A stretch of 64,000 nt of DNA from Fodinisporobacter ferrooxydans (GTDB lineage: Bacteria; Bacillota; Bacilli; Tumebacillales; MYW30-H2). This document shows, in pieces, positions 1-64,000 of the stretch. Position 1 is the first letter of the stretch, and each line of letters begins with the position of its first letter. Made by a program: the position numbers and the translations under genes. The notes beneath the pieces were generated by a model. The model was not told the origin of the DNA, did not search any database, and was given only the letters and a program-made list of their open reading frames with translations. Location: contig NZ_CP089291.1 in the NCBI RefSeq assembly GCF_022818495.1, positions 1,785,001 through 1,849,000 of the forward strand. The letters run 5' to 3'.

Positions 1-438
1 TTTCGTTTTAATACGACAATACGCAAGCAAGCAAGTGAAGCTATTGAGCGGGCAAAAGAGAGTGGGAAAAACAAGAAAAACACCAGTCAAAATGTGTCGA
101 TGCAATTCGTAACTGATGCGGTATTTACAATAACGGATGAAAAAGCGGAAGTAGACGTACAGCAAGTATCGGAAGATATCGATCAGGAGGTAGTGGAATC
201 ATTTCAAACAGTGTCAGATATTAACGAACTATATAAAGAAATTGGGCAACCTTCTTTAGAAACAGTCATTCAATTGCTGCAAATGATTCAAAAACATAAT
301 GGTTTGACAGAAGAGAATACACTTCGTCGAAAAATCGATGAAATCGAGACTTTGATTTCTGCAGCGTTTGATCAAATTGAACAGGCGAAACATCAGCTTC
401 AAGTTGCAGTGGATGAATTGCATTCACTCTATGAATAG
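1..438 (+). CDS. C-terminal part of an unrecognised protein
   Basis: The reading frame is open from the first base of the window to a TAG at 436-438, so the gene starts upstream; the ATG codons near 94 are internal. The visible 145 residues begin with a basic, Lys/Gln-rich stretch, continue with an acidic segment and end in a heptad-rich helix (about the last 45 residues, IDEIETLISAAFDQIEQAKH) that could form a coiled coil. I see no signal peptide, membrane segment or known catalytic motif. No function can be assigned. A MITE-like repeat follows 70 bases downstream. Confidence 0.6.
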   Translation, partial: FRFNTTIRKQASEAIERAKESGKNKKNTSQNVSMQFVTDAVFTITDEKAEVDVQQVSEDIDQEVVESFQTVSDINELYKEIGQPSLETVIQLLQMIQKHNGLTEENTLRRKIDEIETLISAAFDQIEQAKHQLQVAVDELHSLYE

Positions 439-511
439 AAAGAATATGGGATTCGTTTGTTAATGGGGACAAATGAATCCCATATTTCTTGTTTCTTCAG
501 GCTTGTTATAG

Positions 512-664
512 AGGATGTTCAAAAAGTAGTCAAAACTCCACGGCGGATTGCTTTGCCGAATCCCAAAAAGGCTTACTCATGTACCAAACACGTACACTCC
601 GTCGCCTTTTCGTGCTCCGGCTTCGCACTCCTTGTGTCTTACTTAACCACTTTTTGAACGCGCA
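512..664 (+). mobile_element. MITE-like repeat, copy 1
   Basis: First of five copies of a ~153-bp non-coding element (others at 7186, 12616, 32052, 51896). Its ends read AGGATGTTCAAAAAGTAGT and, on the opposite strand, TGCGTGTTCAAAAAGTGGT, an imperfect terminal inverted repeat. The flanks resemble each other (CTTGTTATAG left, CTTGTATAG right), which suggests a decayed target duplication. The interior holds short hairpins but no convincing gene. Confidence 0.8.
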
Positions 665-687
665 CTTGTATAGAATTCAGTTAAACA

Positions 688-1437
688 TCATGAATACCAA
701 GGTATCCAATAGGGATACGGATCAAAACCATTCCAGCGATACATAGAATAATATTGCATATAATCTCTCTGCTGCTGTTCAAAAACCTGGTTCCAATAAT
801 TCGTCATGCCATAGGGTAATTCAAACGATTGGCTGTTGTCCGTGTTCATCGGTGGCCACAGATTGCCGTATGGCGAAATGTTCGGATGTTGCGGAGCCAT
901 AAATGGCTGGGATGGTACTGTGTATTGAGGTGTTATTGGTTGTTGAGTTATTGTCGGCTGTGGAGGAGTCTGATATTCCTCGGGTAAATATTCTGTTTGT
1001 TCAGGTGTAGTCGGTGCAACAACAGTACCTGTTTGAGGTGATGTTTCATCTGTTGAATATTCAAGAATCGGTGTGCTTGTACCTGGAGTTGTTTCATGGG
1101 ATGTTTCAGTTGCTTGATCTTTTATTTTCCAATTATTAACGTAATAGGGTGTCGGCATTGCTTTTAGAATCCCTTTATCGACTGCTTCACCGTAAAGAGC
1201 ATAGCGCATGGGACGATCAACTACACCGCTGACTGTAAGATTATGGGCAGTTTGAAATTTGCGGACGGCCATTAATGTTTTTTGGCCAAATATACCATCG
1301 ATATTGCCGTTATACCAGCCTAACTGTTTTAATACCCATTGTGTAAATGCGACAGCTTTGCCCGTATCTCCCAGTCGAATATCATGAAAAGAGTATTGAG
1401 GCAACTCATCAATATTTTTTCTCTTATTTCTTGCCAT
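688..1437 (-). CDS. Peptidoglycan-binding domain protein with Pro/Thr/Gln-rich tail
   Basis: The 249-residue product carries one peptidoglycan-binding (PG_binding_1) domain at about residues 18-85: a repeat start (RLGDTGKAVAFTQWVLKQLG), the family core GNIDGIFGQKTLMAVRKFQ and a closing helix. The rest, about residues 95-249, is low-complexity, rich in Pro, Thr, Gln and Tyr, and ends in aromatic Trp/Tyr clusters. No signal peptide is evident; the N-terminus is basic. A GGAGGATG Shine-Dalgarno lies 9-10 bases before the ATG. In spore formers such domains often belong to spore-coat or wall-associated proteins, but nothing here decides that. The domain call is firm and the role is open. Confidence 0.75.
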   Translation of the reverse strand: MARNKRKNIDELPQYSFHDIRLGDTGKAVAFTQWVLKQLGWYNGNIDGIFGQKTLMAVRKFQTAHNLTVSGVVDRPMRYALYGEAVDKGILKAMPTPYYVNNWKIKDQATETSHETTPGTSTPILEYSTDETSPQTGTVVAPTTPEQTEYLPEEYQTPPQPTITQQPITPQYTVPSQPFMAPQHPNISPYGNLWPPMNTDNSQSFELPYGMTNYWNQVFEQQQRDYMQYYSMYRWNGFDPYPYWIPWYS

Positions 1438-1533
1438 TTTGTTTCATCCTCCTAAGCAAACGGATCTATACCAAGAATTCTTTCTGTGTCATGGTATGGG
1501 AGTTTGCTTAGATTTGTGCCTAAAGACAACCTT

Positions 1534-1567
1534 AAAAAAGAAAACATCCAAAATTAACTTTGGATGT
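1534..1567 (-). terminator. Rho-independent terminator overlapping the end of the GGDEF gene
   Basis: On the minus strand a 9-bp stem (ACATCCAAA/TTTGGATGT) is followed by a T-rich run TTTCTTTTTT. The stem includes the stop codon and the last codons of the diguanylate cyclase gene. Confidence 0.75.
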
Positions 1568-2768
1568 GATGAGGCGTGGACTTCATGTCGACTTTTTCAG
1601 TTGCCAAGCTCATAAGAATAGCAGATTGATTTATTCGATCATATCGAATAATTTGATTTTTTCCGCAAGCTTTTGCTTCGTACATAGCGAAATCTGCACA
1701 TTTCGTCAATGAAGTAGCATCATCTGCCATTGTTGGAAATGTTGAAATACCTCCGCTGACAGTAATTTTCATATTTAGATTCGTTGTACCATGAAATGTA
1801 TAGGTTAATGTTGAAATATGATCGCAAATATCTTTGGCTAGAGCATATGCATCATCTGTATTGGTCTCCGGCATAACGATAACCAATTCTTCTCCGCCGA
1901 TTCTTGCTGCGAATCCATAACGTTTATGAAACTTTGACAAGATTGCAGAGCTTACAATTTTTAAAACTTCATCTCCACAGGCGTGGCCAAACGTATCATT
2001 GAAGCGTTTAAAATTATCAATATCAAAAAGAGCAATACTCAATGGTGCTTTGCTTTGTCTGGATTTTTCGATTTCTACCATAAGACGATTGTGATAATAT
2101 GTCTGGTTGTACAATTGTGTCAACCGGTCCATTACCGCGAGATTTTGGATATCAAACGTGTAATCGGTCATTTGTTGTGTAATTAGCTCTAAATCTTTCA
2201 CAAGTTTTTCTTTTTCCTGTAATAACCGTTCCTTTTCGACCAACAATTCTTCTTTGCTATCATTCGATGTTTTCCATACTTCGATCATGTAACTTGCATA
2301 AACAACAGGTAAAGCTGAAATGAAAAAAAAGATGGTACGAAGAACGATTAAATTAAGTAAAGATATACGAGAAAAAAATAGCAATGCGGAAGCATAAGCG
2401 ATCGCAGAAAAAAAGGAAATTGCCATTCCGGACCGCCAACTGAAAATAAAAGCTGCTTCTGCAATACACCATATAAAAAAATAATAAAAATCGGATTGCA
2501 AATGATGATGAGTATACACAAGAGCGAAAATTGAAAAGAAATCAACGGGTAGAATTGCTTTCCAAATCAGTGATATGTGCTGCTCGTATCGTAACGCCCC
2601 GAAGAGAAGTGTAGACGACGACAGAAAAAAAACAGCAAACACGAAAAAATCTATAGAATGAATGGTTGTATTGGATAAAAAAGAAATTACCGGAATGAAA
2701 CAAGCAGTTGCCAAATGGGCAGCAATAATCAGGCGAGTTGGATTTTGCAGCAAACGGTGTAATTTCAT
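1554..2768 (-). CDS. Membrane-anchored diguanylate cyclase (GGDEF)
   Basis: Residues 1-165 form five or six hydrophobic membrane helices. A charged coiled-coil linker (about 168-205, rich in Lys-Glu) leads to a C-terminal GGDEF domain (about 212-378). The catalytic signature is RIGGEEL, the active GGEEF-type variant, with the metal and base contacts FDIDNFKRFND and FGHACGDEVL present, so synthesis of cyclic di-GMP at the inner face of the membrane is expected. The inhibitory I-site RxxD normally found just before the signature is absent (K-R-Y-G at that position), so product inhibition may be lost. There is no EAL domain. The Shine-Dalgarno AAAGGAG lies rather far (about 16 bases) from the ATG, so the start is uncertain by a few codons. 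Confidence 0.9.
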   Translation of the reverse strand: MKLHRLLQNPTRLIIAAHLATACFIPVISFLSNTTIHSIDFFVFAVFFLSSSTLLFGALRYEQHISLIWKAILPVDFFSIFALVYTHHHLQSDFYYFFIWCIAEAAFIFSWRSGMAISFFSAIAYASALLFFSRISLLNLIVLRTIFFFISALPVVYASYMIEVWKTSNDSKEELLVEKERLLQEKEKLVKDLELITQQMTDYTFDIQNLAVMDRLTQLYNQTYYHNRLMVEIEKSRQSKAPLSIALFDIDNFKRFNDTFGHACGDEVLKIVSSAILSKFHKRYGFAARIGGEELVIVMPETNTDDAYALAKDICDHISTLTYTFHGTTNLNMKITVSGGISTFPTMADDATSLTKCADFAMYEAKACGKNQIIRYDRINQSAILMSLATEKVDMKSTPHHIQS

Positions 2769-2989
2769 TGGTATGGGAACCGAACTCCTTTCTTATGGAG
2801 ATCGTATAGAAAGCTATTTCAGAATACATTATAGCAGAAGGAAGATTTTTTCAAAAGTTATTTGTTTACGTAATAATTTTCAAAAGTATGACAGTGATAC
2901 CTTGCTTATACCATGATATGATAAATTTAACAGAAAATCATTTGATATTCGGGAATATGGTAAAATTTGTCCGATAGCTAACCGCAACT

Positions 2990-3095
2990 AAATACTCCCG
3001 CTTTTGCAAGCGGGAGATAAGTGCAGCTCAAGCTCCTGGATAAGTTCATCTAAGAATCAGATGGAGTAAAAACTCCACCTGATTCAAGTTTCACT
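2990..3095 (+). repeat. Palindromic repeat, possible IS200/IS605-type end remnant (copy A)
   Basis: This stretch contains two hairpins: CTCCCGCTTTTGCAAGCGGGAG, about 2994-3015, and an imperfect ATCAGATGGAGT/ACTCCACCTGAT pair at about 3057-3085. It ends in GATTCAAGTTTCACTTTAT. The same 19-base end and a similar ATCAGGTGGA/TCCACCTGAT hairpin recur at 49672-49780. GC hairpins of this kind occur at the 3' ends of IS200/IS605 elements; no transposase or tnpB is nearby. It lies immediately before the Shine-Dalgarno of the next gene. Confidence 0.45.
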
Positions 3096-3124
3096 TTATC
3101 TTTCATATGGAGGAGTTTTACGGA

Positions 3125-4105
3125 ATGAAAGAAGTTCATGTTACAGATGCGATTGGAATGATACTGGGGCATGACTTGACCAAAATTGTCCCAGGTGAAT
3201 TTAAAGGGCGTCTATTCAAAAAAGGCCATCGAATCCGTGAAGAGGATATTCCCCAACTTCTCAATATAGGAAAAGAGCATATTTTTGTTATGGAAATACC
3301 GCCTGGCTATGTTCACGAAAATGATGGTGCGCAACGAATGGCGGAAATGACTCCGATGGCAAATGTGAATGTTTCAGAACCGCATGAGGGGAAGGTAGTT
3401 GTAAAATCAAACATTCACGGTTTATTTCGTGTAAATCCGGATCGTCTGTATCAATTGAATTGTATCGGTGAGTTAGCCGTTGTGACGAAGAAGACTTTTA
3501 CTGTTGTAAAAGAAAACGATTCGGTTGCTGCCTTTCGGGTGATACCGCTAATCGTAAAGGAGTCAAAATTATTCCAAATGGATACGATTGTTAACCGGAA
3601 TACGTCGGATGTTTTTCTGGAAGTTCAGCCATTTCGTTCGTTGCGTGTAGGAATTGTCACTACAGGGAGCGAAATAGCAAAAGGGAGAATCGAAGACCGT
3701 TTTGGTCCAGTGATTAAGCGAAAGGTCGAATCATATGGCGCATTCGTTCATCGGCAAATCATTGTAGGTGATGAACAGGCGCGAATCGTGGAAGCGTTAG
3801 AAACGCTGCGAGACGAAGGGTGTGAGTTGTTAATCTGTACTGGTGGAATGTCAGTAGACCCGGATGACAGAACTCCAAGCGCGATTCGAACGTTTGCGAC
3901 ACAGGTGATCGGCTATGGGATTCCCATGCTGCCGGGTACGATGTTGATGTTGGCATATCATCATGATATTCCCGTCTTTGGGTTGCCCGGTGCGGTCATG
4001 TTTGATGCGCAAACATCCTTTGATTTTCTATTGCCGCGGGTACTGGCAGGATGCTCGATTCAAGCCAATGATTTGGCAGAGTTAGGTCATGGCGGATATC
4101 TCTAG
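3125..4105 (+). CDS. Molybdopterin-binding (MoeA/MogA-fold) protein
   Basis: The 326-residue product has the MoCF/MoaB-Mog fold in its C-terminal half: LRVGIVTTGSEIAKGRIEDR near 178, then CTGGMSVDPDDRTPSAIR near 240 and GTMLMLAYHHDIPVFGLPGA near 280. The N-terminal half resembles the linker domain of MoeA-like proteins. It would bind molybdopterin or adenylyl-molybdopterin in molybdenum cofactor handling, but no other moa/moe gene is in view. The ATG at 3125 is chosen over an in-frame one at 3107 because GAGGAG sits 9 bases before it. The stop codon lies inside the left inverted repeat of the following IS630 element, so the present C-terminus may not be the ancestral one. Confidence 0.85.
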   Translation: MKEVHVTDAIGMILGHDLTKIVPGEFKGRLFKKGHRIREEDIPQLLNIGKEHIFVMEIPPGYVHENDGAQRMAEMTPMANVNVSEPHEGKVVVKSNIHGLFRVNPDRLYQLNCIGELAVVTKKTFTVVKENDSVAAFRVIPLIVKESKLFQMDTIVNRNTSDVFLEVQPFRSLRVGIVTTGSEIAKGRIEDRFGPVIKRKVESYGAFVHRQIIVGDEQARIVEALETLRDEGCELLICTGGMSVDPDDRTPSAIRTFATQVIGYGIPMLPGTMLMLAYHHDIPVFGLPGAVMFDAQTSFDFLLPRVLAGCSIQANDLAELGHGGYL

Positions 4106-5359
4106 TATATCGATTCAAAAATCCACTTAATATTTTTATATTTTGGTATAATAAGATCATCGAAAGATGATCGGAGAGATACCCATGGCACGTTCCAAAA
4201 AAGCAGCACTCTTGTTAACTGAAGAAGATAAACAATACCTTCAAAAAATCTGTAATTCTCGAACCGAACAGGTGCGCCGTGTGGAGCGTGCAACGATTCT
4301 TCTTCACTATGCCGATGGGATGAGTTCGCCTCAGATTGCCAAACGGATGGGAATTAGCGTACCTAACACAGATAAATGCATTAAGAAAGCACTCCAATTC
4401 GGTGTGAGACAAGCATTGGAAGATTTTAAACGTTCCGGTCGTCCAGTGGAATTAACACCGGAAGCCCGAGCGTGGATTGTGTCTCTCGCTTGTCAAAAAC
4501 CTAAGGAACTGGGGTACTCATATGAATTGTGGACCATGAGCCTGCTTGCCCAACACGTTCGCCAACATGCAATGGCAGAAGGTCATCCCAGCGCAGCGCG
4601 AATGGCGAAAGGAACCGTTTCGCGCATCCTTTCGTCTCATGACCTGAAACCGCATAAAGTGTCGTATTACGTAGAGCGCAGAGATCCTGATTTCGATACC
4701 AAACGTGCGCAGGTGCTGCATGTCTATCAACAGGTCGAATGGAAGATCGAAAATGACAACTTTCAAATGTCCTGTGATGTTGTTGTCTCATACGATGAAA
4801 AACCTGGGATCCAAGCCATCGGGACAACTTCGCTTGACTTGCCGCCGGTTCCCGGTGAGCATCCGACGATTTCCCGAGATTATGAGTATGTGCGCCATGG
4901 TACAGTGACGCTCATGGCGGCTATCGATCTTGTTAGCGGCGAAGTACTCGGATCGGTTGTGGATCGCCATCGCAGTCGGGAATTTGTTGACTTTCTAAAA
5001 ATGCTTGATACCCATTATGAACCAGACTTACGAATTCAAGTTGTTTTAGATAATCATTCCGCCCATACATCCAAGGAGACAAGAGCGTACTTAGATACGG
5101 TTCCCAATCGCTTCGAGTTCGTGTTCACTCCCAAGCATGGTTCTTGGCTCAACGTGATTGAAACTTTCTTTTCCAAAATGTCGCGCTCTTTCCTTCGCGG
5201 AATTCGGGTTGCGTCCAAGGAAGAATTAAAAGAACGGATTGAACTCTACTTGAAAGAAATCAATGCCAATCCGATTCCGTTTCGTTGGAAATATGGCATG
5301 GAATCTGCCGCAAAGTAGCATGTTCAATTTAAAGCTTATTTTTGAATCGATCTACTAGT
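4102..5359 (+). mobile_element. IS630-type insertion sequence with terminal inverted repeats
   Basis: Two 21-base inverted repeats with one mismatch bracket a transposase gene: CTAGTATATCGATTCAAAAA at 4102 and its complement ending at 5359. IS630/Tc1-mariner elements insert at TA and duplicate it. Because CTAGTA/TACTAG is part of the matched ends, the exact boundary cannot be fixed to better than about 5 bases. The element looks complete and lies between the molybdopterin-binding gene and tatA. Confidence 0.85.
4185..5318 (+). CDS. IS630 family transposase
   Basis: The 377-residue protein has an N-terminal helix-turn-helix of the type seen in IS630 (MSSPQIAKRMGISVPNTDKC near residue 45), followed by a linker and a DDE nuclease. 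The acidic triad is visible: Asp in VSYDEKPG, Asp in VVLDNHSAH and Glu in WLNVIETFFSKM. Length and motif order match full-size IS630 transposases and there is no frameshift, so it may be active. The ATG at 4185 is preferred over 4167 because the protein begins MARSKK there and a GGAGAG lies 8 bases upstream. It is flanked by matching inverted repeats. Confidence 0.92.
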   Translation: MARSKKAALLLTEEDKQYLQKICNSRTEQVRRVERATILLHYADGMSSPQIAKRMGISVPNTDKCIKKALQFGVRQALEDFKRSGRPVELTPEARAWIVSLACQKPKELGYSYELWTMSLLAQHVRQHAMAEGHPSAARMAKGTVSRILSSHDLKPHKVSYYVERRDPDFDTKRAQVLHVYQQVEWKIENDNFQMSCDVVVSYDEKPGIQAIGTTSLDLPPVPGEHPTISRDYEYVRHGTVTLMAAIDLVSGEVLGSVVDRHRSREFVDFLKMLDTHYEPDLRIQVVLDNHSAHTSKETRAYLDTVPNRFEFVFTPKHGSWLNVIETFFSKMSRSFLRGIRVASKEELKERIELYLKEINANPIPFRWKYGMESAAK

Positions 5360-5649
5360 CTCTGAAATACATAGGGATCCAGAGCGGGAGAAATCAGTTG
5401 CGGAAAATGCAAAATTGAAGGAATGTGAACTTTATCTAACAACGAATGGATGTAAGGGTTGAAACGGAGATCGGCATATTGCCCCACTATCCACAGCGTT
5501 GTATCATAAAATCAATCCACTTTTGATTCCATGGGAAAAACATCAGGATAGGTTCCCGCAGATTTTTTCGTCCGGAATGTTCGGGATATGTGTGATTGGA
5601 ACAAATGACTGTTATGGAAAATTATTTGGGTGGATAGGAGGAGATCCTC

Positions 5650-5832
5650 GTGCTTTCAAACATTGGACTGCCAGGTCTCATATTAATTCTGGTGCTCGCA
5701 TTGATTATCTTTGGACCTAGCAAGCTGCCGGAGATCGGACGGGCTTTCGGACGCTCTTTAAAAGAATTTAAAGATGCAACCAAAGACTTAACGTCTGAAA
5801 TTACAGAAAAAAACGAAGAAAAAAGAGGGTAA
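5650..5832 (+). CDS. tatA: Sec-independent protein translocase TatA
   Basis: The 60-residue protein has one N-terminal membrane helix ([15 protein letters not shown]), the [16 protein letters not shown] hinge and amphipathic helix of TatA, and a short charged tail. TatA oligomers form the pore for folded twin-arginine substrates. It starts at GTG with TAGGAGGAG 7-8 bases upstream and is followed four bases later by tatC. This is the minimal two-gene Tat system common in Bacillota. The 331 bases between the IS630 transposase and this start hold the IS right end and no gene I can support. Confidence 0.95.
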
Positions 5833-5836
5833 TTGG

Positions 5837-6589
5837 ATGTCTGATTCAGAAATGGGTCTTGTCCAACACCTGGAGGATCTGAGGAAACGTTTAATTCTTA
5901 CACTTGTTTTTTTTGTTCTGGCACTCATTGTCAGTTTTCTTTTCATCGGGAAAATTTATGGATTTCTGATTCAACCGTTATTAGGTGCACAATTGACTGT
6001 GTTGGGGCCTGCTGAATCGATTCGCGTCTACTTTACACTGGCAGGCGTATTTGCGCTTGGTCTGACGCTTCCATATGCGCTGTACCATGTTTGGAGGTTT
6101 GTTTCTCCGGCGTTGACGGAAAAGGAAAAGAAAATAACGTTTCGTTATATACCGGCAGTATTTTTGATGTTTGTCGCAGGAATTGTTTTCGGATACTTTG
6201 TTGTGTTCCATATGTTATTGCGTGTTTTGCTGCAGATTTCGAGAGAGAATTTTAGCGTCATGTTGACGGCGGGCAACTATTTTGGCTTTTTAATTGATAT
6301 TACGCTGCCTTTTGGATTTCTATTTGAAATGCCGATCGTTGTTATGTTTTTAACGAAAATCGGTATTGTTAATCCGATACGTTTGGCTAAAATGCGAAAA
6401 TATGCATATTTTATCTTGGTGATTGTGGCATCCATGCTAAGTCCTCCGGAATTGGTATCGCATCTCAGTGTAGCTGCGCCTATGATTTTGTTGTATGAAA
6501 TCAGTATTTGGATATCAAGAATCGTTTATCGTAAACAATTGTTGATGCAACAATCGTATGAAGAACATTATTCGAGTGAAGAAGCGTAG
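5837..6589 (+). CDS. tatC: Twin-arginine translocase subunit TatC
   Basis: The 250-residue protein has six predicted membrane helices. It shows the N-terminal TatC signature (HLEDLRKRLI), which in the family contributes to recognition of the twin-arginine signal, and the conserved LPYALYHVWRFVSPALTEKE loop. With TatA it forms the receptor-pore pair. It is co-transcribed with tatA (4-base gap) and followed by a terminator. Length and motifs are normal for the family. Confidence 0.96.
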   Translation: MSDSEMGLVQHLEDLRKRLILTLVFFVLALIVSFLFIGKIYGFLIQPLLGAQLTVLGPAESIRVYFTLAGVFALGLTLPYALYHVWRFVSPALTEKEKKITFRYIPAVFLMFVAGIVFGYFVVFHMLLRVLLQISRENFSVMLTAGNYFGFLIDITLPFGFLFEMPIVVMFLTKIGIVNPIRLAKMRKYAYFILVIVASMLSPPELVSHLSVAAPMILLYEISIWISRIVYRKQLLMQQSYEEHYSSEEA

Positions 6590-6618
6590 GACAAACTAAA
6601 TGGCGAGATGGGAGCAGT

Positions 6619-6662
6619 AACAGAGCAGGAATGGCCGGATTGCCTGCCCTGTTATTTTTTTT
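6619..6662 (+). terminator. Terminator of tatAC
   Basis: An 11-bp stem AACAGAGCAGG/CCTGCCCTGTT is followed by ATTTTTTTT. The T-run overlaps the last codons of the convergent gene on the minus strand. Confidence 0.8.
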
Positions 6663-6870
6663 GGTAGTACTGAGCGATCGTAGCCTGTCGCTGTATCAAT
6701 TGCTCTAATCGTTGCGACAAGCCTTTGGAAATATCTGATACCGTTTGCGTCATTTGTGTATACATGTTTTTGGCAGCCGGATCTATTGTATCTAACGAAG
6801 CTTTATGAAGCTCTGCATGTAATTGTTCTGCTTGTATCAAGATCGTTTGCAATTTTGAAATGGTTGGCAT
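6652..6870 (-). CDS. Small helical protein resembling DUF1657
   Basis: This 72-residue, wholly helical and Gln-rich protein (starting MPTISKLQTILIQAEQLHAE) resembles the small DUF1657 proteins of spore formers, which often lie beside spoVA-type genes; I cannot confirm membership by eye. The ATG at 6870 has GGAAGGA about 12 bases upstream. A TTG at 6891 in the same frame is the alternative start but its initiator overlaps that GGAAGGA. It is convergent with tatC. The ~315 bases beyond its start, up to the MITE at 7186, hold nothing I can name. Confidence 0.5.
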   Translation of the reverse strand: MPTISKLQTILIQAEQLHAELHKASLDTIDPAAKNMYTQMTQTVSDISKGLSQRLEQLIQRQATIAQYYQKK

Positions 6871-7185
6871 ACATGATTTCGTTCCTTCCAAACAATGTTT
6901 TCGAAGTTTTCAAAAAATTCCCGATCCCTTTGCATATGTGCTCGACTTCTACAAATGGATGTATATCTCTGCAGCGGATGTTTAACGGGAATCTATTTTG
7001 TTAAAACTGTAAGTTAGTTTAATCAGTTCCGGATGAAACCATGCATCAAGTTAAACGTATATACAATTTAGGGTGTATTTTTTGTACACAGAGTACATTT
7101 CTTGTATAAAAACGCAAGACGGTTGCAGACGGAAGCTTTTCAGGAACAATTGGACTCCGACATTGTCTGTCATCTTAATTTAAAG

Positions 7186-7339
7186 AGGATGTTCAAAAAG
7201 TAGTCAAAACTCCACGGCGGATTGCTTTGCCGAATCCCAAAAAGGCTTACTCATGTACCAAACACGTACACTCCGTCGCCTTTTCGCGCTTCGGCTTCGC
7301 ACTCCTTGTGTCTTACTTAACCACTTTCTGAACACACAC
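7186..7339 (+). mobile_element. MITE-like repeat, copy 2
   Basis: This copy is full length, in the same orientation as copy 1. It is flanked by an exact 7-bp direct repeat TTTAAAG (7179-7185 and 7340-7346), which supports insertion by transposition. Its sequence is nearly identical to copies 1, 3 and 5. Confidence 0.85.
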
Positions 7340-7380
7340 TTTAAAGAGATGCAATCGGAAAAATAGGAAGGTGATCAAGT

Positions 7381-7485
7381 ATGCGACATTTCAAAAATCG
7401 TATCGAAATATTTGGCATTCTGGGTTTGGTAATTTGTGTGACGACAGGAATCCTCAGCATTTATGAGCATTTTCACTCATTTTAA
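7381..7485 (+). CDS. 34-residue single-membrane-helix peptide
   Basis: A short frame beginning ATG at 7381 with GGAAGGTG 7-8 bases upstream encodes MRHFKNRIEIFGILGLVICV and continues through a Thr/Ile-rich segment to SIYEHFHSF. It has a basic N-terminus, one hydrophobic helix and a His/Phe-rich end. It is too short for homology by eye. The good ribosome site and position after the MITE make it a plausible small membrane protein of unknown role. Confidence 0.45.
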   Translation: MRHFKNRIEIFGILGLVICVTTGILSIYEHFHSF

Positions 7486-7559
7486 TACGGAAAGAATCCC
7501 AACAAATTCTGAATGACAGAAAAAAATTTATTTTTTTTAAAAAAATTTTGTTTACCCCA

Positions 7560-7588
7560 TTGCAAAGATAAAAAGAAATGACTAATAT
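7560..7588 (+). promoter_or_regulatory. SigA-type promoter of groES-groEL
   Basis: TTGCAA (7560-7565) and TAATAT (7583-7588) are separated by 17 bases. Transcription would begin just before the CIRCE operator. Confidence 0.75.
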
Positions 7589-7599
7589 AATTATTGGAA

Positions 7600-7626
7600 T
7601 TAGCACTCGAGTGAAGTGAGTGCTAA
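7600..7626 (+). promoter_or_regulatory. CIRCE operator (HrcA-binding site)
   Basis: A perfect 9-9-9 inverted repeat, TTAGCACTC, nine bases, GAGTGCTAA, matches the CIRCE consensus. HrcA binding here represses groESL until heat shock or chaperonin depletion. hrcA itself is not in the window. Confidence 0.97.
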
Positions 7627-7677
7627 CAACATAAAAGATTCATCATCCAAAACCAAAAAAATAAGGGAGGGTTTTGC

Positions 7678-7962
7678 ATGATCAAACCATTGGGTGACCG
7701 TGTTGTCATCAAATCAGTTGAAAAAGAAGAAAAAACAGCAAGTGGTATCGTATTGCCGGATACTGCGAAAGAAAAACCGCAGGAAGGTGAAGTAATCGCT
7801 GTTGGTCCTGGCCGTTATGAAGATGGCAAGCGCGTAGAATTGGATGTGCGCGTGGGTGACCGCGTGATCTATTCCAAATATGCGGGAACAGAAGTAAAGT
7901 ATGACAACACCGAATACTTGATCTTGCGTGAAAGTGATATTTTAGCAGTTGTTGAAAGATAA
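7678..7962 (+). CDS. groES: Co-chaperonin GroES
   Basis: The 94-residue product begins [20 protein letters not shown] and carries the GroES mobile loop ([16 protein letters not shown]). It caps the GroEL ring during ATP-driven folding in the cytoplasm. It starts at ATG 7678 after AGGGAGGG, downstream of a CIRCE site. groEL follows after 55 bases. Length is typical. Confidence 0.98.
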
Positions 7963-7978
7963 TTTTTCTGTTAAGTAA

Positions 7979-9643
<1,665 letters not shown>

Positions 9644-9689
9644 GATCGTAATCTTGATTGACGATTACGAATCGTTTTAAACGTTTTGC

Positions 9690-9736
9690 AAACAGGGAGA
9701 ATCCTAAGCAATAGGGATTTTCCCTGTTTTTATTTT
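9690..9736 (+). terminator. Terminator of groES-groEL
   Basis: The stem AAACAGGGAGAATCC/GGGATTTTCCCTGTTT is followed by a T-rich tail. The next ~245 bases up to 9984 hold no gene. Part of them (about 9870-9950) is a T/G-rich, strand-asymmetric tract with repeated TTGTTGGTT-like units. Confidence 0.85.
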
Positions 9737-9984
9737 TGCAATTCTAAAGAACTGTCATAATAATGGAAAAATGGAGCGGAATTGTTAATGGATTATGGAT
9801 GCTCCTTTTGTTGAGAACATGTATGATAGAAGTAGAGATTGGACAGATGAAATTGCGGATACGCGTTTGATTATTTGTCGCTAGTTTGTTGGTTGTTACT
9901 GATTGGTTATTACTTATTTGTTGGTGCTTGTTAGTTGTTGCATATCAGAAAATTGAATGTCATTACCATAAGGGGGAGTAGGAA

Positions 9985-10542
9985 ATGAAACTGTACACTC
10001 GCACAGGGGATCAAGGAATGACTGGAGTCGTGGGCGGCCGAATTCGAAAAGATGCCATTCGGGTTGAGGCATATGGGACCGTCGATGAATTGAATGCGGT
10101 CATTGGCCAGGCGATCAGTGAGCTTGATCCAAATGTTTTCCACGATGTAATACGTGAGTTGACGGAAATTCAGCTTGAATTGTTTGATGCAGGAGCGGAT
10201 TTGGCCAATGTGACGAAAAACCCTGCATACAAAATTGCCGGCAGCATGATTGATCGTTTGGAAGTGGCAATGGATACATACGAGAAGGAAATCCCGCCGA
10301 TTCGGCGTTTTGTCTTGCCGGGTGGCTCCAAAGCTGCCGCCGTTTTGCATGTGGCGCGTGTCGTTGCACGCAGAGCGGAACGCAGAGTCGTTACTTTGGC
10401 CGAACAAGAAAGCATAAATTTGGAAGTTCGCAAATACTTGAATCGCTTATCCGATTATTTATTTATGATTGCTCGTTTGGCAAATGCCAGACAAGGGATT
10501 TCCGATATCGAATATGTACGCGGAGGAGACGTTTTTAAATAG
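9985..10542 (+). CDS. PduO-type cob(I)alamin adenosyltransferase
   Basis: The 185-residue product has the PduO/MMAB signatures: N-terminal KLYTRTGDQGMTGVVGGRIR, then VEAYGTVDELNAVIGQA, and the C-terminal FVLPGGSKAAAVLHVARVVA and RRAERRVV motifs that form the ATP site. It transfers the 5'-deoxyadenosyl group of ATP to cob(I)alamin or corrinoids to make the coenzyme form. Length is normal. It stands alone with no cobalamin genes or cobalamin riboswitch nearby, so it may serve salvage. The start ATG at 9985 has AGGGGGAG 8 bases upstream. Confidence 0.94.
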   Translation: MKLYTRTGDQGMTGVVGGRIRKDAIRVEAYGTVDELNAVIGQAISELDPNVFHDVIRELTEIQLELFDAGADLANVTKNPAYKIAGSMIDRLEVAMDTYEKEIPPIRRFVLPGGSKAAAVLHVARVVARRAERRVVTLAEQESINLEVRKYLNRLSDYLFMIARLANARQGISDIEYVRGGDVFK

Positions 10543-10680
10543 GGAGTATTTGCATACGAATCGATCCTGATTTTAAATTCCATTATATACCTGTAAGAAA
10601 AAGGATGGTATAGTAGAGTGGTGTGCCAGGGAACAAAGTCCATGGTAACTTCGTCTAAATAGGAGAAGGCAGAAAGGGGA

Positions 10681-11247
10681 ATGGTTTCTGTCGTGATCGA
10701 CATGTTTAAAGGTAAAGACAAAAAAAACATTCTGAATGACCTGGTCATGGAGTATGGTGATACGGTTTTGCAATTGGCATTCTTTTATTTGCATGATAAA
10801 GGACTTGCTGAAGATGCATTCCAGGAAGTATTTATAAAAGTATATAATCATTTGGAGAATTTTCGCGGCGACAGCAGTCTTAAGACTTGGATCTGCAAAA
10901 TCACTGCAAATGTATGCAGAGATCGAGTCCGCTCCTGGTCCTTTCGCAATTTGCTGTACTATGGTGATGATACGGTTTATTCTACAATTGACAATCATTA
11001 TGCAGATGATTCGGATTTGCATGGGTTTGATCGCGAACAAGTTTTGGAAGCTATTTTGAATTTGCCAGTCCCCTTACGTGAAGTGATTGTATTGTATTAC
11101 TATAAAGACTTTGACACAAAGGAAATCGCTTCGATTCTGAAAATATCCGAAGGAACGGTTCGCAGTCGGATGCACCGCGCCAGAGAAAAATTAAAGAAGA
11201 CACTTGAGGAAGGAGGGGTACAATTTGAAGCAAAAGCATCCAGATAA
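10681..11247 (+). CDS. ECF-type RNA polymerase sigma factor
   Basis: The protein shows sigma region 2 (EYGDTVLQLAFFYLHDKGLA, then EDAFQEVFIKVYNHLENFRG and SSLKTWICKITANVCRD) and region 4 (LPVPLREVIVLYYYKDFDTK, then EIASILKISEGTVRSRMHRA). Regions 1 and 3 are absent, as in extracytoplasmic-function sigma factors. The overlapping downstream gene encodes a single-pass membrane protein and is probably its regulator. The start is unclear: the ATG at 10681 directly abuts GAAAGGGGA, whereas the GTG at 10693 or ATG at 10702 would be better spaced. The family call does not depend on this. Confidence 0.93.
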   Translation: MVSVVIDMFKGKDKKNILNDLVMEYGDTVLQLAFFYLHDKGLAEDAFQEVFIKVYNHLENFRGDSSLKTWICKITANVCRDRVRSWSFRNLLYYGDDTVYSTIDNHYADDSDLHGFDREQVLEAILNLPVPLREVIVLYYYKDFDTKEIASILKISEGTVRSRMHRAREKLKKTLEEGGVQFEAKASR

Positions 11248-12574
11248 TATCGATCAGGCTTTGGCGATTGTGAAAGAAGCAGCAAATGAATCCGTCTTTA
11301 AAAATTGGACAGTCACTGATCAGATGAAAGATTCGCTATTTCAGGCAATTGAATTGCAAGAACGAAATGGTACTGTGAAGCAAAATCGGAGAATGTCCAA
11401 TATCGCCAAAGTGAGTCTTCTCGCATGTGCAGGGATTGCACTGCTTTTTGTCACTCCTCAATTCCGTGAAGTGGTTCAACATCTTATACAACATTCGCAA
11501 TCGTCGTCAAATTCTCCAAATGCAACTTCGAGTCGGTCAACGGATCGCCGCAAATCCGATACTGCGCAAAGCTCTGTGTCTGCAACCGATTCAAAACACA
11601 TGGGGAAGGAAGCACAGAATCCATCAACTGGAAATTCGCAAAAACTTGCTGTTGCGGATGAAACGAAACCAAATCTTAATTTAAGTATAGGAATGAGTCG
11701 AAGCAGAACGCCCAGTATGCAGCAAATCCCTGAACAACCGTTGGAAAAACAACCTGCTTCTAGCAAAAGGACCCAACTTCAAGGGAATATAAATGCGACT
11801 GGCACACAAGTATCGGTTCCTGACAATGCAGCTACGGCAAAAGAAAAGCCAGCGAATTTACAAGCACAAAGCAAAGCTCAAAAATTGGATAGCCCGCAAT
11901 CCGTTCAGCCACATCCATCCGGCATTCGTTCGACCGGCCTTGTGGCTGATACAAATTCGAATGCCCGGCCAAATGCCAATCAGTCGATTCTAAAACAAAT
12001 ACAATATTTGGTCAAGCAAGACTTTCTGGTGAAAGTTCTTGGGCAAAATGGTATGGTATCCCTGTACAAACTGCCGTCAGCACATACGATATATTGTACA
12101 AGAATTGCTTCGAATCGCATCGGAGTCTATGTGAATGATTCTGAAAAATTGCCTATGCAATTGACGGCAGACGAATGGCGGTCATTGGTTCAGTCTGGAT
12201 CGATTCATATATTGCCATATGAAGGAATTGTTACGGATACGATTCCGCAACAGGCAGTTGCAATTGTTCCCAATGATCCAGTCCGGCAATCGATCGAGAC
12301 ATTAGGAACCGAACATCTGCTATATGGAGTACAACTGCCAAATGGTGGTGTCCTTTTTTTGACGGCAGATTCGAATTCGTCTTCAGTCGTACCGAGTGTG
12401 ATTACGGCTTGGCCGCAATCCGGAATTCATATGGCGGATTATGTTCAGTATCCTGATTTAATCTTCCAGCCGGCTTTTTCAAATATTGGCTGGGGACAGT
12501 TGCAAAGTGAAGTTCATTGGGTAAGAATGAGTGATGCTGCGTATCGACAGTGGCAGCAAACGCGGCACAAATAA
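11225..12574 (+). CDS. Putative membrane anti-sigma factor
   Basis: The 449-residue protein begins at TTG 11225, chosen because AGGAGGGG ends 6-7 bases before it; the gene overlaps the sigma gene by 23 bases, so the two are translationally coupled. Residues ~1-55 are cytoplasmic and charged. One membrane helix follows (IAKVSLLACAGIALLFVT), then a ~190-residue Ser/Gln/Asn-rich low-complexity stalk and a ~180-residue folded C-terminal domain outside the membrane. There is no HxxxCxxC zinc anti-sigma motif, so if it does bind the sigma factor it does so through another N-terminal fold. The role is inferred from gene order and topology only. Confidence 0.6.
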   Translation: MKQKHPDNIDQALAIVKEAANESVFKNWTVTDQMKDSLFQAIELQERNGTVKQNRRMSNIAKVSLLACAGIALLFVTPQFREVVQHLIQHSQSSSNSPNATSSRSTDRRKSDTAQSSVSATDSKHMGKEAQNPSTGNSQKLAVADETKPNLNLSIGMSRSRTPSMQQIPEQPLEKQPASSKRTQLQGNINATGTQVSVPDNAATAKEKPANLQAQSKAQKLDSPQSVQPHPSGIRSTGLVADTNSNARPNANQSILKQIQYLVKQDFLVKVLGQNGMVSLYKLPSAHTIYCTRIASNRIGVYVNDSEKLPMQLTADEWRSLVQSGSIHILPYEGIVTDTIPQQAVAIVPNDPVRQSIETLGTEHLLYGVQLPNGGVLFLTADSNSSSVVPSVITAWPQSGIHMADYVQYPDLIFQPAFSNIGWGQLQSEVHWVRMSDAAYRQWQQTRHK

Positions 12575-12615
12575 GCGAAAGAGCGAAAGACTTGGCCCCA
12601 AAATATAAGTATAAG

Positions 12616-12768
12616 TGCGTGTTCAAAAAGTGGTTAAGTAAGACACAAGGAGTGCGAAGCCGAAACACGAAAAGGCGACGGAGTGTACGTGTTTGGTACA
12701 TGAGTAAGCCTTTTTGGGATTCGGCAAAGCAATCCGCCGTGGAGTTTTGACTACTTTTTGAACATCCT
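12616..12768 (-). mobile_element. MITE-like repeat, copy 3 (inverted)
   Basis: This full-length copy is in reverse orientation. The flanking 7-mers GTATAAG (12609-12615) and CTATAAG (12769-12775) differ by one base, consistent with an ageing target duplication. It lies between the putative anti-sigma gene and the spore protein gene. Confidence 0.85.
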
Positions 12769-12828
12769 CTATAAGCAAGTTTGTTTGAGTCATTTCTTAA
12801 GGATGGATGAATTGGCAAAAAATATGCG

Positions 12829-12858
12829 GAATGTTTTTTAGAAAACTACCCATATTAG
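12829..12858 (+). promoter_or_regulatory. SigG-like forespore promoter of the SASP gene
   Basis: GGAATG (12829-12834) and CATATTA (12852-12858) are spaced by 17 bases. They resemble the forespore SigG consensus (TGAATA, then CATACTA), as expected for a small acid-soluble spore protein gene. Confidence 0.5.
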
Positions 12859-12908
12859 TACTACCACAGTGATTGTGGTACACACAAATCTTAAAGGAGT
12901 GATAGTAA

Positions 12909-13097
12909 ATGGCAAACAACAACAACTTGGTTGTAGGAAATGCAGCTAAAGCTCTGGATCAAATGAAGTACGAGATTGCGTCAGAATTCGGTGTTCAATT
13001 GGGTGCTGACACAACTTCCCGTCAAAACGGCTCTGTTGGTGGAGAAATCACAAAGCGTCTGGTTGCCTTTGCTGAACAACAGCTTTCTGGTCGTTAA
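12909..13097 (+). CDS. Alpha/beta-type small acid-soluble spore protein
   Basis: The 62-residue protein has the two family signatures: [20 protein letters not shown] (with the Glu-Phe germination protease site region E-I-A-S-E-F-G) and [20 protein letters not shown]. It saturates forespore DNA, holds it in an A-like form and protects it from UV and heat, and is degraded on germination. AAAGGAGTG lies before the ATG. A SigG-like promoter precedes it and a terminator follows. This is strong evidence that the organism sporulates. Confidence 0.97.
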
Positions 13098-13127
13098 TCG
13101 GTAGTACAAGTAAATATAGATGAGAAC

Positions 13128-13157
13128 GCCCTTCCGCAAGGAAGGGCAACTTATTTT
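13128..13157 (+). terminator. Terminator of the SASP gene
   Basis: The perfect 8-bp stem GCCCTTCC-GCAA-GGAAGGGC has a stable tetraloop and is followed by AACTTATTTTT. Confidence 0.85.
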
Positions 13158-13216
13158 TATGCGCCTGTTTTAAAATTACCGCAAAATTCTATTTTACGAT
13201 GCACCATGCTGCCGGA

Positions 13217-14620
13217 TCATCGCTGCAATGCTTGAGCGGATGGGTCAACAGCAAAATCTTTCACATGCCAAGTGGTGTCTTTCTGGAGAGAAATAAGCAG
13301 GGAATGCCCGTTTGCTTGATAGAGGTAATTTGCTTTTGTGCCAGATTCGTTGATCGTTTTCAGTGTTACTACCTGGGTGTCATCCGATTGTAAAAATGAT
13401 AAAGATTGTTTTAGATTGTTGTAATCGGTGATTGCTGATGTTGACCAAGTAAAAGGAATATAGGTTAGGCCGCTTGCCACATTTGGATTCACGGAAATGC
13501 TGCGCAGATAATAAATCGATTCTACCGCATCAACGCGCGGATTGCTGTTCATATCGGTCGGAGTAAAGACACTGGATGTATACGAATCAATTGTGTTAAA
13601 TTCTTTCGTGTTCGGATTATATTCTTCAACCACGTTTTTGGAACTGTCATCTTTTTGCCCATCTGCTGCAACCAAATCCCAAGCGTATGTGCGGTTGCTG
13701 ATAAATACGTCTAATTTTCCATCCTGGATCCAAGTGAGCAGACCGTTATCTGCAAAAAATTTAGTAAAGACTTCCGGTTGGCTGTTTTGCAAATCAAATA
13801 GATAGTTGTATTCAGAGTGAGCACCAACAATACCGCCAATTTCAATCAAGGTTCCACTTGACAATGGAATGGCTGATGCAGACGTGGGGAAATCGATATT
13901 GGAAGAAAACTTCACGATCGTATGATTAGGCGAAATGAAATAAATCGTTCCTGGTTTGTTTTTCATCCAGTCGGGTTTCGTTTGTACCACAAGATAGGAT
14001 TTCCCGTTTTCAAACTGTACGATGTCTGCAGCGCCGATGGCTTCATTTGGATAAGCTTGCGCAAACCATGGCAGCAGCCCATGGTATGGGCCGTTGATCC
14101 AATTGATAGTAACAGTGTTTGTCGTTCCGTCCCAACCTACAACCGCTCCCAAATGTTCAGCAACGAATCGGGCAGGGACATAGATATGTCCATTATAGTT
14201 AATGGCAACATAAGAGGAATCAAGGGTAACCGGTTGCCCGTTAAATACAAAGTTTATCTGTTGCGGATCAACTTTTATTTTGGATGCTGAGATCTGAATA
14301 TAGGGAGTTGGTGCACCGGTTTGACCGGTTCCGGTGGTGAATGCAACCGTATGTGTATCGGAGTTCCACGTTGTGTCAACGCCCATATTCTCTGCTACAA
14401 AGCGTACGGATACATAGACATGGCCGTTATAGTTGATAGGAGCGTACTCATGATCCGGATAAATATAGCTGTTATTGAACTGAAAAACGGCCGGGCTTGT
14501 TGTTGCAGTCAGAGTTGTCGCATGTACATCAGAAACAGATCCGAATGATATTCCACCCGCAAGTATAGCGGATGTGCCTAAAAACCTACACAATTTCCAC
14601 AGAATGCTGGATACTGCCAT
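13217..14620 (-). CDS. Secreted stalk-domain (copper amine oxidase N-terminal-like) protein
   Basis: The 467-residue protein has a signal peptide ending near the Ala-rich VSDVHA and two tandem stalk domains of the Cu_amine_oxidN1 type. These show paired motifs YAPINYNGHVYVSVRFVAEN and VAINYNGHIYVPARFVAEHL, each followed by W-N/D-G/S-x-T-x-T-V. A ~270-residue C-terminal region is unrecognised. No amine oxidase catalytic domain is present; in Bacillota such proteins are cell-surface stalks. The ATG at 14620 is chosen because GAGGAG lies 8 bases upstream; an in-frame start 27 bases earlier has none. The gene is convergent with the SASP gene. Confidence 0.82.
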   Translation of the reverse strand: MAVSSILWKLCRFLGTSAILAGGISFGSVSDVHATTLTATTSPAVFQFNNSYIYPDHEYAPINYNGHVYVSVRFVAENMGVDTTWNSDTHTVAFTTGTGQTGAPTPYIQISASKIKVDPQQINFVFNGQPVTLDSSYVAINYNGHIYVPARFVAEHLGAVVGWDGTTNTVTINWINGPYHGLLPWFAQAYPNEAIGAADIVQFENGKSYLVVQTKPDWMKNKPGTIYFISPNHTIVKFSSNIDFPTSASAIPLSSGTLIEIGGIVGAHSEYNYLFDLQNSQPEVFTKFFADNGLLTWIQDGKLDVFISNRTYAWDLVAADGQKDDSSKNVVEEYNPNTKEFNTIDSYTSSVFTPTDMNSNPRVDAVESIYYLRSISVNPNVASGLTYIPFTWSTSAITDYNNLKQSLSFLQSDDTQVVTLKTINESGTKANYLYQANGHSLLISLQKDTTWHVKDFAVDPSAQALQR

Positions 14621-14923
14621 CGATTCGTCTCCTCTCAAAATTTGCAAATGTTCGAAATGTACAGTTGGAAAAAGCGAATAACTTTTTTTCGGAAAACGGA
14701 AGCGTCCGCTATGTCGCTAGGCTGCTAGTCGCCGAAACCGAGACATTTATCTTCTTATGTATATTTTTGATCAGTGACAAAATGTTATATGGTTGGGAAT
14801 CGAATCCGATTTTTTATCATCAGATGATATTTGAATTCCGTATTCGAGTACGGTTCCGGTGATGAAAAAAACAAGTTTTCGAGAAACATTTCCGGTTTGC
14901 TAATCTATCATTTGCAGTAAATT

Positions 14924-15012
14924 TTCGACAAATTATCGATAAATTGTCGTAAAATCACAGAATCTCTAAATTTCTTGCCGAAATCGACAGGGTTTTTTCA
15001 AAAAATGTCGAA
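14924..15012. promoter_or_regulatory. Two Spo0A-box-like heptamers in the 505-base gap before the murein hydrolase
   Basis: TTCGACA at 14924-14930 (TGTCGAA on the minus strand) and TGTCGAA at 15006-15012 match the Spo0A box. They lie 114-202 bases before the M23 gene and also upstream of the divergent stalk-protein gene. Seven-base matches can arise by chance. Nothing else in 14621-15125 looks like a gene. Confidence 0.3.
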
Positions 15013-15125
15013 GTATTAACGTCGACTTTGTATATAGAACGTCTAGTAAACTATTACTTTTTAATTTTCACTTTCAAAAACTGTTCTGCTAATGAAAGTA
15101 CAAGAAAGGGGAAGCTAGACAAACG

Positions 15126-16322
15126 ATGTGGTCATCACGCAAGAATGTAACATATGTTGCCACGGCAGCTGTTTTGCTGGCGGGGCTTTTGTTTCCTGAA
15201 ATGTCTTCTGCTGATGAATTGCAGACAAGCCAACAGCAATATCAGCAGATGCAGCAAGCCAAACAGCAGCAGCAGCAGCAAGTCGCTCAATTACAATCCA
15301 AAGAACATACCATCGGCAATCAGATTCAAGTGATTGAAGGTCAATTGCAGGATACGGAAAATAAAATTTCCAGCCTTAAGCAACAAATCGCCCAACTTGA
15401 TACACAGATTAGCCAAATGAAAGCGAAAATTGAAACAACGCAAAAATTATTGGAACAGCGGGATGAATTGCTGAAGCAGCGGATTCGGGTAATGTACGAG
15501 AATGGGACGACTTCCTATTTGGATGTGATCTTGTCATCTACCAGTTTTTCTGATTTTCTCGATCGGTTGTCAACACTCAGCCTGATCGCTGATCAAGATA
15601 AAAAAATACTGGAAGAGATCAAGAAACAAAAACTCGCCCTTCAACAGCAGCAGAATCAACTGCAAAGCGATCAGCAGCAACGGCAGCAGTCGTATTCCCA
15701 ATTGCTTGTGTTGCAGCAAACCCAAGAACAACAAAAGTCGCAAAAACAAGTGGCATTATCCCAAGTACATACACAGCGAATACAAGAAGAGAAAAAGATA
15801 AACGAAGAGCAAACAGCCATGAATCAATTGGCTGCGCAAATTCAAACGATGTTGGCGCAGCAACGGGCAGCATCCTCTTCTTCCTCATCATCAGGAGGCG
15901 CCGCACAGCATGGAAGCGGCTCATGGCTCTGGCCTGTGCCTGATTCCCATGTCGTGTCATCGGATTACGGCTGGCGAACCCTGTTTGGCGGACGCGACTT
16001 CCATGCGGGGATTGATATTGCGGCCCCGATTGGTACAAAGATTGTGGCAGCCGCAGATGGTGTGGTGTTATTTGCAGGACCCGCTTCCGGCTATGGCCAC
16101 TGGATTGTCATATTGCATCCCGATGGTTTGATGTCGATCTATGGACACATGTATGGGAATGAATTATATGTTTCAAAAGGACAATCGGTAAAAGCCGGTC
16201 AGGTGATCGCAGCGGTTGGCAGTGATGGAGAAGCGACAGGTCCGCACTTGCATTTTGCAGTCGCCAATGGAATCACAAACGGAAGAATGGATACGTTAAA
16301 TCCATGGAATTATTTAAAGTAG
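15126..16322 (+). CDS. Secreted M23 peptidase with coiled-coil N-terminus (EnvC/NlpD-type)
   Basis: The 398-residue protein starts with a signal peptide (VAATAAVLLAGLLFPEMSSA-like hydrophobic core). It continues as a long Gln-rich coiled coil (about residues 30-250), passes through a Ser/Gly linker and ends in an M23/LytM domain (about 285-398). Zinc ligands and catalytic His are visible: FHAGIDIA, then YGHM and GPHLHFAV. It would cut or, more likely given the EnvC-like layout, regulate cutting of peptidoglycan. It is transcribed alone, and two Spo0A-like boxes upstream hint at a sporulation link. The ATG has AAGGGGAAG about 10 bases before it. Confidence 0.92.
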   Translation: MWSSRKNVTYVATAAVLLAGLLFPEMSSADELQTSQQQYQQMQQAKQQQQQQVAQLQSKEHTIGNQIQVIEGQLQDTENKISSLKQQIAQLDTQISQMKAKIETTQKLLEQRDELLKQRIRVMYENGTTSYLDVILSSTSFSDFLDRLSTLSLIADQDKKILEEIKKQKLALQQQQNQLQSDQQQRQQSYSQLLVLQQTQEQQKSQKQVALSQVHTQRIQEEKKINEEQTAMNQLAAQIQTMLAQQRAASSSSSSSGGAAQHGSGSWLWPVPDSHVVSSDYGWRTLFGGRDFHAGIDIAAPIGTKIVAAADGVVLFAGPASGYGHWIVILHPDGLMSIYGHMYGNELYVSKGQSVKAGQVIAAVGSDGEATGPHLHFAVANGITNGRMDTLNPWNYLK

Positions 16323-16406
16323 ACAGATACTCTTGTTGCAAGGTGTTCGGTTTTCGACAGGAGTTTATTTTCGGATAGGATCCAGAAAGAGAAGTGGAGT
16401 TTTCCA

Positions 16407-17945
16407 ATGGCACAACAAAGAGATTTTGTAGCAGTATTGGATTTTGGCAGTCAATACAATCAATTGATTACGCGGCGGATTCGCGAAATGCAAGTCTATT
16501 CGGAGTTGTTGCCGCATACGACCACAGCAGAGACGCTTCGTTCCATGGGGGTAAAAGGAATCGTTTTTTCCGGCGGACCCAAAAGCGCATATGAAGCGGA
16601 TGCGCCGACAGTTGATCCGGAAATTTTTGAATTGGGCATACCGATCTTGGGAATTTGCTACGGCATGCAATTGATTGCACATCGATACCAAGCAAAAGTG
16701 CAGCGCGCGTCTGTTCGGGAATATGGAAAAGCGGAGATTGAAGTTGTACAAGCATCCGGTATTTTTCAGGAATTGCCTGCCCGGCAGCAAGTGTGGATGA
16801 GCCATAGCGATCTGGTGGAAGCGCCGCCGGCCGGCTTTGCTGTCGATGCCCAAACAGACCATGCGCCGGTGGCGGCGATGAGCAATCGGGAAAAACAAAT
16901 GTATTGCGTGCAATTTCATCCGGAAGTGAACCATTCCGAATACGGAGCGCAAATGATTCGGAACTTCTTATATGACGTTTGTGGTTGTACAGGAAATTGG
17001 AAAATGTCTTCATACGCAGAAGAAGCGATTGCAGCGATCCGGGAAAAAGTCGGCGACAGAAAAGTATTGTGCGCATTGTCTGGCGGCGTTGACTCTTCTG
17101 TTGCTGCAGTACTTGTCCACCGTGCCATCGGTGAAAATTTGACATGCATGTTCGTGGATCATGGATTGCTTCGCAAAGACGAGGCAGATCTTGTCATGCA
17201 GACATTTGCGGAAGGATTTCACATGAATGTGGTGAAAATCGACGCTTCCGAACGTTTTCTCAATCGTTTGGAAGGCGTTGCAGACCCGGAGCGCAAACGG
17301 AAAATCATCGGCGAGGAATTCATCCGGGTATTCGAAGAAGAAGCGAAAACACTTGGTCAATTTGACTTCCTTGCACAAGGGACCTTGTATACGGACATCA
17401 TCGAAAGCGGTACGGCGACAGCAGCCACGATCAAATCCCACCACAATGTGGGAGGACTGCCGGAAGAATTTGATTTTGAATTGTTGGAGCCGTTAAATTC
17501 CCTGTTTAAAGATGAAGTTCGGGCATTGGGTGAAGAATTGGGCATTACGCGGGAAATCGTCTGGCGGCAGCCGTTTCCTGGACCAGGGCTGGCGATCCGG
17601 ATTATTGGCGAAGTTACAAAAGAAAAGCTGGAGATTTTACGCGAAGCGGATTATGTACTGCGGGACGAGATCAAAAAGTCAAACCTTGAGAAAGAAATCT
17701 GGCAGTATTTCACTGTGTTGCCAGGTCTTCGCAGCGTAGGAGTCATGGGGGATGAGCGTACATATTCATATACGATTGGCATTCGTGCCGTGACGTCAAA
17801 AGATGGCATGACTGCCGATTGGGCGAGAATTCCTTACGATGTATTGGAGCGAATCTCCAATCGGATTGTCAATGAAGTTCCGGATGTCAATCGGATTGTG
17901 TATGATATCACTTCCAAGCCACCCGCTACCATTGAATGGGAATAA
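16407..17945 (+). CDS. guaA: GMP synthase (glutamine-hydrolysing)
   Basis: The 512-residue two-domain enzyme converts XMP to GMP. The N-terminal class I glutamine amidotransferase (1-195) has Cys in GICYGMQL and the His/Glu pair in QFHPEVNHS. The ATP pyrophosphatase domain has the P-loop [15 protein letters not shown]. The C-terminal dimerisation domain ends KPPATIEWE, the family's hallmark. No riboswitch is seen directly upstream. Its position before a guanine-riboswitch-controlled permease and the pur operon gathers purine genes together. Confidence 0.98.
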
Positions 17946-18019
17946 GGAATTGGCAATAAAGGAAACACTACAGAAATACGAATAATCAATATGCATTTTT
18001 GAAAAACGTTCGGTTTTAA

Positions 18020-18049
18020 TTGACGAATTTTGTCGTATCGTGATATACT
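18020..18049 (+). promoter_or_regulatory. Promoter of the pbuG riboswitch leader
   Basis: TTGACG (18020-18025) and TATACT (18044-18049) are separated by 18 bases and lie ~20 bases before the aptamer. Confidence 0.65.
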
Positions 18050-18068
18050 CTGGTTGAAAATTTTAGAA

Positions 18069-18135
18069 CTCGTATAAGCTCGATAATGTGGTTCGAGCGT
18101 TTCTACCTAGTCGCCGTAAATGACTGGACTACGAG
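18069..18135 (+). ncRNA. Guanine riboswitch aptamer (purine class) before pbuG
   Basis: The P1 stem CTCGTA/TACGAG encloses the conserved core: TTTCTACC in J2/3, a GCCGTAAATG-type P3 loop and GGACTACGAG. The ligand-contact pyrimidine in GACTACG is C, which specifies guanine or hypoxanthine rather than adenine. A terminator stem follows at 18190, so the switch should turn transcription of the permease off when guanine is plentiful. Confidence 0.95.
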
Positions 18136-18189
18136 CCGAAATGGATCTGGAGAGACCGATATGCAAAATATTCTGCATATGAAGTGCCG

Positions 18190-18246
18190 ACCCAGGCTAT
18201 AGGTTTGCTCGTTTTGCGAGTGAAGTCTATGACCTGGGTTTTTGGT
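18190..18246 (+). terminator. Riboswitch expression-platform terminator
   Basis: ACCCAGGCTATAG pairs with CTATGACCTGGGT and is followed by a T-run. It lies 55 bases after the aptamer and ~210 bases before the permease start. Confidence 0.8.
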
Positions 18247-18457
18247 TTTTCTTTGGTTTTTCTCCCTATTCTTTTGGCTGAATGTTCCTATACATTTTCA
18301 TTCATTTGGGAAATATATGGAGGGGAGTTAACGTTCGATTTTTTTGATTAAAGGAAACGATTGTACAGAAAGAAATGCACGAAAGGAATAGGATGTGCGG
18401 ATGAAATGTACGGAAAAAGTGTACAGAGCGGAAAAGTACATAGAAAGGATGGTTTAG

Positions 18458-19834
18458 ATGGATAAACTGTTTCGTTTAAAAGAAAATAAAACAACGGTAA
18501 GAACAGAAATCCTTGCTGGGCTTACGACGTTTATTACGATGGCTTATATATTGATTGTCAACCCTATTACCTTAACCGCCGGCGGCGGCACAGGCATGGA
18601 TTTTAATGCGGTGTTTGTAGCAACTGCAATCGGTGCAGGTCTTGTTACCATTCTGATGGGGTTGTTTGTGAATTTTCCGATTGCATTGGCACCGGGAATG
18701 GGGTTGAACGCATATTTTGCGACTGTCATTTTGAGCTCCGGCGGCAAAATCACTTGGCAGATTGGGTTGGCAGCCGTATTTATTTCCGGTATCATCTTTA
18801 TTATTTTGACTTTGACGAAGATTCGCCAAATGATGTTGGTGGCGATCCCAAAGTCTTTACGTGCAGCTACAACTGTCGGGATTGGCTTGTTCATAACGAT
18901 TATCGGTTTTAAAAACAGCGGCCTCTTGTCTGCCTTTTATATCGGAAAGAATGCGGTCAAATCATTACATCCGATAAACGGTATGGATTGGTTGCTGCAA
19001 TTGGGAAATTTCGTTCATGATAAAAGTGTATTGCTTACGTTGATCGGTCTTTTGATTACTTCTGTTTTGATGGTCATGCGCGCTCCTGCCTCCATCCTGT
19101 TGGGAATTGTCATTACGACTATCATTGGCATACCGATGGGAATTACAGATGTATCTTCATTGGCGAAAGCGCATTGGATTCCTGATTTTTCACATGTCGC
19201 ATTTGGCAGACTGGATCTTGCCGGTGCGCTGAATACAGGGTTGTTGACAATCATCTTCACATTTACATTTGTCGAGTTGTTCGATACGTTCGGCACATTG
19301 ACCGGAACAGCCGCAAAGGCAGGGCTTTTGGACAAGCCGGATGGAAATGAAAAGATCGGCCGCGCCATGTTGGTGGATGCTGCCGGTGTAAGCTTGGGCG
19401 CATTGCTTGGCACCAGTACGATAACGGCGTTTGTGGAAAGTGCATCCGGGGTTTCCCAAGGCGGACGCACCGGGTTGACCGCCGTCACATCCGGCGTATT
19501 TTTCTTGCTTTCTCTGTTTATCGCTCCGTTAGCGCTGTTGGTTCCTGGTGTCGCCACATCTCCTGCGCTAATCATCGTTGGTGTTTTGATGGCGGGAGCA
19601 GTAAGGGAAATCGATTGGGATGATTTTGTAAATGCCATTCCTGCATTTTTGACATTGATTATTATGCCGTTTACCTATTCGATTGCGAATGGGATTTCTT
19701 TTGGGATCATCTTTTATGTAGTATTGGCGCTCGCCAATAACATGGTTGGCGGAAAACACAAAATCCATTGGTTAATGTGGTTTCTGGCGATTTTGGTTGT
19801 TGTCCGGTTTTTGTTTACAGACATTAATGTATAG
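18458..19834 (+). CDS. pbuG: Guanine/hypoxanthine permease (NCS2, AzgA type)
   Basis: The 458-residue integral membrane protein has about 12-14 helices. It starts with the AzgA/PbuG signature NKTTVRTEILAGLTTFITMA and has the conserved GTLTGTAAKAGLLD and GTSTITAFVESASGVSQGGR loops. It imports purine bases by proton symport. The upstream guanine riboswitch supports the substrate. The symbol follows the Bacillus permease; the paralogue PbuO cannot be excluded by eye. GAAAGGATGG precedes the ATG at 18458 and a terminator follows. Confidence 0.9.
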   Translation: MDKLFRLKENKTTVRTEILAGLTTFITMAYILIVNPITLTAGGGTGMDFNAVFVATAIGAGLVTILMGLFVNFPIALAPGMGLNAYFATVILSSGGKITWQIGLAAVFISGIIFIILTLTKIRQMMLVAIPKSLRAATTVGIGLFITIIGFKNSGLLSAFYIGKNAVKSLHPINGMDWLLQLGNFVHDKSVLLTLIGLLITSVLMVMRAPASILLGIVITTIIGIPMGITDVSSLAKAHWIPDFSHVAFGRLDLAGALNTGLLTIIFTFTFVELFDTFGTLTGTAAKAGLLDKPDGNEKIGRAMLVDAAGVSLGALLGTSTITAFVESASGVSQGGRTGLTAVTSGVFFLLSLFIAPLALLVPGVATSPALIIVGVLMAGAVREIDWDDFVNAIPAFLTLIIMPFTYSIANGISFGIIFYVVLALANNMVGGKHKIHWLMWFLAILVVVRFLFTDINV

Positions 19835-19862
19835 TAAAAATGAGAATTTCGTATATCAACTT

Positions 19863-19899
19863 AGCGCATCTGGCGGATTGTCTCGCTAGATGTGCTTTT
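19863..19899 (+). terminator. Likely terminator after pbuG
   Basis: An imperfect stem AGCGCATCTGGCG/CGCTAGATGTGCT is followed by TTTTA. Confidence 0.6.
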
Positions 19900-19947
19900 A
19901 AATGCGAACAATCGCGTCGATTTCAGTGTGCATTGTTCGTATTTTTG

Positions 19948-19975
19948 TTGACATTGTCACAACTTATTTGATACA
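19948..19975 (+). promoter_or_regulatory. Candidate promoter of the pur operon leader
   Basis: A consensus TTGACA (19948-19953) is followed 16 bases later by GATACA (19970-19975). It sits about 130 bases upstream of the aptamer. No PurR box was recognised. Confidence 0.45.
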
Positions 19976-20105
19976 CTTGGAATGAATTTCAGAAGATTGA
20001 TGGAAGTTCTTTGAAAGAATCGATGGAAGTCCTTTGAAAGTTCTTTATGTGAATTATAGGAATGAATGCATACGTTTTGTGCTTGTAAATGAAAATAGTA
20101 ACATG

Positions 20106-20172
20106 CTCGTATATGCTCAAGGATACGGCTTGAGTGTTTCTACCAGGTCACCGTAAATGATCGGACTACGAG
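20106..20172 (+). ncRNA. Guanine riboswitch aptamer (purine class) before purE
   Basis: It has the same architecture as the pbuG aptamer: P1 CTCGTA/TACGAG, GTTTCTACC, a CACCGTAAATG loop and GGACTACGAG with the guanine-specifying C. It sits in the leader of the twelve-gene purine operon, so purine synthesis and uptake answer to the same ligand. Confidence 0.95.
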
Positions 20173-20278
20173 TGGAAGTAGATCTAGGGAACCACCCCGA
20201 CAGGAGATTTGGACCGAGCGATCTAGATGTGAAGATTTCTGCTGGCGGCTCCTCTTCACATTACACCGAAGGGATAAA

Positions 20279-20343
20279 AGCCCAGGCGGGTAGGTTTCAC
20301 TCGCGTTCGAGTTGAAATTCTACCCGTCTGGGCTTTCTATATT
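20279..20343 (+). terminator. Riboswitch terminator before purE
   Basis: AGCCCAGGCGGGTAG pairs with CTACCCGTCTGGGCT and is followed by TTCTATATTTTT. An in-frame ATG at 20312 lies inside this stem and is not the purE start. Confidence 0.85.
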
Positions 20344-20359
20344 TTTCGGAGGTGTGGTC

Positions 20360-20848
20360 ATGCAAAATCCTGTAGTCGGAATTATCATGGGAAGTCAGTC
20401 AGATTGGGATACTATGCGTGAAGCTTGCAGCATCCTGGAAGAGTTGGCAATTCCTTTTGAAAAAAAAGTGGTTTCCGCTCATCGAACTCCCGATTTTATG
20501 TTTGAATATGCAGAAACGGCTGTGGAACGAGGACTGCAAGTCATTATTGCAGGTGCCGGCGGAGCGGCGCATTTGCCGGGAATGGTTGCAGCGAAGACGA
20601 TTTTGCCCGTGATTGGAGTGCCTGTAAAGTCGTCGACGTTAAACGGGCTGGATTCCTTGCTGTCGATTGTGCAAATGCCGGCGGGAGTGCCTGTCGCAAC
20701 AGTTGCGATCGGGAAAGCGGGCGCTGCGAATGCGGGATTGCTGGCTGCGCAGATGCTGGCAACCCAAGATCAGCAGTTGCGTGAGCGGCTCTTGCAACGA
20801 AGAGCTTCGATTCGCGACAAGGTATTGGAAAGTGGTGAATGGAATTGA
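20360..20848 (+). CDS. purE: N5-carboxyaminoimidazole ribonucleotide mutase
   Basis: The 162-residue class I PurE moves the carboxylate of N5-CAIR to give CAIR. Motifs are [12 protein letters not shown] (phosphate loop), [15 protein letters not shown] (with the catalytic His) and [16 protein letters not shown]. The ATG at 20360 follows CGGAGGTG and lies just after the riboswitch terminator. It opens the purine operon and overlaps purK by ten bases. Confidence 0.97.
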
Positions 20849-22047
20849 GTCGACAAAAGCGCATTATCCCCGGTTCCACCATCGGGATTTTGGGCGGTGG
20901 ACAGCTTGGACGAATGATCGCACTGAAAGCAAAGGAAATGGGCTACCGCATTGTGTGCATGGATGCCACGGAAGACTCGCCATGCGGACAAGTCGCGGAT
21001 ACGGAGTTTGTGGCACCGCTCGATGACTTGACAAGTGCCCGCCAACTGGCAAACAACAGCGATGTCATTACATATGAGTTTGAAAATGTCAGTGATGAAA
21101 TGCTGGACATTTTGGAGAAAGAGTGCTATTTGCCGCAAGGGGCGGAATTGCTGACACTTACACGCCACCGCATTCGTGAAAAGCAAGCGCTGCAAACAAT
21201 CGGAGCGCCAGTAGCACCTTGGCGGCCGATTGGCACCTGGCAGGATCTGCGGGAAGCTGTGAAGCAAATCGGCATTCCTTGTGTACTCAAGACAACAACA
21301 GGCGGATATGACGGAAAAGGCCAATATGTGATCCGCAAAGAAGAGGACCTTGAGGCGGCTTGGCAGACGCTCAGCCAATATGATTCTTTAGATAATGCCT
21401 CCTCCCTGGCAAAATGGATCTTGGAAGGGTGGGTGAATTTTGACAAGGAGCTGTCGGTAATTGCTGCCCGTTCACCCAGCGGAGAGATTCAGACGTTCCC
21501 GACCGCTGAAAATATCCATAAAGAAAATATATTGCATCAATCCATCGTGCCGGCGCGAATTCCTTCCGCTGTGGACCGGGCCGCACAAGAGTTGGCCCGA
21601 ATGATTGCCGAAAAGCTGAATATCGTTGGGCTGCTTGCAGTCGAGATGTTCTGCAAAGGGGAGCAACTGCTCGTCAATGAGTTGGCGCCGAGACCGCACA
21701 ACTCCGGCCACTATACGATGGATGCTTGTGTGACATCCCAGTTTGAACAGCATATTCGGGCGATTTGCGATTTGCCTCTGGGTGATCCGACATTACTGTC
21801 GCCCGTTGTGATGGTCAATGTATTAGGGGAGCATGTACAACCGCTTTTGAATCGGTTGCATCTTTTATCAAATGGGATCAAACTGCACCTCTACGGAAAG
21901 AAGGAAGCCATCGAAAAAAGGAAAATGGGTCATCTCAACGTTTTGGCGGAAACTGTGGAAGAGGCGCTTGCGACCATTGATCAGTTGGGAATTTGGGAGG
22001 AAAAGAAAACAAACGTCCCAAGCAGTACTCCAATGGTGTTCAAGTAA
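20839..22047 (+). CDS. purK: N5-carboxyaminoimidazole ribonucleotide synthase
   Basis: The 402-residue ATP-grasp enzyme makes N5-CAIR from AIR, bicarbonate and ATP. It begins with a Rossmann-like [20 protein letters not shown]. The ATP-grasp region runs [18 protein letters not shown] to [20 protein letters not shown] and [11 protein letters not shown]. Its start overlaps the end of purE, typical of translational coupling. Length is in the normal range. Confidence 0.96.
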
Positions 22048-22111
22048 CTGAATGACATCAGCGGCATTATAAAAATAGGCAGATGTGAAGGAAAAGAGAG
22101 GATAAACAACT

Positions 22112-23410
22112 ATGATCGATCGTTATTCATTACCGGAAATGGCGAATATCTGGACATTGGACAACCGCTTTGCCATGTGGCTGGAAGTTGAAATTCTCGC
22201 ATGTGAAGCGTGGGCAAAGTTAGGAGTCATACCAGAAGCGGATGTAAAATTGATTCGGGAAAACGCCCGTTTTACATCGGAGCGCGTTTTGGAAATCGAA
22301 GCGGAAACACGCCACGATGTGGTTGCCTTTACCCGTGCGGTCTCGGAATCATTAGGACCGGAACGGAAATGGGTGCATTATGGACTGACATCCACGGATG
22401 TTGTCGATACGGCTTTATCTGCACAAATTCGGCAGGCCAATGCAATCATTCGGGAAGATTTGCAAAACTTTATCCAAGTCTTAAAAACGCAGGCAAAAGC
22501 ATACAAAGATACGGTGATGATGGGTCGTACACACGGTGTTCATGCAGAACCGACGACGTTTGGCCTGAAGCTTGCACTTTGGTATGCGGAGATGCTGCGC
22601 AACCTGGAGCGGTTTGAGCAGGCGGCAGAAACGATCGAATACGGAAAAATTTCCGGTGCCGTGGGAACGTATGCCAATATCGATCCGTTTGTAGAAGCAT
22701 ATGTGTGTGAGCAGTTGGGCTTAAAAGCAGCGCCTGTATCCACACAGACGCTGCAGCGGGATCGCCATGCTGCATACCTTTCCACTCTGGCACTGATTGG
22801 TACGACATTGGATAAATTTGCGACCGAAATTCGGGCGCTGCAGAAGACGGAGATGCGGGAAGCGGAAGAGCCCTTCTATAAAGGGCAAAAAGGTTCGTCT
22901 GCTATGCCGCACAAGCGCAATCCGGTGTCCTGTGAACAAGTTTCAGGCCTGGCGCGGATTTTACGCGGCAATATGCTGGCTGCCTATGAAAATGTGCCGC
23001 TGTGGCACGAACGGGATATTTCCCACTCGTCGGTCGAGCGCGTAATTATTCCCGATTCCACGATTCTCGTCAACTATATGTTGCGAAAAATGACCAATAT
23101 CGTGAAAAATTTGACAGTTTTCCCGGAAAACATGATCCGCAACATGAATCGCACGTTTGGCCTGATTTATTCGCAACGGGTGTTGTTGGCGTTGATTGAC
23201 AAAGGACTGGCACGGGAGACCGCATATGATGCGGTGCAGGCAAAAGCGATGCAGGCATGGGAAGAGCAGCGCTCCTTCCGCGAGTTGGTCGAGCAAGAAC
23301 CGCTCGTAAAGGAATACCTGACAAAAGAAGAGTTGGATCATTGCTTTGACTATCATTGGCATTTAAAACATGTGGACACGATTTTTGAACGTTTGGGATT
23401 GTTAGAGTAG
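22112..23410 (+). CDS. purB: Adenylosuccinate lyase
   Basis: The 432-residue fumarase/aspartase-superfamily enzyme cleaves SAICAR to AICAR and adenylosuccinate to AMP. Visible motifs are [13 protein letters not shown], the catalytic-His segment [16 protein letters not shown] and the flexible signature loop [15 protein letters not shown] with the catalytic Ser. It forms a homotetramer in the cytoplasm. It is the third gene of the operon and starts 64 bases after purK. Confidence 0.97.
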
Positions 23411-23472
23411 TTGCAGTTGTTTGTTGTTCTTGGGATCGAATGTGACACTGGTGAAAACAGGAGGCTGTCAAT

Positions 23473-24189
23473 ATGACACAGCAACATCTTTTATATGAAG
23501 GAAAAGCAAAACGGGTGTACAGGACGGAACATCCGGATCAATATATTGTTTCTTACAAGGATGATGCAACTGCATTTAACGGCGAGAAAAAAGCGACCAT
23601 TCTCGGCAAAGGGGAACTTAACAACCGTATCAGCACGATATTTTTCAAACTGTTAAATGGACAAGGGATCCCTACACACTTCATTGAGCGGCTGTCAGAC
23701 CGGGAACAGCTAGTTAAAAAAGTCACCATTATTCCGCTTGAAGTCGTTGTACGCAATATTGCTGCCGGAAGTTTGGCCAAGCGTCTGGGGATGGCGGAAG
23801 GCACCCAATTACGTCAGGCGGTCATTGAGTTCTATTATAAAAATGATGCACTCGGCGATCCTCTCGTGAATGATTCGCATATCGCGCTATTGGAATTGGC
23901 CACGCCGGAACAACTGCAACAAATTCAAGGAATTGCCCGGAAAATCAACGATATCTTGCAGGCGTATTTGTTGGAGCGGGAAGTGGTATTGGTGGATTTC
24001 AAATTGGAATTTGGCATCGATACGGCCGGTTCGATTCTTTTGGCCGATGAGATCTCGCCGGATACTTGCCGATTCTGGGATGCAAAAACACAGGAAAAGC
24101 TGGACAAAGACCGTTTTCGCAGAGATTTGGGCGGAGTGGAAGATGCATACAAGGAAATACTTCGACGTTTGGGAGGCGAGCAAGCATGA
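23473..24189 (+). CDS. purC: SAICAR synthetase
   Basis: The 238-residue enzyme joins CAIR to aspartate using ATP. It starts with the [20 protein letters not shown] lobe and has [36 protein letters not shown] and [12 protein letters not shown], the SAICAR synthetase signatures. It is followed by purS with a four-base ATGA overlap. Length is normal. Confidence 0.97.
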
Positions 24190-24440
24190 TTTTGGCAAAA
24201 GTGTACGTAACGTTAAAGGAAAGTGTGTTGGATCCTCAGGGAACAGCCGTTCAACGGGCTTTGCAGCAACACGGATACGATGAAGTGCAGGATGTTCGGA
24301 TCGGCAAATATATGGAAGTCCGTTTGAATCTTGCGGACAAGCAAGCGGCAACAGAACGGATTACCGCCATGTGCGAAGAACTATTGGCCAATTTGGTGAT
24401 TGAATCCTATCGTTTCGAATTGTTTGAGGTGAACGCATGA
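24186..24440 (+). CDS. purS: FGAM synthase subunit PurS
   Basis: The 84-residue small subunit is needed with PurQ and PurL to form formylglycinamidine ribonucleotide. It shows the family features [20 protein letters not shown] and [14 protein letters not shown]. The start at 24186 (ATGA overlap with the purC stop) is chosen over longer frames. It overlaps purQ by four bases, so C-S-Q are tightly coupled. Confidence 0.96.
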
Positions 24441-25114
24441 AAACGGCAGTTGTAGTATTTCCAGGATCCAATTGCGATGTTGACGCAGTGCGGGCAATTG
24501 AAGATGTAATGGGATTGCAGGCGGATATGGTCTGGCATTCGGAAACAGATGTGTCGGCATATGATTTCATTTTCTTGCCCGGCGGATTTTCCTATGGCGA
24601 TTATTTGCGCACAGGTGCGATTGCCCAGTTTTCTCCGATTATGAAAGCCATTCGCGAGCAGGCGGAGCAAGGAACCTACATTCTCGGCGTTTGCAACGGC
24701 TTTCAGATTCTTTTAGAAGCAGGGCTTTTGCCTGGGGCCATGCGCCACAATGATCATTTGCAATTTCGCTGTGATATCGTTCCGCTCTCCGTTGAACAAG
24801 TGGATACGCCGTTTACGGGAAACTATCAAAAGGGTCAAATCATTCAAATTCCGATCGCGCACGGCGAAGGCAATTACTTTGCGGATGAGGAAACGTTAAA
24901 CCAATTGGAACAGAATAACCAGATTCTATTCCGCTATCACGAAACAAATCCAAATGGTTCGGTTCGGAATATTGCCGGCATCTGCAATGCCAAGCGGAAT
25001 GTCCTCGGCATGATGCCGCACCCGGAGCGTGCTGTGCATGAGTGGTTAGGTTCTGCAGATGGGCGCGCCATGTTCCAATCGATTTTGACAGCTTGGAGGG
25101 AGCAACATGCGTAA
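24437..25114 (+). CDS. purQ: FGAM synthase glutaminase subunit PurQ
   Basis: The 225-residue class I glutamine amidotransferase supplies ammonia to PurL. It shows [20 protein letters not shown], the Cys nucleophile in [20 protein letters not shown] and the His-Glu pair in [12 protein letters not shown]. It starts within the purS stop (ATGA) and overlaps purL by eight bases. Confidence 0.97.
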
Positions 25115-27332
25115 AGAACCAACACCAGAGCAAATTCAAAATGACCAGATTTACCGAACATTTGGTTTGACAGATGAAGAATATGCGCGAATCGTGGAGC
25201 TGCTTGGACGTCAGCCGAATTATGTGGAAACGGGAATCTTTAGTGTCATGTGGTCGGAACACTGTTCATACAAAAGTTCCAAGCCGCTTTTGAAGCGTTT
25301 CCCCACCAGCGGTCCGCAAGTTCTGCAAGGACCCGGAGAGAATGCAGGGATTGTGGATATTGGAGATGGTCAAGCGGTTGTATTCAAGATCGAGAGCCAT
25401 AATCATCCATCTGCGATTGAACCGTACCAAGGCGCTGCCACTGGAGTAGGCGGGATCATTCGCGATGTATTCACAATGGGCGCGCGGCCGATTGCCGTTT
25501 TGAACAGCTTGCGTTTCGGAAATTTGGATACGGACAAAAATTGCTATCTGTTCGGACAGGTGGTCGCCGGGATCGCCGGATACGGCAACTGCATCGGGAT
25601 ACCGACAATCGGCGGAGAAGTGGTGTTTGATGATCGGTACAGCCTCAATCCCCTTGTCAATGCGATGTGTGTAGGAATTATCGATCACGACAAGATTGCC
25701 AAAGGTACAGCCAGCGGCGTCGGCAATCCGGTCATGGTGGTAGGGGCGAAGACGGGGCGTGACGGCATTCACGGCGCGACGTTTGCATCGACGGAAGACC
25801 CCCATGCAAAGGAGCGCTCAGCGGTTCAAGTGGGCGATCCGTTCATGGAAAAACTGCTGTTGGAAGCTTGTCTGGAGTTGATTGCGACAGGCCATGTCAT
25901 CGGCATTCAGGATATGGGCGCAGCGGGACTGACGTCTTCCAGTTCGGAAATGGCAAGCCGCGCCGGCAGTGGGCTGGAGATGGATGTAGCGCTCGTGCCA
26001 AGGCGGGAAACAGGCATGTCGCCTTATGAAATTATGCTGTCCGAATCCCAGGAACGCATGCTCGTCGTAATGGAGAAGGGAAAAGAAAGCATCGCGGAAG
26101 AAATTTTTACAAAATGGGGTCTGGATGCGGTGACGATTGGCCGCGTGACAGACGATGGGCATTTGCGGATATTGGAAAATGGCGAAGTGGCGGCAAATAT
26201 CCCCGTTTATACATTGGTGGATGAAGCGCCTGTCTACCATCGTCCGACCAAATATCCGGACTATCTCGACGATGTGCAGGCATTTGACACAACGGCGATG
26301 GATGAACCGGATGATTATACGAATGTGCTGGAACAGTTGCTGCAAGCTCCGACCATCGCCAGCAAAGAATGGGTCTATCGGCAGTATGATTATATGGTGC
26401 GGACAAATACGATGGTTCGCCCGGGCTCCGATGCGGCTGTCTTGCGCGTGCGCGGCACAGACAAAGCATTGGCCATGTGTACGGACGGCAACGGAAAATA
26501 TGTGTATCTCGATCCGGAAATCGGCGGAAAGCTGGCAATTGCCGAAGCGGCACGCAACATCGTGTGTTCCGGCGGCAAACCGTTGGCAGTCACCGATTGC
26601 CTGAACTATGGCAATCCGGAAAATCCAGAGATTTTTTATCAATTTGAAAAATCGATTGATGGCATGAGTGCTGCTTGCCGCACATTTGATACACCTGTCA
26701 TCGGCGGAAATGTCAGCTTGTACAATCAATCCGGGAATGTGGATATTTATCCTACGCCGATTATCGGGATGGTCGGGTTGATCGAGCATGTGGATCATGT
26801 TACAACATCTGCATTTCAGGGGACTGGAAACAACGTATACCTGATCGGTGAAACAAAGCAGGATCTGGGCGGGAGTGAATATTTGCAGATTCGTACCGGA
26901 CAAGTCAACGGTCGGCCTCCGCAAATCGATTTGGAATGGGAGAAGTTGGTGCAAGATGCGTGTCTGCAGGCGATTCAAAGTGGTTTCGTCCAGTCAGCCC
27001 ACGATTGTTCGGATGGCGGTTTGGCAGTTGCCATAACAGAAATGGCCATTCAGGGGAAAATCGGCGCAGAGATTGATCTGCAAGGCGCGCTGCGGGATGA
27101 TGTGCTGTTGTTCAGCGAATCTCCGTCCCGCATTCTCGTGGAAGTGGCGCCAAAGGATCAAGAAGCTTTTGAAGCGATGCTGAATCGGACGAACGTGGTG
27201 TTTTGCAAGTTGGGTACGACAGGTGGAGATGCCGTTCAAATCTCTGTCAATGGAAGCAAACGGATTGCCGGTCAATTGGAGCATCTCGAACAACTGTGGA
27301 AAGGAGCAATCCCATGCTTAATGAGCAAGTAA
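25107..27332 (+). CDS. purL: FGAM synthase subunit PurL
   Basis: The 741-residue small-type PurL is the ATP-dependent synthetase subunit; length fits the PurS/PurQ-dependent form. Motifs are [40 protein letters not shown], the [17 protein letters not shown] loop and, in the second AIR-synthase-like half, [17 protein letters not shown]. It overlaps purQ at the start and purF at the end. Confidence 0.98.
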
Positions 27333-28813
27333 AGTCGGAATCGAGGCATGTTTCTGTCAATGCGCAGATGCAAGGACAGTCAAATAGCCGGATCGCTGAG
27401 CACGATGACGAAATCTTTGACAAATGGCACGAAGAATGCGGCGTGTTCGCGATCTTCGGCCACCCGGAAGCTGCTCATGTCACCTATTATGCGTTATACG
27501 CGTTGCAGCACCGTGGCCAGGAGAGTGCGGGAATCGCCTCGATTGACGGCGGGAAATTGTATCATCATCGCGGTATGGGTCTGATTTCGGAAGCATTTCA
27601 CGGCGAAGAGCAAATTCGCAAATTAAAAGGACATGCGGCAGTTGGCCATGTACGCTATTCCACGACCGGTTCCAGTGAAATCGCCAATGCCCAGCCTTTG
27701 GTGTTCGGTTTTCGACAAGGCAATCTCGCTTTGGCGCACAACGGAAATTTGATCAACGCACAACAATTGCATGATCTTCTGGAACGCCAAGGAAGCATTT
27801 TTCAATCGACAAGCGACACGGAAGTCGTAGCGCATTTGATCGCCCGTTCCCATTATGATTCGATTGTCGAGAATATTCGGCAAAGCATGAGCATGGTGAA
27901 AGGCGCTTACGCATTTTGCATTTTGACAGATGACAAATTGGTGGCGCTGCGGGATCCGCTGGGGCTGCGGCCAATGGCTTTGGGCCGTTTGGGAGACGCG
28001 TATGTCGTAGCTTCGGAAACATGCGCATTTGACACGGTAGGCGCGGAATTCATCCGCGACATTGAACCGGGAGAAATGATCGTCATCGATGCGAACGGAT
28101 TGCAATCATCATTTTTTGGCGGCAAGACGCGCAAAGCATTATGCACATTCGAATATATCTATTTTGCCCGTCCGGACAGCGATATCGACGGCTATAACGT
28201 CCATGCCATTCGCAAAAAATTCGGGAAATTACTGGCGCAGGAACATCCGGCAGATGCGGATGTGGTGATTGGCGTTCCGGATTCCAGTATTTCCGCCGCC
28301 ATCGGATATGCGGAAGAAAGCGGGATTCCCTACGAAATCGGTTTAATCAAGAATAAATACATTGGTCGGACATTTATTCAACCGAGCCAGGAGTTGCGTT
28401 CTCTGGGCGTTCGGCTGAAATTGAATGCGGTGCGGGCGATCGTGGAAGGCAAACGGGTGGTCATGGTGGATGATTCGATCGTACGCGGAACGACAAGCGG
28501 CCGCCTGGTCAAATTGTTGCGGGATGCCGGAGCGGTAGAAGTGCATGTTCGCATCAGTTCCCCGCCTGTGACACATCCATGTTTTTATGGAATTGATACG
28601 TCCACAAGCGGTGAATTGATCGCAGCGACCAAAACAATTCCGGAGATTTGCGAATTTATCGGCGCGGATTCCTTGGAATTTTTACGATTGGATACACTGC
28701 TAGGCGCATTTGGCGAGTCGGCAGGCGAGAATAACTATTGCAATGCATGTTTTCATGGACAATATCCGACGGAAGTCTATGAGGATACATCGAAATACGT
28801 GTTGGAGCGCTAG
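27314..28813 (+). CDS. purF: Amidophosphoribosyltransferase
   Basis: The 499-residue enzyme catalyses the committed step, PRPP plus glutamine to phosphoribosylamine. The N-terminal glutaminase has Cys in ECGVFAIFG, exposed after propeptide removal, and [14 protein letters not shown]. The PRPP site is [20 protein letters not shown]. Cys pairs near the C-terminus ([14 protein letters not shown]) suggest the Fe-S form known from Bacillus. The ATG at 27314 has AAGGAG 7 bases upstream and lies inside purL. This implies a propeptide of 41 residues, long compared with the ~11 of B. subtilis; an internal ATG at 27368 would shorten it to 23. Confidence 0.96.
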
Positions 28814-28825
28814 GAGGACGGTCGG

Positions 28826-29863
28826 ATGAGTGAGCTATATCGTGCAGCCGGTGTCAATATCGATGCAGGCAACGAAGCGGTAGAACGGATGAAAAAGCAT
28901 GTCGCCAAAACGATGCGCAAAGAAGCGCTGCTAGGACTTGGCGGGTTTGGCGGCGCATTCGCATTGGATGTGTCCAAATATAAGGAACCGGTGTTGATTT
29001 CCGGGACAGACGGTGTCGGCACGAAGTTGAAGCTCGCATTTGCGTTGAATCAGCATGATACGATTGGCATCGATGCTGTAGCCATGTGTGTGAATGATAT
29101 TGTCGTCATGGGTGCGGAACCTCTGTACTTTCTCGATTATCTGGCCATCGGGCAACTGTTGCCGGAAGTTGCCGAGCAAGTGGTGGCGGGGATCGCAACA
29201 GGCTGTGTAGACGCAGGGTGTGCCCTGATCGGTGGAGAAACGGCGGAAATGCCCGGGATGTATCAGGCAGGCGAGTATGACATTGCCGGCTTTGCTGTTG
29301 GCATTGTGGAAAAAGCAAAGATGATTACAGGTGCAAACATTCAAGCGGGAGACGTATTGATCGGGCTTGCTTCCAGCGGTGTGCATTCCAACGGTTTTTC
29401 CCTCGTAAGAAAAGTGCTTCTGGAAGACGGGAAATTGGATTTGCAGCAATCCTTTGGCGACAGTACGATTGGCGAGACATTGTTGACGCCGACGCGCATT
29501 TATGTCAAGACGATATTGGATCTATTGCAGACATTTTCCATTAAAGGCATGGCGCATATTACCGGCGGCGGATTTATTGAAAATATTCCGCGCGTATTGC
29601 CGGCTGGACTGGGTGTAACCATTGAAAAAGGATCATGGCCGATCTTGCCGATTTTTGATTTGATTCAAACAACAGGACAGATTCCAGAGTTTGATATGTA
29701 TCGAACATTGAATATGGGCATCGGCATGGTGCTTGTGGTCGATGCAAAGGATGCGGAGGCAGTCCTTGACCGGGCCCGGGCGCTCGGGGAAGCGGCGTAC
29801 CGGATCGGCGCGGTGGCCACACAAGAAGGAGTGTCTCTGACGTCCAAAGGAGGAGCAAAGTAA
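28826..29863 (+). CDS. purM: AIR synthetase
   Basis: The 345-residue enzyme closes formylglycinamidine ribonucleotide to aminoimidazole ribonucleotide with ATP. It has the family motifs [61 protein letters not shown] and the late [24 protein letters not shown] precedes the ATG. Its stop overlaps the purN start by one base. Confidence 0.97.
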
Positions 29864-30498
29864 TGCAGCGGATCGCTGTTTTTGCTTCAGGCACCGGCTC
29901 GAATTTTCAATGCTTGCTGGATGCAGAGGCCAGCGGAATGTTTCGGGGGTCAAAGGCGTATGGCAAGATCGCTTTGCTCGTGACAGACAAACCTGCTTGC
30001 GGCGCAGTTGCGAAGGCGCAGGCAGCCAGTATTCCGGTGGCGGCATTTTCTCCGCAATCATTTCCGGCCAAAGCGGAGTATGAGCAGGCAATTTTGCAAG
30101 TGTTAAAGGAAAAACAGATCGACTGGATCGTCTTGGCTGGTTACATGCGACTGATCGGGTCGGATATTTTACAGGCGTACTCCCAGCGGATGATCAATTT
30201 GCATCCGTCCTTGCTGCCGGCATTTTCCGGCAAAGACGCAATCGGCCAAGCGTTTCAGGCTGGTGTAAAAGTGACGGGTGTTACGGTGCATTTTGTCGAT
30301 GAGGGAATGGACACAGGCCCGATCCTTGCACAACAGCCCGTGACTGTTTTGCAAGAGGATACGCTGGAATCGCTGACGGCAAGGATTCATGGGGTGGAGC
30401 ATGAATTGTTGCCGAAAGTGGTTGCTTCCATACTGCAATATCGTGTCGTCATTGAAGGGCGAAAAGTATATCTGAGAAAGGATGAATCGATTGGCTAA
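29863..30498 (+). CDS. purN: GAR transformylase (formyl-THF dependent)
   Basis: The 211-residue enzyme formylates glycinamide ribonucleotide from 10-formyl-THF. It shows [38 protein letters not shown], the catalytic segment [20 protein letters not shown] and [20 protein letters not shown]. Start and stop overlap its neighbours by one and seventeen bases. Confidence 0.97.
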
Positions 30499-32050
30499 GA
30501 AACGTGCGCTTATTAGTGTGTCTGACAAAACAGGGATTGTGGAATTGTCCAATGCGTTTGCAAAGCATGGAATTGAGATCATTTCTACCGGGGGCACCGC
30601 AAAGCTGTTGGCGCAAGCGGGTATTCCGGTCATTGGAATTTCCGACGTCACCGGATTTCCCGAGATTATGGATGGCCGCGTCAAAACGCTGCACCCGAAT
30701 ATCCATTCCGGTCTTTTGGCTGTGCGGTCCAATCCGAGCCACATGGAACAACTGGAAAAGTTGAACATTGGAACGATTGATTATGTCGTGGTAAATTTGT
30801 ATCCGTTCAAACAAACGATCAGCAAGCCGGATGTAAGCCTGGAAGAAGCGATTGAAAACATCGACATCGGCGGACCGAGCATGCTGCGGGCGGCGGCCAA
30901 GAATTACAGCGGTGTCGTCGTGCTGGTGGATGCCAATGACTACAGTTGGGTGATTGAACACCTCGATGCAAATCAACCGATCCGCGAAGAAGAACGGTTC
31001 CGTTTGGCGGCCAAAGTTTTCCGTCATACGGCTGCGTATGATGCACTGATCGCAGACTATCTGACAGAGCAAACAGGTGAAGAGTATCCGGAATCGATCA
31101 CGCTTACATATGAAAAAGCACAAGATTTGCGCTATGGGGAAAATCCTCACCAAGGAGCCGCTTTTTACCGCGAGCCGCTGACGACACATTCGTCCATTGC
31201 ATATGCCAAACAATTGCATGGCAAAGAATTGTCTTACAACAACATCAATGACGCAAACGCCGCGTTGTCGATTCTTTCCGAGTTTGCGGAACCGGCCGCA
31301 GTTGCCGTCAAGCATACCAATCCTTGCGGCGTCGGCATTGCAGATTCGATTTCTGCCGCCTTTAAAAAAGCGTACGAGGCAGATCCTGTATCTATTTTTG
31401 GCGGTATTGTGGCGCTCAATCGCACAGTCGACGGTGCGACGGCACAAGCGCTGTCGGAGATTTTCCTGGAAATCATTCTTGCTCCAGGCTATGACCCGGA
31501 CGCCTTCGAAATCTTGGCGAAGAAAAAGAACATTCGCATCATGACAGTGGATCTCCGGTCTACTGAACAAGTGCTGGCAGGCAAGGCCTGGCGGGACAAG
31601 ACGACACTGAAAGTGCAAGGCGGACTTTTGATCCAAGACCGGGATGTTCATTCCTTAAAGCGTGAAGATGTGCAAGTCGTTACAGACCGGCAGCCGACAG
31701 AAGAAGAATGGAAACAGATGCTCTTCGGCTGGAATGTTGTCAAGCATGTGAAGTCAAATGCGATCGTTTTGGTTCGCGAAGATCGGACAGTTGGCATTGG
31801 CGCCGGTCAAATGAATCGGGTAGGCGCAGCGGAGATTGCGATCCGTCAAGCGGGTGAGCTGGCGAACGGTGCAATTTTGGCCTCGGATGCGTTTTTTCCG
31901 ATGCGGGATACGGTGGATTTGGCAGCAAAGCATGGCATCACGGCGATGATTCAACCAGGCGGCTCGGTACGGGATCAAGAGTCCATCGATGCGGCAAATG
32001 CAGCCGGTATTGCCATGGTCTTTACAGGTGTGCGGCATTTTAAACATTAA
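30482..32050 (+). CDS. purH: AICAR transformylase / IMP cyclohydrolase
   Basis: The 522-residue bifunctional enzyme performs the last two steps to IMP. The N-terminal cyclohydrolase has [20 protein letters not shown] and [20 protein letters not shown]; the C-terminal transformylase has [31 protein letters not shown] and [20 protein letters not shown]. The ATG at 30482 follows GAGAAAGG. A deleted MITE lies right after its stop. Confidence 0.98.
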
Positions 32051-32051
32051 G

Positions 32052-32113
32052 TTCGTGTTCAAAAAGTGGTTAAGTAAGACACTGTGGAGTTTTGACTACT
32101 TTTTGAATATCCT
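32052..32113 (-). mobile_element. MITE-like repeat, copy 4, internally deleted (62 bp)
   Basis: Only the two ends of the element remain, joined after AAGTAAGACAC and before TGTGGAGTTTTGACTAC. It is flanked by a perfect 7-bp duplication CATTAAG (32045-32051 and 32114-32120). It occupies most of the 96-base gap between purH and purD and can fold into one long hairpin, but has no T-run. Confidence 0.88.
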
Positions 32114-32146
32114 CATTAAGAGTTTGGCGAAAAAGGAGTCCGGCAT

Positions 32147-33502
32147 ATGAAGATTTTAGTAGTGGGTTCCGGCGGCAGGGAACATGCGCTGGTCTGGAAA
32201 TTGGCGCAAAGCCCGCACCAACCGGCGATTTACTGTGCACCGGGCAATCCGGGTATTGCTGCTTTGGCAACTTGTGTGCCGATACAAGCAGATGACGTTG
32301 AACAGTTAGCGAAGTTTGCCAAGGAAGAGAGAATCGATTTGACAGTTGTCGGACCGGAAGTCGCACTGGCAAAGGGAATTGTGGATCTGTTCGAACAGCA
32401 GGACTTATTGATATTTGGGCCGAGAAAAGCAGGGGCACAAATCGAATCTTCCAAATCCTGGGCGAAACAATTGATGCTGGATGCCGGTGTGCCGACTGCC
32501 GCATATCGGGTTTTTACGGATTTGGCACAAGCACGGGATTTTATCCTGAAAGAGACGCCGCCTGTCGTGTTGAAAGCAGATGGATTGGCTGCCGGCAAAG
32601 GTGTCGTCGTGGCACAAAGTACGGAAGAGGCGCTCTCCGCATTGGATGACATGATGGCAAATCAAGTGTTTGGACAAGCAGGTGCACAGGTAGTTGTCGA
32701 ACAATATTTGACTGGCCCGGAGGCAACTCTTTTGGCATTTGTCGATGGTACTGACTATGTGCTGATGGTGCCGGCACAAGATCATAAACCGGTGTTTGAT
32801 GACAACAAAGGTCCGAATACAGGCGGCATGGGGACATATTCCCCTGTTCCCGACATGACAGATGATGTCATAAAGCAAGTGGAAACAACGATTGTTCAGC
32901 CGATATTGCAGGAGTTGAAGCAGCGGGGAATTCACTATAAAGGTGTGCTTTATACAGGACTGATGTTGACGGCAGATGGACCCTATGTGATTGAATTCAA
33001 TGCGCGCTTTGGCGATCCGGAGACACAAGTGGTCTTGCCGCGGTTGAAAACGGATCTGGTCGATATATGTCTCTCAATCGCACAATCGCCGTATGAGGAT
33101 CAGGATGTGGATCAGGATCAGAACACAGTTCAGGATCAAGAGAAAGGGACCGGTAATCCAAAGACGCCGCGATTATCAGAACTGAAGATTGAGTGGTTCG
33201 ATAACGCCGCCGTGTGTGTTGTGATAACGGCGGCAGGATATCCGGGCAATTATAAAAAAGGCGACATGATCGCGGGACTGGCTGCCGTTGAAACTGCCAG
33301 GACTGTTGTGTTTCATGCTGGAACTGCATGGCAGGACGGAGCAATTGTCACAAATGGCGGTCGTGTGCTCGGAGTCACCGGTTTCGGGGAAACATTACAG
33401 CAAGCCCGCGAACAGGCATATGCTGCAGTTCATTCCATTGAGTTTGCAGGCATGCATTACCGGACAGACATAGGCAAAAAAGCGATGGAACGGTCTAAAT
33501 AA
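32147..33502 (+). CDS. purD: GAR synthetase (phosphoribosylamine-glycine ligase)
   Basis: The 451-residue ATP-grasp enzyme joins glycine to phosphoribosylamine. It has KILVVGSGGREHALVWKLAQ, VLKADGLAAGKGVVVAQ, NTGGMGTYSPVPDMTDDV and YVIEFNARFGDPETQVVLPR. Residues ~317-340 are an extra hydrophilic insert (EDQDVDQDQNTVQDQEKG and a short tail), built on repeated GATCAGGAT-like DNA, between two otherwise normal C-terminal segments. This makes it about 25 residues longer than usual. AAAAGGAG precedes the ATG. It ends the operon. Confidence 0.96.
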   Translation: MKILVVGSGGREHALVWKLAQSPHQPAIYCAPGNPGIAALATCVPIQADDVEQLAKFAKEERIDLTVVGPEVALAKGIVDLFEQQDLLIFGPRKAGAQIESSKSWAKQLMLDAGVPTAAYRVFTDLAQARDFILKETPPVVLKADGLAAGKGVVVAQSTEEALSALDDMMANQVFGQAGAQVVVEQYLTGPEATLLAFVDGTDYVLMVPAQDHKPVFDDNKGPNTGGMGTYSPVPDMTDDVIKQVETTIVQPILQELKQRGIHYKGVLYTGLMLTADGPYVIEFNARFGDPETQVVLPRLKTDLVDICLSIAQSPYEDQDVDQDQNTVQDQEKGTGNPKTPRLSELKIEWFDNAAVCVVITAAGYPGNYKKGDMIAGLAAVETARTVVFHAGTAWQDGAIVTNGGRVLGVTGFGETLQQAREQAYAAVHSIEFAGMHYRTDIGKKAMERSK

Positions 33503-33517
33503 AACACAGCGAGGTAA

Positions 33518-33569
33518 AACCCTTGTTCCTGGAAGAAATTCGTATGACTCCAGACAAGGGTTATTTTTG
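33518..33569 (+). terminator. Terminator of the pur operon
   Basis: AAACCCTTGT pairs with ACAAGGGTT and is followed by ATTTTTG. It lies just after the purD stop. Confidence 0.8.
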
Positions 33570-33594
33570 TAAAAATGAGGAGGACCAACAAACA

Positions 33595-34503
33595 ATGAAT
33601 CGTCGTTTTCCGGCAATGATGTTAGTACTCCTCGGCGGAACAAGCTATGGATTTGTTTCAATGACTATAAAATTGTCCTATGCGCACCATTTTCAGCCGG
33701 AAGAAATGACAGATGCCCAATTTCTTATATCAGTGCTGATCTTATCGATCCTGGCAATGCTTCGGCGGGAATCGTTTTTTCGCATAAATAAAAGGGATTT
33801 TCTCCTGCTTATCCTCTTAGGGTTCATTTCTGCCGGCACAAGCGTGTTTTATTATATAAGCTTGCGATATTTGCCGGCATCGATCGCGATCGTATTGCTG
33901 TTCCAATTTTCCTGGATTGTCATGTTGTTCGACTATTTGGTGCACCGCAAAAAACCGGCGAAAGAAAAATGGTTGGCGCTTGTCTGTATTGTTCTCGGTA
34001 CATTGTTGGCTGTCGATATTTTTCATGCGGATCTGCACGACATTTCATTTGTGGGTATCCTCCTTGGGTTTTTATCGGGATTCCTATATGCCGCGTTTTT
34101 ATTTGGAACTTCTTATCTCAAAACACAGGCAGTCCCTTTTGCAAGCAGTGCGGTGATCAATTTCGTGGCGGCGAGTATTGTCTGCAGTATCTATCCTCCT
34201 GTATTTTTGTGGCAGGGAGCACTGGCTGCAGGTCTTTGGAAGTGGGCATTGTTTGTCGGCTTATTAAGCCAGACAATACCGCCGTTGTGTTTCACTCTCG
34301 GCACTCCTGTGATTGGCGGGAGTGTTGCAGGCGTACTTGGTTCGATCGAATTGCCGGTCGCAGTTATAAGTTCGTACTTTTTCTTAGGGGAATCTGTCAA
34401 TGTCATTCAGTGGCTTGGAGTTACGAGTATAGTATTGGGAATCGTCATATCCGAATACAGACAGTTTTTAAAGTTTAGAAAGACACGGCAAGCGTTTCAT
34501 TGA
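33595..34503 (+). CDS. EamA/DMT-superfamily membrane transporter
   Basis: The 302-residue protein has ten predicted membrane helices in two EamA repeats. Typical features are LGGTSYGFVSMTIKLSYAH at the first helix, ILLGFLSGFLYAAFLF mid-way and GVLGSIELPVAVISSYFFLG near the end. The substrate is unknown; DMT members export metabolites or drugs. The ATG at 33595 follows GAGGAGGACC. An upstream in-frame ATG lies inside the pur terminator and is rejected. Confidence 0.85.
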   Translation: MNRRFPAMMLVLLGGTSYGFVSMTIKLSYAHHFQPEEMTDAQFLISVLILSILAMLRRESFFRINKRDFLLLILLGFISAGTSVFYYISLRYLPASIAIVLLFQFSWIVMLFDYLVHRKKPAKEKWLALVCIVLGTLLAVDIFHADLHDISFVGILLGFLSGFLYAAFLFGTSYLKTQAVPFASSAVINFVAASIVCSIYPPVFLWQGALAAGLWKWALFVGLLSQTIPPLCFTLGTPVIGGSVAGVLGSIELPVAVISSYFFLGESVNVIQWLGVTSIVLGIVISEYRQFLKFRKTRQAFH

Positions 34504-34565
34504 CTGTTTGATGGAATGGCGGGATATTTCAAAAATGTTTTTGAAAATAATATTCGAAAATACTA

Positions 34566-34595
34566 TTGCTATTTGTTTTCAGGATATGATATACT
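34566..34595 (+). promoter_or_regulatory. Promoter of the tRNA cluster
   Basis: TTGCTA (34566-34571) and TATACT (34590-34595) have an 18-base spacer and end 15 bases before tRNA-Lys. Confidence 0.6.
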
Positions 34596-34609
34596 AAAAA
34601 ACGTCTCAA

Positions 34610-34682
34610 GAGCCATTAGCTCAGTTGGTAGAGCACCTGACTTTTAATCAGGGTGTCGCTGGTTCGAGTCCAGCATGGCTCA
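34610..34682 (+). tRNA. tRNA-Lys (TTT)
   Basis: The 73-base cloverleaf has acceptor stem GAGCCAT/ATGGCTC, D-loop AGCTCAGTTGGTAGAGC, anticodon loop CTTTTAA (anticodon TTT) and T-arm GGTTCGAGTCC. No CCA is encoded. Confidence 0.97.
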
Positions 34683-34746
34683 TCCTATTGACGTTTTAAA
34701 ATGTATGATATATATTGCAAGTTGTAGAGTCCTATGTATATCCTGT

Positions 34747-34821
34747 GCGGAAATAGCTCAGTGGTAGAGCATCGCCTTGCCAAGGCGAGGGCCGCGGGTT
34801 CGAGTCCCGTTTTCCGCTCCA
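34747..34821 (+). tRNA. tRNA-Gly (GCC)
   Basis: The acceptor GCGGAAA/TTTCCGC, anticodon loop TTGCCAA (GCC) and T-loop GGTTCGAGTCC are complete. The CCA end is encoded (34819-34821), unlike in its two neighbours. Confidence 0.97.
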
Positions 34822-34824
34822 TAG

Positions 34825-34898
34825 GGGCCCATAGCTCAGTTGGTCAGAGCGGCCGGCTCATAACCGGTTGGTCCTAGGTTCGAGTCCTAGTGGGCCCA
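34825..34898 (+). tRNA. tRNA with CAT anticodon (Ile2 or elongator Met)
   Basis: The 74-base cloverleaf has GGGCCCA/TGGGCCC acceptor and anticodon loop CTCATAA. A CAT anticodon can be Met or, after lysidine modification, Ile. The GGCTCATAACC arm resembles tRNA-Ile2 of other Bacillota, but this is not decisive. It lacks the unpaired first base of initiator tRNA. Confidence 0.9.
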
Positions 34899-34907
34899 TC
34901 ATATGAT

Positions 34908-34954
34908 AAAACCTCTTTCGAATCTTGTAATGAGATTTGGAAAGAGGTTTTTTA
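34908..34954 (+). terminator. Terminator of the tRNA cluster
   Basis: AAACCTCTTTC pairs with GGAAAGAGGTTT and is followed by TTTATT. An A-rich start means it may also serve the convergent XRE gene. Confidence 0.85.
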
Positions 34955-34972
34955 TTGTGTATGTCTAACCGA

Positions 34973-35386
34973 TTAAGAATTCCGTTGTTCTTGGCGTTTT
35001 AAAAATTGGGCAATGGCTTCCAAGATCGCTGTCTGCGATGCCTGCTGTTCATATATTTCTTTGATTTCCTTGGCTAAATGAATATAAGGCGTCGAGTCTT
35101 CTTTTAAAACAAAATTTTTAAGTTCGTTGGAAAGCTGTTCAAACGAAATATAGCTTGGCAAGTCGTTTGCATCCTGTGATTGCTCATCATCAAAAAAATA
35201 CTGCACAGAAACGCCGAGGGCATTTGCTAGTTTTTGCATAATCGTCATGGACGGTTTTGTCCGTTCTCCCCGTTCCAATGAAGAAATATGGCTGATTGAG
35301 CATCCGGAACGCTTGGATAAATCGGCTATTGTCCATCCGTGATTCAGCCGTAATTCTTTAAGCTTTAACCCAAGTGGAGTACTCAC
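34973..35386 (-). CDS. XRE-family transcriptional regulator (SinR-like)
   Basis: The 137-residue protein has an N-terminal XRE helix-turn-helix (about 8-62: LKLKELRLNHGWTIADLSKR, then SGCSISHISSLERGERTKPS) and a ~70-residue helical C-terminal part that may mediate dimerisation or partner binding, like SinR. The GTG at 35386 is selected because GGAGGT lies 6-7 bases upstream; a longer frame has no ribosome site. It is divergent from a second XRE gene, and the intergenic region carries TTACAC-AAAT-GTGTAA-like palindromes likely bound by one of the two proteins. Confidence 0.88.
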   Translation of the reverse strand: MSTPLGLKLKELRLNHGWTIADLSKRSGCSISHISSLERGERTKPSMTIMQKLANALGVSVQYFFDDEQSQDANDLPSYISFEQLSNELKNFVLKEDSTPYIHLAKEIKEIYEQQASQTAILEAIAQFLKRQEQRNS

Positions 35387-35474
35387 TGTGCTACCTCCAA
35401 AAATTCCAGAATGATGTAAGAGGATTATGAATCGTTTGGAATACAAGCATCTGTTAGCTTCTATTATATCGATG

Positions 35475-35490
35475 TTACACAAATGTGTAA
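35475..35490. promoter_or_regulatory. Palindrome upstream of the minus-strand XRE gene
   Basis: TTACACAAATGTGTAA has 6-base arms around AAAT. The same design recurs twice at 35604-35640. It lies about 90 bases before the GTG start at 35386. Confidence 0.5.
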
Positions 35491-35603
35491 ACTGGAGGTT
35501 TCCAATTTTAAGATGAACAGTTAGAAAATTGAAGATAAAAGAATGTAGATTGCTTAAATTAACGTATAGCAAACATGAAGTTTTTTGCCAAACTGCGTAA
35601 AAT

Positions 35604-35640
35604 ATACTCAAATGAGTAATTATGATTTACAACTGTGTAA
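35604..35640. promoter_or_regulatory. Two further palindromes upstream of the plus-strand XRE gene
   Basis: TACTC-AAAT-GAGTA (35605-35618) and TTACA-ACTG-TGTAA (35627-35640) share arm length and 4-base spacer with the site at 35475. Their centres are 22 bases apart, about two helical turns, and 50-80 bases before the ATG at 35689. Confidence 0.5.
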
Positions 35641-35688
35641 TTTCGACACCGGATGTCCAAAAGAGTATATGGCAGGTGAGGTAAAGCT

Positions 35689-35889
35689 ATGAATCGGGAA
35701 CGTTTGGCTGGACGGATTCGCCAGAGACGGCAACAATTGGGGTTATCTGTGAAGGAATTAGCGAAGCGGGCGGGTGTTTCAGCAAGTTATATTTATGCGA
35801 TAGAAGCGGGGATGCGGGGGTCCAGTATTGAGAAATTATCTGCGATTGCAAAGGAGTTGAATATTCCGATTCAAACATTATTGGAATAA
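35689..35889 (+). CDS. Small XRE-family DNA-binding protein
   Basis: The 66-residue protein is almost only a helix-turn-helix: RLAGRIRQRRQQLGLSVKEL, AKRAGVSASYIYAIEAGMRG and SSIEKLSAIAKELNIPIQTL. It resembles stand-alone Cro/CI-type repressors. AGGTGAGG precedes the ATG. It is divergent from a longer XRE regulator and the palindromes between them suggest mutual or auto-control. Targets elsewhere cannot be seen. Confidence 0.9.
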   Translation: MNRERLAGRIRQRRQQLGLSVKELAKRAGVSASYIYAIEAGMRGSSIEKLSAIAKELNIPIQTLLE

Positions 35890-36056
35890 TCCTGACAAAT
35901 CGATACCATTCCTTTTAGGTGTTCCGTTCAGGAAGTTGATTTGCAGCAAGAAGGAAACCCCTCATGAATGTCGAAAATTTTTTATACAACTCTAAAGAAG
36001 TAGAGTTGTAAAGCTTTAATGAAAAAAAGTATGATACAAGCATGGGGGTAATCGAC

Positions 36057-36353
36057 ATGCAATTGGATAAACTTCGGGATTCTACAATTGATCAATTATT
36101 TGAAGCAATTTTAACGCTGAAGTCTGTAGAAGAATGTTATCAATTTTTTGATGACTTATGTACGGTGAATGAAATACAATCCCTGGCTCAGCGGCTGGAA
36201 GTGGCACGGATGCTTGGAAAAGGTTTTACATATAATCAAATTGAATCAGAAACAGGCGCGAGTACCGCTACCATCAGCCGTGTCAAACGATGTTTGAATT
36301 ATGGTACAGACGGATACAAGATGGTATTGGAGCGATTGACGGAAACAAAGTGA
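36057..36353 (+). CDS. YerC/YecD-family TrpR-like regulator
   Basis: The 98-residue protein matches the TrpR-related YerC/YecD family: VEECYQFFDDLCTVNEIQSL, AQRLEVARMLGKGFTYNQIE and SETGASTATISRVKRCLNYG, the last being the recognition helix-turn-helix. The ATG at 36057 is preferred over 36042 because GGGGGT lies 7 bases before it. Members are conserved in Bacillota beside pcrA or purine genes; the role remains poorly known. A terminator follows. Confidence 0.9.
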   Translation: MQLDKLRDSTIDQLFEAILTLKSVEECYQFFDDLCTVNEIQSLAQRLEVARMLGKGFTYNQIESETGASTATISRVKRCLNYGTDGYKMVLERLTETK

Positions 36354-36362
36354 AAATAACGG

Positions 36363-36409
36363 CCACTGAAGCATTCATCTGAAATATTCAGTGGTTTTTC
36401 ATTTTTTTA
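36363..36409 (+). terminator. Terminator after the YerC-like gene
   Basis: CCACTGAA pairs with TTCAGTGG and is followed by TTTTTCATTTTTTT. Confidence 0.85.
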
Positions 36410-36490
36410 TCGCATTTGGGAGCAAAATAGATAGTATGCTGTTGTATCGTTTGCATTGAATTTGCATTTCGCAAAGGGGGTTTTGTTTGC

Positions 36491-37426
36491 TTGGATACAT
36501 CGACACACGGGGGTGTAGAGCAATATAATGCCAAGTTAATGGTTACGTTCTGTTTGACGCTGGTACTTTTTTTGATCGAGGTCATTGGGGGATTTGTTTC
36601 ACACAGCTTGGCATTGCTCTCAGATGCCGCTCATGTACTGACAGATCTGCTGTCGACGGCGTTGACCTGGTATGCATTAAAACAAACGCAAAAACCGGCA
36701 AATCGCGGAATGACATTTGGGTATCATCGAGCAAGTGTCATTGCCGCTTTTGGCAATACGGGCACACTGATTTTATTATCTTTTTGGATCCTGGGAGAAG
36801 CGATTGTACGGCTTTTCCAACCGGAACCGATCGCGTTTTCCACGATGATCGGAGCAGCAGGGATCGGGTTATTGATCAATCTGATCATCGTCTTTTTATT
36901 GACGCGGGGAGAAGCGAATTTAAATATTCGCTCGGCGATTTTGCACTTTATTGGAGATGCGGCTGCTTCGATCGGAGTCATTACAGGCGCGATCGTCATT
37001 CATCTGACCGATTGGTATCCGATTGATCCCATCCTGTCTGTGATGATTGCCTTTTTATTATCCTGGAATGCCCGCAAAATCCTGAAGGAAGCCATCCATA
37101 TCTTAATGGAGGGCGTCCCGAAAGAAATCGATCCTTTAGATGTGATCGAGGAGTTGAAAACAATTGAGGGCATTCGTGATGTGCATGACTTGCATATTTG
37201 GGGTGTCAGCGATGAACACGTAGCGATGACTTGTCATCTGGTGATTCAGCCGACGATGACGATTGAAAAAGCACAACATACATTAGACGGGGCAACGGAA
37301 CTCCTGCGCTCGAAATTTAACATTGGCCACCCGACGTTGCAGTTGGAAACAGAGTCACATCCACACCATGAAGGATTGCTGCACGGTGAGAATGCGGCTG
37401 ATCCGCCTCATGCAGAAATTGATTAG
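36491..37426 (+). CDS. Cation diffusion facilitator (CzcD type)
   Basis: The 311-residue protein has six membrane helices and the two metal-site motifs SDAAHVLTD and HFIGDAAAS (HxxxD and D-H pairs of CDF exporters). A cytoplasmic ferredoxin-like C-terminal domain (VIEELKTIEGIRDVHDLHIW) and a His-rich tail (SHPHHEGLLHG) follow. It exchanges Zn, Co or Cd for protons. It starts at TTG 36491, with AAAGGGGG about 12 bases upstream, so the exact start is less certain. Confidence 0.92.
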   Translation: MDTSTHGGVEQYNAKLMVTFCLTLVLFLIEVIGGFVSHSLALLSDAAHVLTDLLSTALTWYALKQTQKPANRGMTFGYHRASVIAAFGNTGTLILLSFWILGEAIVRLFQPEPIAFSTMIGAAGIGLLINLIIVFLLTRGEANLNIRSAILHFIGDAAASIGVITGAIVIHLTDWYPIDPILSVMIAFLLSWNARKILKEAIHILMEGVPKEIDPLDVIEELKTIEGIRDVHDLHIWGVSDEHVAMTCHLVIQPTMTIEKAQHTLDGATELLRSKFNIGHPTLQLETESHPHHEGLLHGENAADPPHAEID

Positions 37427-37530
37427 CAGAAATTGATTTATGGAAGCGGAAGGAATTCCTTGCAGACGATTGAGAGGAAGTGTGGTAGGATAAACAGTTG
37501 ATGGGAGTCTTAATTGCAAGAGGGAATCGA

Positions 37531-38844
37531 ATGAACACGACAAAGAAACGTATTTTTTTTACATTTGCAAATAAAATCGCATTATCCGTTTTGGGGCTCG
37601 TCAGCAGCGTGCTGATTGCCAGATATTTAGGAGTGGATCAACGCGGGGTATACAATGATGCGACTGTGTACGCCAGTGTGTATGCAGCTTTTTTTGGCGG
37701 GTTCGGCTCATTTGTCCCGTATGCCATTACACGCCTGAAATTAAAAGTGAACAGCGTGCAGACAGTCGCGAATTTTTTTCTGGCCTGTGTGTCGATTTTG
37801 ACAGTATTGTGTTTGCCGGTTGGCTTCATGCTACATAAGATATCGTTGGAGTATCAAGTTCTTTCCATTCCCTATTTGCTGATTGCCGCGCCGTTTATTA
37901 TGGGATTCGGATTTTTCAGCCGTCTGCTGCAGGGCTTAAATGAAATCGAGAAACTGAACAAAGCAAATATCGCACAAAACATTGCGTTCTTGGTGCTGAC
38001 GGCATTCGCATTCTTTTTTATGCGGAATCATTCCGATTATTATAAACTGAACTTGATTTTGGCTTTATGGGCGATTTCCAATGTCATATCGTTTTTTTAT
38101 TCTGTTTATTTGTCTCGCCGGGCTTGTGATATTACACTGGCAGCCAAGTGGGATGGGGAAACTGGCAGGCAGATGCTCGGATTCGGTAGCAATATAGCGG
38201 TCGGCAACTTGATTGAACGGGTGAATTATCGCGCCGATTACTTTATGGTCGATCTTTTGCACAGGCAAAAAAGCATTTACGGAATTTCCGTCACGGCGTC
38301 TGAAGTCATGAACTTTGTGGCGGGCACTGTCACAAGTGTGATTTACACGAAAATCTCCGGTGCGGAAGCTGTGGAATCCCAGCAAGTGACGGCACGGGTC
38401 TTTCGCATTACTGCGATTGTGTCGTTGCTGATCGGCATTTGCGGCGTCTTGCTAAGCGGATTGATTCCCATCGTGTACAGCCGCAAATACGCAGGCGCGG
38501 TGGCTCCTTTTACCATCTTGGTATTCGGTGTGGCGTTGTATGGGCTAAATACGATCTTTACGACGTATTTTACCAACCAATTGTCCAAACCGCGGATTGC
38601 CATATATTTGGACATGACTGCGATCGTCGTAAACGTGGCGGCTTGTTATCTGCTTATCCCAAGGCTTGATTTAATCGGTGCCGCCATCGGATCGTTTTTG
38701 GGGTACGGTTCCGAATGTTTGCTGGCTATGTTCCTGTTTTTAAAATCTTCCAACATGCGATTCGTGGATTTGGTCTGGATGAGCAAAGAGGATTGGAATT
38801 TGATTTTCCGTATGACACAAAGGCGGAAATCGAAGGATCGTTGA
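37531..38844 (+). CDS. Polysaccharide flippase-type membrane protein (Wzx/MVF superfamily)
   Basis: The 437-residue protein has 12-14 predicted helices and begins FFTFANKIALSVLGLVSSVL, IARYLGVDQRGVYN, the N-terminal pattern of lipid-linked oligosaccharide flippases. Arg/Tyr-rich NYRADYFMVDLL lies mid-protein. No glycosyltransferase genes adjoin it, so the substrate is unknown. The ATG at 37531 with AGAGGGAA is preferred to in-frame starts 30-33 bases earlier. Confidence 0.82.
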   Translation: MNTTKKRIFFTFANKIALSVLGLVSSVLIARYLGVDQRGVYNDATVYASVYAAFFGGFGSFVPYAITRLKLKVNSVQTVANFFLACVSILTVLCLPVGFMLHKISLEYQVLSIPYLLIAAPFIMGFGFFSRLLQGLNEIEKLNKANIAQNIAFLVLTAFAFFFMRNHSDYYKLNLILALWAISNVISFFYSVYLSRRACDITLAAKWDGETGRQMLGFGSNIAVGNLIERVNYRADYFMVDLLHRQKSIYGISVTASEVMNFVAGTVTSVIYTKISGAEAVESQQVTARVFRITAIVSLLIGICGVLLSGLIPIVYSRKYAGAVAPFTILVFGVALYGLNTIFTTYFTNQLSKPRIAIYLDMTAIVVNVAACYLLIPRLDLIGAAIGSFLGYGSECLLAMFLFLKSSNMRFVDLVWMSKEDWNLIFRMTQRRKSKDR

Positions 38845-38941
38845 TGAGAAATAATGTTTATTTTGATGAAAGTACAGCGTTATTTTGTGGTATAGTGTAA
38901 AGTTGTAGAGAGTCTTAGGCCTGTTGACAGGAGGAAAAAAT

Positions 38942-40243
38942 ATGTATAATCCTTTGGCGCAAGAATTGAACGGAATGCTGGAAAAAAGCAATTCCCATGT
39001 ATTTGAAATGTTATCAGAACTTGGCAAGTCCATGTATTTTCCAAAAGGGATTTTGTCACAAGGGGCAGAAGCCAATCAAAAAGCACATAAATTTAATGCG
39101 ACAGTTGGAATCGCGACAGAACATGGCAGTCCCATGTATCTGGGCGTGATTCAGGAGAATTTGTCTGCATATGAACCGAAAGATTTGTATCCATATGCGC
39201 CGCCTGCCGGGAAACCGGCTTTGCGCAAAGTTTGGAAAGAGAAAATGCTGCAAGAGAATCCAAGCCTCGCCGGCAAGTCATTCGGATTGCCGATTGTGAC
39301 CAATGCATTGACACATGGTTTGAGCATTGTGGCGGATTTGTTTGCAGATGCCGGCGATGTTTTGATCGTTCCCGACAAGTTTTGGGGCAACTACAGTTTG
39401 ACATTTAATATCCGCAGAGGCAGCAAAACGGTTGTGTATCCGCTTTTTACGGAACAAAATACATTCAACGCAAAAGCGCTGGAAGACGCCATACTCTCTT
39501 GCAAAGACAGCGGCAAGGCGATTGTGCTGTTGAATTTCCCAAACAATCCTACAGGCTATACGCCATCTGCGGCAGAAGGCGAAGAAATCGTAGCTGCCGT
39601 AAAGCGCGGAGCTGAAGCGGGCATCGATGTTGTCGTGATTACAGACGATGCATACTTTGGATTGTTTTTTGAGGAGCATTCGTTGAAAGAATCTTTGTTT
39701 GGAAGCTTTGTCGGTCTGCATCCCCGCGTATTGCCGATCAAGATCGACGGTGCGACAAAAGAAGAGTATGTATGGGGATTCCGCGTCGGCTTCATCACAT
39801 ATGGTGTAGAAGATGCGGAAGCGCAAGCAGCGCTGGAGAAAAAGACGATGGGAATCATCCGCGGTACGATCTCCAATTGTTCGCATCCGGCGCAAACAAT
39901 GATTCTCAAGGCGCTGGAGGCTCCGGCATTTGACAAGCAAAAAGAAGAAAAATATCAAACGATGAAAGCTCGCGCCAATCGAGTCAAAGACATTCTCGAC
40001 AGCGGCAAGTATGACGATGCATTTGTCTATTATCCGTTTAATTCCGGGTACTTCATGTGTTTGCAATTGAAAACGGTCGATGCGGAAGCGCTGCGTCTGC
40101 ACTTGCTCGATCAATATGGCGTCGGCACCATTTCCTTGGGCAAAACCGATTTGCGCATCGCCTTCTCCTGCGTGGAATTGGGAGATATCGACGAGCTGTT
40201 CGAATTGATTTACAAAGGCGTCAAAGATTTGGAACAGGCATAA
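38942..40243 (+). CDS. PLP-dependent aminotransferase, class I/II
   Basis: The 433-residue fold-type I enzyme has NALTHGLSIVADLFADAGD, the Asn-Pro turn NFPNNPTGYTPS, Asp-Asp-Ala-Tyr (TDDAYFGLFF) for the PLP ring and a Lys in IDGATKEEYVWGFRVGFITY that should form the Schiff base; the C-terminal substrate Arg is in TDLRIAFSCVE. The amino acid is not predictable. The ATG at 38942 follows AGGAGG at 38930-38935. A strong terminator follows at 40337. Confidence 0.92.
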   Translation: MYNPLAQELNGMLEKSNSHVFEMLSELGKSMYFPKGILSQGAEANQKAHKFNATVGIATEHGSPMYLGVIQENLSAYEPKDLYPYAPPAGKPALRKVWKEKMLQENPSLAGKSFGLPIVTNALTHGLSIVADLFADAGDVLIVPDKFWGNYSLTFNIRRGSKTVVYPLFTEQNTFNAKALEDAILSCKDSGKAIVLLNFPNNPTGYTPSAAEGEEIVAAVKRGAEAGIDVVVITDDAYFGLFFEEHSLKESLFGSFVGLHPRVLPIKIDGATKEEYVWGFRVGFITYGVEDAEAQAALEKKTMGIIRGTISNCSHPAQTMILKALEAPAFDKQKEEKYQTMKARANRVKDILDSGKYDDAFVYYPFNSGYFMCLQLKTVDAEALRLHLLDQYGVGTISLGKTDLRIAFSCVELGDIDELFELIYKGVKDLEQA

Positions 40244-40336
40244 GACCGTGCAGGCCGCGATTGCAATACGTGAAACTGGCAATATGTCTTAGAACATAAT
40301 TATAAGCAGTATCGAAATTGCATTTACAATCTGGCA

Positions 40337-40385
40337 GAAGCACTTGTTGTACTGAGTAACGGAGAGTACGACAAGTGCTTTTCTA
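40337..40385 (+). terminator. Strong terminator after the aminotransferase
   Basis: A long stem GAAGCACTTGTTGTACT/AGTACGACAAGTGCTTTTC is followed by TATACT. The remaining ~185 bases up to the next gene show nothing else. Confidence 0.75.
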
Positions 40386-40570
40386 TACTTTGCAACAGAA
40401 GCTTTACATGTAAGAGGTCGGCAGCATAAGGCCAAAGGAGACATTTCCTCCGGCTATTAAAGTGTCAAGCTTCAAGTGTCAGGCTTTATTTATGGAATCG
40501 CTATACAATAAATGGTATCCTTGAGCTGTGGATCGAAAAATGAAAGAAGATCATGAAACGAGGGATGTTC

Positions 40571-41161
40571 ATGAGTGTGCCGATGGAGAGACAGCAACGC
40601 ATGTTTACGTACAAAGACTACATGAAGTGGTCAGATGAGGAACGATGGGAATTAATCCGTGGTGTTCCCTACAATATGACTCCTGCCCCTTCCCGAAAAC
40701 ACCAGGAGATTGTTGGGGAATTATACCGCGTATTAGGAAATTATCTCGAAGGTAAATCATGCCGTGCCTTTATTGCACCATTTGATGTTCGTTTGGCATT
40801 GGCTGAGGAATCTGATGAAGACGTAGAAAATGTAATCCAGCCTGATATTGTTGTCGTCTGTGATACGACAAAATTGGATGAAAAGGGATGTAAAGGCAGC
40901 CCGGATCTTGTCATTGAAGTATTGTCTCCTGCCACTGCCAAGAAGGATCGATATGAAAAATTCAGGCTGTATGAACAGGCGAAAATCAGAGAATATTGGA
41001 TTGTCGACCCATTGAATCGATTTGTTGAGGCGTATTCTTTGGAAGATGGCAAATATCCATTGCCGGCGGCTATTTATGAAAAGGGAGATCAGATAAAAGT
41101 CGGTGTACTGGAAGACTGCATAATCGACTTGAATCGGGTGTTTCGGGAAGACAGCATATAA
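40571..41161 (+). CDS. Uma2-family (DUF820) PD-(D/E)xK-fold protein
   Basis: The 196-residue protein shows the Uma2 core: YDKYMKWSDEER-like N-terminus (YKDYMKWSDEERWELIRG), GVPYNMTPAPSRKHQEIVGE, VIQPDIVVVCD, GSPDLVIEVLSPATAKKDRY and YEQAKIREYWIVDP. The Asp/Glu-x-Val pair matches the restriction-endonuclease-like site. These proteins are widespread in cyanobacteria and some Bacillota and their role is unknown. The ATG at 40571 has GAGGGA 6-7 bases before it; two earlier in-frame ATGs do not. Confidence 0.85.
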   Translation: MSVPMERQQRMFTYKDYMKWSDEERWELIRGVPYNMTPAPSRKHQEIVGELYRVLGNYLEGKSCRAFIAPFDVRLALAEESDEDVENVIQPDIVVVCDTTKLDEKGCKGSPDLVIEVLSPATAKKDRYEKFRLYEQAKIREYWIVDPLNRFVEAYSLEDGKYPLPAAIYEKGDQIKVGVLEDCIIDLNRVFREDSI

Positions 41162-41259
41162 AGTGAAATCTGCAACAACCAAATGCATGAACCGATCGGC
41201 AGAAATATTTGGGTATCAATGGAGATCTATCTAAAAATGACCGCGAAAACAGCAAGAAT

Positions 41260-41318
41260 ACAAAAACGAGTGGCTGAAAGGATGTCTGTTGCAAAACTAA
41301 AACCTTGTCAGCCACTCG
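41260..41318 (-). terminator. Terminator of thrS
   Basis: On the minus strand, CGAGTGGCTGA pairs with TCAGCCACTCG (11 bp) and is followed by TTTTTGT. Confidence 0.8.
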
Positions 41319-41404
41319 ATGTGCTCTCAATTAGCGAATCCCGATTGTCTGTTCCATTCTGTCGTTTCTCTTTTGTATTCCCTGATTACCTTTGCATTCC
41401 CTGA

Positions 41405-43345
41405 CTACCGCTTATTTGCGATATCCAGCAGAATGTCATTGGCTGCTTCTTTATAATCTTTTGCACCTTGATCGCCAAGCCCCCGTTTGCGCACAGACAC
41501 CGTATTTGCCTGTACTTCATTGTCGCCGACGACTAACATATACGACACTTTATCCAATTGTGCTTCGCGAATCTTATAACCGATTTTTTCCTCGCGCACA
41601 TCGATTTCCGTCCGAATGCCAAGTGCCTTGAAGTAGGAAAGTACTTGCTCGGCGTATTCATTTTGACGCGGACCGACAGTCAGGATACGCGCTTGTACGG
41701 GTGACAGCCAGACAGGGAAATTTCCTTCATATCGTTCGATCAAGTAGGCAGTCATCCGTTCCATCGTGCCCAGGATGCCGCGGTGAATGACGACCGGACG
41801 ATGGTATTTGCCGTCTTCGCCGATGTAGGACAGGTCAAAGCGTTGCGGCAAAAGGAAATCCAACTGCACGGTAGACATCGTTTCTTCTTTGCCGATCGCC
41901 GTTTTTACTTGTACGTCCAGCTTCGGACCGTAGAATGCCGCTTCTCCCTCCGCTTCGAAATACGCAAGCCCAAGATCATCCATGGCGGCTTTTAGCATGG
42001 ATTGCGCCTTTTCCCACATCTCGTCGTCCTGGAAATATTTTTCCGTGTTCTTCGGATCCCGGTAAGAAAGGCGATAGGAATATTCAGTGATATCAAGATC
42101 TTTGTAAACTTGCTGAATCAAGCGTACAACGTTTGCGAACTCTTCTTTGATTTGATCCGGCCGGACGAAAATATGGGCATCATTCAATGTCATCGTACGA
42201 ACGCGCTGCAATCCGGAAAGAGCGCCTGACATTTCATACCGGTTCATATTGCCAAGTTCGGCAATGCGGATGGGAAAATCGCGATAACTGTGCATTTCAG
42301 ATTTGAAGATCATCATATGATGCGGACAGTTCATCGGACGCAATACGAGTTCTTCATGATCCATTTGCATCGGCGGAAACATGTCTTCTTGATAATGCTC
42401 CCAGTGACCGGAAATTTTATACAGTTCTGTGCTTGCCATATTTGGCGTATAGACGTGCAGATAGCCGTATTGTTCCTCCAGATCGACAATATAGCGTTCC
42501 AGTGTGCGGCGAATTTTTGCGCCGTTGGGCAGCCAAACAGGCAATCCCTGGCCGATTTCTTTGATGTTAGCAAATAGTTTCAATTCCTTGCCGATACGGC
42601 GGTGATCCCGGCGTTTTGCTTCTTCCAGTTGCTTAAGGTGCTCTTCCAATTGGGATTTTTTCGGGAAGGCGGTTCCGTAGATGCGCTGCAGCATCGGCCG
42701 CTTCGAATCGCCGCGCCAGTATGCACCTGCAGTGGATAAGAGCTTAAATGCTTTTAAAACACCAGTCGACGGCAAATGGGGCCCGCGGCAGAGATCGGTA
42801 AATTCGCCTTGGGAATATAATGTGATTTCCGCATCTTCCGGCAGGTCGTTGATGATCTCAACCTTATACACTTCACCGCGCTCTTCAAAAAGCTTCAACG
42901 CTTCTGCGCGGCTCACCGATTGGCGGGTTACCGGCAGATTTTCCTTGACGATTTTCTCCATTTCCTTTTCGATCTTTTCAAGGTCTTCAGGCGAAAAGGA
43001 TACACCGCCAAAATCATAATAAAAGCCATTTTCGATGACAGGTCCGATTGCCAACTGGACACCGTCAAACAAGCGCAGGATCGCTTGTGCCATAATATGT
43101 GTTGCAGTATGGCGATAGACTTCCAGACCCTCGGAGCTGTCCAGCGTATACAATTCCACTTTTGCATCCTGATCGATCGATGCGCTTAAATCGGATAATT
43201 TGTCATCGATTTTCCCTGCGACTGCATTGCGCTGCAGCCCGGCACTAATCATGCCGGCCAATTCATGCAATGTGGTACCTTGCGGCACTTCACGAGTTGA
43301 ACCATCTTTTAATTCCACTTGTACCGTTTTTACTGCGTTTGTCAT
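41405..43345 (-). CDS. thrS: Threonyl-tRNA synthetase
   Basis: The 646-residue class II synthetase has an N-terminal TGS domain ([20 protein letters not shown]), the editing/SAD domain with [11 protein letters not shown] and a zinc-site Cys in the catalytic core ([12 protein letters not shown]), ending with the anticodon-binding domain ([20 protein letters not shown]). The ATG at 43345 is preferred: AAAGGAG lies about 8 bases upstream, and a frame extension reaches into the T-box terminator. It is controlled by an upstream T-box leader, so uncharged tRNA-Thr should raise expression. Confidence 0.98.
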
Positions 43346-43399
43346 GGTTAGCACTCCTTTGTGTACATATATTGCGTGGGGAAGAGAACGGGAAAAAAT

Positions 43400-43700
43400 A
43401 AAAAACGCCCTCACCCCCGCTAAGTAATAGCAGGGACGAAGACGTATGTCATTCGTGGTTCCACCCTGATTCGATCATGGCATTGTTCGCATGTTCAACT
43501 ATGCAGACAAACCAGATCCTCATTTTCCAGGATAACGGTCGGCGCCGTCTCTCCATACTGGGCCGTTTTCTACGCTCATGCATCCTGTCTTGCCGATCGC
43601 ATTCTTTGGGAAAGAATGCTGGCACATGAGGAGAAATTCAGCGGTTCAAAAGAGAAACTTCGAGGTTGTTTTTCCGATGACGGAAACCAAGAGCACTTTC
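43400..43700 (-). ncRNA. T-box leader of thrS
   Basis: On the minus strand the T-box core AGGGTGGAACCACGAA (43467-43452) is preceded by the conserved CCGTTATCC block. It is followed by a GC-rich terminator (GCGGGGGTGAGGGCG and TTTTTT, ending near 43400) that the T-box side can pair against. The Stem I specifier codon was not resolved by eye; threonine is inferred from the downstream gene. The outer limit near 43700 is approximate. Between it and the MFS gene, 43700-43901, I see no gene. Confidence 0.9.
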
Positions 43701-43901
43701 AGCCGACGGCACTCTCTCTCTGAAGGCGATGTCAAGGGTACTTGTCCTCGTACGTACGTTTTTTCTATATGGGAGAATGGAAAATTAGCTTTCAAAAAGT
43801 TAGAATGTTTAAAAAGCGTCATACGCATGATCAACTTATAAAACAATCTTTAATGGTATTATATATCAATATAGCGAAAAACAAACCCTTGTCAAGCGGA
43901 T

Positions 43902-45110
43902 TTAAACGGAGTTTTTTTCCACGTGTCTGACCAATTGCTGCGATTTCCGATTGGCCCAGATCACCGCAATGGCTGTCAGCGACAATAGAATACCAGTGAT
44001 GACAAATACGTACTGGATACCCAACCAACCGCCCAAGACGCCGCCGACCAGCGGACCAACCATCGAGCCAAACTGGTTGGCGCTTGTGCTCAAACCGAAT
44101 GCCCGACCGCGAAATTCCGCATCTGTACGCTCCACAATCATCGCATTGATCGTTGGAAATACGCCCGCGATAAACAATCCATAGAGAAAACGAATCAAGC
44201 CGAACATCCACACCGTATGCGCAAACAACTGGGCGATATTGAGCAGTCCGCCGCCGGCCAATGACAAAATCAAAACATTTCGGTATCCTTGTTTCTGGCC
44301 GATCTTCCCCCAGCGCGGAGCGGACAAAATGCTGGCGATTCCTGCTGCAGAAAAGATGATTCCGGACAGAAGAACAGTTCCTTCCATTCGCCCTTGCAAG
44401 TCTTTGATATATAATGTGATTAGTGGTTCCAAAATCATGATGGATATCTGAACGATAATCAGGATTACAAGCATGGCTACGAACGGGCGGTTATGAAATG
44501 CGATGTTTAAATCGGATAAAATGCGACTGCGGGGTTTGCCGGGATGGAAGTTTTCTTCCTTGACGAACAGTGTGATCAGCAAAGTTGCGATGACCAACAA
44601 GGCAGAGGCGATCAGAAACGAAGCGCGAATGCTGAACAAATGGGATAAGATACCGCCGACTAATGGACCCAAGATTCCCCCAGTGGAACTAGCTGTGGCC
44701 ATCATGCCAAGACTCCAGCCCATATGTTTTTCCGGGGTATTTGTTGCGACCAAGGCAATCGATCCTGGGACAAAACCGCTTACAAGGCCGTGCAGCACAC
44801 GGACTCCCAAGAGTTCCCAGGGCGTTTGGACGAATGCGCCAAGTCCGTATGTTACGATCAGGCCGATTCCTGCGCGAATGATCATGCTGCGCCTGCCGTA
44901 TTTGTCGGCAAGCGAGCCCCAATATGGAGCCAACAGGAAGCTGAAAAAGAATGTAACGGAAAAAAGTATGCCAGCCCATACTTTCACATGATGGGCGACA
45001 CCTAATTGGCTCACGAATAAAGGTAAAAATGGAATGATCATCGTATAACTTGAACTAACCAAAAGCACCCCAAACCACAATATCCAGAGATTTCGTTTCC
45101 AGCTTTCCAT
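43902..45110 (-). CDS. MFS drug-efflux-type transporter
   Basis: The 402-residue protein has 12 predicted helices. Motif A ([17 protein letters not shown]) follows helix 2, and motif C-like Gly/Pro spacing in helix 5 ([20 protein letters not shown]) marks drug/H+ antiporters of the 12-helix group. The second half repeats the pattern ([20 protein letters not shown]). AGGAGATC precedes the ATG. It is divergent from pcrA. The substrate is unknown. Confidence 0.9.
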
Positions 45111-45324
45111 AGGATCTCCTGCCGATCACTTCGTTTACCGAAATACTACGATGGATTTGAGGTTCCGTCAATTTTGTTTTTCGAAAGATTTTTGGCAAAA
45201 AACACCGATAAACGGAAACCAGCTTGTGGTATTGAAAAAATACATTTGTTCTTATACATTGATAGCACGTAGAAATGATCGATTTTTGATGTGTAAGGAA
45301 CGATCGCGAAAGGTTGATACTGGT

Positions 45325-49624
<4,300 letters not shown>

Positions 49625-49671
49625 TATATGGAAATTGAGAAAATAAACCCGTTTCCGTCTGCGGAAACATC

Positions 49672-49780
49672 GGGCAATCAGGTGGAAAGGATACTCCACC
49701 TGATTGATACATCCCACCTGCGCGATCGCTTAGAGGCGGGAGTCTGATACTTTGATTCAAGTTTCACTTTATGTATACAT
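49672..49780 (+). repeat. Palindromic repeat, possible IS200/IS605-type end remnant (copy B)
   Basis: An ATCAGGTGGA/TCCACCTGAT hairpin (about 49678-49706) and a CCCACCTGCG...TTAGAGGCGGG hairpin are followed by GATTCAAGTTTCACTTTAT. That end is identical over 19 bases to the copy near 3077-3095. No transposase lies nearby. Confidence 0.45.
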
Positions 49781-49781
49781 A

Positions 49782-49940
49782 CTAGGAATCTCTGCCGCGA
49801 CTCATCAATTCGATGCGCCCGGGTCTCCTTCTTTTCCGCCGTTTTACGCGCAGGAAGGTAATATTTGCAGATAAACGGCCGAGTGCAAATATAACGGGAA
49901 TGGCAATCAGATACAAAAGTACGGTAGAATTCAGGATCAA
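49782..49940 (-). CDS. 52-residue single-pass membrane protein with polybasic tail
   Basis: On the minus strand a TTG start at 49940, with AAAGGAG 8 bases upstream, opens a frame that encodes ILNSTVLLYLIAIPVIFALG, then GRLSANITFL and a strongly basic RVKRRKRRRPGR tail ending MSRGRDS. One N-terminal membrane helix and a positive-inside tail are clear. It is too short to assign to a family. The good ribosome site and topology support it. The other strand of 49625-50147 shows only the palindromic repeat. Confidence 0.5.
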   Translation of the reverse strand: MILNSTVLLYLIAIPVIFALGRLSANITFLRVKRRKRRRPGRIELMSRGRDS

Positions 49941-50147
49941 AGCGAAAACTCCTTTCCGCGTCTATTTTTAAAACATATGTTTATAAAACTATATGAACGG
50001 CAAGGACTAAATATGATGGAATGTCGAGCCTATTCACTTTATTTGTGTAACGTGCAATAATGGTTTCGTGAAATTGGAATTCTATCAATCGTGTTGCGGC
50101 AGTAAGCAGCATAAATAGAAAATTGCATGAAGAAGGCAGGGAATGAC

Positions 50148-50579
50148 ATGGAAAAACGCTTTGTATCAGCAACGATTGCTGCGCTTGCTTTATTGGCGTC
50201 GTTTGGTTTAACCGCTTGCGGGGCTGGAGGGAATACAAGCCAATCGCCATCTGCTTCGAATAACGCTTCACAGGGCACGGCACCTTCCACGAAAGCAGGC
50301 GGGAATGCCCAGGTGGCACATGTAACGGCTACAGATTTCAAATGGACGTTGGATAAAACGGATTTTAAAGTCAATCAGCCGATCGAGTTTGTTGTGACTG
50401 ATAAAGAAGGCGTACATGGATTCAGCATTGACGGCACATCGGTCAATCAGCCGCTGGCGCCCGGTGATGCCAAGACAATAGCCTGGACGCCGACGAAACC
50501 GGGCACGTATACGATTCGCTGCAACATTTATTGCGGTTCCGGACATGATCAAATGTTTACGAAAATTCATGTGAAATAA
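50148..50579 (+). CDS. Cupredoxin lipoprotein with CuA-type site (COX II-like)
   Basis: The 143-residue protein has a lipoprotein signal (LASFGLTAC-G, lipobox LTAC), a Ser/Asn-rich linker and a cupredoxin domain (about 55-143). The CuA ligand set of cytochrome c oxidase subunit II is visible: His in GVHGFSI and CNIYCGSGHDQM (C-x3-C-x3-H-x2-M). It lacks the two membrane helices of a real subunit II and has no oxidase genes nearby. It may therefore be an extracytoplasmic copper carrier or assembly factor, or a soluble nitrous-oxide-reductase-like electron carrier. The ATG at 50148 is chosen for the nearer AGGCAGGG. Confidence 0.85.
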   Translation: MEKRFVSATIAALALLASFGLTACGAGGNTSQSPSASNNASQGTAPSTKAGGNAQVAHVTATDFKWTLDKTDFKVNQPIEFVVTDKEGVHGFSIDGTSVNQPLAPGDAKTIAWTPTKPGTYTIRCNIYCGSGHDQMFTKIHVK

Positions 50580-50730
50580 TCTCATAAAGTTCCACAAAGG
50601 TCAAAAAAGCAGCGAGTTCCTGTTTCTTCCTCGCCTATGTATTGATGGAATGAGAACGGGCCATAAAAACGATCCTATTCTCGAAGGCAGCATAAGGATC
50701 CATACTATAGTGCCATAGTTCAGATTCATC

Positions 50731-50759
50731 ATGACATGTCTATATAGTTCTGGTATAAT
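50731..50759 (+). promoter_or_regulatory. Promoter before the TagO/WecA-type gene
   Basis: ATGACA (50731-50736) and a perfect TATAAT (50754-50759) are separated by 17 bases. The rest of 50580-50869 shows no gene. Confidence 0.6.
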
Positions 50760-50869
50760 AGCCTAGGATTCTATAGATTGGTTGAACTTTCATGTATGAA
50801 TGGAAAGAAAAGACGAAACTCTATAAATAATTTTCTTTCACGCCCTTAGGCAGGAGGAAACAGTGGATT

Positions 50870-51844
50870 ATGACTTATGTATATACGTTTGTCCTGGCGT
50901 TTGCGATTGTGTATGCACTTGTTCCTTTTTTACGCAAAGTTGCTTTGAAACTTCAGTTTGTCGATTTGCCGAATCATCGGAAAATTCATAAAGCCCCGAT
51001 CCCGCTGATGGGCGGAGTTGCGCTTTTCATTGGCTTTGTCGTTACGGCTCTGATCATTGGGGATGGGACGGGACGGCAATGGAGCCGTGAATTTTTAGGA
51101 ATGTTTCTGGGTGGGAGCATCGTTTTTTTTACAGGGTTTGTCGATGATTTTTTCAAAACCCGCGGCATTGATTTTCCTGCATGGCCGAAGTTTATCATGC
51201 AGTTTGCCGCTGCGGGCGCGTTGATCTGGGTCGGCAATATCCGGATTGAAGGATTTAATGTTCCGTTTGGGTTGTATAGCCAGTCATACTATACATTGCA
51301 GCCGTGGCTGCAAATACTTGTCACCTGTATATGGGTTGTCGGGATTACCAATATGATGAATTTCCTCGATGGCGTGGACGGGCTGGCTGCCGGAATTTCA
51401 TCGATTTCTTCGACAACGCTGTTTTTTATTGCCATTTTGAAGGGGCAAACGGATATGGCTGTATTGGCCATTACGTTGATCGGCGTTTCATTGGCGTTTC
51501 TGCGCCACAACTTTCACCCTGCCCGAATTTTTATGGGCGATTCGGGTGCCTTGTTTTTAGGGTTTATGCTTTCATCGATCGCCGTCGACGGTGCATTCAA
51601 GTCGGCAACTTTGATATCCGTCCTGGTTCCCGTATTGGCACTTGGCGTCCCGATTTTTGACTTCTTCTATGTGATGCTGAAGCGTGTCAAGGAACGAAAA
51701 CCGCTGCATGTTGCCGATAAGGGACATACGTTTCATCAATTGATGCGTTCCGGCATGTCGCAGATTCAGACCGTGACTTTCCTGTATCTGTTGGGAATCT
51801 GTTTCTCCCTTGCATCCATCGTAGTTTTGCTGGCGAATCGATAA
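50870..51844 (+). CDS. Undecaprenyl-phosphate sugar-1-phosphate transferase (TagO/WecA family)
   Basis: The 324-residue protein with about ten helices belongs to the MraY/WecA family. It shows DLPNHRKIHKAPIPLMGG at the N-terminus, the metal-binding Asp pair in FTGFVDDFF, NMMNFLDGVDGLAAG and HNFHPARIFMGDSGALFLGF. The HRKIHK and late HVADKGHTFHQL segments favour the WecA/TagO group, which starts teichoic acid or other envelope polymers by loading GlcNAc-1-P on undecaprenyl phosphate, over MraY. AGGAGG precedes the ATG at 50870. Confidence 0.9.
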   Translation: MTYVYTFVLAFAIVYALVPFLRKVALKLQFVDLPNHRKIHKAPIPLMGGVALFIGFVVTALIIGDGTGRQWSREFLGMFLGGSIVFFTGFVDDFFKTRGIDFPAWPKFIMQFAAAGALIWVGNIRIEGFNVPFGLYSQSYYTLQPWLQILVTCIWVVGITNMMNFLDGVDGLAAGISSISSTTLFFIAILKGQTDMAVLAITLIGVSLAFLRHNFHPARIFMGDSGALFLGFMLSSIAVDGAFKSATLISVLVPVLALGVPIFDFFYVMLKRVKERKPLHVADKGHTFHQLMRSGMSQIQTVTFLYLLGICFSLASIVVLLANR

Positions 51845-51895
51845 GGCGCGATACGATACCGCACGTTCAACGAAATTCCCCGTATTTACTTATAG

Positions 51896-52048
51896 TGCGT
51901 GTTCAAAAAGTGGTTAAGTAAGACACAAGGAGTGCGAAGCCGAAGCACGAAAAGGCGACGGAGTGTACGTGTTTGGTACATGAGTAAATCTCTTTGGGAT
52001 TCGGCAAAGCAATCCGCCGTGGAGTTTTGACTACTTTTTGAACATCCT
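51896..52048 (-). mobile_element. MITE-like repeat, copy 5 (inverted)
   Basis: This full-length copy is flanked by a perfect 7-bp duplication CTTATAG (51889-51895 and 52049-52055). It sits between the TagO/WecA-type gene and gatC, upstream of the gatCAB promoter. Confidence 0.88.
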
Positions 52049-52171
52049 CTTATAGTACTTGTAAATGCTTTGCTTTTGAATGCTTTACTTGCAAATTATC
52101 GGCAAAGGGTTGAACAAAAACGTGTATACGTTGCTTGTTTGGCCCTTTTTGTAGTTTTTTCAATGTGCTCT

Positions 52172-52199
52172 TTGTTGCAACAAATCCCTGTGGTATAAT
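52172..52199 (+). promoter_or_regulatory. Promoter of gatCAB
   Basis: TTGTTG (52172-52177), a 16-base spacer and a perfect TATAAT (52194-52199) lie 39 bases before the gatC start. Confidence 0.65.
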
Positions 52200-52237
52200 T
52201 TTTCAATGGGTTTTGAATCGCGCGGAGGTGTGGAAAA

Positions 52238-52528
52238 GTGACAATATCAATTCAAGATGTGGAGCACGTAGCCAATTTGGCGCGTTTGACATTTACGGAT
52301 GAGGAAAAAGAGCAATTTGCGGATACGCTTAGCAAAATTCTTCATTATGCGGATCAATTGCAAGAATTGGATGTAGCGGATGTAGAGCCAACCAGCCATG
52401 TGCTCCATATCACAAATGTGGTACGGAAAGATGAAGCAAGACCATGGCTTTCCAATGAAGAAGCGTTAGCCAATGCGCCAGAAGAAGAAGACGGACAGTT
52501 CCGTGTACCTGCAGTCATGGAGGGATAA
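52238..52528 (+). CDS. gatC: Asp/Glu-tRNA amidotransferase subunit C
   Basis: The 96-residue belt subunit clamps GatA to GatB. It shows [40 protein letters not shown] and the C-terminal segment [20 protein letters not shown]. It starts at GTG with GGAGGTG upstream and is the first gene of the operon; the gatA start lies eight bases after its stop. Confidence 0.97.
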
Positions 52529-52535
52529 TATATAC

Positions 52536-54002
52536 ATGAGTCAGATCGATGCTTCGTTACGCAATATACATACAGCAATTGTCAGCAAAGAAGTGAAACC
52601 ATCCGAACTGGTGGAAGATGTGCTGCAAAGAATTGAAAGTACAGAGCCGGACATCCATGCATTTTTGCAAGTTGCAGGGGAGCAGGCAAGAGAGCGTGCG
52701 CAACATTTGGATGCAAACATCGGTGATGCCGCAAAGCTTGGAATATTGTTCGGCATTCCGGCAGCCCTGAAAGATAACATGTGTACAAAAGGCGTACGCA
52801 CAACAGCGGGCAGCAAAATATTGGGCAATTATATACCTCCGTATAATGCAGCAGTTGTGGACAAGCTTGCGCAATCCGGGACGGTTATCGTCGGAAAGCT
52901 CAATATGGATGAATTTGCGATGGGGTCGTCCAATGAGAATTCGGCTTTTTTCCCAACGCGGAATCCGTGGAATCCGGAATATGTGCCTGGAGGTTCCAGC
53001 GGCGGGTCGGCGGCTGCTGTTGCTGCCGGCGAAATCCCGTTTGCATTGGGTTCTGATACGGGCGGATCGATCCGCCAACCGGCAGCGTTTTGCGGTGTAG
53101 TCGGACTGAAGCCAACGTATGGTTTGGTCAGTCGCTTTGGACTCATTTCCTATGCTTCTTCATTGGATCAGATCGGTCCGATCACGCGGACGGTCGAAGA
53201 TGCTGCAGTCGTGCTGCAAGCAATCGCCGGACATGACGACAGAGATTCAACTTCCGCCAATGTGGCAATACCCGTTTATTTGGACGTATTGACGGGAAAT
53301 GTCAAAGGCCTGCGTGTGGCTGTGCCGAAAGAATATTTTGGTGAAGGAATGGATCCTGCCGTATCCGAGAAGGTGCGGGAAGCAATTCAACAGTTGGAAA
53401 AACTCGGAGCAACGGTTGATGAAGTATCGTTGCCCCATACGAAATATGCGGTGGCTGCTTATTACTTATTGGCGCCGGCAGAAGCGTCTTCCAACCTGGC
53501 GCGCTATGACGGTGTTCGTTATGGTGTGCGGGTGGACTCGGAGAATTTGATCGATATGTATAAACAGACGCGCAGCCAGGGGTTTGGCACGGAAGTCAAG
53601 CGGCGGATCATGTTAGGCACGTATGCGTTAAGCTCGGGCTACTACGATGCGTATTATTTGCGTGCACAAAAAACCCGTACACTCATCAAACGGGATTTTG
53701 AGCAGGTATTTGAAACATATGATGTGATTCTTGCGCCGACTGCACCGACGACGGCGTTTAAAATCGGCGAAAAAGTGAATGATCCATTGACGATGTATTT
53801 GAATGATATCTGTACGATTCCTGTAAATCTGGCGGGAATTCCAGCGATCAGCGTGCCGTGCGGAGTTGTCAATGGCTTGCCTGTAGGCTTGCAAATCATT
53901 GGCAAAGCGTTTGACGAAGCGACTGTTTTGCGTGTCGCTCATGCGTTTGAGCAAAATACGGATCATGTGAAGCGGCGTTCAAACATGGGGAAAGGGGAAT
54001 AA
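52536..54002 (+). CDS. gatA: Asp/Glu-tRNA amidotransferase subunit A
   Basis: The 488-residue amidase-signature enzyme releases ammonia from glutamine for transamidation of Glu-tRNA-Gln and Asp-tRNA-Asn. The Ser-cisSer-Lys triad is visible: Lys in [12 protein letters not shown], cis-Ser in [15 protein letters not shown] and Ser in [19 protein letters not shown]. The ATG at 52536 follows GGAGGG; a longer frame back into gatC is rejected. Confidence 0.98.
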
Positions 54003-54005
54003 TTC

Positions 54006-55427
54006 ATGGAATTCGAGACAGTCATCGGTTTAGAGGTGCATGTAGAGCTTGCGACAAAGTCCAAGATTTTCTGTAATTGTTCGACTGAATTTGGCGCTCC
54101 CCCGAATACCAATGTTTGTCCCATTTGCTTAGGACATCCGGGAGTTTTGCCTGTACTTAACGAACACGCGTTGGAATTGGCTGTGAAAGCGTCCATGGCT
54201 CTCAATTGCAACATATCCGAGATCAGCAAATTTGACCGAAAAAACTATTTTTATCCGGATTCACCGAAGGCGTATCAGATTTCCCAATACGATCAGCCGG
54301 TAGGATTGGGCGGTTATATTGAAATTGAAGTCAATGGCGAGACAAAGCGCATCGGCATTACACGCGTACATTTGGAAGAAGATGCGGGGAAATCTACACA
54401 TACGATGGGCGGAACATTGGTAGATTTTAACCGGGTCGGAGTTCCATTAATCGAAATTGTATCGGAGCCGGATATTCGTACACCGGAAGAAGCGCGTTTA
54501 TATCTGGAAAAATTAAAAGCGATTATGCAGTATTGTGAAATATCCGACTGCAAGATGGAAGAAGGATCTTTGCGCTGCGATGCGAATATTTCGCTGCGGC
54601 CTGTCGGGCAATTGAAGTTCGGGACAAAAGCGGAATTGAAAAATATGAATTCGTTCCGGAATGTACAGCGTGGCCTGGAGTATGAACAAGAGCGGCAACG
54701 GGATATCCTGTTATCAGGAGGGCAAGTCGTCCAGGAAACGAGACGCTGGGAGGAAGCTTCGGCTACTACAACCAGCATGCGCGGGAAAGAAGAGGCACAT
54801 GATTATCGCTATTTCCCGGATCCGGATCTCGTAAAGCTCATGATTGATGAAGGGATGAAAGCGCGGATTCGGGAGATGATTCCTGAGTTGCCGACAGAAC
54901 GAAAACAGCGCTTGATTCAGGAGTTTGGCCTGCCGGAATATGATGCAGACGTACTGACAGCTTCCAAAGAATTGGCGGATTTTTTTGATCGGACGGTAAA
55001 ACTTGTGGCAGACCCGAAATTGGCGAGCAACTGGATTATGGGAGAATTGCTTGGCTTCCTCAATCAAAACAGTTTGGAACTGAAAGATTCGAAGATGTCA
55101 GCCGAACATTTGGGACAGATGATTGCACTGCTGGAAAACGGAACGATTTCCAGCAAGATTGCGAAAACAGTATTCAAAAGCATGATGGAAACAGGCCAGG
55201 ATCCGGATACGATCATCCAGGAGCAAGGCCTGGTTCAAATCAGTGATGAAGGCGCATTGCTGCAAATCATCGATCAAGTGATTGCGAAAAATCCAAAATC
55301 AGTCGAAGATTTTAAAGCTGGGAAAGAAAAAGCGATCGGTGCATTGGTTGGTCAAGTCATGAAAGAGACAAAAGGAAAAGCGAATCCCCAGTTGGTCAAT
55401 CAATTGCTGATTGGACGCTTGCAATAG
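54006..55427 (+). CDS. gatB: Asp/Glu-tRNA amidotransferase subunit B
   Basis: The 473-residue subunit activates the mischarged tRNA. It opens [20 protein letters not shown] and has the zinc-site Cys set CNCSTEFG and [12 protein letters not shown], then [19 protein letters not shown] and [11 protein letters not shown], and the C-terminal tRNA-binding GatB/YqeY domain. GGGGAA precedes the ATG and the gap to gatA is three bases. Presence of GatCAB implies that Gln-tRNA and/or Asn-tRNA is made indirectly. Confidence 0.98.
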
Positions 55428-55558
55428 ATTCGTATACGAATCTCTCGACACCCCTGCAGCTTTTGCGGGGGTTGAGGCGTTAAAGCGGACAGGAAGGCAA
55501 TAGGAAAGCGATAGAATCTTGATGTTTTAAGTATGATTGGGTTGGGAAGGATTTCCTT

Positions 55559-56551
55559 ATGGAAAGAAAACGTGCGCGTATCATTTATAATCCATCGTCA
55601 GGGAAAGAGATTTTACGCAATCATTTGCCTGATATGCTCGACATATTGGAAAATGGCGGATTTGAAACGTCTTGTCACGCTACGAAGGGATCTGAGGATA
55701 CGATGGAAGCCGCCCGGCAAGCATCTTTCCATCAGTTTGATCTGGTCGTCGCTGCTGGCGGGGACGGTACGATCAATGAAGTGATCAATGGCCTTTCCCG
55801 TTGTGAATATCGGCCGCCGTTGGGAATCATTCCGGCAGGAACGACGAATGATTTGGGACGGGCGCTTCGTTTGCCGCGTCATCCGATCGAAGCCTGCAAG
55901 GTGATTATTGAGCAAAATTATGTGCCGTTGGATGTAGGGAAAGTAACTGCTATTTCAGAAGAAATGGCGAATTCTGAATCGTATTTCATAAATATTGCAG
56001 CATGCGGCCGCTTGACTGAAATTTCCTATGAGGTTCCCAGCAAATTGAAAACCATTCTGGGCCAATTGGCATATTACATGAAAGGTTTTGAAAAATTGCC
56101 GCAAATCCGCCCCATTCACCTGGATCTCGACTCTCCGGAATATTCATTTTCCGGTAAAGTCATGCTGTGTTTGATCGCGAACAGCAGTTCGGTAGCCGGA
56201 TTTCACCGTATTGCACCGGATGCCAAAATTGACGATGGAGTATTTGACGTATTGCTTGTCAAAACCATGAGCATACCCGAATTGATACGGTTAGCGACTT
56301 TGGCCTTGCGAGGAGAACATATTGCCAGCGACAGAATTGACTATTTTCATACAAATCATTTAGTGGTGAAAAGCGATGAACAAGTCGATTTAAATTTAGA
56401 CGGCGAGTATGGCGGCGCACTTCCTCGGCAGTTCCAAGTTCTCAAGCATCATTTGCAAGTAGCAGTAAAAAACAACATTCAGGCAATTTCCGGTAATGAG
56501 TCCGATTCGGATGAGATGGTGGAGTATATGATTGAAGAATCGCTGCGGTAA
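55559..56551 (+). CDS. dagK: Diacylglycerol kinase, YegS/DagK family
   Basis: The 330-residue lipid kinase has the DAGK catalytic motifs ARIIYNPSSGKE, LVVAAGGDGTINEVINGLSR and IPAGTTNDLGRALRLPRHP. The C-terminal half has the LICANSSSVAGF-like segment (CLIANSSSVAGF). It recycles diacylglycerol from lipoteichoic acid synthesis to phosphatidate. GGAAGGA lies before the ATG at 55559. rlmD-type methyltransferase follows closely, an order seen in other Bacillota. Confidence 0.93.
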   Translation: MERKRARIIYNPSSGKEILRNHLPDMLDILENGGFETSCHATKGSEDTMEAARQASFHQFDLVVAAGGDGTINEVINGLSRCEYRPPLGIIPAGTTNDLGRALRLPRHPIEACKVIIEQNYVPLDVGKVTAISEEMANSESYFINIAACGRLTEISYEVPSKLKTILGQLAYYMKGFEKLPQIRPIHLDLDSPEYSFSGKVMLCLIANSSSVAGFHRIAPDAKIDDGVFDVLLVKTMSIPELIRLATLALRGEHIASDRIDYFHTNHLVVKSDEQVDLNLDGEYGGALPRQFQVLKHHLQVAVKNNIQAISGNESDSDEMVEYMIEESLR

Positions 56552-56564
56552 TGGAGGAATCGAT

Positions 56565-58097
56565 ATGGCCCAGTTTCAACCCCCTGTACAGGTTGGGGCG
56601 ATCTATGAATTGGATATTGCCGGTCTTAGCCATGAAGGGGATGGAGTGGGGCGGTATCAGGGCTTTACGGTATTTGTCAAAGGCGCTCTGCCAAATGAAC
56701 GGGTGCTTGCACGAATTACAGACGTACAAAAACGCTTTGCACATGCTACGATGGAAAATCTGATTGAACCTTCAAAGGATCGCATTCAACCGATTTGCGA
56801 GGTGTACGATCAATGCGGCGGTTGTCAACTGCAGCATCTGTCATACCAAGGACAGCTTGCATATAAAGAGCAGCATGTGAAAGATGTACTTCAGCGAATT
56901 GGTCATTTGGATCTGGATTCCATACGAATCCATCCGATCATTGGAATGAAGCAACCTTGGCGATACAGAAACAAAGCGCAAGCACCCGTGGCTCAGCAAT
57001 CGGTATCGACTTCAAATGTCGAATACATTTCCCAGGAAATCGAAACGGGTAATAGTTTGTCTAAAATTAGAAATATTGCAGAAAAAAGCGAAACAATGTC
57101 GAAGCTGTCAAAGAGTGCAGAAGAAAGAGACATCCATTCCAATCAGAACGATGATGGTCTGGTTGCCGGTTTTTATGCCGCCAATTCCCATCAAGTGGTT
57201 GATATCGACAAATGCCATATCCAGCATCAGTCAAATGAAGAAATCATTCGCAGTGTCAAAGGTATTTTGCGTGAATTACAGATACCGGCGTATAACCGAA
57301 GCAAACGTACCGGCATCGTGCAACATATCATTGCCAAAGTTGCCTTTGCGACAGGCGACACCATGATTGTTTTGGTCACCAAGACGAAAGAATTGCCAAA
57401 ACAAAAAGCGTTTATTGATTTGGTTCGGCAACGCATCCCGCATACCGTAAGCATCATGTTGAATTATCATCCGGAACATACGAGCAAAGTAATGGGGAAA
57501 CAATCCTTTTGCATTTGGGGAAAAGAAGAAATATACGATCAGATCGGCGATATCCGTTTCGCAATCTCTGCCGATTCTTTTTATCAGGTCAATCCGGTTC
57601 AGACACAAGTACTCTACGGAAAAGCATTGGAATATGCAGAACTCACCGGTTCTGAGATCGTCATTGACGCATACTGTGGCGTTGGGACAATTTCTCTTTT
57701 CCTTGCCAAGTCTATCAAGCATGTGTATGGGATTGAAATTATTGATCAAGCGATACAGGATGCCAGGAAGAACGCAAAAATGAATCAGATAGAAAATACC
57801 ACTTTTATTACAGGGAAAGCAGAAGTTGAAATCCCCAAGCTGTATCGTTCAGGAGTTGCAGCAGATGTGATCGTCGTGGATCCGCCCCGCAAAGGCTGCG
57901 ATGAGAAGCTGCTGGCAACGATTGCGGAAATGAAGCCAAAACGGGTAGTCTACGTGTCCTGTGACCCAAGCACACTGGCGCGGGATCTGCGGTATTTGGA
58001 GGATCATGGGTACAAGACGATGGAAGTGCAGCCTGTCGATATGTTTCCGCATACGGCGCATGTGGAAGCTATATCGTCAATCGTATTGAAAAAATGA
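56565..58097 (+). CDS. rlmD: 23S rRNA (uracil-5-)-methyltransferase, RlmD/RlmCD type
   Basis: The 510-residue protein has an N-terminal TRAM domain (YELDIAGLSHEGDGVGRYQG), a 4Fe-4S Cys set (CEVYDQCGGCQLQH plus a later Cys) and the SAM-dependent domain with VIDAYCGVGTISLFLAK, VVDPPRKGCDEKLL and nucleophile Cys in VYVSCDPSTLARDL. Residues ~143-197 are an extra Ser/Lys/Glu-rich insert between KAQAPVA and GLVAGFY, which normally lie close together. The ATG at 56565 has TGGAGGA upstream. The exact uridine (747, 1939 or both) is not decided by sequence. Confidence 0.93.
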   Translation: MAQFQPPVQVGAIYELDIAGLSHEGDGVGRYQGFTVFVKGALPNERVLARITDVQKRFAHATMENLIEPSKDRIQPICEVYDQCGGCQLQHLSYQGQLAYKEQHVKDVLQRIGHLDLDSIRIHPIIGMKQPWRYRNKAQAPVAQQSVSTSNVEYISQEIETGNSLSKIRNIAEKSETMSKLSKSAEERDIHSNQNDDGLVAGFYAANSHQVVDIDKCHIQHQSNEEIIRSVKGILRELQIPAYNRSKRTGIVQHIIAKVAFATGDTMIVLVTKTKELPKQKAFIDLVRQRIPHTVSIMLNYHPEHTSKVMGKQSFCIWGKEEIYDQIGDIRFAISADSFYQVNPVQTQVLYGKALEYAELTGSEIVIDAYCGVGTISLFLAKSIKHVYGIEIIDQAIQDARKNAKMNQIENTTFITGKAEVEIPKLYRSGVAADVIVVDPPRKGCDEKLLATIAEMKPKRVVYVSCDPSTLARDLRYLEDHGYKTMEVQPVDMFPHTAHVEAISSIVLKK

Positions 58098-58109
58098 GGG
58101 TAGCGGGTG

Positions 58110-58148
58110 TAAGGACCAGGGCTGGGTTTTGGGGCTCTGGTTTTTTTG
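58110..58148 (+). terminator. Terminator of the dagK-rlmD unit
   Basis: ACCAGGGC pairs with GCTCTGGT and is followed by TTTTTTTGG. Confidence 0.8.
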
Positions 58149-58329
58149 GTTTAAATCTTATCTTCACAGCCATAAAAGTATGATATGGTAGGATTTTCAT
58201 TGATTAGCAGGCAAAAAACAGCGCTACTCTTTAGTATTGTTATTTTTGTAGGTCAAAGTGTTCTGGTGTAATTGTGAAATATAGGATTCAGCGGGGGAAC
58301 TCTACCACAAGTAACGGCAAATTTTTTTG

Positions 58330-58497
58330 CTAGGGAAGCCGGAGAAGGCCTTGAAATGGCTTGGCTTGTTGAGGCTGTCCTTTGGTCATCATGCGATAAA
58401 ACTCTGTTTTAAAGGCGATTGAGAGCTTTATAGCAAGATTAAATAAAATGCTGGACAGTGAAAAGTTTTTGTCGAAAAATTGTTGGATATAGGAATA
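58330..58497 (-). pseudogene. 3' exon: C-terminal end of a reading frame interrupted by the group II intron
   Basis: Beyond the 3' end of the intron, on the minus strand, a frame continues as YIQQFFDKNFSLSSILFNLA, then LSIAFKTEFYRMMTKGQP and QAKPFQGLLRLP, to a stop at 58330. It is about 55 residues with a coherent helix-rich composition, read as the end of a gene whose 5' part must lie beyond the other side of the intron, outside the window. I do not recognise the family; a transposase C-terminus is a guess only. The plus strand of 58149-58330 holds no gene. Confidence 0.4.
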
Positions 58498-58549
58498 GCT
58501 AAGGAGAGTCTTCAACATGACTTGGTCAGTTCTCCTTTTCGCCCTCCTT

Positions 58550-58585
58550 CGCACCGTACGTGATTCTTTCGAATCATACGGCGCT
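58550..58585 (-). ncRNA. Group II intron domain V
   Basis: Minus-strand sequence AGCGCCGTATGATTC-GAAA-GAATCACGTACGGTGCG folds into the catalytic hairpin with a GAAA tetraloop and an AGC triad start, as in bacterial group II introns. Domain VI follows at about 58531-58501. Confidence 0.92.
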
Positions 58586-58598
58586 CCATCATGACCTT

Positions 58599-60113
58599 CT
58601 ACATGAGACGATTCAACTTTTCTCTGAAGGATAGAATCTTTTTCCAGATCTTCTTGCCTAACGAGGCATAATCCTCTTGGCTATGAATCTGTCTGTGGCA
58701 ATGTTCATGTACCGCGGCTAAATTGTTGACTCGATTGACGGAAGCCTGCGGGAGGTGAGGGTCAATATGGTGGATGTGTAGATTGAACGGTTGTAGTTCT
58801 TCGTCACAGACCCTGCATTTCCCTTTGTCCCGGTTATAAGCATAAGCTCGATTCAGGAAGTATTCGAAGTTGTATCTCTTGTCGGTCGCGCCTTTGCTGA
58901 TGATTTTAGAAAAGTGCAGAGATAACAGCTCATCTGCCCGTGCCCGCAAGGGTGTCTTTCCTGTTCGTTCCCGATACAGCTTTCGACCTTCTATCGTGAA
59001 GGGGGATTCCTCCGGATTCTTGAGTTGCGTTTTCTTCCACTTACAAAATGCCAACGAAGTGATGCCGATATTCGCATGCTTGTACGTTACGGCTGGAATG
59101 CCCATTGTATAATCTGCGTGGACACTTGCGAGATTGTTCACTTCGTTGGCGGGAAGCCAAATGCCGCCGTATTTGTCCAATACCCTCTTTGCTTTCCATT
59201 TCAGGTTGTATGCATATTTGCTCAAGATGATGTTGACCCACGTGGTGCATTGATAATATTGGATGATTCCCCTGATCGTTGCGTTGACGACATTGATTTC
59301 ATGGATGAGAGCTTCTTTGTTCTTGCAGCGTTTCAGGGTATTCAATTTCTGGTGGAGTTCCCTCGCTTTGCTTTTCAGCCGAGTTCGGTCGGGCATGGTT
59401 CGCGTCACATAGCCGGTTCGTGATTTGCCTTTGATCATCTTGCATTCACAGCCGAGGAAATGGATCGGCTTCTCTCGGACGTTGGTGATGACTGTCTTCT
59501 CTACCGATAATGCCAGTTTGAGATTCGATCGTAAGTAATTGCTGATTCGTTGTTTCCATTTCTCCGCATTCCGTTTGGTGTCGGTCGCGAGTATCCAGTC
59601 ATCGGCGTAGCGAACGAGATAAGCAGGCTTGAGGCGGCTCCTTTTCTTGAGGGCTTCCTGCTGAGTGCTTGGCGTTGCATACGTCTGTTTGGTTTTCTTG
59701 TTTTCCCATTCCCGGGTCACCCACTGATCGAACGAGTGGAGATACACGTTGGCAAGTAGCGGTGAGATGATGCCCCCCTGTACCGTTCCCAGCGGGTTGA
59801 TCTGAATTTCATCCATGATTCCCGTTTTGAGCATCGCTTTGATGATCATAAGCACTCGTTGATCGCGTATTCCCATGCCGTATAATTGTTTACACAGTTT
59901 GTTGTGGTTGACGCAATCGAAGAATTTGGAAATATCTCCTTCTACGATCCAGGGGTATCCCGTGACATAGAGGATTCGCGTCGTTCTTTCCAGTGCCATA
60001 TGCGCATCCCGCATCGGGCGGAATCCGTAAGAATGCTTAAAGAATTGCGCTTCCATGATCGGTTCCAGAATGATTCTTACACATTCCTGTACGATGCGGT
60101 CGATGATGGCGGG
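58599..60113 (-). pseudogene. Group II intron reverse transcriptase/maturase, C-terminal part (RT-X-HNH)
   Basis: About 504 residues carry RT motifs from RT-2 on: FKHSYGFRPMRDAHMALE, WIVEGDISKFFDCVNH, GTVQGGIISPLLANVYLHSF, catalytic YADD in VRYADDWILATDTKRNAEKW and LSVEKTVITNVREKPIHFLG. A maturase X domain and a C-terminal HNH nuclease (CRVCDEELQPFNLHIHHIDP) follow. The N-terminal 125 residues are encoded 3 kb away at 63117-63490. The apparent GTG start at 60116 lies inside the recombinase element, so this is not a natural gene start. The coding sequence itself looks intact. Confidence 0.9.
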
Positions 60114-60121
60114 CACGGTCA

Positions 60122-60460
60122 GTGCAAATTACACAATCATTCAGTCAGTCTTTGGGATTTCTAACAATTACCCACCCTTTCCACCCCCTTCACGATCAAT
60201 CGTTTCAAATTTTAAAAGTGAAAGAAGTAAATGGAACCCGCATGTACTCCATTCATACCGATTCGGGTATTGTTTGTATCCCTGAATCCTGGACCGATCG
60301 TCACTTGCCTTCGATTCAGGCTATTTCCCGTGCTCCTAACTCCCCACTTTACCTAGGGACTCTAAAAGAATTAATTGATTTCATTAAGAGAAAGGATGAT
60401 CTCCAAACTCGTAAGAATATTATGATTGACAACTTGTCCCATATGGAGGTATTTTCTTAA
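60122..60460 (+). CDS. DUF5372-like protein, 5' end removed by integration
   Basis: The encoded ~112 residues contain the DUF5372-type core FLTITHPFHPLHDQSFQILK, then MYSIHTDSGIVCIPESWTDR. Only a GTG at 60122, without a ribosome site, could start it here; upstream in frame lies a TGA at 60104 in intron DNA. In a circular form the element's right end supplies GAGGAG (63089-63094) and ATG (63103), read in frame as MNKPSARSV into this gene, giving 120 residues. So the gene spans the attachment site. Function is unknown; the family commonly accompanies such recombinases. The next gene starts two bases after its stop. Confidence 0.75.
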   Translation: MQITQSFSQSLGFLTITHPFHPLHDQSFQILKVKEVNGTRMYSIHTDSGIVCIPESWTDRHLPSIQAISRAPNSPLYLGTLKELIDFIKRKDDLQTRKNIMIDNLSHMEVFS

Positions 60461-60461
60461 T

Positions 60462-60833
60462 ATGAATACTACTGATAAGAAATCAAGACCCTATCGTCAA
60501 GAATCGACTGAACAACTATTAACTCGTAGTCAACAAATAGTAGAGTCCTTATTTGATCCTAGCCAGATCCTTCGCGGTTCTCTTATCACACGCAACATCA
60601 AATGTGGTAAATCGGCCTGTCGCTGTTCCACCGGTGAAGGCCATCCTAGTTTCTACCTATCTACTATCCATCAGGGACGCACCCGACTCGATTATGTCCC
60701 GGCTTCCTGGGAGCCATGGGTACGTGAAAGATTAGACAATTATCATATCTTGCAGGAACTTATCGTAGAACTGACAGAAATCAACCTAGAGCTTTTACGC
60801 CGTCGTGAAAAAAGCGAGTTCCTGCAGAAATAA
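60462..60833 (+). CDS. DUF6788-like small protein
   Basis: The 123-residue protein starts at ATG 60462 with TGGAGGT about 14 bases upstream. It contains ITRNIKCGKSACRCSTGEGH, a Cys-x4-Cys-x-Cys with a following His that could bind zinc, then PSFYLSTIHQGRTRLDYVPA and a helical C-terminus. The pattern matches what I know as DUF6788, small proteins found with serine recombinases. A role as directionality or accessory factor is possible but not shown. It starts two bases after the DUF5372-like stop. Confidence 0.75.
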   Translation: MNTTDKKSRPYRQESTEQLLTRSQQIVESLFDPSQILRGSLITRNIKCGKSACRCSTGEGHPSFYLSTIHQGRTRLDYVPASWEPWVRERLDNYHILQELIVELTEINLELLRRREKSEFLQK

Positions 60834-60849
60834 TTCTGGAGGGGATTGT

Positions 60850-61350
60850 ATGTCTAGTTCTGCTTTAGCTGCTTTAGTGGGTAACGACAGCAACAAGGTA
60901 GAAGAATTCGTTTCTGTGTTCGCGAATATGCTGAGCTCATTCATAGCGGCATGGCATGGGGAGGAGGAAATAGCAAATGAATCAGACGATATCGTCCATG
61001 AAAGTACATCCACAACACCTGGATCGGAAAGCACTGATCTACATTCGCCAGTCGACCTTAGCTCAAGTCCGATTTCACAGGGAGAGCACGGAGCGACAGT
61101 ATGCCCTTCAGGAGAAGGCTCTGAGTCTGGGGTGGACACAGGATCAAATTCAACTGATCGACGAGGATTTAGGTTTATCCGGTGGGCAAGGTTCCAAAAG
61201 GCAAGGATTTCAACGACTTGTAGCCCAGGTCTCACTCGGGGAAGTAGGTGCGATTTTTGGTCTCGAAGTTTCTCGCCTGGCTCGTTCTTCCGCAGACTTA
61301 TTGCGCCTACTCGAACTGTGCAGTATATTCGACACCATCGTAGTGGATGA
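60850..61350 (+). CDS. Small frame before and overlapping the recombinase
   Basis: An ATG at 60850 with GGAGGGG upstream opens a frame whose first ~45 residues (MSSSALAALVGNDSNKVEEF, then a helix and an acidic stretch) are independent of the recombinase gene. The frame then stays open for another ~370 bases within the recombinase gene in a different register, giving Ser/Arg-rich low-complexity protein that looks like a by-product. I think a short protein at the 5' end is plausible and the long overlap is not. No family is recognised. Confidence 0.4.
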   Translation: MSSSALAALVGNDSNKVEEFVSVFANMLSSFIAAWHGEEEIANESDDIVHESTSTTPGSESTDLHSPVDLSSSPISQGEHGATVCPSGEGSESGVDTGSNSTDRRGFRFIRWARFQKARISTTCSPGLTRGSRCDFWSRSFSPGSFFRRLIAPTRTVQYIRHHRSG

Positions 61351-63040
61351 AGACGGCATCTATGACTTGAGTGATTTCAATGATCGTCTCATTTTGGGTT
61401 TTAAGGGTACGATGAGTGAAGCAGAGTTACACTTTTTGCGCTCACGTCTCATTGGTGGGAAGAAGAATAAAGCCCATAAAGGAGAGCTGCGCTTTCCCTT
61501 ACCCGTAGGCTATTGTCACGATGTGGACGGCAACACCGTGATTGACCCGGATGAGGAGGTACAGAATGCCGTGCGTCATATCTTTACTGCCTTTCGGGCA
61601 ACAGGCAGTGCGTATGGTGTGGTTCAGTTTTTTTCGCAAAACCATCTTCGTTTTCCGAAAAGAGCATACGGTGGTGTTTGGGCAGGAAAGCTTATCTGGG
61701 GTACGTTAACCCACGGTCGTGTATTGGGGATACTCTATAACCCTGCTTATACGGGCGCTTATGTGTTTGGTCGCTACAAGGATCGAAAACAATTGGATGA
61801 GCAGGGCTTGTTTGTTCATCGCATCGTTCGTTTACCCAAAGACCAATGGGAGGTGCTTATTCACGACCATCATCCTGGGTATATTTCATGGTCAGAGTAC
61901 GAAGAAAATCTCAAACAACTGCAGCAAAATCGAACAAACGCAGAAGTGAGTGGTCCAGCGAGGGAAGGGATTGCCCTACTTCAGGGAATCATCGTGTGCG
62001 GAAAGTGCGGTCGCCGCATGTCTGTTCGTTATACAGGAAATGGCGGGATCGCTCCACGGTATGAATGTAAAGCAAGATGGGAAAATGGCGATCGTGCCAC
62101 TTGTTCTTCCCTTCGCTCTGAACCGGTAGATCAAGCCATTGCCGCCAGAGTTCTAGAGGCTGTACAACCTGCTCAACTTGAACTCGCCTTACGCTCATTC
62201 GACAAGGTTCTAAGCGAAGAAGATAAAGTGGAAACAAGTTGGAAACTTTCCTTGGAAAGAGCCCAGTATGAGGTGGATCGTGCACAACGCCAGTACGACC
62301 TTGCTGAACCGGAAAACCGATTAGTGACACGTGCCCTGGAAGCGAGGTGGAATGAAAAAATGGCGACACTCAACCAAATTCGTGAAGAATACGAGCATTA
62401 CTGCTCAAGTCGTGCATGGCGACCGACAGAGCAAGATAAGCAAGATATTCTATCTTTAGCGGAAAACTTGCCACGTATTTGGCGTGCGACAACAACCGAG
62501 ATAAAGGACCGTAAAAGAATCCTACGTCTATTAATCGAGGATGTCACTGTTTTTTGTGAGCCTGGTCAAGCGGATATTCGTTTAGGGATCCGCTGGCGCA
62601 ATCAATGCCATGAGGTTGTTCACACGACCAAGCCCTTGCCGCATCACTTGGCGCGCAAGCATTCGATGGAGACGATTGATCGTATTCGAGAATTAGCCCG
62701 CGATATGACAGACACTCAAATTGCAGCACATTTCAACCAATCCGGATACCGAACTCCTGAAGGTAAGCCATTTACCACTGACTCTATTCAGTGGCTACGA
62801 TATCGCTACCGCATTCCTGGGCCTTCAAAACAAAGCAATGAATGGACCGTAAAAGAAGTAGCTCTTCACTTTGGTGTAAGCACTCATGTGGTCTATTATT
62901 GGCTGAATAAAGGTTTATTAAAGGCAACCAAAATAGCACCGGGATGGCCATGGAAAATTAAACTTGATGAACACACTAAGAGGACTCTGTCGGATTGGAT
63001 TTCTCATTCAGGCCATATTTCAAAACGTTCAAAAACATAA
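60977..63040 (+). CDS. Large serine recombinase
   Basis: The 687-residue recombinase begins with a resolvase catalytic domain: nucleophile Ser26 in LIYIRQSTLAQVRFH, then the Arg-bearing STERQYALQ and LGLSGGQGSKRQGFQRLV, and EVSRLARSSADLLRLLELC. Next come the Recombinase domain (RFPLPVGYCHDVDG to NPAYTGAYVFGRYK), a Cys-rich zinc ribbon (VCGKCGRRMSVRY, about 340-385), a coiled-coil-prone region and a C-terminal MerR-like helix-turn-helix (WTVKEVALHFGVSTHVVYYW). It should cut and join att sites at a 2-bp core. GGGGAGGAGG lies 8-10 bases before the ATG. It is full length and without frameshift. Confidence 0.95.
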   Translation: MNQTISSMKVHPQHLDRKALIYIRQSTLAQVRFHRESTERQYALQEKALSLGWTQDQIQLIDEDLGLSGGQGSKRQGFQRLVAQVSLGEVGAIFGLEVSRLARSSADLLRLLELCSIFDTIVVDEDGIYDLSDFNDRLILGFKGTMSEAELHFLRSRLIGGKKNKAHKGELRFPLPVGYCHDVDGNTVIDPDEEVQNAVRHIFTAFRATGSAYGVVQFFSQNHLRFPKRAYGGVWAGKLIWGTLTHGRVLGILYNPAYTGAYVFGRYKDRKQLDEQGLFVHRIVRLPKDQWEVLIHDHHPGYISWSEYEENLKQLQQNRTNAEVSGPAREGIALLQGIIVCGKCGRRMSVRYTGNGGIAPRYECKARWENGDRATCSSLRSEPVDQAIAARVLEAVQPAQLELALRSFDKVLSEEDKVETSWKLSLERAQYEVDRAQRQYDLAEPENRLVTRALEARWNEKMATLNQIREEYEHYCSSRAWRPTEQDKQDILSLAENLPRIWRATTTEIKDRKRILRLLIEDVTVFCEPGQADIRLGIRWRNQCHEVVHTTKPLPHHLARKHSMETIDRIRELARDMTDTQIAAHFNQSGYRTPEGKPFTTDSIQWLRYRYRIPGPSKQSNEWTVKEVALHFGVSTHVVYYWLNKGLLKATKIAPGWPWKIKLDEHTKRTLSDWISHSGHISKRSKT

Positions 63041-63116
63041 GATTTACATACCCTAATTCTTTTTTCACTACAAATCCAAAACATATTTGAGGAGTGTGCA
63101 GTATGAATAAACCGTC

Positions 63117-63490
63117 GGAATCCCCAGCGGGCGTTTCTCCGATTTTCCGGGTTTCGGGATATACTTCCTCCGAATGGGATGCGGTTCGTGTCTGGTTAGG
63201 CTGGCTTGTACCCGTGCAATGATCTCGGGGTAGTCCTTTTCCAGAATATGCTCGCGCATCGTTTCCCCGTCGCTGCCCGGTGTTTCGCTGCCTTTGTTGC
63301 TCTTGATGTTATGAATGGCGGTGAGAATGGTTATTTCCGATTTCATGTATTCCAGCAGTCCTTTGAACCGGGGTTTTCCTCCCCGATTCAGGGCGGCTTT
63401 GGTTTCGATATACAGGAAATCCAGCAGATTTCTCAGATCGATTTCGGATGATAGATTCTTGTGTTCAGATAAGTTAGATGGTTGAGCCAA
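63117..63490 (-). pseudogene. Group II intron reverse transcriptase, N-terminal part
   Basis: From TTG 63490 (AAGGGGGG about 8 bases upstream) 124 codons encode the RT N-terminus, including RT-0/RT-1: LTAIHNIKSNKGSETPGSDG, then RRKYIPKPGKSEKRPLGI. The frame enters the recombinase element at 63118. Joined at the GG core to the part at 60111-58599, it makes an uninterrupted protein of about 628 residues. The gene is therefore split but not decayed. Confidence 0.88.
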
Positions 63491-64000
63491 AGCATCACCC
63501 CCCTTGTAGAGGATTTTACTTTGGGTTGAGTCAGGTATGCGCAGCGGCTTCCCTAACGGTTGAATGATTCATGTAAAAAAAAAACTTCAGTCATGACTAT
63601 GCCCCTTCGCTCGGGGTCGTTTTCTCCTCCTTCGCATATCGCTATGCGTAGTGACTAACGGCGACCAGTCATCACTACTACGGGCTGATGTCCCCTGAAT
63701 GCGGCAGCCATTTCCTTCTGCTTAGAAGCATTAGAGTTCTCTCTCCTTGACATCCTCTTTCAGGGTTCCGCTGTTTCCTGTATTCTAGTCTTGTAGGATT
63801 CCCTTAGGTCTCTCTTATAGCCCGCCAGCCGTCCTTTTATCCAGGGTTGGGGGATGCAGGACTTCTATCCTTTATGGGATAGAGATCGTGGTCGGCATTT
63901 TCTATTACCGTCCCGATGACTGAGCCCCTTATCAGGGGCGTGCAACTTCATTTTGTTGTCACTGGTTCTTTCGAGCCGTACACTCAGAGATTCGTCGGTG
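63491..64000 (-). ncRNA. Group II intron 5' RNA domains (partial)
   Basis: These ~510 bases between the RT start and the window edge lack a gene and are full of short complementary segments on the minus strand (for example ACGACCCCGAGCGAAGGGGC and GCATAGCGATATGCGAAGG). They are rich in GAAA/GNRA-like turns, as expected for domains I-IV. The intron's 5' GUGYG end was not found, so it lies beyond 64000. Confidence 0.65.

Follow-up and report, generated by a model that had tools for sequence, protein, structure and literature searches.

A gene split by the attachment site in a family of small serine recombinase elements is predicted to be readable only after circularisation

Integration-dependent immunity in mycobacteriophage BPs and its relatives was reportedly described by Broussard et al. 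in 2013. In BPs, the repressor gene contains attP and loses its 3′ end on integration (PMC4557955). In minicircles of the IS110/IS1111 and IS3 types, by comparison, a promoter is made at the circle junction (PMC11187229). BPs is a phage and the element described here is a 3-kb transposon; the two are compared by principle, not by homology. Closer in gene content are the Y4bD/Y4pK-type elements of rhizobial plasmids (e.g. pNGR234a), which carry a similar set of genes, namely DUF5372, then DUF6788 or an HTH protein, and then a recombinase. The searchable literature, outside which most subscription papers lie, contained no mention of DUF5372, DUF6788, Y4bD or y4pK, and no description of the ends, targets or split gene of Y4bD/Y4pK-type elements. 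In the domain architecture of its recombinase, and in having a short core without a longer duplication, the present element resembles Ccr (SCCmec) and XisF (fdxN element); Tn4451 and Tn5397 are further large serine recombinase transposons for comparison. It differs from all of these in the C-terminal HTH of the recombinase, the accessory DUF genes, the split gene, and targets that are mostly genes of other mobile elements.

The window analysed in this study is a 64,000-nucleotide stretch of the Fodinisporobacter ferrooxydans genome (NZ_CP089291.1), and all positions are given within it (Table 1). The element interrupts the RT/HNH gene of a group II intron, whose domain V (RF00029) was found at 58489-58586. 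Four identical, full-length copies of the element and one right-end remnant are present in the whole genome, a single contig of 4.86 Mb. Three of the four copies lie within identical group II intron RT genes, such that all three copies of this intron carry the element, and the fourth (L004) lies within nagA. The flanks of L004 are unrelated to those of the RT copies, yet its ends are identical and GG is present at both borders. When the element is removed, the empty RT site rebuilds one open frame (...KRPLGI/PAIIDRIVQ..., the slash marking the insertion point), and the empty nagA site does the same (...VSHI/REPDAQLL). Because L004 has the same ends in an unrelated gene and both empty targets are uninterrupted, the core and ends of the element are established. 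As for a large serine recombinase element, insertion is precise, the core is short and identical at both borders, and the target gene is restored on removal. The first-pass annotation had set the left border at 60114, which is indeed the first base after the left core; counted with one copy of the core, however, the element runs from 60112 to 63116.

Inside the element, the DUF6788 gene and the large serine recombinase gene lie on one strand with the DUF5372 body, and this gene order is the same in relatives; the combination places the locus among the DUF5372/Y4bD-recombinase elements. The DUF5372 part, read from 60122, matches Pfam PF17342 (E 9e-14, 51.7 bits vs a cut-off of 25), and the DUF5372 frame that reaches the border is open in the other placed relatives too. 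Pfam matches of the recombinase include PF00239, PF07508 and PF13408, and its best NCBIfam matches are XisF and CcrB, both with scores far under their cut-offs. The small conserved ORF, the frame of which continues without a stop as far as 61350, overlapping the recombinase gene, had no match in an NCBIfam search. For DUF5372, no solved homologue was found by sequence and no functional match by sequence or structure searches; a weak model built from a two-sequence alignment (pLDDT 68) hints at a small SH3-like barrel, and none of its structural matches was significant. The DUF6788 model, likewise from a two-sequence alignment (pLDDT 65), gave nothing usable. Scanning of viral contigs found no relatives, and phage records contained no relatives of DUF5372.

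Table 1. Features of the element and its target gene in the window.
Feature	Position	Strand	Remarks
Mobile element	60112..63116	+	3005 bp counting one GG core copy; based on the identical nagA copy and target ORFs that are whole after removal
Left GG crossover core (attL)	60112..60113	+	Common to both borders at two unrelated targets
Right GG core (attR)	63117..63118	+	From the same comparison of borders
DUF5372/Y4bD body without start codon	60114..60460	+	PF17342; frame open from core to stop at 60458
Promoter-like site TTGACA-18-TATTTT	60426..60455	+	Ends 6 nt before the DUF6788 ATG; 10/12 match
DUF6788 gene	60462..60833	+	PF20586, E 4e-19
Small conserved ORF	60850..60996	+	Start at 60850, MSSSALAALVG...; similar ORF at the equivalent place in L007 and L041
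Large serine recombinase	60977..63040	+	687 aa; Resolvase, Recombinase, Zn_ribbon_recom and HTH_17; C-terminal MerR/excisionase-like HTH
Ribosome-binding site GAGGAG for the split gene	63089..63094	+	SD-like sequence at the equivalent place in most relatives
First 14 nt of the split gene (ATG AAT AAA CCG TC)	63103..63116	+	Orphaned when integrated; joins the left core in frame
C-terminal part of the interrupted group II intron RT/HNH gene	58599..60116	-	RVT_1 and HNH; last bases of the ORF extend into the element
N-terminal part of the interrupted RT gene	63118..63490	-	Empty site restores a single frame

At the right end of the element, GAGGAG is followed by the ATG that opens ATGAATAAACCGTC, and then by the GG core; the letters between the ATG region and the core read AATAAACCGTC. 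At the left end, GG is followed by CACGGTCAGTGCAAATT. Joined at the core, the two ends read MNKPSARSVQITQSFSQSLGFLTITHPFHPL... and encode a protein of 120 aa (MNKPSARSVQITQ...) with DUF5372 in frame. In the integrated state, the DUF5372 frame runs upstream into a TGA at 60104-60106, and the frame opened by the orphan ATG continues into the flank as far as a stop at 63222. The first-pass annotation had pointed to this ribosome site and ATG and to the in-frame, 120-residue joined product, all of which can be read directly from the sequence; its further observations, the in-frame stop at 60104 and the orphan ATG that runs into intron DNA, were both confirmed. Fusion of DUF5372 to host genes upon integration was also considered and was rejected, as left flanks carry in-frame stops and mostly have no start codon before the border.

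Relatives were taken from plasmid records and other genomes, and their ends were set by hand so that the interrupted gene read on without a break. The target gene decided the choice of core, and the joined frame, which depends on the two ends of the element, is independent of that choice. Both ends were placed in 22 elements, spread over four phyla (Bacillota, Proteobacteria, Actinomycetota and Cyanobacteriota) and about 11 lineages of the recombinase, with recombinase identity between lineages down to about 33%. These elements come from Bacillota (the window copy, L004 and L041), Burkholderiales (L021-L024 and L026), Microvirga (L025), Streptomyces (L031 and L032), Nostoc (L033), rhizobia and Aromatoleum (L028, L037 and L045, in IS21 istA), Bradyrhizobium (L038, in istB), genome G245 of the same phylum (L044, in istB) and Methylobacterium (L047, in an IS66 target); L036 and L039 lie at a second motif of RT genes, and L050 and L051 in IS3-type targets. 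Apart from NagA, the empty sites lie in conserved motifs of other mobile elements' genes, including LGI/P and DIKGL/FD of group II RTs, DKAK/VE of IS21 IstA and WRR.YN/.VRPH of IS3-type targets, as well as IstB and IS66 TnpC. Orientation relative to the target differs among the placed elements, as do the cores (GG, AC, CTT, TT, AA, TTGTA, ATTGTAC, CTCGGAC and CGAACAC), GG being shared by L021-L024, L026, L033, L041 and L044.

In 22/22 placed elements the joined frame is restored and enters DUF5372 without a stop, and in the same 22 an ATG lies 8-20 nt before the core at the right end, usually after a purine-rich ribosome site. For about 11 lineages, the random-frame expectation is (1/3)^11, or ~6e-6, before the conserved ribosome site and ATG are counted. 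The N-terminus of the joined protein is alike across phyla (M-K/N-x-P-S, then R-S), and Nostoc L033, which carries >1 kb of cargo between recombinase and att, nonetheless has its SD-ATG at att. Not included among the 22 are L040, L042, L046, L049, L052 and L053, which had no confident placement, and L048 (Azospirillum), which has no in-frame junction; in the latter, one flank derives from one gene and the other from another, which leaves the borders unfixed. Three findings that the first-pass annotation had named as contrary to its proposal, namely borders that lie elsewhere, a left-end start with a ribosome site, and cores that break the frame, were seen in none of the placed relatives, and its claim that the attachment site divides the gene, which becomes whole only once the ends join, holds for all 22. 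The split gene is, by this comparison of ends, a family-wide rule and not only a feature of this copy.

These data very probably describe a small transposon-like element whose att lies a few codons inside DUF5372/Y4bD, a gene that would be readable only after circularisation, and would then be the last cistron. In the integrated element, the predicted promoter, DUF6788, small ORF and recombinase stay whole, with the ribosome site, ATG and first 4-5 codons of DUF5372 left at the right end and its start-less remainder at the left end. Excised circles are expected, from what is known of the family, to form through the large serine recombinase. Excision would join the ends at the core, with AATAAACCGTCGGCACGGTCA as the predicted circle-junction sequence, and would give one readable DUF5372 gene, the last cistron read around the circle. 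We infer from the anatomy of the genomes that DUF5372 would be made only from circles.

The position of the promoter bears on this order. Among plus-strand promoter-like sites in the element, the sigma-70-like TTGACA-18-TATTTT scores best; by itself it is not significant, as 37/300 shuffles reach its score, and its weight lies in a shared position. The equivalent place before DUF6788 holds TTGACA-17-TATAAT in L007 and TTGACA-17-TAAAAT in L041, and comparable promoter-like sites stand ahead of the second gene in L028 and L037. Because the site follows DUF5372 and directly precedes DUF6788, the operon would be circularly permuted with DUF5372 as its distal cistron, and its most likely order is DUF6788 - small ORF - recombinase - (att) - DUF5372. 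DUF6788 and the recombinase could then be transcribed while integrated, the recombinase retaining its predicted promoter, and integration would dock the operon's tail rather than behead it. The first-pass annotation had proposed instead that, in the circle, a promoter in the right end would drive a DUF5372-DUF6788-recombinase operon, which integration would behead as a self-silencing switch. The 62-nt gap between the recombinase stop and the ATG in the window could house such a promoter, and IS110/IS1111 elements offer examples of promoters made at a junction (PMC11187229). However, no promoter-like site was found in the gap, and a scan of 11 elements over the 100 nt upstream of the joined ATG, with best scores no better than those of shuffles, revealed no circle-junction promoter of the IS type. 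Moreover, start and stop share bases (ATGA) in Streptomyces, Aromatoleum, Bradyrhizobium and others, where the ATG of the split gene lies across the end of the recombinase gene and no space remains for a right-end promoter; by the same overlap, DUF5372 is probably translated by coupling in many relatives. A right-end promoter is thus very unlikely, and, as the site before DUF6788 would leave the recombinase transcribable, 'circle-only last gene' is a better description than self-silencing switch.

It is also unlikely that DUF5372 is translated while integrated from an internal GTG or TTG start, in which case the split would merely trim the N-terminus. Annotators have called internal starts (e.g. 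at 5040 in L021 and 5025 in L022), and immediately ahead of the domain a TTG-GG (TTG-Gly) codon pair is seen repeatedly in Bacillota, Burkholderiales, Streptomyces and Nostoc; however, the candidate codons have no consistent Shine-Dalgarno sequence before them, the TTG is missing in the L028, L037 and L038 lineages, and no promoter was seen upstream within the element, whereas the right-end ATG, ribosome site and frame are kept across phyla. The codons around the junction were relevant to another reading, in which the overlap is a by-product of compaction and the gene tolerates attP bases with no regulatory role. In five related Burkholderiales elements, on which the codon-selection figures rest, pN/pS of the joined gene was 0.36 overall and 0.35 across the first 23 codons, which span the junction; judging by these ratios, the joined protein is under purifying selection. 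Silent change in the same five elements was rarer near att (pS 0.09 in left-end codons vs 0.39 in the domain), as expected if few silent differences accumulate there because the coding sequence overlaps recombinase-binding DNA. Such unusual conservation of silent sites near the core indicates a DNA-level constraint and, together with the tight packing of the elements, favours compaction. Yet the frame is kept in about 11 lineages although the sequence and length of the core have changed, it is kept in Nostoc, where the cargo weakens the compaction argument, and no placed element has att outside the gene, so that we regard this reading as quite unlikely. Chance or mis-annotated ends might be invoked for a single in-frame junction, which is a one-in-three event; for 22 of 22 in frame, with borders fixed by rebuilt target genes, this explanation is refuted by the comparative data and its probability is negligible.

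No joined copy, whether circle or tandem repeat, was found in about 72,500 plasmid records, and the genome of F. ferrooxydans itself contains none. A 300-nt junction query of the Sinorhizobium type matched 79 plasmid records at 224 places, and one of the Burkholderiales type matched 8 plasmid records, with no match to either covering most of the query. The absence of joined copies is consistent with a gene present only in a short-lived circle, although absence from assemblies does not prove the circle.

The element is like BPs in that its attachment site lies in a coding gene and that integrated and circular forms encode different products; in 22/22 elements the att core is inside the gene and integration changes the product. 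In BPs, integration leaves a shorter, active repressor, whereas here the 5′ end with the ribosome site and start is removed and nothing translatable is left; searches with Pfam and NCBIfam found no repressor domain in the element's proteins. As in IS minicircles, circularisation is predicted to turn on expression from joined ends, but those circles assemble a promoter, whereas this element would assemble a reading frame, and its recombinase is of the large serine type. Neither BPs nor IS minicircles join a start codon to a start-less gene. The same split gene was found in the rhizobial-type elements L028, L037 and L045.

A true start that lies ~3 kb away, at the other end of the element, would explain why start annotations of DUF5372/Y4bD are inconsistent and poorly supported. 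For the hundreds of related copies in plasmid records alone, it is predicted that every element interrupting an intron RT or transposase gene is without the joined protein until excised. It is a standing question what decides whether a serine recombinase excises or integrates when no obvious regulator is present; in this case the layout of the element may provide the answer. The most likely role for DUF5372, which we offer tentatively, is that of a circle-only accessory that would favour integration by the recombinase and prevent re-excision. Equally tentatively, the broken gene might be a built-in sensor of physical state, in which circle-only DUF5372 would flip the recombinase from excision to integration, perhaps with DUF6788 as an excision factor. 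If this sensor reading is true, the direction of recombination would be set by DNA topology and would need no regulated directionality factor.

As shown by the sequence upstream of DUF6788, the whole distance from the end of the -10 box of the promoter-like site to the DUF6788 ATG is 6-9 nt in the window (60440-60462) and in two related elements, L007 (590-624) and L041. Because the -10 box lies this close to the ATG, the transcript predicted from that site would be nearly leaderless. In the same three elements, the SD-like purine tract was located within the promoter spacer. The reading frame of the small ORF downstream continues open deep into the recombinase gene. At the other end of the recombinase, the MerR/HTH_17 domain showed weak similarity to excisionases; it is possibly a directionality module built into the enzyme.

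Features of the element and its surroundings (window coordinates)
Feature	Position	Remarks
Group II intron	58447 to beyond 64250	Also loci L057, L058, L059
Small conserved ORF, MSSSALAALVG...VEEFVSVFANMLSSFI	60850-60996	Between DUF6788 and recombinase
MerR/HTH_17 domain at recombinase end	62846-62968	Residues 624-664

In the Nostoc elements (L033), about 1 kb of cargo separates the recombinase from the right end (6166-7125), and the split start codon is still found at the attachment site despite this cargo. Elsewhere in the window, two purine riboswitch aptamers (18050-18151 and 20087-20188) were found on the same strand, ~2 kb apart.

The genome has three copies of the window's group II intron. 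They are identical to one another, and the element is inserted in each of them at the same RT site; therefore, no unoccupied intron copy remains. A fourth element copy (L004; G000:C1:3883969-3886981) disrupts nagA, a non-mobile-element gene whose product, by resemblance, would be N-acetylglucosamine-6-phosphate deacetylase.

When empty sites were rebuilt for the window and the related elements L021-L051, the motifs hit were LGIP and DIKG-FD of group II RT, IS21 IstA and IstB, IS66 TnpC, and an IS3-type integrase. The element family appears specialised for conserved motifs in genes belonging to other mobile elements.
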